Origin: Oscillospiraceae bacterium
GTDB lineage: Bacteria > Bacillota > Clostridia > Oscillospirales > Acutalibacteraceae
DNA length: 55,222 bases
Reading direction: 5' to 3'
Assembly: GCA_015066045.1 (NCBI GenBank)
Contig: SVPD01000012.1
Coordinates: 1-55,222, forward strand
The notes below the pieces were generated by a model that made no database searches, had not been told where the DNA came from, and worked only from the letters and a program-made list of their open reading frames with translations. Positions within the stretch are counted from its first letter, which is position 1. Every line of letters starts with the position of its first letter. Both the position numbers and the translations under genes were made by a program. This document shows, piece after piece, positions 1 to 55,222 of the stretch.

Positions 1-2
1 AA

Positions 3-281
3 GGGCGACACTTCATAAGGAATTTAAGCCTTAAAATTCGCCATTTTTGCGAATAACTGCGTTAAAAATGCTCGTAATCCGCAAGGATTACTGCGCTTTT
101 TGCCTTGTTCTTCATCAAAACTATCTGAATTTTAAGGTGCAAAGCAGTTTTTATTGAGATGTTTTTTTGTTTTGAGGAAGTGACAAAACCACCGCAATAC
201 TTGCGTATTACGGTGGTTTTTCGCAATGTCAAAGCGGAAAATAGCCAATAAAAACCTTAACTTCCTTATGAAGTGCCGCCC
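3..281. repeat. MITE-like palindromic intergenic element
   Basis: Bases 3-28 and 256-281 form inverted repeats of 26 bases with two mismatches, bounding about 280 bp that contains no convincing gene. Inside are a second inverted repeat (29-39 with 127-137, perfect over 11 bases), a smaller palindrome around 59-104, and a terminator-like hairpin near 200. Long terminal inverted repeats round a non-coding core are the architecture of a MITE or palindromic intergenic repeat. No target-site duplication is visible, partly because the window begins two bases before the left arm. The mobile nature is inferred. Confidence 0.5.
186..222 (+). terminator. Rho-independent terminator hairpin
   Basis: A stem of AAACCACCG with CGGTGGTTT closes over a partly paired loop and is followed by a run of T. 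A shorter T run on the other strand makes it possibly bidirectional. It lies inside the palindromic element and would insulate the downstream operon. Confidence 0.6.
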
Positions 282-424
282 AAATGCTGACGCATATCGG
301 TGCTTTTACCTTTTCAGCGGCTGCTTTTTCGCTGACGGCAGATATTTTTTTTATCAGCAAGGCAGATACCCTCGCACAGACTAAGAAAGAAGTTAAGCGT
401 ATGCCTTTTTCTTCATTAAATCCA

Positions 425-453
425 TTGACGGAAAAAAGTATAAATGTTATACT
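425..453 (+). promoter_or_regulatory. Sigma-A promoter of the PLC/GH4 operon
   Basis: TTGACG, a 17-base spacer and TATACT lie 38 bases upstream of the first ATG. It is the only good promoter seen ahead of the packed operon that follows. Confidence 0.65.
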
Positions 454-490
454 ATATTATAATTGAGAATTTTTGATACGGGGTGAAAAA

Positions 491-1354
491 ATGAAGCTTC
501 GGGACAGTAAAAAAATCTCCGAAACCAATCTTTTCGGCACACACGACTCTCTCACCGCCTATGTGGATATGGAAAAGGTCTGTCGGTGTCAGAGCCTTAC
601 TCTCCGTGAGCAGCTCGTCCTCGGTGTGCGGCTCATCGATGTGAGACTTAACAGAAAAAAGGACGGCTTTTATCTGGTTCATTCTCTGGCTGACTGCTAT
701 GAGGATAAGGATAAAAAAATACCTCTTACCTTTTCATCGGTGCTGAATGACTGTCTCGGCTTTTTAGAGAAAAACCCCGATGAATTTATCGTAATGAGCG
801 TAAAGCAGGACAGAGGCATTCAGAGCAGATTTTTCTTCCCCGCCTTTTATTCGCAGTACATAAGCGGAAACGAAGAAAAGTGGTATCTCGGCTCGGAAAT
901 CCCCACCGTAGCCGAATGCAGAGGTAAAATAGTCCTGATGAGAAGGTGCAAGGTACTGCCGAAATACAGTAAAGGAACACCCTGCGGCCTCGACTTTTCA
1001 CACTGGAGAGACCAGGGAAAAACCCGAAGTGCGAAAATTTATCCCGTAAAGCTCAGCAAAACCCAGACGGCTACCGTGCAGGATCGCTACGGCCTTTCAC
1101 CCGAAAGAAAATGGTATAAATGCGAAAAGCCCTTTCTTGACCGCTGCAAATGCGACGGAGATAACATCTGTGTTCATTTCATAAGCACGGCATTCAGATA
1201 TAAAAACGAAAGTCTGGTAAGAACAGCGGCGGAAATGAACGCATTTTTCAAAGAATACGAGTTCAGTGAGGGCAAGGGCTGGTTTTTCTTCGATTTTCCC
1301 GATGAAGAGATAGCGAAAAAGTTTGCGAAGGAGAATAACTATGGCAAAGGATAA
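491..1354 (+). CDS. Phosphatidylinositol-specific phospholipase C (X domain) family enzyme
   Basis: The 287 aa product has the bacterial PI-PLC X-domain layout: first catalytic His in GTHDS (H18), the GVRLIDVR strand (D50, R52), and a second His in LVHS (H64), at spacings close to those of Bacillus PI-PLC. Family members cleave phosphatidylinositol or glycosyl-PI by phosphoryl transfer, giving a cyclic inositol phosphate. The ATG at 491 is preferred over an in-frame TTG at 473 because GGGGTG sits just upstream. There is no signal peptide, unusual for this normally secreted family, so it may act inside the cell on an imported phosphodiester. It is first in the operon and its end overlaps the next gene by 14 bases. 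Substrate unknown. Confidence 0.85.
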   Translation: MKLRDSKKISETNLFGTHDSLTAYVDMEKVCRCQSLTLREQLVLGVRLIDVRLNRKKDGFYLVHSLADCYEDKDKKIPLTFSSVLNDCLGFLEKNPDEFIVMSVKQDRGIQSRFFFPAFYSQYISGNEEKWYLGSEIPTVAECRGKIVLMRRCKVLPKYSKGTPCGLDFSHWRDQGKTRSAKIYPVKLSKTQTATVQDRYGLSPERKWYKCEKPFLDRCKCDGDNICVHFISTAFRYKNESLVRTAAEMNAFFKEYEFSEGKGWFFFDFPDEEIAKKFAKENNYGKG

Positions 1355-1532
1355 AAGATTCGTTGTTACCGAAAAGGAAGGCAGTGCCTTTACAAACCTT
1401 ATACAGGTTATCGTGGATAAAAAAACAGGCGTAAATTATATGTACATCCAGTCGGGTAATTCAGGAGGTCTCACTCCTCTTCTCGACAGAGAAGGAAAGC
1501 CCCTTATCACGTCAGTTACAAATCTCGAATAA
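1341..1532 (+). CDS. Small DUF6440-like protein
   Basis: A 63 aa protein starting at an ATG inside the end of the PLC gene, with AAGGAG about seven bases upstream. It resembles the short DUF6440 family by its FVVTEKEG start, the VDKKTGVNYMY strand and the PLLDREGKP turn. These read as a small all-beta protein with no membrane segment and no obvious catalytic residues. I know of no assigned function. Overlap on both sides of the junction implies translational coupling. The family call is from memory. Confidence 0.7.
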   Translation: MAKDKRFVVTEKEGSAFTNLIQVIVDKKTGVNYMYIQSGNSGGLTPLLDREGKPLITSVTNLE

Positions 1533-1551
1533 AAAAGGCAGGAGATAAAAT

Positions 1552-2931
1552 ATGAAGTTAGCAGTTTTAGGCGGCGGAGGTGTCCGCTCACCCTTTTTAG
1601 CCAAATCCATAGCTCTCGGTGCCAAGGATACAGGCATCACTGAGGTAGTCTTTATGGACATAGATGAGGAAAAGCTTTTCACCTACGGTGTCATAGCCAG
1701 AAAGATAGCATATCTTCTGGCTCCCGAGCTCAGCTTTTCTCTCACTCTTGACGCTGACGAGGCACTGAAGGATGCGGATTTCATCATCACCACCATCCGT
1801 GCAGAGGGCGATGAGGGAAGAGTTTTCGACGAAAGGACTGCCCTCAATCTGGGCGTTCTCGGTCAGGAAACCACCGGTGCCGGCGGCTTCGCTATGGCTC
1901 TGCGCTCCATACACACACTTATAGATTACTGCGAAAAAATCAAAAGGCTCTCTAAAAAGGATGCCCCCGTGTTCAATTTTACAAATCCCAGCGGTCTGGT
2001 CACACAGGCTCTGCGCACCATGGGCTACAGTAATGTTTACGGCGTGTGCGATGCTCCCAGCGGCTTTCTCCGTCAGCTTAAAAATATGACAGGCAGAGAA
2101 GGTCTCACCTGCGAGTGCTTCGGTCTCAACCACCTGTCCTGGTTCTACGGCTTCAGAGACGGTGACGAGGACTGCACCGACGAGGTTTTAAACCATCCCC
2201 GACTTTATGAGGACACGGAAATGGTGCATTTCGACAGAGAGCTCGTGGCTCTTTCAGATAACTACCTGCCCAATGAATATCTTTATTTTTATCATTACCG
2301 TGACAAGGCAGTTTCTTCTGTCCTTTCCGGAGCCAAAACCAGAGGTGAAACCATTCTGGAAATAAACAATATGATGATGGAGGAAATGCGGACCATAGAT
2401 GTGGAAAAGGATTTCGAAAAGGCCTTCCACTGCTTTATGAAGCATTATGCTATGCGTGAGGACAGCTACTTCTCCATCGAAACAGGACATCTGAGAAAAG
2501 AGAAATTCCCTGTTCCCACCGTAGAGGAATATCTTGCCCAGCCCGAAAAGGGCGGCTATGCTGCAGTGGCACTCGAGTTTATCAAGGCTAAAAACACAGG
2601 AAAGCCCGTACAGATGGTTCTCTCCGTTCCCAACGAGGGTGCTCTCGATTTTCTCGACGATGCGGATGTCTGCGAGCTTACCTGCACGGTGGACAAGGAC
2701 GGTGTGCATCCCCATAAAACCGAAAACGTGCCCGCTATGCAGAAAAATCTCATCCGTGCCGTAAAGGACTACGAAAACCTCACTGTAGAGGCTATTATGA
2801 AAAAAGACAGACAAAAGGCCGTCAAGGCCCTCACGGTCCATCCGCTCATCTGCTCTTACCCCATAGCAGGTAAATTAGTGGATGCATACACAGAAAAATA
2901 CGGAAAGTACATAGGTAAATGGCATGGCTAA
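1552..2931 (+). CDS. Glycoside hydrolase family 4 enzyme (6-phospho-beta-glucosidase-like)
   Basis: The 459 aa product matches GH4: an N-terminal Rossmann NAD-binding GGGG loop (about residues 7-10), QETTGAGG near 104, NFTNPSG near 143, VCDAP near 163 and GLNHLSW near 187. GH4 enzymes cleave glycosides by NAD- and Mn-dependent oxidation at C3 followed by elimination, often on 6-phospho-sugars. The usual Cys-Asn-x-Pro metal motif reads C-D-A-P here, so the specificity subgroup is uncertain. No PTS gene is nearby and the operon has a cation symporter instead, so a phosphorylated substrate would need another source. RBS AGGAG precedes the ATG. Its end overlaps the next gene by 8 bases. Confidence 0.85.
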   Translation: MKLAVLGGGGVRSPFLAKSIALGAKDTGITEVVFMDIDEEKLFTYGVIARKIAYLLAPELSFSLTLDADEALKDADFIITTIRAEGDEGRVFDERTALNLGVLGQETTGAGGFAMALRSIHTLIDYCEKIKRLSKKDAPVFNFTNPSGLVTQALRTMGYSNVYGVCDAPSGFLRQLKNMTGREGLTCECFGLNHLSWFYGFRDGDEDCTDEVLNHPRLYEDTEMVHFDRELVALSDNYLPNEYLYFYHYRDKAVSSVLSGAKTRGETILEINNMMMEEMRTIDVEKDFEKAFHCFMKHYAMREDSYFSIETGHLRKEKFPVPTVEEYLAQPEKGGYAAVALEFIKAKNTGKPVQMVLSVPNEGALDFLDDADVCELTCTVDKDGVHPHKTENVPAMQKNLIRAVKDYENLTVEAIMKKDRQKAVKALTVHPLICSYPIAGKLVDAYTEKYGKYIGKWHG

Positions 2932-3382
2932 GATAGTTTTAGCAGAGGCAGAAATCTGTCTGAGTCCCGAAGACAGTAAAAGCAACCGCTATATTCCCTT
3001 CACCGTTCCCGAGGGAACCGAAAGGCTTTTCATAACCTACTCCTATTCACCGAAAAATCTGGAGGATAAGGAGAAAAGCTACGAGCTGATAAGAGAAAAT
3101 ATTCTCCGTGACGCACCCGAGGATACGGACAGATACCCCGACTATGAGGAGTTTATGCCTCTGAAAAATCTCGTTACCCTTTCGCTCGACTCCCCCGCAG
3201 AGTTCCGTGGAGCGGCTCACCGTCACGACGAAAAGCAGTACCACGAAATCGGTGAAAATTTCGCTTCACCCGGCTTTCTTAAGGGAAAAACAGCTGCAGG
3301 CGAATGGAGACTTTCTCTTAACATTCACGCCGTGGTAACAGACATATGCACCTGCAGGATAAAAATAGAGGGGGAGGCATAA
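2924..3382 (+). CDS. Unknown protein, partner of PHP phosphoesterase
   Basis: A 152 aa protein I cannot assign to a named family. It opens with beta strands (KIVLAEAEICL, YIPFTVPEGTERLFITYSY), has a charged helical middle and ends with strands (WRLSLNIHAVV). No signal peptide or membrane segment is seen. It overlaps the GH4 gene by 8 bases and ends two bases before the PHP gene, so the three are almost certainly made together. Proteins of this general look can sit beside CehA/McbA-type PHP hydrolases as a separate beta-sandwich partner, but that role here is inference. Confidence 0.7.
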   Translation: MAKIVLAEAEICLSPEDSKSNRYIPFTVPEGTERLFITYSYSPKNLEDKEKSYELIRENILRDAPEDTDRYPDYEEFMPLKNLVTLSLDSPAEFRGAAHRHDEKQYHEIGENFASPGFLKGKTAAGEWRLSLNIHAVVTDICTCRIKIEGEA

Positions 3383-3384
3383 AA

Positions 3385-4326
3385 ATGAAAAAATGGTATC
3401 CCTGTGAGCTTCACTGCCACACCCTTCATTCCGACGGCAGCTTCAGCGTAAAGGAGCTTCTGGACACCGCTGAGGCCAGACACCTTTCGGGCATCTGCCT
3501 TACGGACCATAACACCGTCTCAGGCTGGGACGAGGTGGATTTATATGCCCGCATTCCCGTGCTGAAGGGAACCGAATACACCACATATCACGGCCACATC
3601 CTCTCTCTTAATGCAGGAAGGATGATAGACTGCTTTAACATATGCGACATAGACAAGGAGCTCAGAGCTATCCGTGAAAGCGGAGGGCTCGTAGGTATGG
3701 CACACCCCTATCAGCTGGGCACTCCCATCTGCACAGGCGGTCGCTGGGACTATGATGTAAAGGATTTCTCACTGATAAATTATATGGAAATCTGGTCCGA
3801 GGGAGAAATGCTTATGACTCCCGCCAACTGCAGAGCGAGAAAATGGTGGCTTTCACTTTTAGATAAAGGCTACCGCATCACTCCTACCTTCGGCAGAGAC
3901 TGGCACAGAACGAAGGGAAACAAGCTGCTCGGTGCCTGTACTCTCCTGCACATCGACGGAGAAATCACTGCCGAAAAAATGAAATCCGCCATAAAAGAGG
4001 GGCGCACCCAGCTTTCTCTCGGCATTACTCTGAATGTCAGTGCCGACGGTAAAGCACCGGGAGACAGGATAAGCAGCGGAAAGACCGTCTTCAGGATAAG
4101 TCTTGACCGCTCGAGAGCGGAGCTTTTCGCTGACGAATATACACTCTGTGCCGAAACGGTGAAGGTAATCACCAACGGCGACACTACCGTTTACGAGGGA
4201 AAGGCGGAGAACTGCGAGCTTACACTCGAAACGAAAGAAAACAGTTATTATGTATTTGAGCTGTGGGGAAGGCTTAACGGCGAGGGTAATCACCTCATTT
4301 CCCTGTCGGCACCCATATACGCATAA
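3385..4326 (+). CDS. PHP-domain metal-dependent phosphoesterase (CehA/McbA type)
   Basis: The 313 aa product carries the PHP metal-site signature: ELHCHTLHSDG (H10, H12), LTDHN (D41, H42), E64 and H71, GMAHPY (H107) and a late GRDWH. PHP enzymes hydrolyse phosphoesters, including cyclic phosphates, with two or three metal ions. The ATG at 3385 is chosen because GGGGAGG precedes it at good spacing and it lies two bases after the previous stop. With a PI-PLC-like enzyme upstream, which would release a cyclic phosphate, a cyclic phosphodiesterase or phosphatase role is an attractive inference. The C-terminal 100 residues look like a beta domain. Confidence 0.85.
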   Translation: MKKWYPCELHCHTLHSDGSFSVKELLDTAEARHLSGICLTDHNTVSGWDEVDLYARIPVLKGTEYTTYHGHILSLNAGRMIDCFNICDIDKELRAIRESGGLVGMAHPYQLGTPICTGGRWDYDVKDFSLINYMEIWSEGEMLMTPANCRARKWWLSLLDKGYRITPTFGRDWHRTKGNKLLGACTLLHIDGEITAEKMKSAIKEGRTQLSLGITLNVSADGKAPGDRISSGKTVFRISLDRSRAELFADEYTLCAETVKVITNGDTTVYEGKAENCELTLETKENSYYVFELWGRLNGEGNHLISLSAPIYA

Positions 4327-4349
4327 TATATTTTTAAGGAGAAAAGATT

Positions 4350-5795
4350 ATGGAAAAAACAAAAGAAAAACGCTATGTCGGTGTGAAGGAAACCGTCATT
4401 TACGGCATAGCAAACGGCGGTCAGTGCATCGGCTACAATATGATGACGGCACAGAGAGCCTTCTTCCTCGTAAGTGTTTTCGGTGTACCCGAAATCGTGG
4501 TTTCCACTATGCTTACGGTTATGGCCTTCTGGGATGCCTTCAACGATCCCATTATGGGTGCAGTCGTCGATAAAACCAGAACACGCTACGGAAAGCTCCG
4601 CCCCTACCTTATATTCGTGCCTATTTTCTTAGGTATTACCACAGTACTGTTCTTCGGCGGCCCCATTTTCCTGACAGATGCGGCCTCCAAGCCTATGAGA
4701 ATAGTTTATATGTGTATTACATACTTCATCTGGGAGTTTTTCTACACCATCGGTGACATTCCCTTCTGGGGACTTTCCTCAGCTATTTCTCCCAGTCCGC
4801 TCGACCGTTCGAGAGTTATCAAATCCGCCCGTCTTATTTCAGGCATCATCGGCGGTATCCCCGGCATTATCATCACCGTGTGTATCGACCTTTCGAGAAA
4901 CGGCACCATCCCTCTTTCACTCTCCCAGGTTTTCCTCGTGCTGAGTATTATCGCAGGCACCTTCGGTATGTACCTTTTCTCACTGGCAGGTACGAAGACA
5001 AAGGAAAGAGTAGTCTATGTAAACGAAGAGCCCAAGCTCAGCGAATGCTTCGCATTTCTTTTCAAAAACAAGCCTCTCGTTCTCATTATGCTCTCTAACC
5101 TCATTTCAGTCCTCGGCGGTATCGGTGGCACCTTCAGCGTTTACTATTATTACAACGCTCTGGGCGTAAACAGTCTTTCGCTTCTGGCAGGCATACCCGG
5201 CACCGTTATCGGCTGGGCGGCATATCCTCTTATGGCCATTCTGGAAAAGCGCTGGACCTCGAGACAGATCGTCGTCAGAGTGGCACTTATGAATGCGTGT
5301 GTAACCGCTCTCGTTTTCCTGCTTGGCAGCAAATACTATACAAATATGGGTGTTATCGTGCCTCTGCTTATGATTCAGGGTATGTCAGGTGCCTTCAATG
5401 CCTCAATCGGCGCCGTTATCCCCACTAAGATGATAAGCGAAACCATCGACTATATGGAATACGAAACAGGCAAAAGAAACGAAGGTATGGCCTTCTCCGT
5501 GCTCACCTTTATGGGTAAGCTTACAGGCACCTTATCCTCAGCTCTCGGTACAGCCCTTATTCCCGTTGTAGGACTTGTAAGAGACGAAGCAACACAAATG
5601 ATGGTTGTTTCCGAAAATTCACCCATAAACACCAAATTCTGGCTCTGGGCACTCATCACCATCATTCCCGCCGCTCTCGGTCTTTTAGCACTTATTCCTT
5701 ATAAGTTCTATGACCTGGAGGGCGAAAAGCTCAGAAATATCCAGACTGAGGTTCAGAGAAGAAGAGAAAACGCTTCTGTTAAGGAGGAAGTATAA
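4350..5795 (+). CDS. GPH-family glycoside:cation symporter (MFS)
   Basis: A 481 aa, about 12-helix membrane protein of the glycoside-pentoside-hexuronide family (MelB/XylP relatives). Diagnostic is the N-terminal WDAFNDPIMGA segment followed by DKTRTRYGKLRPYL. The family imports oligosaccharides or glycosides with Na+ or H+ and leaves them unphosphorylated. RBS AAGGAG precedes the ATG. It is the operon's only transporter, so it probably supplies the substrate of the neighbouring GH4, PLC-like and PHP enzymes. Its stop overlaps the next start by one base (TAATG). The sugar cannot be read from sequence. Confidence 0.9.
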   Translation: MEKTKEKRYVGVKETVIYGIANGGQCIGYNMMTAQRAFFLVSVFGVPEIVVSTMLTVMAFWDAFNDPIMGAVVDKTRTRYGKLRPYLIFVPIFLGITTVLFFGGPIFLTDAASKPMRIVYMCITYFIWEFFYTIGDIPFWGLSSAISPSPLDRSRVIKSARLISGIIGGIPGIIITVCIDLSRNGTIPLSLSQVFLVLSIIAGTFGMYLFSLAGTKTKERVVYVNEEPKLSECFAFLFKNKPLVLIMLSNLISVLGGIGGTFSVYYYYNALGVNSLSLLAGIPGTVIGWAAYPLMAILEKRWTSRQIVVRVALMNACVTALVFLLGSKYYTNMGVIVPLLMIQGMSGAFNASIGAVIPTKMISETIDYMEYETGKRNEGMAFSVLTFMGKLTGTLSSALGTALIPVVGLVRDEATQMMVVSENSPINTKFWLWALITIIPAALGLLALIPYKFYDLEGEKLRNIQTEVQRRRENASVKEEV

Positions 5796-6025
5796 TGGAT
5801 AAATGTCCGAAATGCGGTAAAAAACTGAGTATGTTTTATGTAAAGCAGACCTGCAGTGAATGCGGCTGCGACATACTTTACTACGATATGGATAAACGGC
5901 TCGAGGAGGATGCCGCTCAGGCCGAAAAGGAATTTGAAGCCCTCGAGAAATTTCTCGACAGGATAACACCCTCTTTCATAAAAAAAAGGAGGGAAAAATC
6001 CGATGAAAATAACGGTACTGAGTGA
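5795..6025 (+). CDS. Small zinc-ribbon protein
   Basis: A 76 aa protein with two knuckles, CPKC (C4, C7) and CSEC (C20, C23), forming a zinc ribbon, then a highly charged helical tail. It starts on the last base of the symporter stop codon after a strong AGGAGG, and its end overlaps the next gene by 23 bases. Such ribbons may bind nucleic acid or protein; no function is assigned. Confidence 0.7.
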   Translation: MDKCPKCGKKLSMFYVKQTCSECGCDILYYDMDKRLEEDAAQAEKEFEALEKFLDRITPSFIKKRREKSDENNGTE

Positions 6026-6821
6026 TAATATCGCACCCGATAAAACCTCTCTCAGAGGAGAATGGGGACTTTCCCTTTACATAGAAAGCGAAGAGAAAAA
6101 ATATCTCCTCGACACGGGTGCCTCTTCACTCTTTTCTGAAAATGCCGCCAGGCTCGGCATAGACCTTTCCTCGGTAGATGCGGGAATCTTATCTCACGCT
6201 CACTACGACCATTCCGACGGAATGAAGACTTTTTTCTCTCTTAATAAAACCGCACCCTTTTATATAAGCTCCCTCTGTGAGGATAACTGCTACGGAAAAA
6301 GATTTATCTTTTCCAAATATGTCGGCATAAAAAAAGGGCTTACGGAGAAATATGCAGACAGAATTATCCGTGTAAAGGGCAGCATAAAGCTCTTTAACGG
6401 TGTCCATCTCATCTGTCACACCTGTGACGGTCTGCAGGAAACGGGAAAAAAGGCGGGGCTTTACAAAAAAGTCAACGGCAGGCTTATTCCGGACGATTTC
6501 GACCACGAGCAAAGTCTCGTTTTCGAAACGGAAAAGGGACTCATCATTTTCAACAGCTGCTCTCACGCAGGTCCCGAAAACATCCTGAACGAGATAAAAT
6601 CAGCCTTCCCCGAAAAGGAGGCCTACGCCTATTTCGGCGGTCTTCACCTTTATAAAAGCAGTGAAAAGGAGGTCCGCCGTATGGCTCAGGTGCTGAAAGA
6701 AAGCAGTCTGCAGCTGATAGTAACGGGGCACTGCACAGGCGGAAAGGCCTATAAAATACTTAAAGAAGCCTTGGGCGACCGTCTCGGTCAGCTTCACGTG
6801 GGAAAGGTAACAGAAATATGA
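6003..6821 (+). CDS. MBL-fold metallohydrolase (COG1237-like)
   Basis: The 272 aa metallo-beta-lactamase-fold protein has SHAHYDHSDG as metal motif, a later SCSHAG, GGLHLY and GHCTG. It resembles the archaeal/bacterial group annotated as dihydropterin-aminobenzene phosphate synthase-like (COG1237), an annotation rarely tested in bacteria. It begins with AGGAGG upstream, inside the end of the zinc-ribbon gene, and overlaps the next gene by four bases (ATGA). Given the operon, hydrolysis of a phosphorylated or cyclic-phosphate intermediate is possible but unproven. Confidence 0.8.
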   Translation: MKITVLSDNIAPDKTSLRGEWGLSLYIESEEKKYLLDTGASSLFSENAARLGIDLSSVDAGILSHAHYDHSDGMKTFFSLNKTAPFYISSLCEDNCYGKRFIFSKYVGIKKGLTEKYADRIIRVKGSIKLFNGVHLICHTCDGLQETGKKAGLYKKVNGRLIPDDFDHEQSLVFETEKGLIIFNSCSHAGPENILNEIKSAFPEKEAYAYFGGLHLYKSSEKEVRRMAQVLKESSLQLIVTGHCTGGKAYKILKEALGDRLGQLHVGKVTEI

Positions 6822-7510
6822 CGGTCAAGGAAATAAGAGACAGACTTTTTTCTCTGAGTGACAAAGGCTATGCAGACTTTACTGCGAAGCTCATTCCCAC
6901 TCTGCCCGCAGAAAAATTCATCGGAGTACGCACTCCCGCTCTGCGTTCCTTGGCAAAAGAAATATACAGAAGCGGCTCTTACAGTGAGTTTTTCGCTGAG
7001 CTTCCGCATAAGTATTACGAGGAGGACAATCTTCACGGTCTCATCATCTGTCAGATAAAGGATGCGGACGAGTGCATAGCTGAGCTCAGACGCTTTATTC
7101 CCTTTACCGACAACTGGGCGACCAACGACTGTACACGTCCACCCGTACTGAAAAAGCATCCGGAAAAGGTCTTCGCCTTGGCCTCGGAATACCTGAAATC
7201 AGAGGAAACCTACACTCTGCGTTTCGGTATAGGACTGCTCCTCACCTATTTTCTTGACGAAGGCTTCGATGAAAAGCATCTGAGCCTCGTCGCAGAAGTT
7301 AAAAGCGACGAATACTATGTCAATATGATGATAGCCTGGTATTTCGCCACTGCTCTGGCAAAGCAGTATGAAAGCACTCTGCCTTATATCGAAAGTAAAA
7401 GGCTCTCTGAGTGGGTGCATAATAAAACCATACAGAAGGCCCGTGAAAGCTACAGGATAAGCGACGACAGAAAAGCTTATCTTAAAGTTCTGAAAATCAG
7501 AAGCAGATAA
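6818..7510 (+). CDS. AlkD-like DNA alkylation repair / HEAT-repeat protein
   Basis: The 230 aa all-helical protein matches the AlkC/AlkD HEAT-like fold. Visible family features are the early GVRTPALRSLAK, a central DNWATNDCT and a later helix MMIAWYFATALAK. AlkD removes bulky or charged alkylated bases without flipping them; many short homologues are uncharacterised. It overlaps the MBL gene by ATGA and so is the last coupled gene of the operon. Why a DNA repair-like protein ends a sugar operon is unclear; this group is common in Clostridia and may be a passenger. Confidence 0.8.
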   Translation: MTVKEIRDRLFSLSDKGYADFTAKLIPTLPAEKFIGVRTPALRSLAKEIYRSGSYSEFFAELPHKYYEEDNLHGLIICQIKDADECIAELRRFIPFTDNWATNDCTRPPVLKKHPEKVFALASEYLKSEETYTLRFGIGLLLTYFLDEGFDEKHLSLVAEVKSDEYYVNMMIAWYFATALAKQYESTLPYIESKRLSEWVHNKTIQKARESYRISDDRKAYLKVLKIRSR

Positions 7511-7535
7511 CTGCTTTAAAATAAGGAGGATACAT

Positions 7536-10274
7536 ATGACACAGAAATTTTATGCCTTTTATAAGAAGATAATCGCCCTGATTATGTCGGCACTTCTTTC
7601 CTTGGGCATCACCCTCGGCTGCGGAGAAAAGGATTTCGACCGTCCCGAAGCAAACAGTATTTCAGAATACAGCCTCGAATACAGTGACTACGCACTGTCC
7701 GTAGACGCCGAAAACGAGCTGCACGACATCAGCGATATGCTTTTCGGTATCTTTTTCGAGGATATCAACTTCGCTGCAGACGGCGGTCTTTACGCTGAAA
7801 AGGTGGTAAACCGTTCCTTCGAATACGGTGAGCTGGCCGCTGACGATGAGCTTCACGGCTGGAGCGGCGTAGGCGAGGCGGAATATTACATCGGAACCGA
7901 GGATGCTCTTAACAGTAATAATCCCCACTATTCAGTTATCGTAAATAACGGTGCTGAGCCTGCGGGTATGGCTAACAAGGGCTTTCTCGAGGGTATGGCT
8001 ATAGAAAAGGAGGAATATGACCTCTCTCTTTATGCCAGAGGAAACACTGACATTACCGTAAGACTCGTGGCTGACGGTGTAATCGCAGGTGAAGCAGTTA
8101 TCACCGGCATTACCGATGAATGGGCAAAGCATGAGGTATCCCTCAGCTCCTCTCTTTCCGCTCACGAAAACGTTTTCCTTCAGGTGCTTATCTGTGAGGG
8201 CACAGTATCCGTAGATATGGTTTCTCTTTTCCCTGCCGAAACCTACAAGGGACACGGTATGAGAAAGGATCTGGGTGAAAAATTAGAAGCACTCAACCCA
8301 TCCTTCCTCCGCTTCCCCGGCGGCTGCATCATCGAAGGCTGGGATAAAGAGTCCATGTACGACTGGAAGGCTTCTCTCGGTGTAGACAAGACCACAGACC
8401 TTCCTCTCGAATTCAACGGAAAATACGGCGATGTAGCCGCACGCAGCTACGGCACTAATCTTTGGACAAACCCTAGCCTCACCGAGGACACTCTTCCCTG
8501 CTATATGAGCTACGGCCTCGGCTTCTTTGAATATTTCCAGCTGGCTGAGGATCTTGGCGCCATCGGTGTTCCCGTTATTAACTGCGGCATTTACTGTCAG
8601 ATGAGAGGTCAGGGTGCCGTGGAAATGTATGAGTCTGACGGTAAAACCTATACCGCAGAATTCGCACAGTATCTGGACGATATGCACGACCTTATCGAGT
8701 TTTGCCGCGGTGATGTGAACTCTGTATGGGGCAAGGTAAGAGCCTCTCTCGGTCACCCTGAGCCCTTCGAGCTTAAATACATCTGCATCGGCAACGAGCA
8801 GGAGGGACAGATTTATTTCGACCGCTATGTAGCCTTCCTCGAATATTTCAACGAAAAGAAGGCTGAATATCCCGACATTTACGAGGGCGTGGAGCTTATC
8901 TATTCCTCCGGTGCGGACGATGCCACCAGCGGTGCTAACTACCTGGCATCCTACGAATTCGCTAAGGATTATGTAACCGAAAATGGCATCACAGACATCA
9001 GAGACTTCGCCGCAGCCACAGACCACCACTACTATAATGAGCCTCAGTGGTTCCTGGAAAATGCCGACCACTACGACGCTGACAAATACTCCAGAGACAT
9101 CGCAGGTATGACAGATACTCACTACGGCGGTGCCATAAAGGTGTTCATCGGTGAATATGCCGCCCGTTCAAACAGACTCGAAGCAGCTCTCGCAGAAGCG
9201 GCATTTATGACAGGTATCGAAAGAAACGGTGACATCGTCGAAATGGCGGCTTATGCTCCTCTTTTCGGTAACCTTACGGCTACACACTGGGCACCTGACC
9301 TTATCTGGTTCAATAACCATCTTTCCACCGGCTCCATAAACTACTATGTCCAGAAGCTTTTCGGCAATAATACCGGCGATACTCTCCTCTCCTCTGAGCT
9401 TCAGGGTGCTGCCGACGAGGCTGAGGCACTTAAGGGCAAGGTAGGTCTCGGCACCTGGTGGACGGCTGCAGAGTTCGACAACGTAAAGGTAACCGACAAC
9501 AGGACAGGCCTTCCCCTCGCCACAGACTATTTCACCCTGCCCACAAACTTCTGGTGGGATTGGCAGCAGCTGACAGACGGTGACTGGAGCATCAGCGGCG
9601 GCAAGCTCACCCAGACAAACACGTGGCATCCCTATAATGAGCTCGGTGCATCGGCCACCTTCGGCAAAGAGGACTGGTCAGACTACACCTACACCTTCGA
9701 GGCTACGAAGACAGACGGCGGCGAAGGCTTCTATATCCCCTTCCTCATCGAGGATGAACAGAATATGTTCTTCTGGAACATCGGTGGCTGGAGCAACACC
9801 AAATCCTCTCTCCAGAGAATGGAAAACGGCATCAAGACCGGTGAAATTTTCGAAACGACCACCGACTTCACCGTAGAAACCGGCAGAACCTACGAAATCA
9901 AAATCGTAGTGGACGGAGTCAACATCAAGGGCTATATCGACGGTGAGCTTCAGTTTGACTACGATGCAGATAACGGCACTAAGGCAGATGCTTATCAGGT
10001 AGTTTCCGAGGACAAGGAGACAGGCGACATTATCATCAAGCTCGTCAATGTGACGGAAAAGGACAGAGTATTCGCCATCGACATCGCTAACCTCGGCACT
10101 GTAAGCTCCGTCGCTACGGTAAATCAGGTAGCAGGTGACAGTCTCGACAACGATAACATTCTCGGTGCTGAAGAGGACTGCGTTATGGAGGAATTCACCG
10201 TAGAGGGTATAAGCGAGAAATTCAATTACACCGCTCCCATGTATTCCGTTACCGCTATCAGAATCCACAGATAA
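7536..10274 (+). CDS. Secreted GH51 alpha-L-arabinofuranosidase with inserted lectin-like domain
   Basis: The 912 aa product starts with a hydrophobic signal and a possible lipoprotein cysteine (C29; the preceding TLG is not ideal), so it is probably cell-surface anchored. An N-terminal beta/carbohydrate-binding region (about 60-230) precedes the catalytic barrel. The barrel has CIGNEQ with acid/base E421 and VFIGEY with nucleophile E540, the usual GH51 pair. After about residue 635 a concanavalin/LamG-like module interrupts the C-terminal beta sandwich, which resumes around residue 840. GH51 enzymes release arabinose from arabinan and arabinoxylan. RBS AAGGAGG lies upstream, 25 bases after the AlkD-like gene. 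Typical GH51 enzymes are about 500 aa, so this is a long form. Confidence 0.88.
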   Translation: MTQKFYAFYKKIIALIMSALLSLGITLGCGEKDFDRPEANSISEYSLEYSDYALSVDAENELHDISDMLFGIFFEDINFAADGGLYAEKVVNRSFEYGELAADDELHGWSGVGEAEYYIGTEDALNSNNPHYSVIVNNGAEPAGMANKGFLEGMAIEKEEYDLSLYARGNTDITVRLVADGVIAGEAVITGITDEWAKHEVSLSSSLSAHENVFLQVLICEGTVSVDMVSLFPAETYKGHGMRKDLGEKLEALNPSFLRFPGGCIIEGWDKESMYDWKASLGVDKTTDLPLEFNGKYGDVAARSYGTNLWTNPSLTEDTLPCYMSYGLGFFEYFQLAEDLGAIGVPVINCGIYCQMRGQGAVEMYESDGKTYTAEFAQYLDDMHDLIEFCRGDVNSVWGKVRASLGHPEPFELKYICIGNEQEGQIYFDRYVAFLEYFNEKKAEYPDIYEGVELIYSSGADDATSGANYLASYEFAKDYVTENGITDIRDFAAATDHHYYNEPQWFLENADHYDADKYSRDIAGMTDTHYGGAIKVFIGEYAARSNRLEAALAEAAFMTGIERNGDIVEMAAYAPLFGNLTATHWAPDLIWFNNHLSTGSINYYVQKLFGNNTGDTLLSSELQGAADEAEALKGKVGLGTWWTAAEFDNVKVTDNRTGLPLATDYFTLPTNFWWDWQQLTDGDWSISGGKLTQTNTWHPYNELGASATFGKEDWSDYTYTFEATKTDGGEGFYIPFLIEDEQNMFFWNIGGWSNTKSSLQRMENGIKTGEIFETTTDFTVETGRTYEIKIVVDGVNIKGYIDGELQFDYDADNGTKADAYQVVSEDKETGDIIIKLVNVTEKDRVFAIDIANLGTVSSVATVNQVAGDSLDNDNILGAEEDCVMEEFTVEGISEKFNYTAPMYSVTAIRIHR

Positions 10275-10279
10275 ATAAA

Positions 10280-10315
10280 AGGGCTTCTACGGATTTTTCA
10301 ATCCATAGAAGCCCT
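10280..10315. terminator. Bidirectional terminator between convergent genes
   Basis: The stem AGGGCTTCTA/TAGAAGCCCT, extended by GGATT/AATCC, separates the plus-strand GH51 gene from the minus-strand TraX gene. The T run is better on the minus strand. Confidence 0.75.
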
Positions 10316-10361
10316 CTGTTTATCTTGGCTTATGCGGTCTGCATTTTTTACAGTGTCCCTT

Positions 10362-11072
10362 TTAATTAATCAAAATATTAACCCCGTAAATCGCCGCTAA
10401 ATGCAAGGGATAGAAAAGATAAAAGAAATACTTAAGCTTCATTTTACCGCCCTCTCCGTTATAAAAGCAGAGAAGTAAAACGGGTATCATAGCCGAAAAG
10501 AAAAAGGGTGTGCCGAAGCCGTAAAGCCGCTCCGCCACGAAAGCAAGGCCGAAGGTAAAAAGAAGAAGCTTTTTCCTTTTATCCGTGCTCATCACTGCAA
10601 AAAGCGGAAGAATAATCCCCTCTATGCCGTAATCAAGAGTGATATTCAGCTTCGTTTCCGAGGAAGCATAGCCGAGAAGATAATCCGCAGCATAAAAGAC
10701 GGCTACGGCAGCGATAAAGATAACCCTGTTTTTCAGACTGTTATCCTCTTTAAGCCTCAGAAATGCACTGCACAGAATCACCGAGCAGGAAAAGGTGAAA
10801 AGGATATTCAGATAAAGCCCCATACCGCTTCCCGTTATAATGCTTTCAGCGATATAGACCGCCTGACATATCAGAGCGAGTACAAAAAGACGAAGAAAAT
10901 ATTTTTTTCTGTCCCGTGTGTGAAGACACCCCTCACCGATAAAAAATGCGAAAATTGGCATAGCTATTCTGCCGATAATGCGCAAAAGCTCAGCCTCGGG
11001 AAAAAGCACATAGCCTATATGGTCAATGAGCATTGACATACAGGCTATGAGCTTCAGATGATTTCTGTTCAT
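10362..11072 (-). CDS. TraX-family membrane protein
   Basis: A 236 aa polytopic membrane protein with about eight hydrophobic helices. The start NHLKLIACMSMLIDHIGY and the following GRIAMPIFAFFIGEG are hallmarks of the TraX family, acyltransferase-like proteins named for F-pilin N-acetylation but common in non-conjugative Firmicutes. No conjugation genes are present, so a chromosomal acyl-transfer role is more likely. Its start overlaps the ridA stop by four bases, and it is last in the co-directional ilv-DUF815-ridA-traX array. Confidence 0.85.
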   Translation of the reverse strand: MNRNHLKLIACMSMLIDHIGYVLFPEAELLRIIGRIAMPIFAFFIGEGCLHTRDRKKYFLRLFVLALICQAVYIAESIITGSGMGLYLNILFTFSCSVILCSAFLRLKEDNSLKNRVIFIAAVAVFYAADYLLGYASSETKLNITLDYGIEGIILPLFAVMSTDKRKKLLLFTFGLAFVAERLYGFGTPFFFSAMIPVLLLCFYNGEGGKMKLKYFFYLFYPLHLAAIYGVNILIN

Positions 11073-11446
11073 TCTACCACTGCTACAGCCTCAACCTCTA
11101 CGAGGCCGCCCTTTGGAAGCGTCTTTACTGCCACGCAGCTTCTGGCGGGGGCATTCTTGATATATTTGGAGTACACTGCATTAAAGGCTGCGAAATCGGC
11201 CATATCGGCCAGAAAACAGGTAGTCTTTACTATGTTATCGTAGGATGTGCCTGCCTCGGCGAGAATAGCACCTAAATTCTGCAGTGCCTGCTCAGCCTGC
11301 TCTGTAATGTCCTTACCCTCGATTTCTCCGTTTGCGGGATTCATACCCAGCTGACCGGAGGTGTAAAGCATATTGCCGCAGAGAATAGCCTGTGAATAGG
11401 GGCCGATAGCGGCGGGGGCTTTGTCTGTAGAAATTTTCTTAATCAT
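11069..11446 (-). CDS. ridA: RidA family enamine/imine deaminase
   Basis: The 125 aa protein is a full-length RidA/YjgF homologue: AIGPYSQA near residue 13, YTSGQLG near 29, and R102 in PARSCVAV for substrate carboxylate binding. RidA hydrolyses reactive 2-aminoacrylate and related imines made by PLP enzymes such as threonine dehydratase, protecting IlvE and other PLP enzymes. Its position downstream of ilvBNCD fits that role. AGGAG precedes the ATG. It overlaps traX by four bases. Confidence 0.93.
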   Translation of the reverse strand: MIKKISTDKAPAAIGPYSQAILCGNMLYTSGQLGMNPANGEIEGKDITEQAEQALQNLGAILAEAGTSYDNIVKTTCFLADMADFAAFNAVYSKYIKNAPARSCVAVKTLPKGGLVEVEAVAVVE

Positions 11447-11460
11447 AATTATATCTCCTT

Positions 11461-12639
11461 TTATCTTAAATTTTTTATAAACTGCTCTGCTACTCTCGGT
11501 GAACGGCTGCCCTTTGCCAGAGCAAAGGCCTCTGCCTTGATGTCCAGCTCCTTTTCGTCCATTCTTATTCCCTTTCTCTGTGCCAGAGCGTGAACGATGT
11601 CGAGATAAAGTATCTTATTCGGTTTCTGAAAATATACCGTAAGACCGAAGCGGTCGGAAAGAGAAAGAAGCTCCTGTACCGTGTCGTTACGGTGGATGTC
11701 GTCTCCTCCTCTGTCGGAAAAGCTTTCCTTTACGATGTGTCTGCGGTTGCTGGTGGCATAAATGAGTGCATTTTTAGCCTTGGCTGAGGCTGAGCCCTCG
11801 AGAGCCGCCTTCAGCATAGAGAAGCAGTCGTCGTTTTTGTTAAAGGAAAGGTCATCGATAAAGATGATGAATTTCAGCGGGTTGTCGGCTATTTTTCCCA
11901 TTATGTAAGAAAGGGAGAAAAGCTGGTCCTTTCTCAGCTCTATAAGCCTCAGACCGTAGGAAAAATAGTGGTTTACGAGAGCCTTTACCGTAGAGGATTT
12001 GCCCGTGCCCGCATCGCCGCAGAGCAGTACGTTTACCGCATCCCTGCCCTCTAAAAGCGCCACGGTGTTTTCCTCGACGGTCTCTCTTTCCTTTTCGTAG
12101 CCTACGAAGGAATCAAGAGAGATTTCATCGGCAGAGTCCACGGGAACTATCTGCCCATCCTCGACCTTGAACATAGCCCTTGAGGCGAAAATGCCGTAGC
12201 CGAGAGTGTCCACATTTTCTGCTCTTTCCTTATAAAGGGAGATAAAATCCGTCCTTTCATTTTCGAAAAGAGGTATATATCCCTCATATTTCTCACCCTC
12301 GAAAAGCATCTCAGGCGTAAGCTCACTTAAAAGAGTGAAGAGAGAAAGCTCCTCGGTGAGATTTTTCTCCACGGAGGGGGAAAGCTCTTTCTTTTTGGCT
12401 TTGGAGACGATCCAGATGTTTTCATCCTCACATACCGCATTTTTCAGAAAGTCAGAAAAAGAGTTTCCGTATGCTCCGAGAGAGTAAACAAACTCTCCGT
12501 AGAGTCTCAGTCTTGTCCTCAGATCACCCTCACAGGAAAGGAAGTCGAGAAAAGCTGACATTTCCTTCGTGGCGAGAATACCTCTGAAAACCGTAAGTGA
12601 GGAAAGCCTTAAAGCCATAGAGTTTAACTTAGTATTCAT
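11461..12639 (-). CDS. DUF815-family AAA ATPase
   Basis: The 392 aa protein has an N-terminal alpha-helical region (1-175) and a AAA module with Walker A GDAGTGKSS (208-216), Walker B IIFIDDLSF (D262, D263) and a sensor segment ATSNRRH. This is the DUF815 family, widespread in Firmicutes, with no established function that I know of. It begins 12 bases after ilvD stops and precedes ridA by 14 bases, so it is probably co-transcribed. Nothing links it mechanistically to branched-chain synthesis. Confidence 0.88.
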   Translation of the reverse strand: MNTKLNSMALRLSSLTVFRGILATKEMSAFLDFLSCEGDLRTRLRLYGEFVYSLGAYGNSFSDFLKNAVCEDENIWIVSKAKKKELSPSVEKNLTEELSLFTLLSELTPEMLFEGEKYEGYIPLFENERTDFISLYKERAENVDTLGYGIFASRAMFKVEDGQIVPVDSADEISLDSFVGYEKERETVEENTVALLEGRDAVNVLLCGDAGTGKSSTVKALVNHYFSYGLRLIELRKDQLFSLSYIMGKIADNPLKFIIFIDDLSFNKNDDCFSMLKAALEGSASAKAKNALIYATSNRRHIVKESFSDRGGDDIHRNDTVQELLSLSDRFGLTVYFQKPNKILYLDIVHALAQRKGIRMDEKELDIKAEAFALAKGSRSPRVAEQFIKNLR

Positions 12640-12651
12640 ATAAACCCTCTT

Positions 12652-14316
12652 TTAAAATTCGTTGATTATTGCGCCCTTATCGGCCGATTTGGCCATTTTA
12701 GCGTAGCGTCTGAGATAACCCTTTATTTCGGTTTTCTCTTTTATAACAGTGGTTTCTTTTCTTTTTTCGATTTCCTCGTCGGAAACGAGAAGCTCGATTC
12801 TGTATTCGGGAATATTTATGGAAATAATATCTCCGTCCTGCACATAGGCGATAAGACCGCCTCTTACTGCCTCGGGAGAAACGTGACCGATGGAGGCGCC
12901 ACGTGTAGCACCGGAAAATCTGCCGTCGGTGATAAGAGCTACCTCCTTATCGAGTCCCATACCTGCGATGGCGGAGGTGGGAGAAAGCATCTCTCTCATA
13001 CCGGGGCCGCCGGCAGGTCCCTCATAACGGATAACCACCACATCACCGCTGACTATCTTGCCTGCATAAATAGCGGCGATGCACTCCTCTTCACTGTCGA
13101 AGACCTTGGCAGGGCCCTTATGCACGAGCATTTCGGGAGCCACGGCACTTCTTTTCACCACGCAGCCGTCGGGGGCAAGATTGCCTCTGAGCACTGCGAT
13201 GCCGCCTGTCTTAGAGAAGGCGGTTTCTGCGGTGCGGACTACGGTCTCGTCTCTGTTTACGACACCCTCGAGATTTTCCTTAAGAGTTTTACCCGTACAG
13301 GTCATTACAGAGGTGTCGATAAGATTTAATTTTTCCAGCTCCTTCAGAACCGCATAAACACCTCCTGCCGCATTGAGGTCCTCCATATAGGTATTGCCTG
13401 CGGGTGCGAGATGGCAGAGATTGGGAGTTCTTTCGCTGACCTCATTAGCCATGTCAAGATTGAATTCTATGCCCAGCTCATTTGCGATTGCAGGCAGATG
13501 AAGCATACTGTTTGTGCTGCAGCCGATAGCCATATCTGCGATAAGAGCATTTTTAACGGCAGCGGGAGTCATAATGTCACGGGGCTTTATGTCACGTCTG
13601 ACGAGCTCCATAATCTGCATACCTGCATGCTTTGCCAGCTCCGTTCTCTGAGAATAAACGGCAGGAATAGTACCGTTTCCTCTCAGTCCCATACCGAGCA
13701 CCTCTGTCAGACAGTTCATGGAGTTTGCCGTGTACATACCTGAACAAGAGCCGCAGGTGGGACAGGTGTTCTCCTCCCATTCGGTGAGCTCGCTTTCGTC
13801 TATTTTGCCTGCAGTATAGGCGCCTACGGCCTCAAACATACTCGAAAGACTCGTCTTTTTGCCGTGCATTCTGCCTGCGAGCATAGGACCGCCGGAAACG
13901 AAAATGGTAGGAATATTCAGTCGTGCCGCAGCCATAAGAAGCCCCGGTACATTTTTATCACAGTTAGGTATCATAACCAGACCGTCAAAGCCGTGAGCGA
14001 GAACCATTGCCTCGGTGGAGTCAGCGATAAGGTCACGGGTGACCAGAGAGTATTTCATACCCTTGTGTCCCATAGCGATGCCGTCACATACAGTGATGGC
14101 AGGGAAAACGATGGGTGTACCGCCCGCCATAGCCACACCGAGCTTTACGGCCTGAGCGATTTTATCTAAATGTATGTGGCCGGGTACGATTTCATTAAAG
14201 GAGGAGACGATACCGATAAGCGGTCTGTCCATTTCCTCCCTTGTCATACCGAGAGCGTGATAAAGAGAACGGTGAGGCGCATTCTGAAAGCCGTCTACTA
14301 TCGTATCTTTAATCAT
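12652..14316 (-). CDS. ilvD: Dihydroxy-acid dehydratase
   Basis: IlvD (554 aa) dehydrates 2,3-dihydroxy-3-methyl acids to 2-oxo acids in valine and isoleucine synthesis. Cysteines C119 (PNCDK) and C191 in the CPTCGSC segment are available for the Fe-S cluster. The region at about 45-49 reads PGHIH, as in E. coli IlvD, rather than the Cys-Asn-x-His of [2Fe-2S] enzymes, so an oxygen-labile [4Fe-4S] cluster is predicted. The ATG at 14316 has GAAAGGA upstream; an in-frame start 33 bases earlier would add residues absent from the family. A terminator-like hairpin separates it from ilvC. Confidence 0.95.
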
Positions 14317-14333
14317 AATAACAGTCCTTTCTG

Positions 14334-14366
14334 AAAAAGGGCTCTGCACATCTGCATAGCCCTTTT
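14334..14366 (-). terminator. Terminator-like hairpin between ilvC and ilvD
   Basis: In the minus direction an AAAAGGGCT/AGCCCTTTTT stem with internal pairing is followed by a short T run, only 18 bases before the ilvD start. It could reduce ilvD transcription relative to ilvBNC or act as a processing barrier. No separate ilvD promoter is clear in the 62-base gap. Confidence 0.55.
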
Positions 14367-14378
14367 AGTTTTTTATAA

Positions 14379-15939
<1,561 letters not shown>

Positions 15940-15943
<4 letters not shown>

Positions 15944-17634
15944 CTTTTTTCCTCCACGCTGACAATAATATCATCTATCGAGCCTCCGGGGGGAAGCATC
16001 GGAAGAACAAACTCATCCATATCTATTTTCGTGTCGATAAGAGTGACTCCGCCCTTTTTCATAGCCTCAGCGAAATGCTTTTCGAACTCCACGGCAGTCT
16101 CTGCTCTTTTGCCTGTGGCACCGAAGGCCTCTGCCAGTCTGACGAAATCCGTCTTTCTGCCCAAAAGAGTGTGAGAGTATCTTTTTCCGTAAAAGAGTGT
16201 CTGCCACTGACGGACCATACCCAGCACACCGTTATTCATAAGAACCACTATTACGGGAAGGTCATAGGTAACTGCGGTAGCCAGCTCATTAAGATTCATA
16301 CCGAAGGAGCCGTCACCGGTAATAAGCACGGTAGCCTCTTTCTTAGCCACGGCAGCACCGATAGCCGCTCCGAGTCCGTAGCCCATAGTGCCCAGACCGC
16401 CGCTGGAAACGAAGGTGCGGTTGCTTTCGAAATCCGCATACTGTGCAGTCCACATCTGATGCTGACCTACGTCTGTGGCGATAACCGTCGTATCTGCCTT
16501 GTGCTTATTTATGGCGTCGAAAACCATCTTGGGAGTCAGCGGTGCCTCAGATGCGGCAGCTACGGTCTCCTCATTGATTTTTTCCTGCTTTTTCAGTGCA
16601 TCTATCTTTTCCTTCCATAAGGGAAGACATTTCTTTTCGCAGAGCACGGTAAGTCTCTTAAGGCTGTCCTTTATATCGCCCGGAACACCCACATCTGCGA
16701 TAACGTTTTTATTGATTTCGGACCTGTCAGCCTCTATGTGAATAATTTTAGTGTTTTTAGCAAACTTCTGTGTGTTGCCCGTGGCTCTGTCGCTGAAGCG
16801 GACACCGATACCGATAATCAGGTCTGCCTCCTTCTGAGCCATAGAGGATGCATAATGGCCGTGCATGCCCTGCATTCCTAAAAATCTTTCGTGAGAGGAG
16901 GGAATGAGAGAAAGCCCCATAAAGGTGGAGCCGATGTATGCATCGGTTTTTTCGGCGAAGGCTAAAATCTCCTCTGACATATTCTGCCCCATAGCACCGC
17001 CGCCGATATATATGTACGGTCTCTCACTTTCGGCGATAAGCTCTGCTGCCTTTTCTATGTATTTGTCCTTAGCCTTTTTGATTTCGAAGGGAGACACGAC
17101 ATCCTCTCTTTCGTAGTCGGCCAAGGCTAACTGTATATCCTTCGGAATATCCACTAAAACAGGGCCCGGTCTGCCGGATTTGGCTATTTTAAAGGCCTCA
17201 CGGATAATATCTGCCAGCTCGTTTACGTCGCTGACGAAATAATTATGCTTGGTTATGGGAAGAGTTACGCCTGTGATGTCGATTTCCTGAAAGCTGTCTC
17301 TGCCGATAAGCGAGGTAGGCACGTTGCCCGTAATGGCTACCATGGGAACCGAGTCAAGCATAGCCGTAGCGATGCCCGTAACGAGATTTGTGGCACCGGG
17401 GCCCGAGGTGGCTATAACCACACCGACCTTACCCGTGGCACGGGAATATCCGTCGGCCGCATGTGCCGCCCCCTGCTCGTGAGCGGTGAGGATATGGTTT
17501 ATCCTGTCTCCCGCCTGATAAAGAGCATCATATATGTTCAGAACCTGACCGCCGGGATAACCGAAAACATCGGTTACACCCTGCTCGATAAGGGTTTCTA
17601 TTACTATTTGTGAGCCTGTCAGTTTCATTTTCAT
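15940..17634 (-). CDS. ilvB: Acetolactate synthase large (catalytic) subunit
   Basis: The 564 aa ThDP enzyme condenses two pyruvates, or pyruvate with 2-oxobutyrate. The catalytic Glu lies in LTAHEQGAAHAADGYSRA (about 50-66), FAD/ThDP regions follow, and the C-terminal ThDP motif runs from GDGSFGMNLNE to MNN. It is the first gene after a strong promoter. Two in-frame ATGs (17634 and 17628) are possible. No T-box or obvious leader attenuator was found in the short leader, so regulation by a repressor or CodY-type protein is more likely than tRNA sensing. Confidence 0.96.
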
Positions 17635-17667
17635 AACTCCTGAGTTTTTTCGAAAAATTATTAAATA

Positions 17668-17697
17668 ATTATATCACAGAAAAAATAATATTGTCAA
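17668..17697 (-). promoter_or_regulatory. Sigma-A promoter of ilvBNCD
   Basis: Consensus TTGACA and TATAAT with an 18-base spacer in the minus direction, 33 bases upstream of ilvB. It sits only 13 bases after the hisIE stop and no terminator is seen between, so read-through from the his operon may add to ilv transcription. Confidence 0.8.
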
Positions 17698-17710
17698 TAA
17701 AATTAAGCCT

Positions 17711-18364
17711 TTATGTCATTTTTTCCTGCTTCACCTTATGGTCGATAATATGGCGGGAGGCCAGCTCTCGGTGTATGTCCTCCACGGTGATGCCCATTTC
17801 GTTCATAAGCACCATCACATGATAGGCAAGGTCAGCGATTTCATATACCGTCTCCGCCTTATCGTCAGCCTTGGCAGCGATGATAACCTCGGTACATTCC
17901 TCGCCCACCTTTTTGAGGATTTTATCGATACCCTTCTGAAAAAGATAGGTGGTATATGAACCCTCGGGAAGTGTTTCCTTTCTGTCCTTAAGCAGGTCGT
18001 AAAGCCCCTGCAGAGAAAACTCCTGCAGCTTCTCGCTTCTGTAAACCTCATTTGTGAAGCAGGAATCGGTGCCCTTGTGACAGGCGGGACCGTCCTTTTC
18101 CACCACCACGGTCAGTGCATCATAGTCGCAGTCAGCCGTGACGGACACTATGTGCTGATAATTTCCGCTGGTTTCACCCTTTAACCAAAGCTCCTGACGG
18201 GAGCGTGAGAAAAAGCAGGTCAGCCCCTTTTCGAGGGAAATCTGAAGGCTTTCTCTGTTCATATAAGCCACGGTAAGGACCTTTTTCGTAATGCTGTCCA
18301 CCACCACGGCAGGGATAAGTCCCTTTTCATCGAATTTCAGCTTGTTTATATCAAAATCAATCAT
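17711..18364 (-). CDS. hisI: Bifunctional phosphoribosyl-AMP cyclohydrolase / phosphoribosyl-ATP pyrophosphatase
   Basis: This 217 aa HisIE fusion does steps two and three of histidine synthesis. The N-terminal cyclohydrolase domain (1-110) has DCDYDALTV and KGTDSCF metal-site motifs; the C-terminal pyrophosphatase domain (about 115-217) has [14 protein letters not shown] and EIADLAYH. It is the last gene of the his operon, three bases after hisF. Confidence 0.95.
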
Positions 18365-18367
18365 AGC

Positions 18368-19123
18368 TTACCTCACATTAATATTATTTTCTTTCATCAG
18401 CACCTTAAGGTCGGGAATAAGAACCTCGGAAAAATGGAAGATAGATGCGGCCAGACCGGCATCAATGTCGGGAATTTCCTTAAAGAGGGTTACGAAGTCC
18501 TCTGCTGAGCCGGCTCCGCCCGAGGCGATAACGGGTACATTGACCGCTTCTCTGACTGCCTTCAGCATTTCTATGTCGAAGCCCTTTTTCACACCGTCGG
18601 TATCTATGGAGTTTACCACCACTTCACCTGCGCCCATTTCCACGCATCTTTTTATCCAGCCGATGGCCTCTATACCGGTGTCCTCTCTGCCGCCCTTGGC
18701 GAAGATGCGGAACTGACCGTCCACTCTTTTTATGTCAGCGGAAAGCACCACACACTGGTTGCCGTAGAGTCGGGCAGCCTGAGAGATAAGCTCAGGATTT
18801 TTAACGGCTCCCGAGTTGACGCTTACCTTGTCGGCACCGCACTTAAGCACCCTGTCGAAATCCTCCACGGTATTTATTCCGCCGCCCACGGTCAGAGGAA
18901 TAAAAATCTGAGAGGCAACCTCCTTCAGAATATCCGTAAAAAGCTGCCTGCCCTCATAAGAGGCGGTAATATCATAAAAAACGAGCTCGTCCGCACCGCA
19001 TTCACTGTAATATTTGGCCAGCTCCACCGGTGAGGAAACATCGTTCAGATTTTTAAAATTAGTACCCTTTACCACTCTGCCGTTTTTCACATCGAGACAG
19101 GGTATGATTCTTTTTGTTATCAT
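18368..19123 (-). CDS. hisF: Imidazole glycerol phosphate synthase cyclase subunit
   Basis: HisF (251 aa) is the TIM-barrel cyclase that uses ammonia from HisH to make IGP and AICAR. Start [12 protein letters not shown] carries the catalytic Asp (D11); the second, D131, is in SADIKR, and the phosphate-binding loops ITASYEG and SGGAGS are present. The ATG at 19123 overlaps the hisA stop by four bases; a longer frame extends upstream but is not homologous. Confidence 0.96.
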
Positions 19124-19833
19124 TTCGCCACCTCGATAGCTTTCTGCAGGTCTACGGCACCTACATAGTATGCCTTGCCTAAAATAGCACCGTAGAGGTT
19201 CATTTCTCTGAGCGCCGCTATATCCTCCAGCGAGGAAACACCGCCCGAGGCCACGATATCCATACTGTACCTTTCGGAAAGCTCCCTGTAAAGAGCACGG
19301 TTTGTGCCCTCCATGGCACCGTCCTTTGAAATGTCGGTGCATATAACGGTCTTTACGCCGATAGAGGAAAGATAAGAGAAAAACTCATCGGCGGTTTTCT
19401 GCGATTTTTCCGTCCAGCCCCTGATGGCCACATAGCCGTCCTTCAGGTCCACACCGACGGCTACAGAGCTTTTATACTTAGCCGTAACTCTCTCTAAAAA
19501 CTCACTGTCCGTCACTGCAGCGGTACCTAAAATAACTCTCGTAACGCCTAAATCAAGATATTTCTTTATGGTTTCCTCGTCTCTTATACCTCCGCCGATT
19601 TCGATGTCGAGAGAGGTATAATCGGCAATTTTTCTTACTATGTCAATATTCGGGGTGGTTCCGTTTTTCGCACCCTCCAGATCCACCAGATGAACGAAGG
19701 TGGCACCTTTTTTTTCGAAATCACGTGCTATTTCCAGAGGATTATTACTGTAAACGGTCATCTGTTCATAGTCGCCCTTATAAAGCCTTACGGCCTTTTT
19801 GTCATAAAGGTCAATAGCGGGTAAAATAAGCAT
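19120..19833 (-). CDS. hisA: ProFAR isomerase
   Basis: HisA (237 aa) is the TIM-barrel Amadori isomerase. It begins MLILPAIDLYDKKAVRL (catalytic D8), with IEIGGGIRD in the first half, the second Asp in CTDISKDGAM (near 130), and ASGGVSS as C-terminal phosphate site. It sits between hisH (three bases away) and hisF (four-base overlap). Confidence 0.96.
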   Translation of the reverse strand: MLILPAIDLYDKKAVRLYKGDYEQMTVYSNNPLEIARDFEKKGATFVHLVDLEGAKNGTTPNIDIVRKIADYTSLDIEIGGGIRDEETIKKYLDLGVTRVILGTAAVTDSEFLERVTAKYKSSVAVGVDLKDGYVAIRGWTEKSQKTADEFFSYLSSIGVKTVICTDISKDGAMEGTNRALYRELSERYSMDIVASGGVSSLEDIAALREMNLYGAILGKAYYVGAVDLQKAIEVAK

Positions 19834-19836
19834 TTC

Positions 19837-20448
19837 TTAACCTCCGAGTTCGCAGAATCCTTTAAGTATATTGAGTCCCACCTGTCCGCTTTTTTCGGGA
19901 TGGAACTGGCAGCCGTAAATATTATCCTTTCCTACGGCAGCGGTAAAAACTGTACCGTATTCGCATTTCGCTACGGTTTCGTCGGTAACGGCAGCGAAAT
20001 AGGAATGAACGAAATAAACGTGGTCACCGTTCTTTATGTATCTGAAAACAGGTAAATCCTCTTTTATTTCCAAAGCGTTCCAGCCGATATGAGGAATTTT
20101 CAGAGAGGCGTCTATTTTGCCCTCAAAGGGTACAATATCACCCTTGATAAGCCCCAAGCCCTCGTGGCAGCCGTACTCGAAGCTTCTTTCGAAAAGCATC
20201 TGCATACCGAGACATATGCCCATAACCGGCTTGCCCTTTTCCGCTTCTTCCTTCAGCACGGTGTCAAGACCTGTTTTTTTAAGCTTTTTCACCGCATCCT
20301 CAAAGGCACCGACACCCGGCAGGATGATTTTATCGGCTTTTCTTATTCCTTCGGCGTCGTCGGTAACCTTTACCTGCTGACCTATAGCACAGAAAGAAGA
20401 TCTGAGCGAGAAAAGATTACCTACACCGTAGTCAATTATTGCTATCAT
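19837..20448 (-). CDS. hisH: Imidazole glycerol phosphate synthase glutaminase subunit
   Basis: HisH (203 aa) is the class I amidotransferase subunit. The triad is visible: nucleophile C79 in MGICLGMQ, and His/Glu in CQFHPEKSG near the C-terminus. It supplies ammonia to HisF. Its start overlaps the hisB stop by one base. Confidence 0.96.
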   Translation of the reverse strand: MIAIIDYGVGNLFSLRSSFCAIGQQVKVTDDAEGIRKADKIILPGVGAFEDAVKKLKKTGLDTVLKEEAEKGKPVMGICLGMQMLFERSFEYGCHEGLGLIKGDIVPFEGKIDASLKIPHIGWNALEIKEDLPVFRYIKNGDHVYFVHSYFAAVTDETVAKCEYGTVFTAAVGKDNIYGCQFHPEKSGQVGLNILKGFCELGG

Positions 20449-21038
20449 TAAAGCACTCCCTTTGTGGAAGGAATTTTATCCCTGTTCTTTTCGTCGGTTT
20501 TCACTGCCTGCTTCATCGTGCGTGCAAAAGCCTTGAAGGCACCCTCGATAATATGGTGAGAATTTTCACCGTCGAGCTTTTTAATGTGGAGAGTGATGTC
20601 TGCATTTCTGACGAAGGCGAGGAAAAACTCCTTTACCAGCTCAGTGTCGAAATCGCCCACCTTTTCCGTAGGGATGTCCAGAGAATAAGAAAGGTGTCCT
20701 CTGCCCGAAATGTCAGCAGCTGCCAGAATAAGGCTTTCATCCATAGGCAGTATTATACTTCCGTAGCGTGTGATGCCCTTCATATCACCGAGAGCCTCTC
20801 TGAAGGCTTTGCCTAAAACGATGCCGATGTCCTCGACAGTATGGTGATAATCTACCTCGGTGTCGCCCTCGCAGTCGATTTCCAGAGTGAAATCACCGTG
20901 TCCTGCAAAAAGAGTAAGCATATGGTCCAAAAATCCGCAGCCTGTTCTGATTTCACTTTTACCCTCGCCGTCAAGACAGAGAGTAAGGCTGATTTTTGTT
21001 TCTGCGGTTTCTCTGTTTATTGTAGCCTGTCTCATCAT
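20448..21038 (-). CDS. hisB: Imidazoleglycerol-phosphate dehydratase
   Basis: A monofunctional 196 aa HisB with the two metal-binding histidine repeats DYHHTVED (about 66-73) and ENSHHIIEG (about 163-171). It lacks the N-terminal phosphatase domain of enterobacterial HisB, so histidinol-phosphate phosphatase must be encoded elsewhere. Two adjacent ATGs follow GGAG; the first overlaps the hisC stop as TAATG. Confidence 0.95.
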   Translation of the reverse strand: MMRQATINRETAETKISLTLCLDGEGKSEIRTGCGFLDHMLTLFAGHGDFTLEIDCEGDTEVDYHHTVEDIGIVLGKAFREALGDMKGITRYGSIILPMDESLILAAADISGRGHLSYSLDIPTEKVGDFDTELVKEFFLAFVRNADITLHIKKLDGENSHHIIEGAFKAFARTMKQAVKTDEKNRDKIPSTKGVL

Positions 21039-22094
21039 TATTCTCCTTTCAGTATATCCGTGACGCAGCTGATGAATTTTTCCATCTGCTCTCTCGAGCC
21101 TATGGTCACACGGTTATAGTCCTTTATTCTTTCCTTGGTAAAATGGCGGACGAGAACGCCTCTGTCCTTCAGAGCCTTATAAAGCTCTTCGCCGCCTATT
21201 CTGTCGCTTTTTACGAAGATAAAATTAGCCTTTGAGTCCGTCACAGTAAAGCCGAGCCTTTTAAGCTCCCCTACCGTGTACTCTCTGTTTTCCATTATCT
21301 TCCTGCAGTTATTTACGTAATATTCGTTTTCCTCCACGGCATATTCTCCCGCCTTCTGTGTCAGACGGTTGACATTATAGGGGTTAGTGGAGTATTTGAT
21401 AAGGTCGAGATCCTCTATGAGTGCCTTGCTTCCGATGGCAAAGCCGAGTCTGGCACCTGCCAGAGAGCGGGCCTTGGAGAAGGTCTGACACACCAAAACA
21501 TTATCGTATTTTTCTGTCAGAGGCAGTGCGCTCTCGCCTCCGAAATCCACGTAGGCCTCGTCTATAAGCACCACTCTTTCAGGATTTGAGGCAATAATTT
21601 TTTCAATGTCACTCATTTCCATGGTCATACCCGTGGGAGCATTGGGGTTAGCTATAACTGCGAACTCCTTTTTACCGATGTAGTCCTCTGCATCGATGGA
21701 AAAGTCATCCTTTAATGGATACTGTGTGTATTTCACCCCGTGAAGGTCACAGAATACAGTGTAAAAGCCGTAGGTTATGTCAGGAAAAATCGCACCGTTT
21801 TTTCCCCACACCATAAAGGCGAAATTAAGTATATCATCCGAGCCGTTTGAAAGGAAAACATTTTCACTCTTTACACCGTAAAGGTCAGCCAGAGCCTTTT
21901 TCAGTGCCTTACATTCGGGATCGCAGTAGGCAGAGCTTTTCCTTTTCCTGCTTATCAAGTCCCTCTATCACCTTCGGAGAGGGCGGGAAGGGTGACTCGT
22001 TAGTATTAAGCTTTATGTATTTTTTGTCCTGTGGCTGCTCACCCGGAACATACCTTTCCAGAGACGAAAATTTTTCATTAAGAAACTTACTCAT
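21038..22094 (-). pseudogene. hisC: Histidinol-phosphate aminotransferase, interrupted by a +1 frameshift
   Basis: Two overlapping frames together make one HisC. The first (22094 to about 21940) gives the N-terminus with [15 protein letters not shown]. The second (to 21038) gives [19 protein letters not shown] onward, including NPNAPTG, the Schiff-base Lys in CQTFSKARSLAGARLGF, and the C-terminus. The 1057 nt span is one base more than a multiple of three. The junction lies in an A-rich GAAAAGGAAAAG tract between 21909 and 21958, and dropping one A restores a continuous product of about 351 aa. The rest is intact, so this may be a recent mutation, an assembly or sequencing error, or recoding. 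Position and overlaps with hisD and hisB are as expected of a working operon. Confidence 0.85.
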
Positions 22095-23370
22095 TTATCT
22101 CATCCAATCTTATTACTGCACTTTTTGCGTGGGCGGTAAGCCCCTCTTTTTCTGCGAAAAAGCCTACATCCTTTGCCACGGCGAAGAGAGCCTCCTTAGT
22201 ATAATAGGTGAACTGCGTCTTTTTCACGAAATCGTCCACGGAAAGAGGACTGGAAAATCTGGCAGTGCCGCCTGTGGGCAGAGTGTGGTTAGGTCCTGCA
22301 TAGTAATCACCGAGTGCCTCAGGGCAATATCTGCCCATAAAGATGCTTCCCGCATTCTTTACGCTGTCCAGCAGGTCAAAGGGATTATCCACACAGAGCT
22401 CCAGATGCTCGGGAGCGAGCTCATTAGCGATTTCGATGCCCTGCGCCAGAGTTTCAGCCACTATGATTTTTCCGTTATTATCGATGGAGGTACGGGCAAT
22501 TTCCGCTCTTTCCAGCATAGGAATCTGCTTTTCCAGCTCTTCACTTACCTTCTCAGCAAGCTCGAGTGATTCCGTGACGAGAACTGCACTGGCATTTTTG
22601 TCGTGCTCAGCCTGTGAGAGAAGGTCAGCAGCCACATAGGCAGGATTACTTTTGCCGTCTGCCAAAACGAGAATTTCACTGGGGCCGGCTATCATATCGA
22701 TGGAAACGAGACCGTAAACCTGCTTTTTGGCCTCTGCCACGAAGGCATTACCCGGTCCTACTATTTTATCCACCTTGGGGATGCTTTCCGTACCGTAGGC
22801 CAATGCGGCGATAGCCTGAGCGCCGCCCACCTTGAAGATACGGTCTACGCCCGCTATGGAGGCAGCAGCCAGAATAACGGGATTGATTTTACCCTCACTG
22901 TCAGGAGGAGTAACGATACACATTTCCTTTACTCCCGCTATCTTAGCAGGGATAGAGTCCATAAGCACCGTGGACGGATAGGCCGCCGTACCGCCGGGCA
23001 CATAAAGACCTGCTCTTTCCACGGGTGTGATTTTCTGACCGGTGACTATGCCCTTGTCCTCGCTGATAACGAAGGAGTTTCTGACCTGCCTTGAGTGAAA
23101 TCTTCTGATGTTTTCGGCGGCGGCTCTGAGTATTCTGAGAAATTCGGGCTCTACCGATGCCACTGCCTCCTTGATTTCCTCTGCCGTTACCTCGAGAGAG
23201 GTAAGCTCCGCCTTATCGAACTTAGCCGTATATTCATATACTGCTCTGTCGCCTTCGTTCCTTACCTTTTCTATTATTCCCGAAACGATGCCGGAAACAT
23301 CGGGCGTTTCAGCCATACGGGAAAAAATCTCGTCCTTATTTATGCCTTTGTATTCTAAAATCTTAATCAT
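22087..23370 (-). CDS. hisD: Histidinol dehydrogenase
   Basis: HisD (427 aa) oxidises histidinol to histidine in two NAD-dependent steps. Recognisable are [22 protein letters not shown], the [15 protein letters not shown] strand, LLSQAEHD (zinc ligands) and the C-terminal [10 protein letters not shown]. It overlaps hisC by 8 bases at its 3' end and hisG by 8 at its 5' end. Confidence 0.96.
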
Positions 23371-24004
23371 CTGAATTCCTCACAATTTCCGCAAGAGAAA
23401 GACGGATTTTTTCGATTTCCTCCTGCTTGAATTTGTATGATGCCTTGTTCGAAATAAGCCTTGCGCTGATGGGTACCACGGTTTCGAACGGGGCAAGATT
23501 ATTTTCATAAAGCGTTTTTCCCGTTTCTACGATATCCACTATAACATCGGAAAGACCTAAAATAGGTGCTATTTCGATGGAGCCGTTAAGATGGATAATG
23601 TCGATATCACGGCATTTTTCACCGTAATATTTACGGGCGATATTCGAAAATTTGGTAGCTACTCTGAGCGTCTGCTCCGTATTGTCACGGAAATCCTTTT
23701 TCGCCGCTACTGCCATTACACACTTTCCGATGTCCAGATCTAAAAGCTCATAGACCTCGGGCTCATATTCCAAAAGAATATCCTTGCCCGCCACACCGAT
23801 GTCGGCGGCACCTCTTTCCACATAAATAGCTACGTCGGAGGGCTTTACCCAGAAATAGCGTACGCCCTTTTCCTCGTTTTCGAAAATAAGCTTTCTGCCC
23901 TTTTCCTTTATGGAGGGACACTCATAGCCTGACTGCTCGAACATGGCATATACCTTTTCGCCGAGTCTGCCTTTCGGAAGAGCCACATTAATCATTTTCT
24001 TCAC
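23363..24004 (-). CDS. hisG: ATP phosphoribosyltransferase, short catalytic form
   Basis: HisG commits PRPP and ATP to histidine synthesis. At 213 aa it is the short form, lacking the C-terminal regulatory domain, and so requires HisZ, encoded immediately upstream. Motifs include ALPKGRLGE, GAADIGVAGKD, and the PRPP site DVIVDIVETGKTL. It overlaps hisZ by 17 bases. The second ATG (23995) is an alternative start. Confidence 0.95.
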   Translation of the reverse strand: MKKMINVALPKGRLGEKVYAMFEQSGYECPSIKEKGRKLIFENEEKGVRYFWVKPSDVAIYVERGAADIGVAGKDILLEYEPEVYELLDLDIGKCVMAVAAKKDFRDNTEQTLRVATKFSNIARKYYGEKCRDIDIIHLNGSIEIAPILGLSDVIVDIVETGKTLYENNLAPFETVVPISARLISNKASYKFKQEEIEKIRLSLAEIVRNSDD

Positions 24005-25079
24005 CCTCCCCTATTTTAACCAGCCTTTTATATCTCACCGTGTCCGAAACACTTTTCAGTGCGATAACCTTTTCGCCCTCAGCGGAAAGCTCATTCACGG
24101 TCTTTATCACTCCTACGGGAGAAGCCTTTTCACCGACCAGAACCACCGTATCGTAGTCATAGTCGCTTTCTTCACTGCCGAAGCGCTCGAGCATATCGAG
24201 ATAAACTGCGAAGCCTACGGCACCTGAGCCTTTACCCATTTTTTTCATCAGACCGTCATACTGACCGCCCGAAAGCACACTGGCGGGAATACCCTCTACA
24301 TAGCCTTTGAAAAGCGTGCCGCTGTAGTAGCTGACATCACTTACTATGGAAAAGTCGATATTGATTTTATCCTTCATTCCGAGAGCACAGAGGCAGGAGT
24401 AAATCTCCTCCAGCTCAGCCAGATTTTTCCTTACCTGCTCATTATCGCAGTAGGGCTCTGCGGCCTTTCTTATTATATCTGTGTCTCTGCGTGAGGTCAT
24501 AAGCGCCTTGGCTAAAGCAGCTGCTTTCTCGCCGAAGGGCTTTACGCCGTCGTAGTTCTTTTCATTAATAAGAGAAATAACTTTTCTTTTCTCCTCCTTT
24601 TCCAGACCGATACAGTCAAAAAGAGCCGTCATAAGTCCTGCATGGGAAAGATCGAGAATAAAGCTTTCGCTGATGCTCTGCAGGCTGAGAAGAGAAAGAT
24701 AGACCACCTCACATATATCCGTAAGGCCGATGTCACCTATGCACTCGAGACCTGTCTGGGCTATCTCTCTGAAGGTGTGTGAATCCTTTGATATGCGGTA
24801 AACGTGCTCGTCATAGTAGAGCTTCTGCACGAAGCCCTTTATGTCCTTTGTGTTCTTTATTATGGAAAGAGTTACGTCGGGCTTGAGAGCCAGAAGCTTA
24901 CCGTTTGTATCCGTAAAGGTGATAACACCGTCAGAGATGAGGAAATCCTTATTTCTTACATAAAGGTCATATTCCTCAAATTTATTCATTTTGTATCTTC
25001 CGTAGCCGAAACGGCTGTAAAGTGAACGAAGAGCAAAGGAGACCTTCTCTTCGCTTTTAAGAATAGAACTGTTAACCAT
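23988..25079 (-). CDS. hisZ: ATP phosphoribosyltransferase regulatory subunit
   Basis: HisZ (363 aa) is a histidyl-tRNA synthetase paralogue without aminoacylation activity that forms a hetero-octamer with short HisG and senses histidine. The class II core is visible (RFGYGRYKMNKFEEYDLY, LKPDVTLSI, motif 2-like YDEHVYRIS, and VLSGGQYDGLMKKMG near 260). It overlaps yerC by one base. Confidence 0.93.
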   Translation of the reverse strand: MVNSSILKSEEKVSFALRSLYSRFGYGRYKMNKFEEYDLYVRNKDFLISDGVITFTDTNGKLLALKPDVTLSIIKNTKDIKGFVQKLYYDEHVYRISKDSHTFREIAQTGLECIGDIGLTDICEVVYLSLLSLQSISESFILDLSHAGLMTALFDCIGLEKEEKRKVISLINEKNYDGVKPFGEKAAALAKALMTSRRDTDIIRKAAEPYCDNEQVRKNLAELEEIYSCLCALGMKDKINIDFSIVSDVSYYSGTLFKGYVEGIPASVLSGGQYDGLMKKMGKGSGAVGFAVYLDMLERFGSEESDYDYDTVVLVGEKASPVGVIKTVNELSAEGEKVIALKSVSDTVRYKRLVKIGEGEEND

Positions 25080-25369
25080 TATTCAACCTCACCCAGTCTG
25101 TCTATTACCATTTTATATCCGCCTGCACCGTAATTTATGCATTTACCTACACGGCTGATGGTAGCCGTGGAAGCCCCCGTGATTTTGTTTACCTCCTGAT
25201 AGCTTTTCCCCTTGGAAAGATTTTCTGCTACCTCGAGTCTCTGTGCGAAGGTTTCCAGCTCCTGAATGGTGCATATATCCTCAAAAAAGAGCGCGCATTC
25301 CTCGCTGCTTTTCAGAGTAAGTATGGCATTATACAGTCTTTCGACTGCCTGTATATTCCTTTTATACAT
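25079..25369 (-). CDS. YerC/YecD-type TrpR-family regulator heading the his operon
   Basis: A 96 aa protein with the TrpR-like fold: helices, then the helix-turn-helix GKSYQEVNKITGASTATISRV (about 54-74). YerC-type proteins are related to TrpR and have been proposed as local regulators of his genes in Firmicutes. Here it is the first gene of the operon and shares one base with hisZ, strong contextual support for control of histidine synthesis. A palindrome in its own promoter is the obvious candidate operator. Confidence 0.85.
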   Translation of the reverse strand: MYKRNIQAVERLYNAILTLKSSEECALFFEDICTIQELETFAQRLEVAENLSKGKSYQEVNKITGASTATISRVGKCINYGAGGYKMVIDRLGEVE

Positions 25370-25403
25370 AGTATTTTACACCTCTTTGTTTTAGCGTGTT
25401 AGC

Positions 25404-25432
25404 ATTTTACCACAATAAAGTGGTGAAGTCAA
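25404..25432 (-). promoter_or_regulatory. Promoter of the his operon with embedded palindrome
   Basis: In the minus direction TTGACT, a 17-base spacer and TAAAAT. The spacer holds the perfect inverted repeat ACCAC-N6-GTGGT (25409-25424), and just past the -10 is a GCTAA-CAC-GCTAA direct repeat. A repressor bound at the palindrome would block RNA polymerase; YerC or histidine-dependent YerC is the natural candidate. Confidence 0.65.
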
Positions 25433-25454
25433 GGTAAAAATACGGTTTTTTTAT

Positions 25455-25583
25455 TAAAAATTAAAAACACCCGGGGAGAAACCGAGTGCTTTTAAAAGGA
25501 GAAAATATGAAGAAAACATTATAGTGGAGTAAGCATTTAATCGGGAACTCTCGTTCCGTTCGTCGTACCTGTCTCTCAAGTAC
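25455..25583 (-). ncRNA. Candidate small RNA upstream of the his operon
   Basis: About 130 nt on the minus strand lie between a consensus promoter and a hairpin-plus-T-run terminator (25468-25488, CACTCGG/CCGGGTG). The 5' half folds as two hairpins: an 8 bp stem CGTACTTG/CAGGTACG with a five-base AGAGA loop, then GGAAC/GTTCC with a GAGA loop. These are followed by AAGCA/TGCTT closing bases. A pyrimidine-rich linker containing TTTTCTCCTTTT is complementary to Shine-Dalgarno sequences. No protein is encoded on this strand. It matches no RNA family I recognise. Confidence 0.5.
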
Positions 25584-25589
25584 GTGCTT

Positions 25590-25618
25590 ATAATACACCA
25601 CAAAAAACAAAAAATCAA
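25590..25618 (-). promoter_or_regulatory. Promoter of the candidate small RNA
   Basis: TTGATT, a 17-base spacer and TATTAT on the minus strand, placed so that transcription would begin near 25583. The transcript would end before the separate yerC promoter at 25432. Confidence 0.6.
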
Positions 25619-25734
25619 TAGTTTTTTTCAAAAAAATATTGTTTCTACTCTTTGGTCAAATTGTGAGAACATCGCTTTATTTTTTTGTGTAATTTGACGA
25701 AGACTTTCATTCAGCTTTTAATTGCACCTGTATA

Positions 25735-25764
25735 TTGACATTCCGCATTGAAATTTGTTATAAT
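25735..25764 (+). promoter_or_regulatory. Sigma-A promoter of asnA
   Basis: TTGACA and TATAAT with an 18-base spacer, 50 bases before the asnA ATG. The leader carries a small ACCGC/GCGGT hairpin and an AAGGGTGG ribosome binding site. Confidence 0.8.
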
Positions 25765-25814
25765 GTCACTTATATCAGCACCGCAGAGTGCGGTACAGAC
25801 GAAAGGGTGGTTTT

Positions 25815-26816
25815 ATGCCTCACTGTATTCCCGAAAACTATGTTTCTCACCTTAATCTGAGAGAAACCGAAATCGCTATCAAAAAGGTAAAGGACTTCTT
25901 CGAAAGAGACCTTGCCATCGAATTAAATCTTACCCGTGTTTCCGCTCCTCTTTTCGTGGATGCGGACAGCGGTATGAACGATAATCTGAACGGCACCGAA
26001 AGGCCTGTCAGCTTCGATGTTTTCAGCGGTAAAAATTTCGAAATCGTTCATTCTCTGGCCAAATGGAAGCGCTTCGCACTGAAAATGTACGGCTTCGGAA
26101 AGGGCGAAGGACTCTACACGGATATGAACGCTATCCGCCGTGACGAGGACACAGATAACATCCACTCCATTTTCGTGGACCAGTGGGACTGGGAAAAGAT
26201 TATCTCCAAGGAAGAGCGAACCCTCGAAACACTGAAAAAGACCGTAAAGCTCATCTATGCGGCTCTCAGACACACCGAGTATTATATAACGAAGGAATAT
26301 AACTTCATCGGAAATCTTCTCCCCGAAAGGATAACCTTCATCACCTCGGGTGAGCTGGAGGAAAAATATCCCGACCTTTCCCGAAAGGAAAGAGAATACG
26401 CCATAGCCAAAGAGCACGGTGCGGTTTTCATCATCGGCATCGGTGACAAGCTCAGCGACGGAAAGCCCCACGACGGCAGAGCACCCGACTATGATGACTG
26501 GACACTGAACGGTGACATCATCGTTTACTATCCCCTGCTCGACATCGCTCTCGAGCTTTCCTCCATGGGCATCCGTGTGGACGAGGACGCTCTTAACCGC
26601 CAGCTTAAGGAAAGCGGCTGCGAGGACAGAAAGGAGCTTCCCTTCCATAAGGCTCTCTTAAACGGTGAGCTTCCCTACACCATCGGCGGCGGTATCGGTC
26701 AGTCGAGAATGTGCCTGTTCTTCCTTCGCAAGGCTCACATCGGCGAGGTGCAGTCCTCCTATTGGGATGAGGAAACAGTAAAGTACTGCAAAGAGCACGG
26801 TGCAGAGCTTCTTTAA
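25815..26816 (+). CDS. asnA: Aspartate-ammonia ligase
   Basis: AsnA (333 aa) makes asparagine from aspartate, ammonia and ATP. It belongs to the class II aminoacyl-tRNA synthetase-like fold. Family signatures seen are [24 protein letters not shown] split over residues 43-66, VHSLAKWKR, the MNAIRRDE metal/ATP region, VDQWDWE, and C-terminal GGGIGQSR. The ATG at 25815 is preferred over an upstream in-frame codon because AAAGGGTGG lies at proper distance. Monocistronic, with its own promoter and terminator. Confidence 0.96.
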
Positions 26817-26826
26817 TAAACGCTAA

Positions 26827-26858
26827 GGTGACACTTCCGAAGAGGTGTCACCCTTTAT
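26827..26858. terminator. Bidirectional terminator after asnA
   Basis: A GGTGACAC/GTGTCACC stem followed by T-rich sequence on the plus strand. It also lies just downstream of the convergent anti-sigma gene. Confidence 0.8.
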
Positions 26859-26861
26859 TTT

Positions 26862-27674
26862 TTATTTATATAAGTCTAAAATTTCCTTTTCTGCTTCGGG
26901 TGAGCCGTCGATAAGCTTGCCTTCCCGGTTCCATGTCAGTCTGCCGTATTTCGCATGCTCAATGGTAAATGTATTTTTACTCCACGCCCAGGAGCAGCTA
27001 TCCGAATCACCGAACTCGTCGTTATTACTGTGGTTTTCACAAAAATCATAGACGTAAACATAGGCAGGCACTTCATCGTCGCCATTCGCCTGCTCCGTCC
27101 ATACGGTCTGTCCGGCAAAAACAAGCTCGTCGGTATCCTTTTCAGCACGAAGAAGCAGAGTGTTTTCCATAGAGCCGTATCCTTCCTTGTGCAGTACCGT
27201 ACCCTTAAGAATAGCTTCGCAGACCTTTTTTCCGCCCTCCTGCTTTCGCTCGACCGAAAGGCTTTGCGAGATCTCACTGCTGTAATTCACATAAAATCTT
27301 TCTTCGCCATCTGCATCATTATATCTGTAAACGCTTTTTACCTGTACATCTTTTATCTCAACGACATTCACTTCCGTCAGAAAATGGTACACTCCCGATA
27401 AAATCGCACAGGAAAGCACACAGGCGAAAACCGTTATTATAATCTGTTTAAGTCTTTTTTTCTTTATCATCAGTGTGAAGGCATCACCGGTGGATTTTTC
27501 TGTTTTTCCGACAAGAGAGGCAGAAATGCTTTCATATTCCTTTTTGCATAGCTCACACTCTTTGAGATGCTCCTCCACGGCCTCAGCCGTAATCACATTT
27601 ACCACTCCGTCGTGATAAAGAGGCAGTAAATCCTCTACCACGGCACAGTCTAATCTGTTTATCTCTTTATTCAT
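26862..27674 (-). CDS. Membrane anti-sigma factor with zinc-finger (ZAS) domain
   Basis: The 270 aa protein has an N-terminal cytoplasmic zinc-binding anti-sigma domain with His-x3-Cys-x2-Cys (H36, C40, C43), one transmembrane helix around 76-98, and an extracytoplasmic domain of about 170 residues I do not recognise. It would hold the adjacent ECF sigma factor until an envelope signal arrives. It overlaps the sigma gene by 8 bases. Confidence 0.85.
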   Translation of the reverse strand: MNKEINRLDCAVVEDLLPLYHDGVVNVITAEAVEEHLKECELCKKEYESISASLVGKTEKSTGDAFTLMIKKKRLKQIIITVFACVLSCAILSGVYHFLTEVNVVEIKDVQVKSVYRYNDADGEERFYVNYSSEISQSLSVERKQEGGKKVCEAILKGTVLHKEGYGSMENTLLLRAEKDTDELVFAGQTVWTEQANGDDEVPAYVYVYDFCENHSNNDEFGDSDSCSWAWSKNTFTIEHAKYGRLTWNREGKLIDGSPEAEKEILDLYK

Positions 27675-28182
27675 AATATCCGTCCTTTCTCATTTTTTCT
27701 GTTATTGTCTTTTTTGCACGGTGATAGGTAACTCTTGCCCAGGAATCGGTTTTAGAGAAAAGGTCCGCTATTTCGGAAAAGGACAGTTCGCCGAAAACAC
27801 GCAGCGAAAAAACCTCCTTATAAGGCTCCTCCAGCTGATGAACCAGACGGTGTATGTACATAGCCGTATCCTTTTCCGCCGCCAGATCCTCGGGAGACGC
27901 CTCCTCTGACGGCAAAACATCTCCGATAATTTCTGCGGGACTTTCTCTGCCCTGCCTTTTAAGAGAGGTAAGCCACACTCTTTTGGCTATGGCGCATAGC
28001 CAGGTGTACAGGCTGCTCTCTCCTGCAAAGCTTTCTCTGCCCTTCATCGCCTTAAGAAATGCCTCCTGTGTAATGTCCTTTGCCGCCGTTTCGTCACGGC
28101 ACAGGCAGAGCACATAACGGTACACGGCCTCATATTCCGCAGAAAGCACCCTTTCTGAGATTATTTCTTTTTTCTTCTGCAT
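27667..28182 (-). CDS. ECF-type RNA polymerase sigma factor
   Basis: The 171 aa sigma-70 family protein contains region 2 (YEAVYRYVLCLCRDETAAKDITQEAFLKA split across residues 18-46) and region 4 with a C-terminal helix-turn-helix (FSEIADLFSKTDSWARVTYHRA split near 135-156), with no region 1 or 3. It is encoded directly before its probable anti-sigma factor. An ECF-like promoter lies 76 bases upstream, suggesting positive autoregulation. Confidence 0.92.
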   Translation of the reverse strand: MQKKKEIISERVLSAEYEAVYRYVLCLCRDETAAKDITQEAFLKAMKGRESFAGESSLYTWLCAIAKRVWLTSLKRQGRESPAEIIGDVLPSEEASPEDLAAEKDTAMYIHRLVHQLEEPYKEVFSLRVFGELSFSEIADLFSKTDSWARVTYHRAKKTITEKMRKDGYYE

Positions 28183-28257
28183 CCTGTCACCTGCCCCTGC
28201 TAAAAGTGTTCCTATCCTTACACGAAAATCAGTTATAACTTTTCTTCCGTCACATAT

Positions 28258-28285
28258 TAGACACCGTTAAAACCGAAACGTTACA
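28258..28285 (-). promoter_or_regulatory. Candidate ECF-type autoregulated promoter
   Basis: In the minus direction TGTAACG, about 16 bases, then GTCTAA, close to ECF promoters of the TGAAAC/CGTC type. It differs from the sigma-A promoters seen elsewhere here and lies upstream of the ECF sigma gene. Confidence 0.5.
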
Positions 28286-28371
28286 GATAAAATGAATATT
28301 TTTCCGCACTGCAATAAACTGTCGCTTTTTAATTCTATAAATGCAATATTCCCATACAGAGACGTATTAAA

Positions 28372-28406
28372 AAATCTGCCACCGAAGATTCCTCAGTGAC
28401 AGATTT
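28372..28406 (-). terminator. Terminator of the secreted hydrolase gene
   Basis: In the minus direction AAATCTG and CAGATTT form a stem (with CA/TG extension) followed by TTTTT, six bases after the hydrolase stop. Confidence 0.8.
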
Positions 28407-28411
28407 GTTTT

Positions 28412-29920
28412 TTACTGTGCGAAAAACTCCTTGAGCTTTTCGGTGACGATTTCAATAAAGCGGGTAAGAAGTCTGATGAAATCCTGAATAAGAGTGGTTT
28501 CCTTCTTTTCCTCCGCTTCCGTAAACGGAACCAATGCCTCAGCATCGGTAGCAGATTTCTGCATAAACTGCGGATATCTCGCATCACTGTTTATGTCCAG
28601 ATTATTATAAACGATATCGTTTACCATCTGCCAGTATGCAGAATTGTTTTCCTCGTGATAAAAGCCCTTTATTATCCATGTGTTAAAGGGAAGAAGAGAG
28701 GTAGAAGCATCCACACATCTGTCAGCAGAAATCATATTATATTCAGGATAAAGCTTCTGGGTGTAGTCTGCGGGCAGAGTTTCGTCACGCATAGAGCAGG
28801 TAGCACCGTAGGTGACATCCTCCAGATCCATAAGATTATCGCTGAGAACATTTCCCGATGCGCTGAGAGGCTTGGCAGCGAAGCCGTATTTGGCGATAAT
28901 ACTCATATGAATACCGCTTTTCTGTGCCTCGAGCATGGTCTCGGGAGCCTTGACCATTACTTCCTCATGGTAGTAGGTGATTTTTCTGATAAGCTCGGCA
29001 TGACTGTGGTCCGGAGAAGCATAATCTTCACCGTAAATCCACTCCAGTGCTTTATAGAAATACTCATCCTGCACATAGGTCCACATAGAGGGGAAGGTAC
29101 CGAAAATATCGTGAATTATTTTATTTACCGCTCTGAGAAGAGCTACCTGAGCCACGGGCTCGAGTCCGTATTCGAGAAGCTTATCCAGCGCACCCGTTTT
29201 ATTAAGAACGGAAAGAATAAGGTTTACATCCTCATTTCCTAACATATCGTCTACGAAGCCCGTAAGAACATCGGGATCGAAATTAAAGGTACCGCTGAAA
29301 AGCTCACCGACGAAATCGATACCGGGAAGAGAGGGAACACAGTAAAGAACAGAGTCAATATTATCCCATTCGTCTCTGTACTTTTGCATAAAAGCAGCAG
29401 CGATGGATGCACCGTGGCTGGAGGAAACGAGCTCATAGCGTTCGGAGCCTGTTATTCTCTTTACCTCCGTTATAAAAGCATAAAGTTCATCAGCCAAATC
29501 CACGGGATCGAGACGGCTGTCGTAGCTGAAAACATATTTCTGGTCGCCCACATGCTCTACGGTACAGGGATCATATGTCACGTCAAACATATTTGTCTTA
29601 CCGTCAGGCATAAGAGCAGATTTGCCCATAGTATCCCACATAATGGAATAAATCACATCTGTAAGAATGTCGGGATTGTTTTTCTTTATGGCTTCCTCGG
29701 CGTACTCGGTAATATTGGCAAAGCCGTCCATAAGTGCTTCGGTGTTAACGGGATAAAACAGAGAGGTTTTATCGGGATCACCCACCTCATAAATAGCTCT
29801 GGAGCCGATGCCGTTAACATAAATCTGAGGCAGATGCTTTCCGTTTTCTGCAGCGAAGGCAGTACCCACGCAGGAGAAAAGCAGCATAAAAGCCAAAACG
29901 AGACATAATATTTTTTTCAT
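28412..29920 (-). CDS. Secreted alpha/beta-hydrolase-like protein
   Basis: The 502 aa protein begins with a classic signal peptide (MKKILCLVLAFMLLF, cleavage after AFA near residue 24). An early QIYVNGIGSR resembles the oxyanion strand of lipases. SSSHGAS near residue 190 fits a nucleophile elbow of the Ser-x-Ser-x-Gly form rather than the usual Gly-x-Ser-x-Gly. A large helical cap region follows, and the C-terminus is an amphipathic charged helix. Substrate unknown; lipase or esterase is the best guess. The ATG at 29920 has GGAGG upstream. It is divergent from the surface-protein gene at 30166. Confidence 0.7.
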   Translation of the reverse strand: MKKILCLVLAFMLLFSCVGTAFAAENGKHLPQIYVNGIGSRAIYEVGDPDKTSLFYPVNTEALMDGFANITEYAEEAIKKNNPDILTDVIYSIMWDTMGKSALMPDGKTNMFDVTYDPCTVEHVGDQKYVFSYDSRLDPVDLADELYAFITEVKRITGSERYELVSSSHGASIAAAFMQKYRDEWDNIDSVLYCVPSLPGIDFVGELFSGTFNFDPDVLTGFVDDMLGNEDVNLILSVLNKTGALDKLLEYGLEPVAQVALLRAVNKIIHDIFGTFPSMWTYVQDEYFYKALEWIYGEDYASPDHSHAELIRKITYYHEEVMVKAPETMLEAQKSGIHMSIIAKYGFAAKPLSASGNVLSDNLMDLEDVTYGATCSMRDETLPADYTQKLYPEYNMISADRCVDASTSLLPFNTWIIKGFYHEENNSAYWQMVNDIVYNNLDINSDARYPQFMQKSATDAEALVPFTEAEEKKETTLIQDFIRLLTRFIEIVTEKLKEFFAQ

Positions 29921-29952
29921 TTTATTTACCTCCTGAAAAAAATTTACAATTA

Positions 29953-29981
29953 AATATACCACAGAATGTTCAGAAATTCAA
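29953..29981 (-). promoter_or_regulatory. Promoter of the secreted hydrolase gene
   Basis: TTGAAT, 17 bases, TATATT in the minus direction, 33 bases before the start codon. Confidence 0.6.
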
Positions 29982-30061
29982 TAGTCTGTATTTTTTTACC
30001 TTAAAAGAGTGATAAAAAATGTTATCTTATGTTAAATTTTTTCTAATAATCCCGCTTTCGG

Positions 30062-30090
30062 TTGACAAGAAAGGTATAAAGTTGTATGAT
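30062..30090 (+). promoter_or_regulatory. Promoter of the surface-protein gene
   Basis: TTGACA, 17 bases, TATGAT, with a leader of about 70 bases before the ATG. The 80 bases between this and the divergent promoter are AT-rich. Confidence 0.7.
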
Positions 30091-30165
30091 ATATTATGTA
30101 TAATAATGGATTAGTATCATCTGATTTGGATTTATATAAATACTATTCGGACAGGAGCGAACATA

Positions 30166-31980
30166 ATGAAAAAAACAGCGGCAATTTTTCTCGCAGTTCT
30201 TATGCTTGTAATAATGGCTATGCCTATGAGTGCATCTGCAGTTGTTGTATCCCTGGAAGACGGTCTTTCACTCAATCCGGGAAACACCCGAAATCCCAAT
30301 CCCGATTATAACTTTGCCTGGCTCGACCAGCTTTTCGTAAGAACAGATGCTATGGAGGTAGCTCCCTCCAAGCTTACCCCCACCCCTACGGACAATCCCT
30401 ACAGTCATACATATGAGGAATATCTCAAGGAGTGCGACCGCTATATCTCTCTTTATTCTCTCGACGGTAAATCCGTGGAAAGTGTTTATTCCGCTCTCGT
30501 GGAAGCAGTTTACTACACTGTGACCGCAGCGGGTATGACCGATAATTTCGACGCTATGTGTGCCACACTTACGAGAAACGGAATAGAGCTTCCCGACGAG
30601 GCTACCGCAGAGAACAAAATGAAAATAGGTATAGTTTATGCCTCCATAGAATTCAACGCTATTTACACCATATATGAAAAGCAGACCGAGTTACCCGCAG
30701 GCATCACCCTCGACGAAGCCTACACCATCATCATAGGCTCTCTCGCAGGTGTCAGCGTTCCCTCAGGCGTAGACTCTATGTCAGGTCTCGCTCTGCAGGC
30801 TGTAAAGCAGTTCCTCGGCGACTACGCTTACATTCCTCTGTCAGATAACCCCTCTGCAGAAGAGCTTTTCTATTTCCTTAAGGTAGTAATCATAACCGAG
30901 GACGGAGACAACATCCCCCTCACCAAATACAATAAGGTAACCGCAGCAGACAAAGAATATGTGGATTACAAATATTTCGCCACCGTCCTCTCGTCCGCCT
31001 ATGATGTGGAAATCGACTATGAGGCACTTTACTATGCTTCACAGAATGAAGAGGATAAATATGCGGTTCACCGTCTCGTTCTCGAAACCATGCTCAACGA
31101 AAAGGGCGTAGCATATTCGGAAAGAGCTTCCACAGAAAAGCTTTTCAATCTCGCCTGTAAAAACGGTTACTTCGCTCTCGAGCAGGAATTTTTCAGCGAC
31201 ATACTCAGCTACAGATTAGAGGTCGCTCCCTCCTGTGAGAAAATCTGGTTTACACCCATCACTATCGGAGACCAGCTCAACGGCGGAAACAAAGAGCCCA
31301 TTTCCATATATCTTCAGGGACAGTATATGGAGCCCGGTGCTACGGCTGCCGCATCTCTTGACACAGAAAAGAGCGAGGAGACTATCTTCCTCGAGGTAAA
31401 TTACAAGCAGGACAGCAAGCACGACATCGCTCTGTACGAATTCCTTATCGTGAAAAATCCCGCTCTCGAAGACGAAGAGCAGCCCTCAGATGTTTTAGGT
31501 CAGGTTCAGGGCTTCGTGAACGACCTCATCCCCTCTGATAATGAGAAGGCCTCTGAAATCGTGGAAAGCGTATTCAGCGGTATCGGCGCAGAAAGCACCG
31601 CCACAAGCAGCGGTCAGAATTATATAGAGGATATTCTCTCCACCTACGGCAGCTCCTCCACAACGGAAGGCTCAGCCGACACAAAGACTACTACCGGCAC
31701 AGACTATCTCGGTCAGCTGCTCGAGGGTATGTACGAAACCGATGCTGACGGTAACATTATCACCACGAAAACCTACACTGTTACCGCCGAAGCAGACGAG
31801 GATGACGGAGAGGGCTTTCTGCAGCAGGTAACTCAGACCGTAGCCGAAAATCCCGAAATAGTCGCTGCTCCCACGAGCCTTATCGCTTTAGGCGGTCTGC
31901 TCGGCTTTATGATGAACAAAAAGCATAAGGACAGTCTCAGACTTACAGACGAAAGTGAAGAAGAAAACGAAAGCGAATAA
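30166..31980 (+). CDS. Surface-anchored protein of unknown function
   Basis: A 604 aa protein I cannot assign. It has a signal peptide (1-25, cleavage after ASA). An acidic, mostly helical ectodomain follows, then a beta segment (ISIYLQGQYMEPGATAAA, about 387-404) like cadherin-like bacterial beta sandwiches. A low-complexity Ser/Thr/Gly linker occupies about 485-525. One C-terminal transmembrane helix (near 573-588, SLIALGGLLGFMM) is followed by a KKHK stop-transfer and an acidic tail. So it is single-pass, mostly outside the cell. The divergent secreted hydrolase is probably a functional neighbour. Confidence 0.7.
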   Translation: MKKTAAIFLAVLMLVIMAMPMSASAVVVSLEDGLSLNPGNTRNPNPDYNFAWLDQLFVRTDAMEVAPSKLTPTPTDNPYSHTYEEYLKECDRYISLYSLDGKSVESVYSALVEAVYYTVTAAGMTDNFDAMCATLTRNGIELPDEATAENKMKIGIVYASIEFNAIYTIYEKQTELPAGITLDEAYTIIIGSLAGVSVPSGVDSMSGLALQAVKQFLGDYAYIPLSDNPSAEELFYFLKVVIITEDGDNIPLTKYNKVTAADKEYVDYKYFATVLSSAYDVEIDYEALYYASQNEEDKYAVHRLVLETMLNEKGVAYSERASTEKLFNLACKNGYFALEQEFFSDILSYRLEVAPSCEKIWFTPITIGDQLNGGNKEPISIYLQGQYMEPGATAAASLDTEKSEETIFLEVNYKQDSKHDIALYEFLIVKNPALEDEEQPSDVLGQVQGFVNDLIPSDNEKASEIVESVFSGIGAESTATSSGQNYIEDILSTYGSSSTTEGSADTKTTTGTDYLGQLLEGMYETDADGNIITTKTYTVTAEADEDDGEGFLQQVTQTVAENPEIVAAPTSLIALGGLLGFMMNKKHKDSLRLTDESEEENESE

Positions 31981-31994
31981 TCGCTTCTGAGCTT

Positions 31995-32026
31995 GCAGCC
32001 ACGGCATTGCCGTGGCTGCTTTTTTT
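31995..32026 (+). terminator. Terminator of the surface-protein gene
   Basis: Perfect 10 bp stem GCAGCCACGG/CCGTGGCTGC with a five-base loop and seven Ts. Confidence 0.92.
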
Positions 32027-32053
32027 CAGTAAAAGAGATGTGGAGGTGTACAT

Positions 32054-32127
32054 GGGGGCCAAGCCCCTGTATACAGGGAGCGGCGGCCTGCGGGCCGCCG
32101 CTGACCGTTCACGGTCGCTTGGCCCCC
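32054..32127. repeat. Perfect 74 bp cloverleaf-forming palindromic element
   Basis: The whole 74 bases pair without an unpaired base at the junction. An outer 11 bp stem GGGGGCCAAGC/GCTTGGCCCCC (32054-32064 with 32117-32127) encloses three hairpins: palindrome CCCTGTATACAGGG (32065-32078), AGCGGCGGCC/GGCCGCCGCT with a TGCG loop (32079-32102), and GACCG/CGGTC with a TTCA loop (32103-32116). It is far richer in G and C than the DNA round it. It is not a tRNA: no T-loop, no D-loop, no unpaired anticodon. It lies between convergent genes and outside both terminators. Confidence 0.8.
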
Positions 32128-32154
32128 TGCCTCAGATAAAGCACACAAAAAAAT

Positions 32155-32190
32155 AACCGTTTCCCTTGCCCTCATCAGCGGAAAACGGTT
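32155..32190 (-). terminator. Terminator of serC-serA
   Basis: In the minus direction AACCGTTTTCC pairs with GGGAAACGGTT, followed by seven Ts (plus-strand As at 32147-32153). Confidence 0.85.
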
Positions 32191-32208
32191 GTTATATTTC
32201 ATTTTTTA

Positions 32209-33366
32209 TCAGTCAAACTTGATTACTCTGATAACATTTTCACCCTGTGAAATCTTTTCTACCGTCTCATCATTAAGAGGTGAGGTAGTGTCCACGATGG
32301 TGCATGCATAATCGCCCTTGGAACGGTTAGCCATATGGTCGATATTGATTCCCTGGTCGGAAATGCGTGTGGTAATAGCAGAGAGAATATTGGGAAGATT
32401 CTTATGAAGCACCAGAAGTCTACCGCCCTCAGTTCTTGCCATCTCCACGTCGGGATAGTTCACACTGTTTTTAACGTTACCGTTAAGCAGGAAATCCTCT
32501 ATCTGATGGGCTGCCATAACTGCACAGTTATCCTCTGACTCAGCGGTGGAAGCACCCAGGTGAGGTGTGGTGATAATGCCGGGGACGTTTATGGTTTCCT
32601 CTGTGGGGAAGTCGGTAACATAGCAGCTTACCTTGCCGCTTTCTATGGCTTCCTTGATGTCGGCATTATTGACCAGATCTGCACGGGAAAGATTTATAAT
32701 CTTCACGCCGTCCTTCATCTTGGCTATAGACTCCTTATTAATCATTCCTCTGGTTTTTTCGTTTGAGGGAATGTGCAGAGTTATATAGTCTGCGTTGGCA
32801 TAAATCTCATCATAGCTTGAAGCCTTGTTTATGGAGCGGGAAAGATGCCATGCAGCCTCTACGGTAAGAAAATTATCACAGCCTAAAACCTTCATACCCA
32901 GACTTTTAGCTGCATTAGCTACGAGACCGCCGATGGCACCCAGACCGATAACACCGAGAGTTTTTCCTGCGATTTCGTTTCCTGCAAAGGCGCTTTTGCC
33001 CTTTTCTACCTGCTTAGCCACATTTTCCGTGAGACCGTTAGCCCAGCCGATACCGTCTACTATCTTTCTCGATGCAAGGAGAAGAGAAGCTATGGTAAGC
33101 TCCTTAACACCGTTTGCATTGGCACCGGGAGTATTGAAAACGATGATACCCTTCTCTGCGCATTTGTCGAGAGGGATATTGTTTACACCTGCGCCGCAAC
33201 GGACTATGGCCTTAAGGTTATCTCCGAACTCCATATCGTGGAGCGAAGCAGAGCGGACCATAATACCGTCGGGATTTTCTGCACTGTCACTGATTTCGAA
33301 AGCCTCTTTATTGAGCTCGTCGAGACCGATGGCAGCGATTTTATTCATTGTCTTAATTGTTTTCAT
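32209..33366 (-). CDS. serA: D-3-phosphoglycerate dehydrogenase
   Basis: SerA (385 aa) oxidises 3-phosphoglycerate, the first step of serine synthesis. It has the NAD-binding GLGAIGG motif (near 145), the substrate strand VRCGAGVNNIP, INLSRADLVN and TTPHLGAST with the catalytic His, and a C-terminal ACT domain (about 315-385) for serine sensing. Start ATG at 33366, 18 bases after serC. SerB is not in this window. Confidence 0.94.
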   Translation of the reverse strand: MKTIKTMNKIAAIGLDELNKEAFEISDSAENPDGIMVRSASLHDMEFGDNLKAIVRCGAGVNNIPLDKCAEKGIIVFNTPGANANGVKELTIASLLLASRKIVDGIGWANGLTENVAKQVEKGKSAFAGNEIAGKTLGVIGLGAIGGLVANAAKSLGMKVLGCDNFLTVEAAWHLSRSINKASSYDEIYANADYITLHIPSNEKTRGMINKESIAKMKDGVKIINLSRADLVNNADIKEAIESGKVSCYVTDFPTEETINVPGIITTPHLGASTAESEDNCAVMAAHQIEDFLLNGNVKNSVNYPDVEMARTEGGRLLVLHKNLPNILSAITTRISDQGINIDHMANRSKGDYACTIVDTTSPLNDETVEKISQGENVIRVIKFD

Positions 33367-33384
33367 GTCTTACACACACCTTTA

Positions 33385-34473
33385 TTATGCTTTGGGATTT
33401 TCACAGGCAAATTTTTTCATAAACGCTACGAGAGCCTCTACGCCCTCATAAGGCATAGCGTTATAAATGGATGCTCTCATACCGCCCACGCTTCTGTGTC
33501 CCTTGAGATTTTTGAGACCTGCCTTGTCAGCCTCGGAAGCGAACTTTTTATCAAGGTCAGCATCACCGGTAACGAAGGTAACATTCATCATTGAACGGCT
33601 TTCCTTCTCTGTGGGAGCGATGTAGTATTCCTGTGAGTCAAGATAATCATAAAGAAGTGCAGCCTTCTTTTCGTTAAGCTTTTTCATTTCGGTCAGACCG
33701 CCGATTGACTTGATCCACTCGTAAACGAGCTTTGCCATATAAATGCAGTAGCAGGGAGGAGTGTTATACATCGAGTCATTGTCAGCCATAAGCTTATAAT
33801 CGAGCATAGCGGGAGTTTCAGGTCTGGCATTACCGATAAGGTCCTCACGGACGATAACGATGGTAAGACCTGCGGGAGCCATATTCTTCTGTGCGCCTGC
33901 GTAAATCATACCGAACTTGCTTACATCTACGGGCTCGGAAATGATGTAGGAGGACATATCTGCTACGAGAGGAATGTCACCTGTGTCGGGTATGTAGCTG
34001 TACTTTGTACCGTAGATGGTATTGTTAAAGCAGATGTGTACATAGTCTGCATCAGGTCTGAAGGACTCTTTCGTTGTCTCGGGGATACGTGAAAAATTAT
34101 CCTCCTTGGAGGAAGCGGCAGCGACTACATCGCCGTACTTCTGAGCCTCCTTATATGCCTTCGTGGAGAACTGACCGGAAAGAATATAGTCAGCCTTTTT
34201 ATTTTTGTTCATAAGGTTGAGGGGTACAGCGGCGAACTGTGTGGAAGCACCGCCCTGTAAAAAGAGCACCTTATAATTGTCGGGGATTTCCATAATTTCA
34301 CGGAGAAGTGCCTCTGCGTCCTTGATAATCTTATCATAAACGGGACTGCGGTGGCTCATTTCCATTACGGACATACCCGAATCCTCATAGCAGAGCATTT
34401 CGGAAGCTGCCTTTTCCAGTACGGAAACAGGAAGCATGGAAGGACCTGCTGAAAAATTGAATACACGATTCAT
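33385..34473 (-). CDS. serC: Phosphoserine aminotransferase
   Basis: SerC (362 aa) is a class V PLP aminotransferase converting 3-phosphohydroxypyruvate to phosphoserine. It starts MNRVFNFSAGPSMLP; FLQGGAS binds PLP phosphate and the Schiff-base Lys is in MIYAGAQKNMAPAG. The ATG at 34473 has AGAGGTG upstream; the frame extends 27 bases further but without homology. First gene of serCA. Confidence 0.95.
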   Translation of the reverse strand: MNRVFNFSAGPSMLPVSVLEKAASEMLCYEDSGMSVMEMSHRSPVYDKIIKDAEALLREIMEIPDNYKVLFLQGGASTQFAAVPLNLMNKNKKADYILSGQFSTKAYKEAQKYGDVVAAASSKEDNFSRIPETTKESFRPDADYVHICFNNTIYGTKYSYIPDTGDIPLVADMSSYIISEPVDVSKFGMIYAGAQKNMAPAGLTIVIVREDLIGNARPETPAMLDYKLMADNDSMYNTPPCYCIYMAKLVYEWIKSIGGLTEMKKLNEKKAALLYDYLDSQEYYIAPTEKESRSMMNVTFVTGDADLDKKFASEADKAGLKNLKGHRSVGGMRASIYNAMPYEGVEALVAFMKKFACENPKA

Positions 34474-34531
34474 AAAAAAACACCTCTTAAATAATTCCAT
34501 ATATTCATTATATTTATGAATATTAGAATTT

Positions 34532-34560
34532 ATTATATAACTTTACTACACTAAAGTCAA
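34532..34560 (-). promoter_or_regulatory. serCA promoter with embedded palindrome
   Basis: TTGACT, 17 bases, TATAAT in the minus direction. The spacer region holds ACTTTA-N6-TAAAGT (34540-34557), a perfect inverted repeat, and a second one, TATTCAT-N7-ATGAATA (34502-34522), sits in the leader. Both look like operators for an unidentified regulator. Confidence 0.65.
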
Positions 34561-34638
34561 GACAAAAAAGCATAAAAATTTTGTCGGATTTTTTGTACAA
34601 AGTGTATTAATGCGGTAAAGTTGTAAAGCACAAAAAAA

Positions 34639-34663
34639 GAACTCCCCTTTTACGGAGAGTTCT
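34639..34663 (-). terminator. Terminator of the uracil permease gene
   Basis: In the minus direction AGAACTC/GAGTTCT stem (extended by CC/GG) followed by seven Ts. Confidence 0.85.
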
Positions 34664-34680
34664 GACTGCCATAAATTATC

Positions 34681-36060
34681 TTATGCCTTTTTCTTGCCGA
34701 GAACGATATTAGTGATAACACCGAGAATTAAAGCACAGGCAATAGATGTAATGGTAATGTTTCCGAAGGAAAGAGTGAGACCGCCGATACCTGCGATAAG
34801 AATAACCGAAACGGTGAAAAGGTTTCTGTTGTCCTCGAGATCTACATTCTTAATCATCTTAAGACCGCTGACGGCGATAAAGCCGTAAAGAGCCATACAT
34901 ACACCGCCCATTACGCAGGAGGGAATAGAGTCAACGAAAGCAACGAAGGGCTCAAGGAAGGAGATAAGTATAGCACCGATAGCGGCAGTGATAATGGTGT
35001 AAACGGAGGCATTTCCGGTGATAGCCACACAGGCTACGGATTCACCGTAGGTCGTGTTCGGGCAGCCGCCGAAGAATGCACCTACCATAGAGCCTACACC
35101 GTCACCGAGGAGTGTTCTGTGAAGACCGGGCTCCTTGATAAGGTCTTTTTCGATAATGGAGGAGATGTTTTTATGGTCAGCGATATGCTCGGCGAAAACC
35201 ACGAAGGCTACGGGAAGATAAGCAGCGGCTAAAGTGCCGATATATGCGCCGTCAATTTCCTTGATGCCCTTTACGGCGGTAAGGAAGGTAAACTCGGGAA
35301 GAGTGAAAAGGCTGATGCCGGAGAACACGCTAAAATCGATAAGCTTGATAGCGTCGTTGTTTGTCTTGATACCGATTACCGTTAAGACAGCGGCTACCGC
35401 ATAACCGGAAAGAATACCGATAATAAAGGGAATGAGCTTTATTGATTTTTTACCGTAGGTGGAGCAGAGCATGGTTACAAAAAGAGTAACGAGACCGCAG
35501 GCTACCGCCACGAGAGGATTTGCCGAGGAAGCGGAACCGACCACATCCACTATCTGTCCATCAACGATGGACTGCGTCACTGTTTCTACCATATATTTAC
35601 CGGTCTGAAGGTCGCCTACCGCATTACCGGCCAGAGAAAGACCGATGATGGCCACTGTGGGACCGATAACCTGCTTCGGCATAAGCTTATCTATCCAGTC
35701 TACACCGACAAGCTTTACGATAAGAGCCAAGGCTACATAAACGAGACCTGCAAAAACTGCACCGATGATAATTCCTGCATAGCCTGCCTGTGCAGAAACG
35801 GCACCTGCGAACGCAGCAGCCATGGAGCCGAGGAAGGCAAAGGATGAACCGAGAAATACGGGAGATGACGCCTTAGTGAAAAGAACATAAACCAGAGTAC
35901 CTACACCTGCACCGAAAAGAGCCGCCGCAGGCTGCATACCGTTACCGATAATAATAGGAACCACGAGGGTTGCCGCCATAATGGCCAGAAGCTGCTGAAT
36001 GGCGTAAACTATAAGATTCGGAAATTTAGGCTTGTCTTTGATGTCATAATAAAGTTTCAT
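34681..36060 (-). CDS. Uracil-xanthine permease family (NCS2) transporter
   Basis: The 459 aa protein has about 14 transmembrane segments and NCS2/NAT signatures: KQVIGPTVAIIGLSLA near 130-145, CPNTTYGESVACVAITGN near 340-357 and a central acidic EHI in FVVFAEHIADH. It resembles UraA-type nucleobase:H+ symporters more than the xanthine branch, but substrate assignment is tentative. No pyrimidine-responsive leader (PyrR site) was recognised in the short 5' region. Confidence 0.9.
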   Translation of the reverse strand: MKLYYDIKDKPKFPNLIVYAIQQLLAIMAATLVVPIIIGNGMQPAAALFGAGVGTLVYVLFTKASSPVFLGSSFAFLGSMAAAFAGAVSAQAGYAGIIIGAVFAGLVYVALALIVKLVGVDWIDKLMPKQVIGPTVAIIGLSLAGNAVGDLQTGKYMVETVTQSIVDGQIVDVVGSASSANPLVAVACGLVTLFVTMLCSTYGKKSIKLIPFIIGILSGYAVAAVLTVIGIKTNNDAIKLIDFSVFSGISLFTLPEFTFLTAVKGIKEIDGAYIGTLAAAYLPVAFVVFAEHIADHKNISSIIEKDLIKEPGLHRTLLGDGVGSMVGAFFGGCPNTTYGESVACVAITGNASVYTIITAAIGAILISFLEPFVAFVDSIPSCVMGGVCMALYGFIAVSGLKMIKNVDLEDNRNLFTVSVILIAGIGGLTLSFGNITITSIACALILGVITNIVLGKKKA

Positions 36061-36088
36061 ATTTTTTCCTCCTAATTTTATTACATTT

Positions 36089-36117
36089 ATAGTATCATTT
36101 TGTCGAATTTTTGTAAA
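36089..36117 (-). promoter_or_regulatory. Probable promoter of the permease gene
   Basis: TTTACA, 17 bases, TACTAT in the minus direction, 28 bases before the ATG. A modest match. Confidence 0.45.
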
Positions 36118-36152
36118 TGGTAAAGGTGCATAAAATAGAAATAAAAAAACTT

Positions 36153-36182
36153 ACCCTTTGACCAAAAATTCAGTCAAAGGGT
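36153..36182 (-). terminator. Terminator of mgtC
   Basis: Perfect 10 bp stem ACCCTTTGAC/GTCAAAGGGT followed, in the minus direction, by a T-rich tract. Confidence 0.8.
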
Positions 36183-36187
36183 TTTCG

Positions 36188-36910
36188 TCAGTCTATATAC
36201 AGATCTCTGATACCGTCCAGAGCTCTGATGGCCGAAACGGTCATATTCAGTCCTTCCTCATCCTTCGGGAAGATAACGGCCTTCATAACGATGGAGTCGC
36301 TTTTTCTTTTAGTGGATACACTGTCGGCATAAAGCACCTCGAGAGTGTGAAGAGAGCCGCCGTAGCGCTTTATTATCTCACCGATGTCAGAGGCCTGCCT
36401 CGACAGATTTTCAGCCTCGATGTAAAGATTTTTTGAGGGATTACCCTTGGCGATAAATCTTTTCAGAGTGTTCAGAGTGGCATAAATGAAAAGCGTAGTT
36501 ATAAAAGCTCCGAGATAATACCCCGCACCCACAGCCAGACCGATACAGGAAACCGCCCACAGGGATGCAGCGGTGGTGAGTCCCTTTACGCTGAAGCCCT
36601 CACGGAGAATGGTTCCCGCTCCCAGAAAGCCGATACCGCTGATTACCTGAGCACCGAGTCTGGTGGGATCAAAGCTGGTAAGTCCCTCATACTCACTGAA
36701 AACATAGCCGGAGGTCATCATAACCAGAGTGGAGCCTACGGCCACTAAGATATGTGTTCTGAAGCCGGCCGGCCGGTGCGAATGCTCTCTTTCATAACCG
36801 ATAAGTCCGCTGAAAAACACGGTAAGCACCATTTTTATCACTGCATCCACGGCATAATGCACACTGTCAACTGCATAAAGCTTCGTAAAAAGCTCTATTA
36901 TCTTTTCCAT
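36188..36910 (-). CDS. MgtC/SapB family membrane protein
   Basis: A 240 aa protein with an N-terminal membrane domain of about four to five helices (GLIGYEREHSHRPAGFRTH near 39-57 is the family signature, then GIGFLGAGTI) and a C-terminal cytoplasmic ACT-like domain. Family members are linked to Mg2+ homeostasis and ATP synthase control; many are uncharacterised. Of two in-frame ATGs the second (36910) is preferred because GGAGG is only two bases from the first. Confidence 0.9.
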   Translation of the reverse strand: MEKIIELFTKLYAVDSVHYAVDAVIKMVLTVFFSGLIGYEREHSHRPAGFRTHILVAVGSTLVMMTSGYVFSEYEGLTSFDPTRLGAQVISGIGFLGAGTILREGFSVKGLTTAASLWAVSCIGLAVGAGYYLGAFITTLFIYATLNTLKRFIAKGNPSKNLYIEAENLSRQASDIGEIIKRYGGSLHTLEVLYADSVSTKRKSDSIVMKAVIFPKDEEGLNMTVSAIRALDGIRDLYID

Positions 36911-36999
36911 GTGCATCGCCTCCTTTATACATTTATCCTGATTTATTATTATACCACCTTATGCACAAAAAAGCAAATCTTTTTTAGAATAAATTAGCC

Positions 37000-37028
37000 T
37001 TGATTATCTCACCCTTTTAATGTATAAT
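37000..37028 (+). promoter_or_regulatory. Promoter of zapA-U32
   Basis: TTGATT, 17 bases, TATAAT, followed by an AAAGG ribosome binding site. The region also separates zapA from the divergent mgtC. Confidence 0.75.
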
Positions 37029-37069
37029 AATAAGGATTAAAGCTTTTCGCCAAAGAAAGGATGAATAAT

Positions 37070-37459
37070 ATGGCAGTAAACAAAGTAAAGCTTAACATCG
37101 GCGGTACGGAATATTCCATTTTAGCCGAGGATGATGTAAAGTATGTACAGGAGCTGGGAAAAGAGCTTGACAGAGCCTTTACCAAAATTATGAAGGCAAA
37201 CACCAGCATTTCCACCACTCAGGCGGCTGTTCTTCTGGCTCTCGACTATGCCGACGAATGTAAAAAGGCCGTGGCCACTGCCGACAGACTCCGTGAGCAG
37301 ATAAAGGATTATCTTGACGACGCCTCCGACGCTAAAAGTAAGGCCGATTGGGCAAGACATGAGGCTGAGGCTCTCAAAAAAGAAGCAGAAAAGCTCCGCC
37401 TCGAAAACGGCAGACTCAAAGCAGAGCTCAGTGCAGTTCTGGACTCTGCAGGTAAATAA
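37070..37459 (+). CDS. zapA: Cell division protein ZapA
   Basis: A 129 aa protein with the ZapA N-terminal globular domain (KVKLNIGGTEYSILAEDD) and a long C-terminal coiled coil (about 70-125, rich in A/E/K/L). ZapA cross-links FtsZ protofilaments at the Z-ring. The ATG at 37070 is chosen over 37061 because AAAGG touches the earlier one. It is followed three bases later by the U32 peptidase gene. Confidence 0.88.
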   Translation: MAVNKVKLNIGGTEYSILAEDDVKYVQELGKELDRAFTKIMKANTSISTTQAAVLLALDYADECKKAVATADRLREQIKDYLDDASDAKSKADWARHEAEALKKEAEKLRLENGRLKAELSAVLDSAGK

Positions 37460-37462
37460 CAG

Positions 37463-39523
37463 ATGAAACGACCTGAAGTTCTCGCTCCCGTAGGCTCGCC
37501 TGATTCCCTTTATGCAGCCGTGCGCTCAGGTGCCGATGCAGTTTATATGGGCTGCAAAGGCTTTAATGCACGAATCAAGGCTGACAATTTCGGTGATGAT
37601 GAAATAAAAGACGCCATCGCTTACTGTCACAGTCACGGCGTCAAGGTACATATTACCATGAACACCCTCATCTCCGACGAGGAAATCCCCGAGGCACTGG
37701 AGACGTTAAAGCGTATCTGTGCCGCAGGTGCCGATGCGGTAATCGTACAGGATTTAGGCCTGGCTTCTCTTATGAAAGAGGCAGTACCCGCTCTCGAAAA
37801 GCACGCCTCTACCCAGATGTCGGTGCAGACACGTGAGGGTGTGAAGCTGCTTAAGCAAATGGGCTTTTCACGTGCCGTGCTTCCCCGTGAGCTGACAAAG
37901 GAAGAAATCAGAAGCATAAAGGACAGCACCGACATCGAAATAGAAATCTTTATTCACGGTGCCCTTTGTATGTCCGTTTCCGGTCAGTGCTATATGAGCA
38001 GTATGTTCGGCGGCAGAAGCGGAAACCGCGGACTTTGCGCTCAGCCCTGCCGTCTCCCCTTCCGGGCGGAAAACGGCACGGGTAACGATTTGAGCCTTAA
38101 GGATCTTTCACTCATCGAAAGAGCACAGGAGCTGACAGAGCTCGGCATCGACTCTCTTAAAATAGAGGGCAGAATGAAGCGCCCCGAATATGTGGCGGCT
38201 GCCGTCACTGCTATCAGAAGCACCCTCGACGGAAAAGCAGACGAAGAAATTCTTTCCAAGCTGCGTGCGGTTTTCTCACGCTCAGGCTTTACTGACGGAT
38301 ATTTTGCCGATAAAAAAGGCAGAGAAATGTTCGGCATAAGACAAAAGGAGGACGTAACCTCCGCCACCGCTCAGGTGCTGAAGGACCTTTCGAGACTTTA
38401 CGAAAAAGAAAAGGGAACCATTCCGGTCAGCTTTTTTCTGACGGTTATAAACGGTGAAAGGGTTTCTCTTTCGGCCTCTGCCATAGGTAGGAGTGTTTTC
38501 GTCGAAGAGGACTTTATCCCCGAAAGGGCAGTCAGTAAGCCTCTGACGATAGAGGGCCTCACCGACCGAATCTCCAAATGCGGCGGCACTCAGTTTTTTG
38601 CAGAAAAAACAGAAATAGACCTCGACGAAGGTCTTATCGTTCCCGCAGGTGTCATAAACAATCTGCGCAGAAGAGCCCTTTCGGAGCTCGAAAAAGCCAT
38701 CTCATCTGTAAAGGAAATCAACTTTACAGACATAGATATCGGCAGCACTGTCTATAAAGCAGAGCAGCCCCTTAAGTTTAATGTACGTATAGCCCGCACT
38801 TCTCAGCTTCCCGATAATCTCGGGAATGTGGAAAACTTATATATTCCGCTGAATTTTGAGGAAAACTTCGTGGAAAACGTAAAAAATCTGCCCGTAAATG
38901 TGGGAATCGAGGTGCCGAGAGGCATTTTCGGCTATGAAACGCTTGTGGAAAAGTATCTCCTCAGAGCCAAGGAAAAGGGAATAAGCATAGCCTACTGCTC
39001 CACACTGGATGCTCTGGCACTGGCCCGAAAGCACGGCTTTACCGTCCACACCGGCTTTTCAATGAATGTTTTCAACAGTTATTCCGTGAGCCTTTTAGAG
39101 TCCTTAGGTGTAAAGGAAATTACCTTGTCACCTGAGCTCACGCTGAAAAGACTTTCAAAAACAGGCGGCACGGCAAAAAGGGGCATCATCGGCTACGGCA
39201 GACTCCCTCTTATGCTCACGAGAAACTGTCCCGTGAAAAACGGAACCGACTGCAATGACTGTAAAAGCAATAAATTTCTTACCGACAGAAAGAATATGAA
39301 GTTCCCTGTCGTGTGCCATTTCGGCTGCAGCGAAATTCTGAACTCGCAGCCCATCTATCTGGGCGACAGACTCGGTGAAACAGAAAATCTTGACTTCATA
39401 ACCTTTTATTTTACCAAGGAAAAGAAGGAAATCTGCGAAGCTATACTCGATGCCTACCGTAAAGGCAGAAGTGTAAAAGGAGAATATACCCGCGGACTTT
39501 ACTACCGCGGACTCGAAGGATAA
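37463..39523 (+). CDS. U32-family peptidase (two-domain form)
   Basis: The 686 aa protein contains the U32 signature EIFIHGALCMSVSGQC followed by GGRSGNRGLCAQPCR, whose cysteines are typical of this family; some members, such as RlhA, modify 23S rRNA rather than cleave proteins. After a linker, a C-terminal barrel-like domain ends with a cysteine cluster (NCPVKNGTDCNDC, residues about 590-603). Pairing with zapA is common in Clostridia. Protease or RNA hydroxylation role is undecided. Confidence 0.9.
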   Translation: MKRPEVLAPVGSPDSLYAAVRSGADAVYMGCKGFNARIKADNFGDDEIKDAIAYCHSHGVKVHITMNTLISDEEIPEALETLKRICAAGADAVIVQDLGLASLMKEAVPALEKHASTQMSVQTREGVKLLKQMGFSRAVLPRELTKEEIRSIKDSTDIEIEIFIHGALCMSVSGQCYMSSMFGGRSGNRGLCAQPCRLPFRAENGTGNDLSLKDLSLIERAQELTELGIDSLKIEGRMKRPEYVAAAVTAIRSTLDGKADEEILSKLRAVFSRSGFTDGYFADKKGREMFGIRQKEDVTSATAQVLKDLSRLYEKEKGTIPVSFFLTVINGERVSLSASAIGRSVFVEEDFIPERAVSKPLTIEGLTDRISKCGGTQFFAEKTEIDLDEGLIVPAGVINNLRRRALSELEKAISSVKEINFTDIDIGSTVYKAEQPLKFNVRIARTSQLPDNLGNVENLYIPLNFEENFVENVKNLPVNVGIEVPRGIFGYETLVEKYLLRAKEKGISIAYCSTLDALALARKHGFTVHTGFSMNVFNSYSVSLLESLGVKEITLSPELTLKRLSKTGGTAKRGIIGYGRLPLMLTRNCPVKNGTDCNDCKSNKFLTDRKNMKFPVVCHFGCSEILNSQPIYLGDRLGETENLDFITFYFTKEKKEICEAILDAYRKGRSVKGEYTRGLYYRGLEG

Positions 39524-39556
39524 AAACGAAGAAATACAGAAAAGAGGATTTTAATT

Positions 39557-40054
39557 ATGCCTAAAAGAACCGACTACTTATCCTGGGATGAATACTTTAT
39601 GGGGATCGCTATGCTTTCCTCCTACAGAAGCAAGGATCCCAACACACAGGTAGGTGCCTGCATCGTAAACGATAAAAACCGCATTATGTCCGTGGGCTAT
39701 AACGGATTCCCCAGCGGCTGCAGCGATGACTGCTTCCCCTGGGAGCGAACAGGCGATGCCTATGACACCAAATATCCCTATGTATGTCATGCAGAGCTTA
39801 ACGCTATTTTAAACTGCAGAGGCATCAACCTCGAGGGCTGCCGCATTTATGTGGCTCTCTTCCCCTGTAACGAATGTGCCAAGGCTATCATTCAGAGCGG
39901 CATAAAAGAGGTGGTTTACCTTTCCGATAAGTATGCGGAAACCATGTCTACCCGAGCCTCAAAAAGAATGTTTGAGGCGGCAGGAGTAAAGCTGACGAAG
40001 CTCACCCCGACCAAAGAAAGCATAGTTATCGACTTCGATGAAAACAAGGTTTAA
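39557..40054 (+). CDS. Deoxycytidylate deaminase (ComEB-like)
   Basis: A 165 aa zinc-dependent cytidine deaminase-fold enzyme with CHAELNAIL (zinc His and catalytic Glu, near 76-78) and PCNEC (zinc cysteines). dCMP deaminase supplies dUMP for thymidylate synthesis. The N-terminal [28 protein letters not shown], spread over residues 6-33, is typical. RBS AGAGGA; terminator follows. Confidence 0.93.
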
Positions 40055-40061
40055 CAAACAA

Positions 40062-40099
40062 AGGCACTGCAGAAACAAAATCAGCAGTGCCTGTTTTTT
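40062..40099. terminator. Terminator after dCMP deaminase
   Basis: AGGCACTGC/GCAGTGCCT stem followed by T6 on the plus strand; the convergent radical SAM gene ends in it. Confidence 0.85.
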
Positions 40100-41531
40100 A
40101 TTTTTCTTTTGCCGTACCGAATTCTTTTCTGCCCTCTTCAGTATCTCTGTAATACTGTGTCTTATGGTTGGGATGCTTGGTACTGTTCCAAAGAGCTTCC
40201 GCTCTCGGTGCCCATTCCTCTGCGAACTTGTCACACTTACTGCAAAGCATTTCCGCCGTTTCTTCACCGAGGAAGTTAGTGGATTTAGCACCCGTTCTCT
40301 TTATAATATCACGGAGGCACTGCGGATTTTCCAGCATAGGACAGGGACGGAGATGGTTGTCATTGAAGGGCTGGTCGTGTCTGAATGCCATAAACAGAGG
40401 ATTCTGCAAGCCCTCCAGAATAGTGTGTGTTCTGATGTTTGAGTCGGAGAAGTGAATGAAAACACAGGGCTCCATATCTCCTGCGGAATTGATGTGGAAA
40501 TAATTTCTGCCGCCTGCGATGCATCCGCCTACATATTCACCGTCACTCTGAAAATCCATAAAGAACATCGGTTTACCTGTCTTTGAATTTCTGACTCTGC
40601 GAAGCCATTTGTACATATATTCTCTCTGATCAGGAGTAGGGATGAGATCAGGAGATGCGCCGTGACCTACAGGCATAAAATTGAAATAAAGACCGAACTT
40701 TACACCGAGATCGACCATTTTATCGAGGAATTCATCACTTGTAACCTGTTCGATATTATTTCTTGTATAACAAACACTCATACCGAAAAGGCAGCCTTTT
40801 TTCTTAAGAAGCTTCATAGCATTGATAACCTTCTGATAATTGCCCTCGCCTCTTCTGGCATCTGTAGTCTCCTCTGTACCCTCGATGGAAAGAGCAAGAG
40901 CAAGGTTGCCTACTCTTTTCATTTCATCGCAGAACTTTTCATCTACGAGGTGACCGTTAGTATAGGAAAGGAAGCCGCAGTCGGGATTAGCCTCACAGAG
41001 CTTTATGAGGTCATCCTTTCTGATGAGAGGCTCACCGCCGGTAAACATATAAAAATGTGTACCGAGAGCCTTTGCCTGAGATACGATGGAAAGCATCTCA
41101 TCGAGTGTAAGATTGTGCTTGTGACCGTACTCCGCTGCCCAGCAGCCCTCACATTTACAGTTGCAGGCACTGGTGGGATCGATAAGAATCTGGAAGGGTA
41201 TGTTACATTTATACTTTTCACGGTTTTTTCTTACGGCCTTGGTGCCCTTTACACCCGCACCGAGCCCCATGGCAAGAAGCATCTTTTTGATAACATCACG
41301 GTCAATATCACGAAGGATATTCATCGCTAATTCGTAATAAACATTATCTCCGTCGCTGATACCCTTGCGGAAGGCGTCGATATAATGCTTGGGGAAGATT
41401 CCGCCCAGAAGCTTTTCACCGATGTCAACAAGCTTGAGAAGATTTCCCTGCGGATCCTTATCCACATACTTCAGAAGCTTGTCAAGAACAGCACCTGCAG
41501 CGGCTCTTTCAATTTTATCTGCCATATTCAT
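40098..41531 (-). CDS. Radical SAM protein with C-terminal cysteine domain
   Basis: The 477 aa protein has an N-terminal helical region of about 105 residues, then a radical SAM core with CNCKCEGC (C123, C127, C130 bind the [4Fe-4S]; C125 is extra) and MFTGGEPLIR. A C-terminal part with many cysteines (C-P-M-L-E-N-P-Q-C, CSKC) suggests an auxiliary cluster, like SPASM/twitch proteins. No peptide substrate gene is adjacent, so it is not obviously a RiPP maturase. The ATG at 41531 has an AGG site; an in-frame GTG 15 bases upstream overlaps that site. Confidence 0.85.
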   Translation of the reverse strand: MNMADKIERAAAGAVLDKLLKYVDKDPQGNLLKLVDIGEKLLGGIFPKHYIDAFRKGISDGDNVYYELAMNILRDIDRDVIKKMLLAMGLGAGVKGTKAVRKNREKYKCNIPFQILIDPTSACNCKCEGCWAAEYGHKHNLTLDEMLSIVSQAKALGTHFYMFTGGEPLIRKDDLIKLCEANPDCGFLSYTNGHLVDEKFCDEMKRVGNLALALSIEGTEETTDARRGEGNYQKVINAMKLLKKKGCLFGMSVCYTRNNIEQVTSDEFLDKMVDLGVKFGLYFNFMPVGHGASPDLIPTPDQREYMYKWLRRVRNSKTGKPMFFMDFQSDGEYVGGCIAGGRNYFHINSAGDMEPCVFIHFSDSNIRTHTILEGLQNPLFMAFRHDQPFNDNHLRPCPMLENPQCLRDIIKRTGAKSTNFLGEETAEMLCSKCDKFAEEWAPRAEALWNSTKHPNHKTQYYRDTEEGRKEFGTAKEK

Positions 41532-41717
41532 ATAAGTATACCTCACAAAATTCCTTGATTAAAGAAAAATATCCTTTAAATTATAGCATAAGGAAAAATA
41601 AAAGTCTATAGAAATCAATCAATAATTTATTATTGCACACAAAATCAATCCTCATTCATCACGGCTGACGCTTCGCTTAACTTTCCACTTTTTTCTGTAA
41701 GGCTTCATTTTTTACCC

Positions 41718-42956
41718 TCATTTCTCATAGTGTACTTCACCGCATTCACATTTTTCATCCATATGTAAAAGCTTTTCCAGCTTGCGGACAAATTCATTGT
41801 ATTCTCTCATCAGCTTCTTTTTACTGTGGCAGATACATCTGCAGTCCGTTTCGGGCACAGAAAATTCTTTCTCAGCCTCCACTGCTCTGCTGTGCATTTC
41901 TGCAACGGTTGCCGTTACCTTTATCCTTGCATCGCCGAAAATGCCGTCATAAACAACCTCAGGCTTTATGTAGATATAATAGCCGAGAACAGTATCCGAA
42001 AGGGTGTACTGTCCGTCCCAGTCATTATAATAAGCCACCGCACTTGTTCCTGTTATTGTTTCTTTATTTGTCAGCGTTACGGTGTAGCTCACGCTTACAG
42101 GTCGGTATCTCAAATCGAAGGTACAGTCGGTGATTTCTATGCTTTCGATGGGCAGACTGTATTCTCCGCCCTCAAGAACAGTGACACTGTCAAGAAAACG
42201 GAGCTCAGGCTTTTCTTCCCAATTAAAATAAATATCTGCCTGATGTCCGTCAAGATACATTTCAAGGTATCCGTTCTCATCCATTTTTCTTTCCATCGGA
42301 CAGACAACCCTTCTGCCGTCGCTGTAGGTAATCTCAAACTCTCTTGCACCCAGGTCAAAGGTTTCCGCATCGGTATAATATTTAAGCTCTTCGTCGGTAA
42401 CAGCCTTAACCTCTTTTACAACACATTCCGTAAGCTCTTTGATGAAGGTAGTCTCATAACGGTCAAATTCCGTATCCGAAAGCAGACCTGACTTGGATAA
42501 AACGACCGTAATATTTACATCGGCTGTATTTATACCCTTGCTAAAATTTTCTCTGCACTGCTTGGACGAAACGGTCGCTTTCAGATAAAGTCTGCCTCCG
42601 TCATCCGTCGGCTCACCTAAAAAGAAATCATTGTCAATATAATATTCCTTGCCGTCATCCATAGTAACCTTGAAGGTATATTCCAGAAGCGAACTGTAAA
42701 TATTGCAATCATCTTCCGTCCCGTAGCTCCCGGCTTCAATAGCCGAAAGAGAAATCGGGTTTGTGTCCACCGGTTCCACCGAGACAATCCTCGCTATATG
42801 GGATGTGTCCGCCGACCACAGATAAAACACACCGACGCCGGCAAAAAACAAAAACACAATCGCCGCCGATATGTAAGTGACCCACTTATACGGCTTACTG
42901 TTCTTCATCATATATTCGTGACCTTCATTCGTGCGGTAATAGCTTCTGTATTTCAT
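41718..42956 (-). CDS. Membrane-anchored protein of unknown function
   Basis: A 412 aa protein I do not recognise. A single N-terminal transmembrane helix (about 24-50) follows a basic cytoplasmic segment. The rest is an acidic, beta-rich extracytoplasmic part with repeated DGxxY-type strands. Near the C-terminus are the cysteine pairs CRCICH and CECGE, which could bind metal, on either side of a charged helix. The ATG at 42956 follows GAGGAG. It is flanked by non-coding DNA on both sides and appears monocistronic. Confidence 0.65.
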   Translation of the reverse strand: MKYRSYYRTNEGHEYMMKNSKPYKWVTYISAAIVFLFFAGVGVFYLWSADTSHIARIVSVEPVDTNPISLSAIEAGSYGTEDDCNIYSSLLEYTFKVTMDDGKEYYIDNDFFLGEPTDDGGRLYLKATVSSKQCRENFSKGINTADVNITVVLSKSGLLSDTEFDRYETTFIKELTECVVKEVKAVTDEELKYYTDAETFDLGAREFEITYSDGRRVVCPMERKMDENGYLEMYLDGHQADIYFNWEEKPELRFLDSVTVLEGGEYSLPIESIEITDCTFDLRYRPVSVSYTVTLTNKETITGTSAVAYYNDWDGQYTLSDTVLGYYIYIKPEVVYDGIFGDARIKVTATVAEMHSRAVEAEKEFSVPETDCRCICHSKKKLMREYNEFVRKLEKLLHMDEKCECGEVHYEK

Positions 42957-43164
42957 ATTTCTTCTCCTCAATTTTTCTTATGCCCATATTCTATAATACT
43001 TCCGCGGCAAAGTTAAATGCTGTCTTTGTATCAATAATACCACTTTCCCTCAAAAAAAACAAATATAAAAAGTGCAAAAAGGTCTTTATAATTTTTCAAA
43101 AGTGAAAAATTTCTCTTCCAGACAAAAACATAGAATATCCGTTCTTAAAATATATAAAAAACAC

Positions 43165-43193
43165 TTGATTTTCATTTAAGTTTATATTATAAT
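43165..43193 (+). promoter_or_regulatory. Promoter of the SRP RNA/dnaX locus
   Basis: TTGATT, 17 bases, TATAAT. Transcription would start near 43200, just before a GGGG-TATT-CCCC hairpin. The 208 bases between this and the 42956 start contain nothing I recognise. Confidence 0.75.
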
Positions 43194-43235
43194 ATTTAGG
43201 CTATCAATCACAGGGGTATTCCCCCGAATAAAACG

Positions 43236-43386
43236 AAGATACTTTATTTTGGTCATGCAGCAGTGGGTTCTGTGCGACAGTACACTGTGAACCATGTCAG
43301 GCGGGGAACCGAGCAGCATTAAGCAATTCGTCTGTGCGACACAGGTCAGCCTGCTGCTGTATGACCAAGAAAAAGTGTCTTTTTTT
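43236..43386 (+). ncRNA. ffs: Signal recognition particle RNA (4.5S/SRP, small bacterial type)
   Basis: The conserved apical domain is clear: GTCAGGCGGGGAACCGAGCA with the asymmetric loop and GGAA-type tetraloop that bind Ffh. The ends pair over a long helix (GGTCATGCAGCAG at 43251 with CTGCTGTATGACC ending 43366), extended outward by AAGATACTTTATTTT and its partner, which ends in T7 as terminator. No Alu domain is seen. SRP RNA ahead of dnaX is conserved in Firmicutes. Confidence 0.9.
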
Positions 43387-43415
43387 AAACCAAAGAAGCT
43401 CAGGGAGGCGAAAGA

Positions 43416-45059
43416 ATGTATCAGGTATTATACAGAAAATACAGACCGAAGGTTTTTTCCGATGTAGTGGGACAGGAGCACATCACCACCACTCTTGCAA
43501 AGGAAATAGAAACAGGCAAGCTTTCTCACGCCTACCTTTTCACCGGCTCCAGAGGTACGGGTAAAACCACCTGTGCGAAAATTCTTTCCAAGGCAGTAAA
43601 CTGTCTTCATCCCGTCAACGGTAACCCCTGCAACGAATGTGAGGTCTGTCAGGGCATCGAGTCGGGTGCTATCCTTGACATAGCAGAAATCGACGCCGCA
43701 AGTAATAACGGTGTAGACAATATCCGTGACATACGTGAGGAGATAAACTTCACCCCCGCCTCCTGTAAGTACCGTGTCTACATCATCGACGAGGTGCATA
43801 TGCTCTCCATCGGTGCATTCAATGCTCTGCTGAAAACTCTCGAGGAGCCGCCCGCACACGTTAAGTTTATTCTCGCCACCACAGAGGTGCACAAGCTTCC
43901 CGTCACCATTCTCTCCCGCTGTCAGCGCTTCGATTTCCACAGAGTTACTCCCGAGGCTATGGCCAAAAGAATGAACTACATCGCTTCCGAGGAAGGCTTC
44001 ACCGTAACTGAGGAGGCGCTCTCCCTTATCGCCAGAATAGCCGACGGTGGTATGCGTGATGCTCTTTCTCTTCTCGACCAGTGCACAGGCCACGGCGACA
44101 CCGTCGATGCTGACCTTGTCTGCTCCGTAGCGGGTATGACGGGAAAGGACCATCTTTTCTCTCTTGCCTCAGCAGTAAACGAAAAAAACTCTGCAAAGGC
44201 TCTCGAGCTTATCAGTGACCTTCACGGAAAAAGCTGCGATATGGAAAGACTTTGCTCAGATATGATAAATCATTTCCGTAATCTTATGATAGTCAAAACC
44301 GTCAGAAGTGCCGAAAGCCTTCTCGTATGCACCGCTGACGAGCTTCAGCAGTATAAGGATCAGAGCGGTAAATTCACCCTCGAAAATATTCTCTACTGCA
44401 TTTCACTGCTGCAGGAGACTATGGCAAACATAAAAAGAGGCGTAAACAGAAGAACTGAAATGGAAATGACCTTTATCAGACTTTCCACACCATCTCTGAC
44501 CGCAGACAGTGAAAACCTTCTGAGACGTATCGCAGAGATAGAGAATAAAATCAAAGGCGGAAGCCTCACCTTTACACCTGCAGCGAAATCACCGACGGCT
44601 GCAGAGCCTGCCGAAAGCACGAAGGCTCCTTCACCGGCACCCGAGGCCGAGGCTGCCACACCCGTTCAGGCTCCCCCTCCCCCGCAGGAAAGCATCCCCT
44701 TCCCCGAGGAGAAAGCTGCCCCTGCTGAGGAAGAGCTGCCCTGGGCAGAGGTTATGCAGGAGCTCACAGGACTGAATATGCCCTTATGGGGTGTTCTCAA
44801 CGGCTCATCGGCAGTAATTCAGGGTGATTTCGTTCTCATCAAAAGCGACAATCCCACTCTCAGCGCATTTATCAAAACAGGCACAAACGCCAGAGATGTG
44901 AAAACGGCCATAAAAAATGTGACAGGCAGAGCCTACCGTCTCGGTCTTTACAATGCCTCGGCACAGGCACCCTCAGCTCCCGCTCAGTCGAAAAAGGATC
45001 CTCTGGAAAACCTTATCGGCAAAGCAAGAGATATGGGCATAAATGTTGACGTAAAATAA
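43416..45059 (+). CDS. dnaX: DNA polymerase III subunits gamma/tau
   Basis: DnaX (547 aa) is the clamp-loader ATPase. Walker A GSRGTGKTT (44-52), a zinc module with C63, C72, C75 and C78, and Walker B IIDEVHML are present; domain III follows, then a Pro/Ala/Glu-rich linker (about 385-440) and a tau C-terminal domain. No strong slippery A6G-type site for gamma formation was noticed. First gene of dnaX-ybaB-recR. Confidence 0.96.
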   Translation: MYQVLYRKYRPKVFSDVVGQEHITTTLAKEIETGKLSHAYLFTGSRGTGKTTCAKILSKAVNCLHPVNGNPCNECEVCQGIESGAILDIAEIDAASNNGVDNIRDIREEINFTPASCKYRVYIIDEVHMLSIGAFNALLKTLEEPPAHVKFILATTEVHKLPVTILSRCQRFDFHRVTPEAMAKRMNYIASEEGFTVTEEALSLIARIADGGMRDALSLLDQCTGHGDTVDADLVCSVAGMTGKDHLFSLASAVNEKNSAKALELISDLHGKSCDMERLCSDMINHFRNLMIVKTVRSAESLLVCTADELQQYKDQSGKFTLENILYCISLLQETMANIKRGVNRRTEMEMTFIRLSTPSLTADSENLLRRIAEIENKIKGGSLTFTPAAKSPTAAEPAESTKAPSPAPEAEAATPVQAPPPPQESIPFPEEKAAPAEEELPWAEVMQELTGLNMPLWGVLNGSSAVIQGDFVLIKSDNPTLSAFIKTGTNARDVKTAIKNVTGRAYRLGLYNASAQAPSAPAQSKKDPLENLIGKARDMGINVDVK

Positions 45060-45110
45060 TGATTATTGTATAATCAAAAAGATAAAACTATTAACAAAGG
45101 AGACATTAAA

Positions 45111-45443
45111 ATGAAAGCAAGAATTCCCGGCGGCATGGGTGGCGGCCAGATGAATATGATGAAAAAAATCCAGGAAATGCAGGCTCAGCTCGAACAGAAG
45201 CAGGCAGAAATCGAAGCAAGTGAATTTACCGCATCTGCAGGCGGCGGAGCAGTAGAGGTTACCGTTTCCGGTGCTCACGAGGTAAAGGACATCAAGCTTC
45301 AGCCTGATGTAGTGGATCCCGACGACATCGAAATGCTCTCTGACCTTATCATCGCCGCTACAAATGAGGCAATGAGAAAGGCCGACGATGCTATGGAGCA
45401 GGCTATGAATGCCGCTAAGGGCGGTCTTAACCTCCCCTTCTGA
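45111..45443 (+). CDS. YbaB/EbfC family nucleoid-associated protein
   Basis: A 110 aa protein with the YbaB fold: Gly/Met-rich N-terminus, helix [19 protein letters not shown], central [16 protein letters not shown] and [14 protein letters not shown]. It binds DNA as a dimer and is conserved between dnaX and recR. The ATG at 45111 follows AAAGGAG; an in-frame start 45 bases upstream is rejected. Its stop overlaps recR by one base. Confidence 0.94.
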
Positions 45444-46045
45444 TGGCAGGATATAACGTCGCCTCTCTTTCGAGGCTTATCGAACAGTTTGAGCGTATGC
45501 CGGGCATAGGACACAAGACAGCACAGAGAATGGCCTTTTATGTTCTCGGTCTGAAAAAGGAGGAGGCCCAGGCCTTTTCCGATGCCATACTTAACGCTCA
45601 CGAAAAAATCAAAAAGTGTACACGCTGCTGCAATCTTGCCGAAGAGGAGCTCTGCCCCATCTGCAAAAGCGGAAACAGGGACGAAAGTCTGGTCTGCGTG
45701 GTAGAGGATCCGAGAGATGTTATGGCTTTTGAGCGCACACACGAATACGAGGGTACATACCATGTCCTTCACGGAGTCATCTCCCCTATGAACGGCATCG
45801 GCCCCGAGGATATCACCGTAAAAGAGCTTATCGCACGCTTTTCCAACGGCAAAATCAAAGAGGTTATTATGGCAACCAACCCCACGGTAGAGGGCGAGGC
45901 GACTGCTATGTATATTTCCCGTCTGCTGAAGCCCCTCGGTGTCACTGTGACAAGACTGGCTTACGGCGTCCCCGTGGGTGCGGACTTAGAATATGCCGAT
46001 GAGGTCACTCTCACGAGAGCTCTCGAGGGCAGACGCAGTCTGTAA
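45443..46045 (+). CDS. recR: Recombination mediator protein RecR
   Basis: RecR (200 aa) acts with RecF/RecO to load RecA at gaps. It shows the helix-hairpin-helix start ([20 protein letters not shown]), a C4 zinc finger (CTRCCN, CPIC), the Toprim strand [12 protein letters not shown] and the C-terminal Walker-like ALEGRRSL. Last gene of the dnaX operon. Confidence 0.96.
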
Positions 46046-46046
46046 A

Positions 46047-46120
46047 AATTCACAATTCACAATGCTCAATGCACAATCGCAAGAAAACTCCGTCAAAAGA
46101 AGAAGATTCTATCCGCCGAA
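46047..46120. repeat. Left inverted repeat flanking the pyrophosphatase-like gene
   Basis: About 74 bases starting with tandem AATTCACAATTCACAATG-type repeats and ending ATCCGCCGAA. It aligns, with gaps and mismatches, to the reverse complement of 46506-46578. It begins two bases after the recR stop. Confidence 0.55.
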
Positions 46121-46160
46121 TTTACAAAGATAAATTTTAATTTTCAGAGGTAGATTTGTT

Positions 46161-46484
46161 ATGATCGGAAACACTGTAAGAGTTATAGTTGACAGACCTT
46201 TGGGAAGTTATCATCCAAAGCATAAGGATATGTATTATCCTGTAAATTACGGCTTTATCGAAGGAATTATTGCACCTGACGGAGAAGAACAGGATGCTTA
46301 CATTTTAGGTGTAAACGAACCTGTAAAAGAATTTGTCGGTAAAATAATTGCGATTATACACAGATGTGATGATGTTGAAGAAAAGTGGGTTGTAGCTCCC
46401 GAAAACATATCATTTACAAAAGAGGAAATACTTGAAAAGGTGTTTTTTCAAGAGCAATACTTCAAAACAGAGATAATAATGTAA
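46161..46484 (+). CDS. Inorganic pyrophosphatase-like protein, short form
   Basis: A 107 aa relative of family I pyrophosphatase: YYPVNYGFIEG, DGEEQDAYILG (metal-binding Asp/Glu cluster) and DDVEEKWVVAPE correspond to the core active-site strands, but the usual N-terminal part of the roughly 170 aa enzyme is absent. Short homologues of this sort are known in Firmicutes; activity is uncertain. Its codons are much richer in A/T than dnaX, recR or smpB, and it sits between inverted repeats in an otherwise conserved gene order, so acquisition is likely. RBS AGAGG. Confidence 0.75.
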   Translation: MIGNTVRVIVDRPLGSYHPKHKDMYYPVNYGFIEGIIAPDGEEQDAYILGVNEPVKEFVGKIIAIIHRCDDVEEKWVVAPENISFTKEEILEKVFFQEQYFKTEIIM

Positions 46485-46505
46485 ACATACATAAAACAAG
46501 CTTTA

Positions 46506-46578
46506 CTCGGCGGGATGTCTTTTTCGACTTGCACACGGTCCGGCGCGATTGCGAATTGCGAATTGAGCATTCCGAATT
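46506..46578. repeat. Right inverted repeat flanking the pyrophosphatase-like gene
   Basis: Begins TCGGCGGGATGTC and ends in GCGAATTGAGCATTCCGAATT. Reverse-complemented it matches the left repeat in the GTC-AAAA-AGA, ATCC-GCCGA and AATGCTCAAT segments. The smpB ribosome binding site lies just beyond it. Confidence 0.55.
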
Positions 46579-46603
46579 AAAAATAAGAAAGGTGGTGCCT
46601 TGT

Positions 46604-47071
46604 ATGGCAGTATCACAGCCTGACGAAAGACAAGTTGTAGCTCAGAATAAAAAAGCAAGGCACGACTATTTCGTTTTAGAAACCTATGAAGCAGGTATCG
46701 AGCTTTTCGGTACAGAAGTAAAATCCATCCGCAAGGGAAAAATCAATCTTAAGGATTCCTGGTGCAGTATCGATGCAGGCGAAATCTTCGTAAACGGCAT
46801 GCACATCAGCCACTATGAGCAGGGAAACATCTTTAACCGTGATCCTATGCGTGTGAAGCGTCTTCTGATGCATAAAAAAGAAATCAACCGCCTTTTAGGT
46901 GTTACCAAGCAGCAGGGGCTCACTCTTATCCCTCTCTCCGTTTATTTCCTGAAAGGCAGAGCAAAGCTCGAAATAGGCCTCTGCAAGGGTAAAAAGAACT
47001 ACGATAAAAGAGAAACTCTTGCCAAAAGAGATGCTCAGAGAGATATGGAAAGAGCGGCAAAAAACAGGTGA
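46604..47071 (+). CDS. smpB: SsrA-binding protein SmpB
   Basis: SmpB (155 aa) binds tmRNA and brings it to stalled ribosomes. The OB-fold core has NKKARHDYF, ETYEAGIELFGTEVKSIR, WCSIDAGEIFVNGMHIS and NRDPMRVKRLLMHKKEI (split), and the basic C-terminal tail KKNYDKRETLAKRDAQRDM is present. The ATG at 46604 follows AAAGGTGG; an upstream in-frame start lies inside the inverted repeat and is rejected. The tmRNA gene follows. Confidence 0.95.
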   Translation: MAVSQPDERQVVAQNKKARHDYFVLETYEAGIELFGTEVKSIRKGKINLKDSWCSIDAGEIFVNGMHISHYEQGNIFNRDPMRVKRLLMHKKEINRLLGVTKQQGLTLIPLSVYFLKGRAKLEIGLCKGKKNYDKRETLAKRDAQRDMERAAKNR

Positions 47072-47137
47072 AAATTACCTTTGCTTTTAAAGGAGCAAGG
47101 TGATATAATAAAAAAGCAACAGCTTTAAAATCCGTAT

Positions 47138-47485
47138 GGGGATGAAAGGATTTCGACGGGGGTTTTGAAGCACGATAAGCGGGTAGCGCTGTGGCAATCG
47201 CTTTAAAAGGTCACACATTTAAAAATAACTGACAACAATACAGTTTTAAAGGCTGCTTAAGCGGCCCGTCTTGGCTGAGAGTACTGCGGCTCAGCTAAAG
47301 GCGTCGATCAGCAGTGAACGTGTACGGCAGAGCATCCTCGTATGCCGTCACGCATCAGAGGATACCGAAGCCTTAAGCCTGTCATTCGGCGTGAAGCTGA
47401 GGGAATGCTAAAAGACTGACTGCACCCGGAGAAAGTTGTGTGAATGGATTTTCGGACGCGGTTTCGATTACCGCCATCTCCACCA
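47138..47485 (+). ncRNA. ssrA: Transfer-messenger RNA (tmRNA)
   Basis: A 348 nt one-piece tmRNA. The acceptor stem GGGGATG pairs with CATCTCC, and an encoded ACCA ends at 47485. The tRNA-like T-arm is at the 3' end (GGTTTCGATTACC), and GGATTTCGACGGGG at the 5' end is typical. By comparison with the Bacillus tmRNA (resume codon after ATAACT), the tag starts at GAC 47231 and reads DNNTVLKAA, stop at 47258-47260; with the charged Ala the full tag would be ADNNTVLKAA. It lies 66 bases after smpB. Confidence 0.95.
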
Positions 47486-47488
47486 AAA

Positions 47489-47514
47489 AAGACAGGCTCA
47501 GGCTTGTCTTTTTT
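47489..47514 (+). terminator. Terminator of tmRNA
   Basis: AAGACAGGC/GCTTGTCTT stem (one G-U) followed by Ts, directly after the tmRNA 3' end. Confidence 0.85.
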
Positions 47515-47619
47515 CGTTGAGAGACTACGATTTACACGGAGCAAAATGAAGCATTCCGTTGATAATATTTAATATAAATGCTATAATGAAGAAAATATTT
47601 TTACACAGGAGGTGCCAAA

Positions 47620-48123
47620 ATGCTTTTTCTTAAAAAGCTATCCTTGGACGATGGCAAAAAAATATACGATATGCTGCAGGAAATCGCCTGTAACGATAAC
47701 GGCTTTCATAATAGAGCAAACGGAATGACATATAAAGAGTTCAGAAAATGGCTCAAAAAAGAATATGAGGTAGACAAGGGTAAATTAGAAAAATGGATGG
47801 TGCCTCAGACCTCATATTGGTTATATGATGACGATAAGCCTGTAGGATACGGAAGAATACGCCACTGTCTCAATGATAGCTTAGAGCAAACGGGCGGACA
47901 TATCGGTTACGCCATACGCAGCACAGAAAGAGGCAAGGGCTACGGAAATGCCATTTTAACTTTATTGCTCGAAGAATGTAAAAAGCTGAATATCGGAACA
48001 GTACAGATAGGTGCTAATACGGACAATATACCTTCAAACAAAGTTATACTCAAGCATAACGGTGTTTTATTCAGATGCTCAGACAACAAAAATTTCTATC
48101 ATATTCACCTGAACAGTAAGTGA
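47620..48123 (+). CDS. GNAT-family N-acetyltransferase
   Basis: A 167 aa acetyltransferase. GHIGYAIRSTERGKGYGNAI (split over residues 107-126) is the acetyl-CoA binding motif A with the R/Q-x-x-G-x-G/A pattern (RGKGYG). The N-terminal half lacks strong similarity to any acceptor-specific subgroup I recognise. RBS AGGAGG. Codons are AT-rich compared with the housekeeping genes upstream. Confidence 0.88.
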   Translation: MLFLKKLSLDDGKKIYDMLQEIACNDNGFHNRANGMTYKEFRKWLKKEYEVDKGKLEKWMVPQTSYWLYDDDKPVGYGRIRHCLNDSLEQTGGHIGYAIRSTERGKGYGNAILTLLLEECKKLNIGTVQIGANTDNIPSNKVILKHNGVLFRCSDNKNFYHIHLNSK

Positions 48124-48125
48124 TA

Positions 48126-48167
48126 AAACACTAAAACTGCCCTCACGTGAGAGCAGTTTTAGTGTTT
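48126..48167. terminator. Bidirectional terminator, copy 1 of a duplicated 30 bp sequence
   Basis: AAACACTAAAACTGC pairs with GCAGTTTTAGTGTTT round a CTCACGTGAG core, serving the GNAT gene and the convergent XRE gene. Bases 48138-48167 recur exactly at 49229-49258. Confidence 0.85.
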
Positions 48168-48170
48168 ATG

Positions 48171-48953
48171 TTACTGTAATCTTTGGCGAATAGCTTTAAT
48201 TAAATCATCTTCGGCTTCGCCTTCAAAAAGAATGTCTAATATTTGTGTCGCTTTTCTTAAATACTCAGGACTATCCTCTGTTTCGCAAAGGGCACTTAAA
48301 TGATGAGCAATCACCCACGAAAGCGTAACAAGAGCTTCTTTTGCAACTTTGTTTTTTTCTTCACCTTCTAAAAAACATACCAGTGCATTTTCGCGAGCCT
48401 TATAAAGATTCGGCAGCTTCTTTGCCGTTTCCAACGCTTTTTCACATTCGCCGATTTTCCAATAGGCAAAACATATGTTATATAATGTTGCTCCACGTAC
48501 CTCTGAATCTTCTCCGTATTGAAGGATTTGTTCCTGAGCTGCTATTGATTCTCTTAAGTATTTTGTTTTTTCTTCTTCAGTCCCATCAAGTTTTTCAAGT
48601 GATGTGGATAATTGCACGAGTAACAAAGCATCATTGGGAAAAGTCTTTAATGCCTGCTTCATAAGTGTTACATTCTCACTATGCAAACCATTTTTATTAT
48701 TGTTACTCCAATCAATATTGATTTTATTATACATATCATTCTTTTCAATTTCACTGACACCAAGCAAGTCGTCAACACTTGTTCCAAAATAATTGGATAA
48801 TACAGGAAGCATTGTTATATCGGGATAACCGTCGCCTCGCTCCCATTTGCTTATGGACTGGAATGATATGCCGAGATGTGCTGCAACTTCTTCTTGTGTT
48901 AAATTGCGTTCACGGCGTATACGTTTAATATTTTCACCGATTAAAAGTTTCAT
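48171..48953 (-). CDS. XRE-family transcriptional regulator with TPR-like domain
   Basis: The 260 aa protein has an N-terminal Cro/C1 helix-turn-helix (residues 6-60, LTQEEVAAHLGISFQSISKWERG split) followed by a helical C-terminal region from about 75 with TPR-like packing. Such regulators are widespread in Clostridia and may sense a peptide or small molecule. AT-rich codon use. No toxin or other partner is adjacent. Confidence 0.88.
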   Translation of the reverse strand: MKLLIGENIKRIRRERNLTQEEVAAHLGISFQSISKWERGDGYPDITMLPVLSNYFGTSVDDLLGVSEIEKNDMYNKINIDWSNNNKNGLHSENVTLMKQALKTFPNDALLLVQLSTSLEKLDGTEEEKTKYLRESIAAQEQILQYGEDSEVRGATLYNICFAYWKIGECEKALETAKKLPNLYKARENALVCFLEGEEKNKVAKEALVTLSWVIAHHLSALCETEDSPEYLRKATQILDILFEGEAEDDLIKAIRQRLQ

Positions 48954-48990
48954 AATAACCTCCGAAATATTATTTTGAAGCTTCGACTAT

Positions 48991-49019
48991 ATTATACGGC
49001 AAATATGTCTTTTGTTCAA
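48991..49019 (-). promoter_or_regulatory. Promoter of the XRE gene
   Basis: TTGAAC, 17 bases, TATAAT in the minus direction, 38 bases before the ATG. The TTCTAC/GTAGAA palindrome lies about 20 bases upstream and could be a regulator site. Confidence 0.7.
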
Positions 49020-49221
49020 TAACTGCACAAGTGATTTCGTTCTACGACAAGTAGAATTTTTCTATTATAACTGAAAATACCGTTTCAAATATTAGCACAC
49101 ACCTGTCACCCCAAAAACAGCAGTTTTTTCTCTCAAAACCAAGTAACGTTATATGAATTTCGGCTTTATTTTTATCAAAAAAAACATTGTTGCCGTCTGC
49201 CAAATTTTATCGTAACGGAAA

Positions 49222-49258
49222 CAAAAAATGCCCTCACGTGAGAGCAGTTTTAGTGTTT
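49222..49258 (-). terminator. Terminator of the phosphatase gene, copy 2 of the duplicated sequence
   Basis: In the minus direction TGCTCTCACGTGAGGGCA followed by T6, seven bases after the phosphatase stop. Bases 49229-49258 are identical to 48138-48167. Confidence 0.8.
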
Positions 49259-49265
49259 GTATCAT

Positions 49266-49844
49266 TCATTTGTTATGATTAATATACCATTCAAGAAATT
49301 CTTCTATATAGCGTCTGCAAGGAGTAATAATATTTATATCAATTTCTGAATTGTTATTTGCAAAATCATTCAGAAGCTTTTCCAAGTTGTTTTTCGTTTT
49401 CAGATAATCTTCAACGATATATTCTAATTCAGCTCCGGATTTATATAGCAAAGCAGCAGATAAAACGCCTGTTCTGTCTTTACCGGCATTACAGAAATAA
49501 AGAACATTTGATTCTGTATTTGATAGGAATTCAATTAAATTATCAAACTGTGAATCAACCATACCAATATATGATTTAGGTACATCATCAACGGTAGGAG
49601 GAATCTTATCTCCACCTGTAAGAGCAAAACAGTGATATGAAAATCTGCCATCTTTTATTAACGGGCATTCTTTTTTTGCTCGTTCTTCATCAGTTCTTAA
49701 ATCTACAATAGTTACAATGTTATTTGTAAGCAACCATTGTATCTCACCTTCTGTAATTTCAGCAGGTACATCGCTCCTTATAAATTTCAGACTATTTTCA
49801 AAAATCGGACGAGTATTTAATGTTTTCTCAAAAATATGCACCAT
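49266..49844 (-). CDS. Tyrosine/serine protein phosphatase-like (DSP fold)
   Basis: A 192 aa protein of the bacterial tyrosine-protein phosphatase group: NNIVTIVDLRTDEE near 41-54 and the P-loop CNAGKDRTG with nucleophile C118 and R124. Relatives include dual-specificity and phosphoinositide phosphatases, so the substrate may not be protein. The ATG at 49844 follows GAGGTG; the frame upstream runs into the peptidase terminator and is rejected. AT-rich codons. Confidence 0.88.
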   Translation of the reverse strand: MVHIFEKTLNTRPIFENSLKFIRSDVPAEITEGEIQWLLTNNIVTIVDLRTDEERAKKECPLIKDGRFSYHCFALTGGDKIPPTVDDVPKSYIGMVDSQFDNLIEFLSNTESNVLYFCNAGKDRTGVLSAALLYKSGAELEYIVEDYLKTKNNLEKLLNDFANNNSEIDINIITPCRRYIEEFLEWYINHNK

Positions 49845-49906
49845 TTTATTCACCTCGTGAAATTTATTGTACCACACCATTCCCGTAAATTTCAACCTAT
49901 ATAAAA

Positions 49907-49928
49907 GCCTCCCTGTAAACAGGGAGGC
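49907..49928 (-). terminator. Terminator of the M28 peptidase gene
   Basis: GCCTCCCTG/CAGGGAGGC stem followed by TTTT in the minus direction. Confidence 0.8.
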
Positions 49929-49949
49929 CATTCTGTTATCTGCTGAAAA

Positions 49950-51173
49950 TTACTGCTTAGCACCCTTATCAAACTTTTCGAGTACCTTTACGCTGGCAGC
50001 GAAGCAGTCTGCGAGACACTTGGGATTGAGTGCTTCGGGAGTGTCAAGACGGGTGTGATAGAAATCGGGAAGTGCGTGGTTAAGAGCGGTAATACCTGTG
50101 GCACGCATACCCTCCTGTGCGAAAGCGGCTGAGTCTGTAGCACCGCCGAGAGGAGGAACTAAGCCCTTCTTACAGGGAATGCCGAGCTCCTCGCAGGCCT
50201 CCATAAAGAGGTCGCCTACATCCTTGTCTGTCTTAACGGTGGAGTTAAGGTCACGGTAGTTTACCATAAGATGCTCACACTGTGCGATGGTATCATAGGA
50301 ATAAACGAAGGTGGGAACATCCTTCATTTCGTCCTTGTGTGCTGCAGCCCAAGCCTTTGCGCCACGGAGACCTGCCTCCTCAGAGCCTGTGCAAACCACA
50401 CCGATTTCGGTGTTTTCCAGCTCGATGCCCTCATCCTTGAGAGCTTTGAGGATAGCCAGACCGATATAGCAGCCTGAAAGGTTATCATTAGCACCGTCAA
50501 CCACTCTGTTTTTATTCCACATAAAGTAGAGACCGAACCAGAAGGGAGCGAAAACGAGACCGATAAGGCCGAGTGTTTTGGCAAAATCAGGATTTGACTC
50601 AAATGCGCCTGCAAGCTTTGCGATAGCAAGACCGAGGGTGTAGAATGCACCTACGAAGCAGATCATCATATGAATGTCGAAGCCAAGATATGTAAACTTA
50701 TACTTAAAGGGCCATTCCCATGCACCGTCGGGGTGACCGTTAAAGATGATGCGGCGTTTTACTTCACCGGTGGGCTTTTTGAAGCCGGCTACATTGTGGC
50801 CTGTTTCTTCCTTGAATACCTTGTCTACCGTCTTTTTATAAAGACCGAACTGAAGCACACAGAGTGTGAGACCGATAGCGATAAACACGATGGAAAGCAC
50901 AGGCATAAAGAAATAGGATGCGAGAGCGAGGAAGCAGCAGCTGATGGTAAAGTAAATCCAGCCGTAGAAGGAGCCGGGGTTTTCCTTAAAGGGCTCCACC
51001 TCTACTCTTTCGCAGCCGAGCTCTTTCAAGGTTTCACCGATATATTCGCAGGAAAGCTTTTCACCCTCGGAGCCGGGGCCGCGCTTGGGAAGCTTAGTGC
51101 AGATATGGGTGATTTCATCGACCATAAACTGCGCATACTTGTCTTTTTTGTCAATAATGCTTTGTAAACTCAT
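49950..51173 (-). CDS. M28-family membrane peptidase
   Basis: A 407 aa zinc peptidase. Metal and catalytic motifs: NGHPDGAWEW (about 145), VVDGANDNLSG (Asp ligand), CTGSEEAGLRGAKA (Glu-Glu, catalytic), and DFYHTRLDTPE (His ligand) near the C-terminus. Unlike standard M28 aminopeptidases it carries four or so transmembrane segments in two hairpins, inserted at about 69-110 and 168-215, splitting the catalytic fold. Its ribosome binding site is enclosed in a strong hairpin. Confidence 0.88.
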   Translation of the reverse strand: MSLQSIIDKKDKYAQFMVDEITHICTKLPKRGPGSEGEKLSCEYIGETLKELGCERVEVEPFKENPGSFYGWIYFTISCCFLALASYFFMPVLSIVFIAIGLTLCVLQFGLYKKTVDKVFKEETGHNVAGFKKPTGEVKRRIIFNGHPDGAWEWPFKYKFTYLGFDIHMMICFVGAFYTLGLAIAKLAGAFESNPDFAKTLGLIGLVFAPFWFGLYFMWNKNRVVDGANDNLSGCYIGLAILKALKDEGIELENTEIGVVCTGSEEAGLRGAKAWAAAHKDEMKDVPTFVYSYDTIAQCEHLMVNYRDLNSTVKTDKDVGDLFMEACEELGIPCKKGLVPPLGGATDSAAFAQEGMRATGITALNHALPDFYHTRLDTPEALNPKCLADCFAASVKVLEKFDKGAKQ

Positions 51174-51179
51174 AATAAA

Positions 51180-51230
51180 ATCTCCTTCTTTGTGTATTTA
51201 CACAGTAAATTTTAGCACAAAAAAGGAGAT
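51180..51230 (-). promoter_or_regulatory. Hairpin sequestering the M28 ribosome binding site
   Basis: In the minus direction ATCTCCTTTTTTGTG (51230-51216) pairs with CACAAAGAAGGAGAT (51194-51180), 15 bp with one G-U, with an inner ATTTAC/GTAAAT hairpin. The right arm contains AAGGAGAT, the Shine-Dalgarno site six to seven bases before the M28 ATG. Translation would require melting or a bound factor. Confidence 0.65.
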
Positions 51231-51247
51231 GAATTATTAATATTTTG

Positions 51248-52618
51248 TTAACTGTTAACAGATTTCCTTTTTTCGGAAAGGAGTTTTCTGAACTTTCCCG
51301 CCTTATGTAGATAAATGATAATAAGCGGTATATCTGCCAGCAGCCACGCCGCAGGCCCCGCATAACAGACCGCATCAAAGCCGAGTGCAGGAGTGAGAAT
51401 AAAGGCAATGGAGAGCCTGCCGAAAAATTCACCCATTCCCGCCACGGAATTGGCATAGGTAAAGCCGAGTCCCTGCAGAGTATTACGCATAACAAACAGT
51501 ACGGCAACCAGACTGTAGCATTGAGCGATGGCAAGGATATATCTTGACGCAGCGGCCATAATCTCCGGATTTTCCTCAGTGAGAAAGAGAGATACCACCG
51601 GCTCCCAGATAGTGAAAAGCAGCAGACTCATCGCCACGGAAATGCAGACATCGAGCATAAAGATTTTCTTTACCGAGGAGAGTATTCTTTCGTAGTTCCG
51701 TGCGCCGTAATTCTGTCCCACAAAGGTCTGATTAGCCACACCGAGCCCCGACATAGGAATATTCGTCAGCTGCTCCACCCTGCCCGCAGCGGTAAAGCCG
51801 GCGATAACAGAGGTGCCGAAGGAATTTACCACGCTCTGCAGACACATAGAGCCCACAGAGGTCACCGTAAACTGCAGCGAAACAGGAATGCCCAGCTTAA
51901 TCTGCCTCCATGCCGTGCGCCTGTCTATCCGTAAATCTTGCCTCGAAATGCTTACCTGACGGTTAAAGCGAAGAACATAAACTCCGTTCAGCGTGCAGGC
52001 TACCACATGGGAAATGAGCGTAGCCACTGCAGCGCCCTCCACTCCCCACTGAAGCTCCTTTACGAAAAGCAGGTCAAGCACGAAATTTACCGCCACGCTG
52101 ACACAGAAGAAATAAAGCGGCTTTTTGCTTTCGCCTACGCTTCGGGAAATGGCAGTAAAATTATTCGAAAGCATCTGAAAGGGTATGCCGTAATAAAGAA
52201 TATTTATGTACGCTGAGGCAAGACCGATAATCTCCTCGGGCGTACCGATAAGACGCAGCAGAGGCCCCGAGAGAATGTGAGAGGTCACCACCAGAATGAG
52301 ACCGATTATAAAGGCCAGACTGATGCTTCCGCCAGCATAATGAGCCAGCTTTTTGCGATCGCCCTCACCGTAGGCATGAGCCACGGGAATGGAAAATCCG
52401 CTGGTAAGACCGAGAGCCGCACCCACGATAAAGGAGCCGATAGGGCCTACGGAGCCCACCGCTGCCAGCGCATCCGAGGACACATATCTGCCCACTATTA
52501 TATTGTCTACAAGACTGTAATTATACTGCAGCATAGAGGAAGCCATAATGGGTAAGGCGAAGCGTACAACGCTTTTAAGAGGGCTTCCCGTGAGCATATC
52601 GACAGGACGTTTTTTCAT
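51248..52618 (-). CDS. MATE-family efflux transporter
   Basis: A 456 aa, 12-helix MATE protein. The N-terminal RFALPIMASSMLQYNYSLVDNIIVGRYV, spread over residues 19-46, is family-typical, as is the GLGVANQTFVGQNYGARN segment near 270 marking the second half. MATE proteins export cationic drugs or metabolites with Na+ or H+. The ATG at 52618 begins MKKRPVDMLTG; an upstream extension is not homologous. 74 bases separate it from the M28 gene. Confidence 0.93.
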   Translation of the reverse strand: MKKRPVDMLTGSPLKSVVRFALPIMASSMLQYNYSLVDNIIVGRYVSSDALAAVGSVGPIGSFIVGAALGLTSGFSIPVAHAYGEGDRKKLAHYAGGSISLAFIIGLILVVTSHILSGPLLRLIGTPEEIIGLASAYINILYYGIPFQMLSNNFTAISRSVGESKKPLYFFCVSVAVNFVLDLLFVKELQWGVEGAAVATLISHVVACTLNGVYVLRFNRQVSISRQDLRIDRRTAWRQIKLGIPVSLQFTVTSVGSMCLQSVVNSFGTSVIAGFTAAGRVEQLTNIPMSGLGVANQTFVGQNYGARNYERILSSVKKIFMLDVCISVAMSLLLFTIWEPVVSLFLTEENPEIMAAASRYILAIAQCYSLVAVLFVMRNTLQGLGFTYANSVAGMGEFFGRLSIAFILTPALGFDAVCYAGPAAWLLADIPLIIIYLHKAGKFRKLLSEKRKSVNS

Positions 52619-52707
52619 CGGATAAAATTCACTTTCTGAATAAAGAGTCACTAAAATTATACCGATGTTTACTCTGTTGTCAAGATATATTATTAATTTT
52701 AATAAAT

Positions 52708-52821
52708 ACCTCTCAGTCACTTCGTGACCGCTCTCCTTTCAGGAGTGCCGAATTAAGTCTCACCCGAAGCTATATTTGCCTCGCCTGAAAGGAGAGGTGT
52801 CGGTGAAACCGACAGAGAGGT
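52708..52821. repeat. Palindromic intergenic repeat, element A
   Basis: ACCTCTC at the left and GAGAGGT at the right bound the element, with CTCTCCTTTCAGG and CCTGAAAGGAGAG as inner arms and TCGGTGAAACCGA as a small hairpin. Repeats of this CTCTC/GAGAGG type are scattered through many Clostridia genomes as non-coding units. Confidence 0.65.
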
Positions 52822-52827
52822 AAAAAA

Positions 52828-52878
52828 GCCTCCCCTTGGCTAAGGGGAGGTGGCAACCGTCAGATAGACGGAGAGGTT
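52828..52878. repeat. Palindromic intergenic repeat, element B
   Basis: GCCTCCCC/GGGGAGG hairpin followed by CCGTCAGATAGACGG and GAGAGGTT, a second member of the same repeat family. It supplies the terminator of the LRR gene. Confidence 0.6.
52829..52850 (-). terminator. Terminator of the LRR gene within repeat element B
   Basis: CCTCCCC/GGGGAGG stem followed, in the minus direction, by C and T6. Confidence 0.7.
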
Positions 52879-52880
52879 GA

Positions 52881-54854
52881 TTATTTAATCTTTACGTTCT
52901 TTACAGAACTCCAGGCACCGTAGATTTTCTTGCCGTCAACTGTCTTATAGGCTCTGACCTTGAAGTAATATTTCTTGCCCTTCTTAAGCTTTTTGATTGT
53001 AGTCTTTTTGGTTTTTGCCTTTTTGATTGTAGCGGTCTTGGTGGTTTTCTTAGTGAATTTCTTAGAGGTGGAATATACTACCTCATAGCCCGTAGCTCCG
53101 CTGACAGTCTTCCATGTGACTGTCGCCTGCTTGCTGCCTGCAGTTACCTTGGAAAGGGTAGTCTTTGCGGGTACTATTTCGAAGGTGAGCTTTTTCGTGC
53201 CGCTGTATTTACCCTTGAAGGTTACGGTTACCGTATATTTACCGGGATTCTTTCTTCCGCTTGAATATTTTACGGTGTAATCCGTACCGTTCTTAAGAGT
53301 CTTACCCTTACTGTCCTTTATGGTTACGGTGGGCTTTTTGGCTTTACCGTTATAGGTATAGGAGGTAGCGGAGAGCTTGATTGACTTCGGGTAGTAAATA
53401 GTGGTTGTAGATTTTACAGTACCGCAGACAGAGCATTTGGTTACCGTTTTGCCGTTTTTGGTAAGAGTGGCTTTTGTTGTGGCGCTTTTGTAGGTATGAT
53501 TAATCTTTGCAATTGCCGTCACACTTGTTTTTGCTTTGCAGCCGTTTCTTGTGCAGTGTTTGCTCTTTGAACCTTCTGATGAACAGGTTGCTTTTTTATC
53601 AATGGTATAAACAGAGGCGTATGAATGTGGAGCATAGTGTCGGTAATATATTCTTGAGTCGATAAGATTATTATTCTCAAAATCAATATTGACCGCTTTC
53701 CACTGCTCGTCTGTCCCACCGAAAAGAATCTCATCAAGCTTCACACAGGAATCAAAAGCTCCAAAATCTATACTCGTTACACTCTCAGGAATTATTACAC
53801 TTGAAAGATTGTCACAATCAAAAAATGTATACCTATCTATAACTGTAACACCTTCAGGTATTGTTATACTTATAAGACTATCACATTCAGAAAAAGCATA
53901 TTGTCCTATCACCGTCACACCGGTAGGTATTGTAACGTTTGCGAGACTTTTACACTGATAAAAGGTCAAATGAGATATAGCCTTTAAATTTTTACCCATT
54001 GTTATATTTCTTAGGTTTGTGCAATATTGAAATGCTCCGTCACCTATTACAGTTATGCTGTCGGGAATGGTTATATTTATCAAGCTCTTACAATTAGAAA
54101 AAGTATAAACACCCATATTTGCAACACTGCTGGGGATTGCGATATTTTTTAAACTTGTGCAATTACAAAAAGCTCTGTCACCTAATGTTATAACACTATC
54201 AGGAATCATAACATCTGTTAAACTTTTGCAATTGTTAAAAGCATCACTACCTATAGCAGTTACGCCGTTACCTATTGTAAGATTTTTAAGATAGGTACAT
54301 CCGGAAAAAGCATCGTCACCTATGCTTGTTACACTATCAGGAATTCTAATATCTATGATAGAGCAACCGGAAAAGGCACTATCAGATATAGTTTTCACAC
54401 CATTTCCTATTGTGGCCTTTGTCAAGCCTTCACAAGAATAGAAAGATTCCTCGCCTATACTTACTACCGAATCAGGAATCGTAACACTCACGAGATTTAT
54501 GCAACTATAAAATGCTGCGTTTCCAATTTTTGTTACAGTATCAGGAATTGTTGCATTTGAAAGAGAGCACCCGGCAAAAGCTCCAGCACCAATACTTGTC
54601 ACACCTTCTTCGATAACTACAGTTTTTATATCATTATTACAAAAAAAGGGTGAAGTAAAATTATATATAGAATAGTCATTCATATCACCGCTGCCGCCTA
54701 TAACAAGTTCATCTGTTGTACTGTCATATTCCCAATAAACATTTTCACCACACTGACCCGTAGCATCTAATGCACTTGCCGAAAAAGCAAAATATACCAT
54801 AGCCGTCATAACAACAGCTATAAGCAAAAAGATTTTCTTGAAAGTAGTTTTCAT
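52881..54854 (-). CDS. BspA-type leucine-rich repeat surface protein with Fn3 domain
   Basis: A 657 aa secreted protein. A signal peptide (about 1-28) and a short beta region precede roughly 14 tandem 23-residue LRR_5 repeats (about 55-395) of the form SVTSIGxxAFxxCxxLxxxTIP. A Cys/His-rich spacer with CSxxGSKSKHC and KCSVC pairs follows, then an MBG-like beta domain (about 485-560) and a C-terminal Fn3-like domain (about 565-657) very rich in Lys/Thr. No LPxTG or transmembrane anchor is seen, so it is probably released or held by charge. BspA-like proteins mediate adhesion. RBS AAGGAGG; long structured leader. Confidence 0.9.
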   Translation of the reverse strand: MKTTFKKIFLLIAVVMTAMVYFAFSASALDATGQCGENVYWEYDSTTDELVIGGSGDMNDYSIYNFTSPFFCNNDIKTVVIEEGVTSIGAGAFAGCSLSNATIPDTVTKIGNAAFYSCINLVSVTIPDSVVSIGEESFYSCEGLTKATIGNGVKTISDSAFSGCSIIDIRIPDSVTSIGDDAFSGCTYLKNLTIGNGVTAIGSDAFNNCKSLTDVMIPDSVITLGDRAFCNCTSLKNIAIPSSVANMGVYTFSNCKSLINITIPDSITVIGDGAFQYCTNLRNITMGKNLKAISHLTFYQCKSLANVTIPTGVTVIGQYAFSECDSLISITIPEGVTVIDRYTFFDCDNLSSVIIPESVTSIDFGAFDSCVKLDEILFGGTDEQWKAVNIDFENNNLIDSRIYYRHYAPHSYASVYTIDKKATCSSEGSKSKHCTRNGCKAKTSVTAIAKINHTYKSATTKATLTKNGKTVTKCSVCGTVKSTTTIYYPKSIKLSATSYTYNGKAKKPTVTIKDSKGKTLKNGTDYTVKYSSGRKNPGKYTVTVTFKGKYSGTKKLTFEIVPAKTTLSKVTAGSKQATVTWKTVSGATGYEVVYSTSKKFTKKTTKTATIKKAKTKKTTIKKLKKGKKYYFKVRAYKTVDGKKIYGAWSSVKNVKIK

Positions 54855-54880
54855 AACAATTCCTCCTTAAATATAAAAAG

Positions 54881-55020
54881 TGCGCCATAGAGACGCACCG
54901 AAAAATGCATCTCATTTGCTGCGACACAAATTAAACAAATATCAAATTACGGATATAGTTAAATAAGAGAATGCACTTTTACCTAGTTATTCTCCGTATT
55001 TGATATTTAATTTATGTCGC
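54881..55020 (-). promoter_or_regulatory. Candidate attenuator/riboswitch-like leader of the LRR gene
   Basis: In the minus direction: arm A (55020-54993) and arm B (54954-54922) form a long hairpin with small bulges. Its loop contains segment 1 (AAAAGTGCATTCTC, 54980-54967). Segment 2 (GAGATGCATTTTT, 54914-54902) can pair with segment 1 as a pseudoknot. Alternatively its 5' part GAGATGCA can pair with segment 3 (TGCGTCTC, 54898-54891). Segment 3 overlaps the 5' arm of a terminator-like stem GTGCG/CGCAC (54899-54895 with 54885-54881) followed by TTTTT. AAGGAGG of the LRR gene follows at once. These are mutually exclusive structures. No known RNA family is recognised. Confidence 0.5.
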
Positions 55021-55064
55021 AAGAATAATTTACCACAACCGAGCAGAAAAAGCAAGAGAAAAAG

Positions 55065-55091
55065 AAAAAAACAGCCTACTTTCGTAGACTG
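55065..55091 (-). terminator. Terminator of the rRNA operon
   Basis: CAGTCTAC/GTAGGCTG stem with a GAAA loop followed by T7 in the minus direction, about 70 bases after the 23S 3' end. The spacer has the TTTGTTCAGTTTTGAAGG motif common at Firmicutes rRNA processing sites, and no 5S gene. Confidence 0.85.
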
Positions 55092-55162
55092 TCTGATGTA
55101 CCTTCAAAACTGAACAAAGATTAAGTAAAAGAGGAAGTAGTTGTACTTGAACCAAGGAATAT

Positions 55163-55222
55163 GGTCAAGCCCTCGACCTATTAGTATTGCCTAGCTGAAT
55201 GCATCACTGCACTTACACATGC
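55163..55222 (-). rRNA. rrl: 23S ribosomal RNA, 3' end only
   Basis: The reverse complement ends AGGCAATACTAATAGGTCGA followed by GGGCTTGACC, the conserved 3' terminus of Firmicutes 23S rRNA. The rest lies beyond the window. Transcription runs towards the LRR gene. Confidence 0.93.

Follow-up and report, generated by a model that had tools for sequence, protein, structure and literature searches.

A candidate strand-exchange transcription attenuator upstream of surface-protein and other genes in Clostridia

Transcription attenuation by strand exchange is the best reading of the leader of a surface-protein gene in the genome of an Oscillospiraceae bacterium; the leader is probably a riboswitch-like sensor of the orphan kind. 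From the comparison with related sequences, we put the probability at roughly 80% that promoter and leader form a cassette which controls the downstream gene by premature termination of transcription. The leader lies on the minus strand of the stretch analyzed (the window, 55,222 nt of contig SVPD01000012.1, assembly GCA_015066045.1), between the 3' end of a 23S rRNA gene and a gene for a leucine-rich-repeat (LRR) protein of the BspA type. An earlier note on this DNA had proposed that four segments pair in overlapping ways (1:2, 2:3, 3:4) as in an attenuating riboswitch. The promoter, a further segment 0 and further copies are additions to that account.

All segments of the earlier note were found in the sequence at the places it gave. 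Segment 1 (AAAAGTGCATTCTC) and segment 2 (GAGATGCATTTTT) form 13 pairs with one bulged U and one G-U pair, segment 2 and segment 3 (GTGCGTCTC) form 8 pairs including one G-U, and the 3:4 stem is followed by TTTTT just 5' of the Shine-Dalgarno site. The location of the element (54881..55020) was right as well, except that the element ends at 54875 instead of 54881. Four segment pairs are possible in this leader, namely 0:1, 1:2, 2:3, and 3:4. The minimum free energy (MFE) of the strand was −62.1 kcal/mol against a shuffle mean of −39.15 kcal/mol (z −5.96, 0/200 shuffles as good). This fold draws 10 pairs for 2:3 and a different apical fold in place of 0:1, which is weak in the window copy (−5.1 kcal/mol). 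The parts of the locus are collected in Table 1. The rRNA match (LSU_rRNA_bacteria, L001:1792-1853, 5' cut) had an E value of 2.6e-6 and 30.3 bits, below the gathering score of 50.

Table 1. Features of the leader locus in the window (all on the minus strand)
Feature	Position	Strand	Basis or remark
23S rRNA 3' end, cut by contig end	55161..55222	(-)	Upstream neighbor; LSU_rRNA_bacteria match
Terminator-like hairpin and T-run past the rRNA gene	55065..55092	(-)	Read in sequence
Promoter	55027..55055	(-)	Sequence: -35 TTGCTT 55055-55050, 17-nt spacer, extended -10 TGG-TAAATT, hexamer 55032-55027, ending 6 nt ahead of the hairpin
P1 5' arm	54994..55020	(-)	Contains conserved [AC]AUA motif, here AAUA 55007-55004
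Segment 0 GAGAATAACT	54985..54994	(-)	Alternative partner for segment 1 within the hairpin; 0:1 coevolution
Conserved GGU, apical loop	54981..54983	(-)	GGT immediately ahead of segment 1 in 124/179 unique elements
Segment 1 AAAAGTGCATTCTC	54967..54980	(-)	Sequence; 1:2 pairing in A1 alignment
Apical internal loop, unpaired 3' side TTATTTAACTATAT	54953..54966	(-)	Sequence; alike by eye in genus relatives
P1 3' arm, GTGTCGC at its end	54921..54952	(-)	Sequence, MFE fold, P1a covariation
Segment 2 GAGATGCATTTTT	54901..54913	(-)	Partner of segment 1 or segment 3
Segment 3 GGTGCGTCTC	54890..54899	(-)	Antiterminator with segment 2; terminator with segment 4
Segment 4 and U-run, intrinsic terminator	54875..54886	(-)	Sequence (GGCGCAC 54886-54880, then TTTTT 54879-54875); 3:4 compensatory change
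Shine-Dalgarno AAGGAGG	54862..54868	(-)	Sequence
Downstream gene, BspA-type LRR protein with fn3 domain, 657 aa	52881..54854	(-)	ORF (start ATG at 54854) and Pfam (LRR_5 E 3.3e-105, fn3 E 8.2e-7)

Covariation in relatives supported the proposed attenuation logic by compensatory change. Two covariance models were used, R1 from 33 elements and R2 from 123 elements. The genus alignment A1 started from 38 script picks and kept 33 elements once four false picks and a near duplicate of the window copy had been removed. RNAalifold on 33 elements selected 1:2 and 3:4 unprompted. In the A1 pair counts, 98.1% of cells were paired for 1:2 (both sides changed in 1 of 13 pairs), 91.7% for 3:4, and 85.2% for P1a (both sides changed in 6 of 10). 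When 106 elements were aligned by R2, P1a was paired in 99.2% of cells, and all 10 of its pairs had changed on both sides. The 2:3 pairing was supported by the segment-swap tests below but not by these counts: it was paired in 86.0% of A1 cells and showed no covariation there, 134/500 shuffles reaching its score and 151/500 its percentage paired.

In the swap test, the pairing of matched segments is compared with that of segments exchanged between elements. Among 29 representatives below 70% identity, obtained by thinning 123 elements to 112 distinct ones and then to 29, the z scores were −8.3 for 0:1, −5.9 for 1:2, −6.7 for 2:3, and −10.8 for 3:4, with 0/2000 permutations as good for each, while the controls 1:3, 1:4, 2:4, 0:2, and 0:3 ranged from −0.7 to +1.8. 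With 12 representatives below 65% identity, thinned from 106, the values were −5.6, −4.7, −4.6, and −6.3, respectively, and −8.5 for P1a, and two non-adjacent controls were weakly negative (1:3 z −2.4, 2:4 z −2.3). Since the swap-test and R2 alignments were fitted to P1a and 3:4, these results lean toward P1a and 3:4; 0:1, 1:2, and 2:3 were part of no model used for alignment. One collection of elements drew on 98 sources, with 19 further loci and loci overlapping others set aside, and a later search combined 60 newly added loci from order and class with a selection of those used before. Compensation could also be seen by eye, for example in L051, where segment 1 AAAAACACTGACTT(C) faces segment 2 GAAGTTTGTGTTTTT, and in L122, where AAAAGGTGTTTCTC faces GAGACTCACTTTTT. 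These results indicate that adjacent segments coevolve and that non-adjacent ones do not, or barely. Sequence comparison establishes the position of the promoter, the hairpin P1 and the coevolution of all four alternative pairings.

The promoter belongs to the conserved unit. Where enough upstream sequence was available, the -10 hexamer ended exactly 6 nt 5' of the hairpin in 145 of 178 elements; a TG-extended -10 was present in 161 of them and the best spacer was 17 nt in 152. As this spacing is fixed relative to P1, the RNA should start at or near the P1 base. In the 5' arm of P1, [AC]AUA occurred in 85% of 179 unique elements compared to 35% in shuffled stretches, and GGT stood directly 5' of segment 1 in 124 of the 179. 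Both [AC]AUA and GGU are candidates for the sensing site. The elements combine an aptamer-like conserved structure (P1a covariation) and conserved bases outside helices ([AC]AUA, GGT), as expected of a riboswitch, with the parts of an attenuator: an intrinsic terminator that lies 3' of the promoter and 5' of the start codon, and a competing antiterminator and anti-antiterminator (2:3 and 1:2, which coevolve, 2:3 being unsupported by the A1 pair counts).

The GGT also bears on ribosome-mediated attenuation through a short ORF that starts at an AUG or GUG in segment 1. An ATG, GTG or TTG is found there in 151 of the 179 unique elements, and the preceding GGT would suit such a start. The remaining 28, however, have no start codon (GGT 11, ACG 5, ATA 4, AGT 4, ACA 2, AGG 1, GGC 1), the length of the ORF is not conserved (62 are open to the end of the terminator, other common lengths being 4 to 27 codons), and A or G at that position is also allowed by pairing with U. 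With a start codon that is common yet not universal and an unconserved ORF, the leader-peptide attenuator was rejected as a very improbable reading. A leader that acts without a specific signal, as a constitutive or kinetic attenuator or as a 5' hairpin setting mRNA stability, is unlikely. Hairpins at the 5' end can protect mRNA, and the promoter spacing lets P1 begin at the presumed 5' end, but an unregulated terminator would need neither a coevolving chain of four mutually exclusive helices nor conserved motifs outside itself.

For the strand-exchange attenuator we propose the following course. Transcription would start at or beside the first base of the long hairpin P1, which carries [AC]AUA and would be capped by the apical hairpin 0:1 with its GGUAAAA-type loop. 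In the ON state, 0:1 and the antiterminator 2:3 would form, and RNA polymerase would read into the gene. In the OFF state, segment 1 would quit segment 0 and pair with segment 2 as a pseudoknot, and segment 3 would be freed for the terminator 3:4. We infer switching of this kind in the cell, with P1 and the apical hairpin as the sensor and with this direction of control. The median energies of 0:1 plus 2:3 and of 1:2 plus 3:4 were −20.8 and −25.3 kcal/mol, the pseudoknot cost not counted; the median difference between the states, from summed helix energies before any such cost, was 4.4 kcal/mol in favor of OFF. With its two states this close in energy, the switch looks poised. The sequence UUUUUCG at the end of segment 2 (54899-54905 in the window) is conserved. 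It resembles a polymerase pause site, and a pause there could allow time for 1:2 to form. The apical loop strand may resemble boxA.

The genes behind the leaders were picked by script rather than from annotation. Among 123 elements, 97 were followed by a same-strand ORF within 450 nt, 22 by another element within 500 nt, and four by neither, three of these four lying at a contig end. A second, overlapping set of 106 elements comprised 80 before an ORF, 20 before an element, and six before neither. The distance from terminator to start codon had a median of 25 nt and was at most 30 nt in 111 of 177 cases, which pool the two overlapping sets and count some genes twice. For 126 proteins whose start was within 150 nt of the terminator, at most the first 300 aa were searched. 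The 25 of 52 matched Pfam families shown included LRR_5 (22 proteins), AMP-binding (7), and DUF6273 (4), as well as YAcAr (SLOG), DNA_processg_A, metallophosphatase, copper amine oxidase N-terminal, and zinc ribbon with three each. The LRR adhesin HupY/LrrG model of NCBIfam matched 21 of the 126, not necessarily above its cut-off. A crude test of N-terminal hydrophobicity was positive for 77 of the 126 proteins compared to 26 of 83 other ORFs.

By these sequence criteria, the downstream genes are varied and enriched for secreted proteins. The earlier note had suggested an adhesin under ligand-gated attenuation; the BspA-type assignment of the window gene stands, while a role limited to adhesins is too narrow, as 22 of the 126 proteins match LRR_5 and the rest are varied. 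No metabolic theme was seen among the 126 proteins. A link to defense genes was discarded: PADLOC returned 18 families with at most three of the 126 members each, and one strong match (PDC-S29, E 2.9e-75). An AMP-binding family with a TGYPSIDKPW-like N terminus recurs downstream in several genomes (L120, L123, L158, L164, L172, which is the L237 locus, L180, and L241, there TGFPSIDKPW).

Since the genes behind the leaders are diverse and many of them encode surface proteins, our leading guess for the effector of this putative orphan riboswitch is a molecule that reports the state of the cell rather than a pathway product; that it is a small molecule we consider an even bet. The same attenuator could instead be under the control of an RNA-binding protein, of an RNA acting in trans or of the elongation complex, which we regard as rather unlikely. 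The heterogeneity of the downstream genes would agree with such gating, and the conserved [AC]AUA and the GGU ahead of segment 1 could be protein sites. The length of P1 between its conserved parts is, by eye, highly variable, which makes a rigid pocket joining both internal loops unlikely and would likewise suit a protein or RNA. Three known families of antiterminator proteins do not fit as universal partners, judging from 15 genomes. The LicT/BglG RNA-binding domain CAT_RBD was found in 0/15 genomes, and LoaP in 0/15 over its curated cut-off of 125 bits, below which 14/15 genomes had one place each, probably NusG. ANTAR was found in 8/15, namely six element-bearing genomes and the near relatives G023 and G031 without a detected element, and was not found in the element-bearing genomes G000 (the own genome), G008, G005, G657, G794, G846, and G945.

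Cyclic di-GMP is unlikely as the signal, since GGDEF was not matched in six element-bearing genomes (the own genome G000, G008, G005, G794, G842, and G862), all drafts of 94-98% completeness, the own genome 97.9%; seven other element-bearing genomes do contain GGDEF. The c-di-GMP-II riboswitch is a pseudoknotted sensor. In Paraclostridium and relatives, it occurs in tandem copies 5' of surface-anchor-protein genes; most of its doublets and triplets precede such a gene, doublet and triplet arrangements of riboswitches being known, and tandem riboswitches are reported to sharpen the response (PMC9481103). Our leader resembles it in its predicted pseudoknot and its tandem copies before surface-protein genes, and its tandem units may sharpen the response in the same way. 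It differs in having no Rfam match above threshold and in the missing GGDEF of the six genomes above.

Other known systems share parts of the design. In the E. coli trp leader, the helices 1:2, 2:3, and 3:4 are mutually exclusive and 3:4 is the terminator. The present leader follows this scheme but has no conserved leader peptide, adds the fifth segment 0 and precedes varied genes, and carries its segment 1 in the loop of a long 5' hairpin, which makes 1:2 a pseudoknot. The leaders of type III toxin-antitoxin systems (ToxIN) also place a pseudoknot RNA and a terminator 5' of a gene. Unlike them, our leader showed no short-repeat array, and no ToxN-type family was among the 25 shown of 52 Pfam families from the 126 downstream proteins. 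With other riboswitch classes and orphan candidates (Rfam 15, PMC11109978, and PMC8632094), it shares the 5' leader with competing terminator and antiterminator. Unlike other riboswitch classes, it reaches no Rfam family threshold, has no metabolic gene theme and carries an extended -10 promoter in 161/178 elements, at the same distance in 145.

The Rfam check suggested in the earlier note was run, and no Rfam 15 family reached its threshold at the elements searched. Over the whole window, only tmRNA and SRP RNA appeared at gathering. Relaxed searches (L001, L008, and L009 to E 5, seven further loci to E 1) gave weak matches to the elements with E of at least 0.42, far below gathering. No description of the leader was found in a literature search whose scope excluded bioRxiv preprints and most subscription papers. 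Thousands of candidates are reported in PMC8040213, and an unnamed entry for the leader among them is possible.

When the element was used to search its own genome, two further full-length matches (73-75% identity) and fragments came up, and R2 matched six other places. Around the full-length matches, two tandem pairs were located on C33 and C40, 5' of small genes that look SLOG-like; a Pfam scan of one of these small genes matched no family. On reading, the other copies have different stem sequences that still pair. These copies speak to the reading of the palindrome as a mobile DNA repeat of the MITE or REP type or as an operator bound by a protein; a DNA repeat at unrelated sites was a refutation that the earlier note had named. 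Many copies, a long palindrome and tandem placement are what such a repeat would give. But the stem sequence varies among copies with pairing kept, no second near-identical palindrome was reported in the own genome, and a promoter at fixed spacing lies 5' and a gene 3'; we consider this reading hardly tenable.

The attenuator-like leader is spread far beyond this genome. In the genus, BLAST matched 25/34 genomes and R1 29/34 (both E ≤ 0.01), leaving 5/34 without an R1 match. In the family draw, R1 matched 105/300 genomes and 54/135 genera (E ≤ 1e-3), and 195/300 genomes had no match. At E ≤ 1e-5, R2 matched 97/295 genomes of the order draw, 89 of these outside the own family, and 96/391 of the class draw, 93 of these outside the own order; 295/391 of the class draw had no match. 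In the phylum draw, which doubles as a negative control, only the own genome matched (1/299, E ≤ 1e-5). Copy numbers in searches of more than 40 genomes are lower bounds, 7 to 10 candidates being scored per genome. Nine genomes chosen for their richness contained 25, 10, 17, 13, 14, 9, 10, 14, and 27 matches (E ≤ 1e-4, laxer filters), the weakest of which may be false. Among named genomes, a pattern scan picked up 28 stretches; all came from metagenome-assembled genomes, and 13 had a ruminant host in the title. Their labels included Clostridia, Oscillospiraceae, Ruminococcaceae, and Ruminococcus as well as two Candidatus Borkfalkia, a taxon that NCBI assigns to Christensenellales.

A competing-helix attenuator is a known kind of device. 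The leader family, its five-segment chain, the fixed promoter and the spread over Clostridia appear new. Our broadest proposal, to which we give slightly less than even odds, is an undescribed RNA sensor that extends across the class Clostridia, with as many as 27 copies detected in one genome. Through it, one common signal would set the surface and accessory proteome by strand exchange among five segments, and complete units of promoter, sensor and terminator would often stand in tandem arrays. If a single ligand served every copy, the leader would be one of the largest orphan riboswitch classes known from gut bacteria. Between roughly one quarter and one third of the family, order and class genomes drawn contain the leader, often in many copies, and Rfam lacks it; such spread would mean a common gut-Clostridia signal, so far unnamed, that acts through RNA. 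The alignments and the covariance model make this signal searchable: in multicopy strains, read-through of the copies should respond together to a change in the signal, and a single purified leader could serve in ligand screens.

The largest arrays comprised four leader matches each, in L051 (3130-4074) and L167 (887-1666), on the minus strand. Each stands 5' of one small gene, and L051 has a weak fifth match of 36 bits. At L008:1746-1847 and L009:742-801, both on the minus strand, tandem leaders are separated by short truncated copies of the downstream gene's start, the pattern that joint duplication of promoter, leader and gene start would leave. An origin from phages or plasmids was rejected, one exact pattern giving 0 matches in viral_contigs and one element as query 0 matches in plasmids. 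The same one-element query matched two unverified fecal ‘Bacteriophage’ records, MT835845.1 (L283), which looks chromosomal from its Clp-ATPase-like fragment and YicC-like ORF, and MT837627.1 (L284), which on ORF reading carries a recombinase-like ORF. The leaders in the window (rRNA at 55161-55222) and in L129 (1788-1966) are both near rRNA or tRNA genes, and the window also carries a tmRNA gene (47138-47485) and a small SRP RNA gene (43261-43359).
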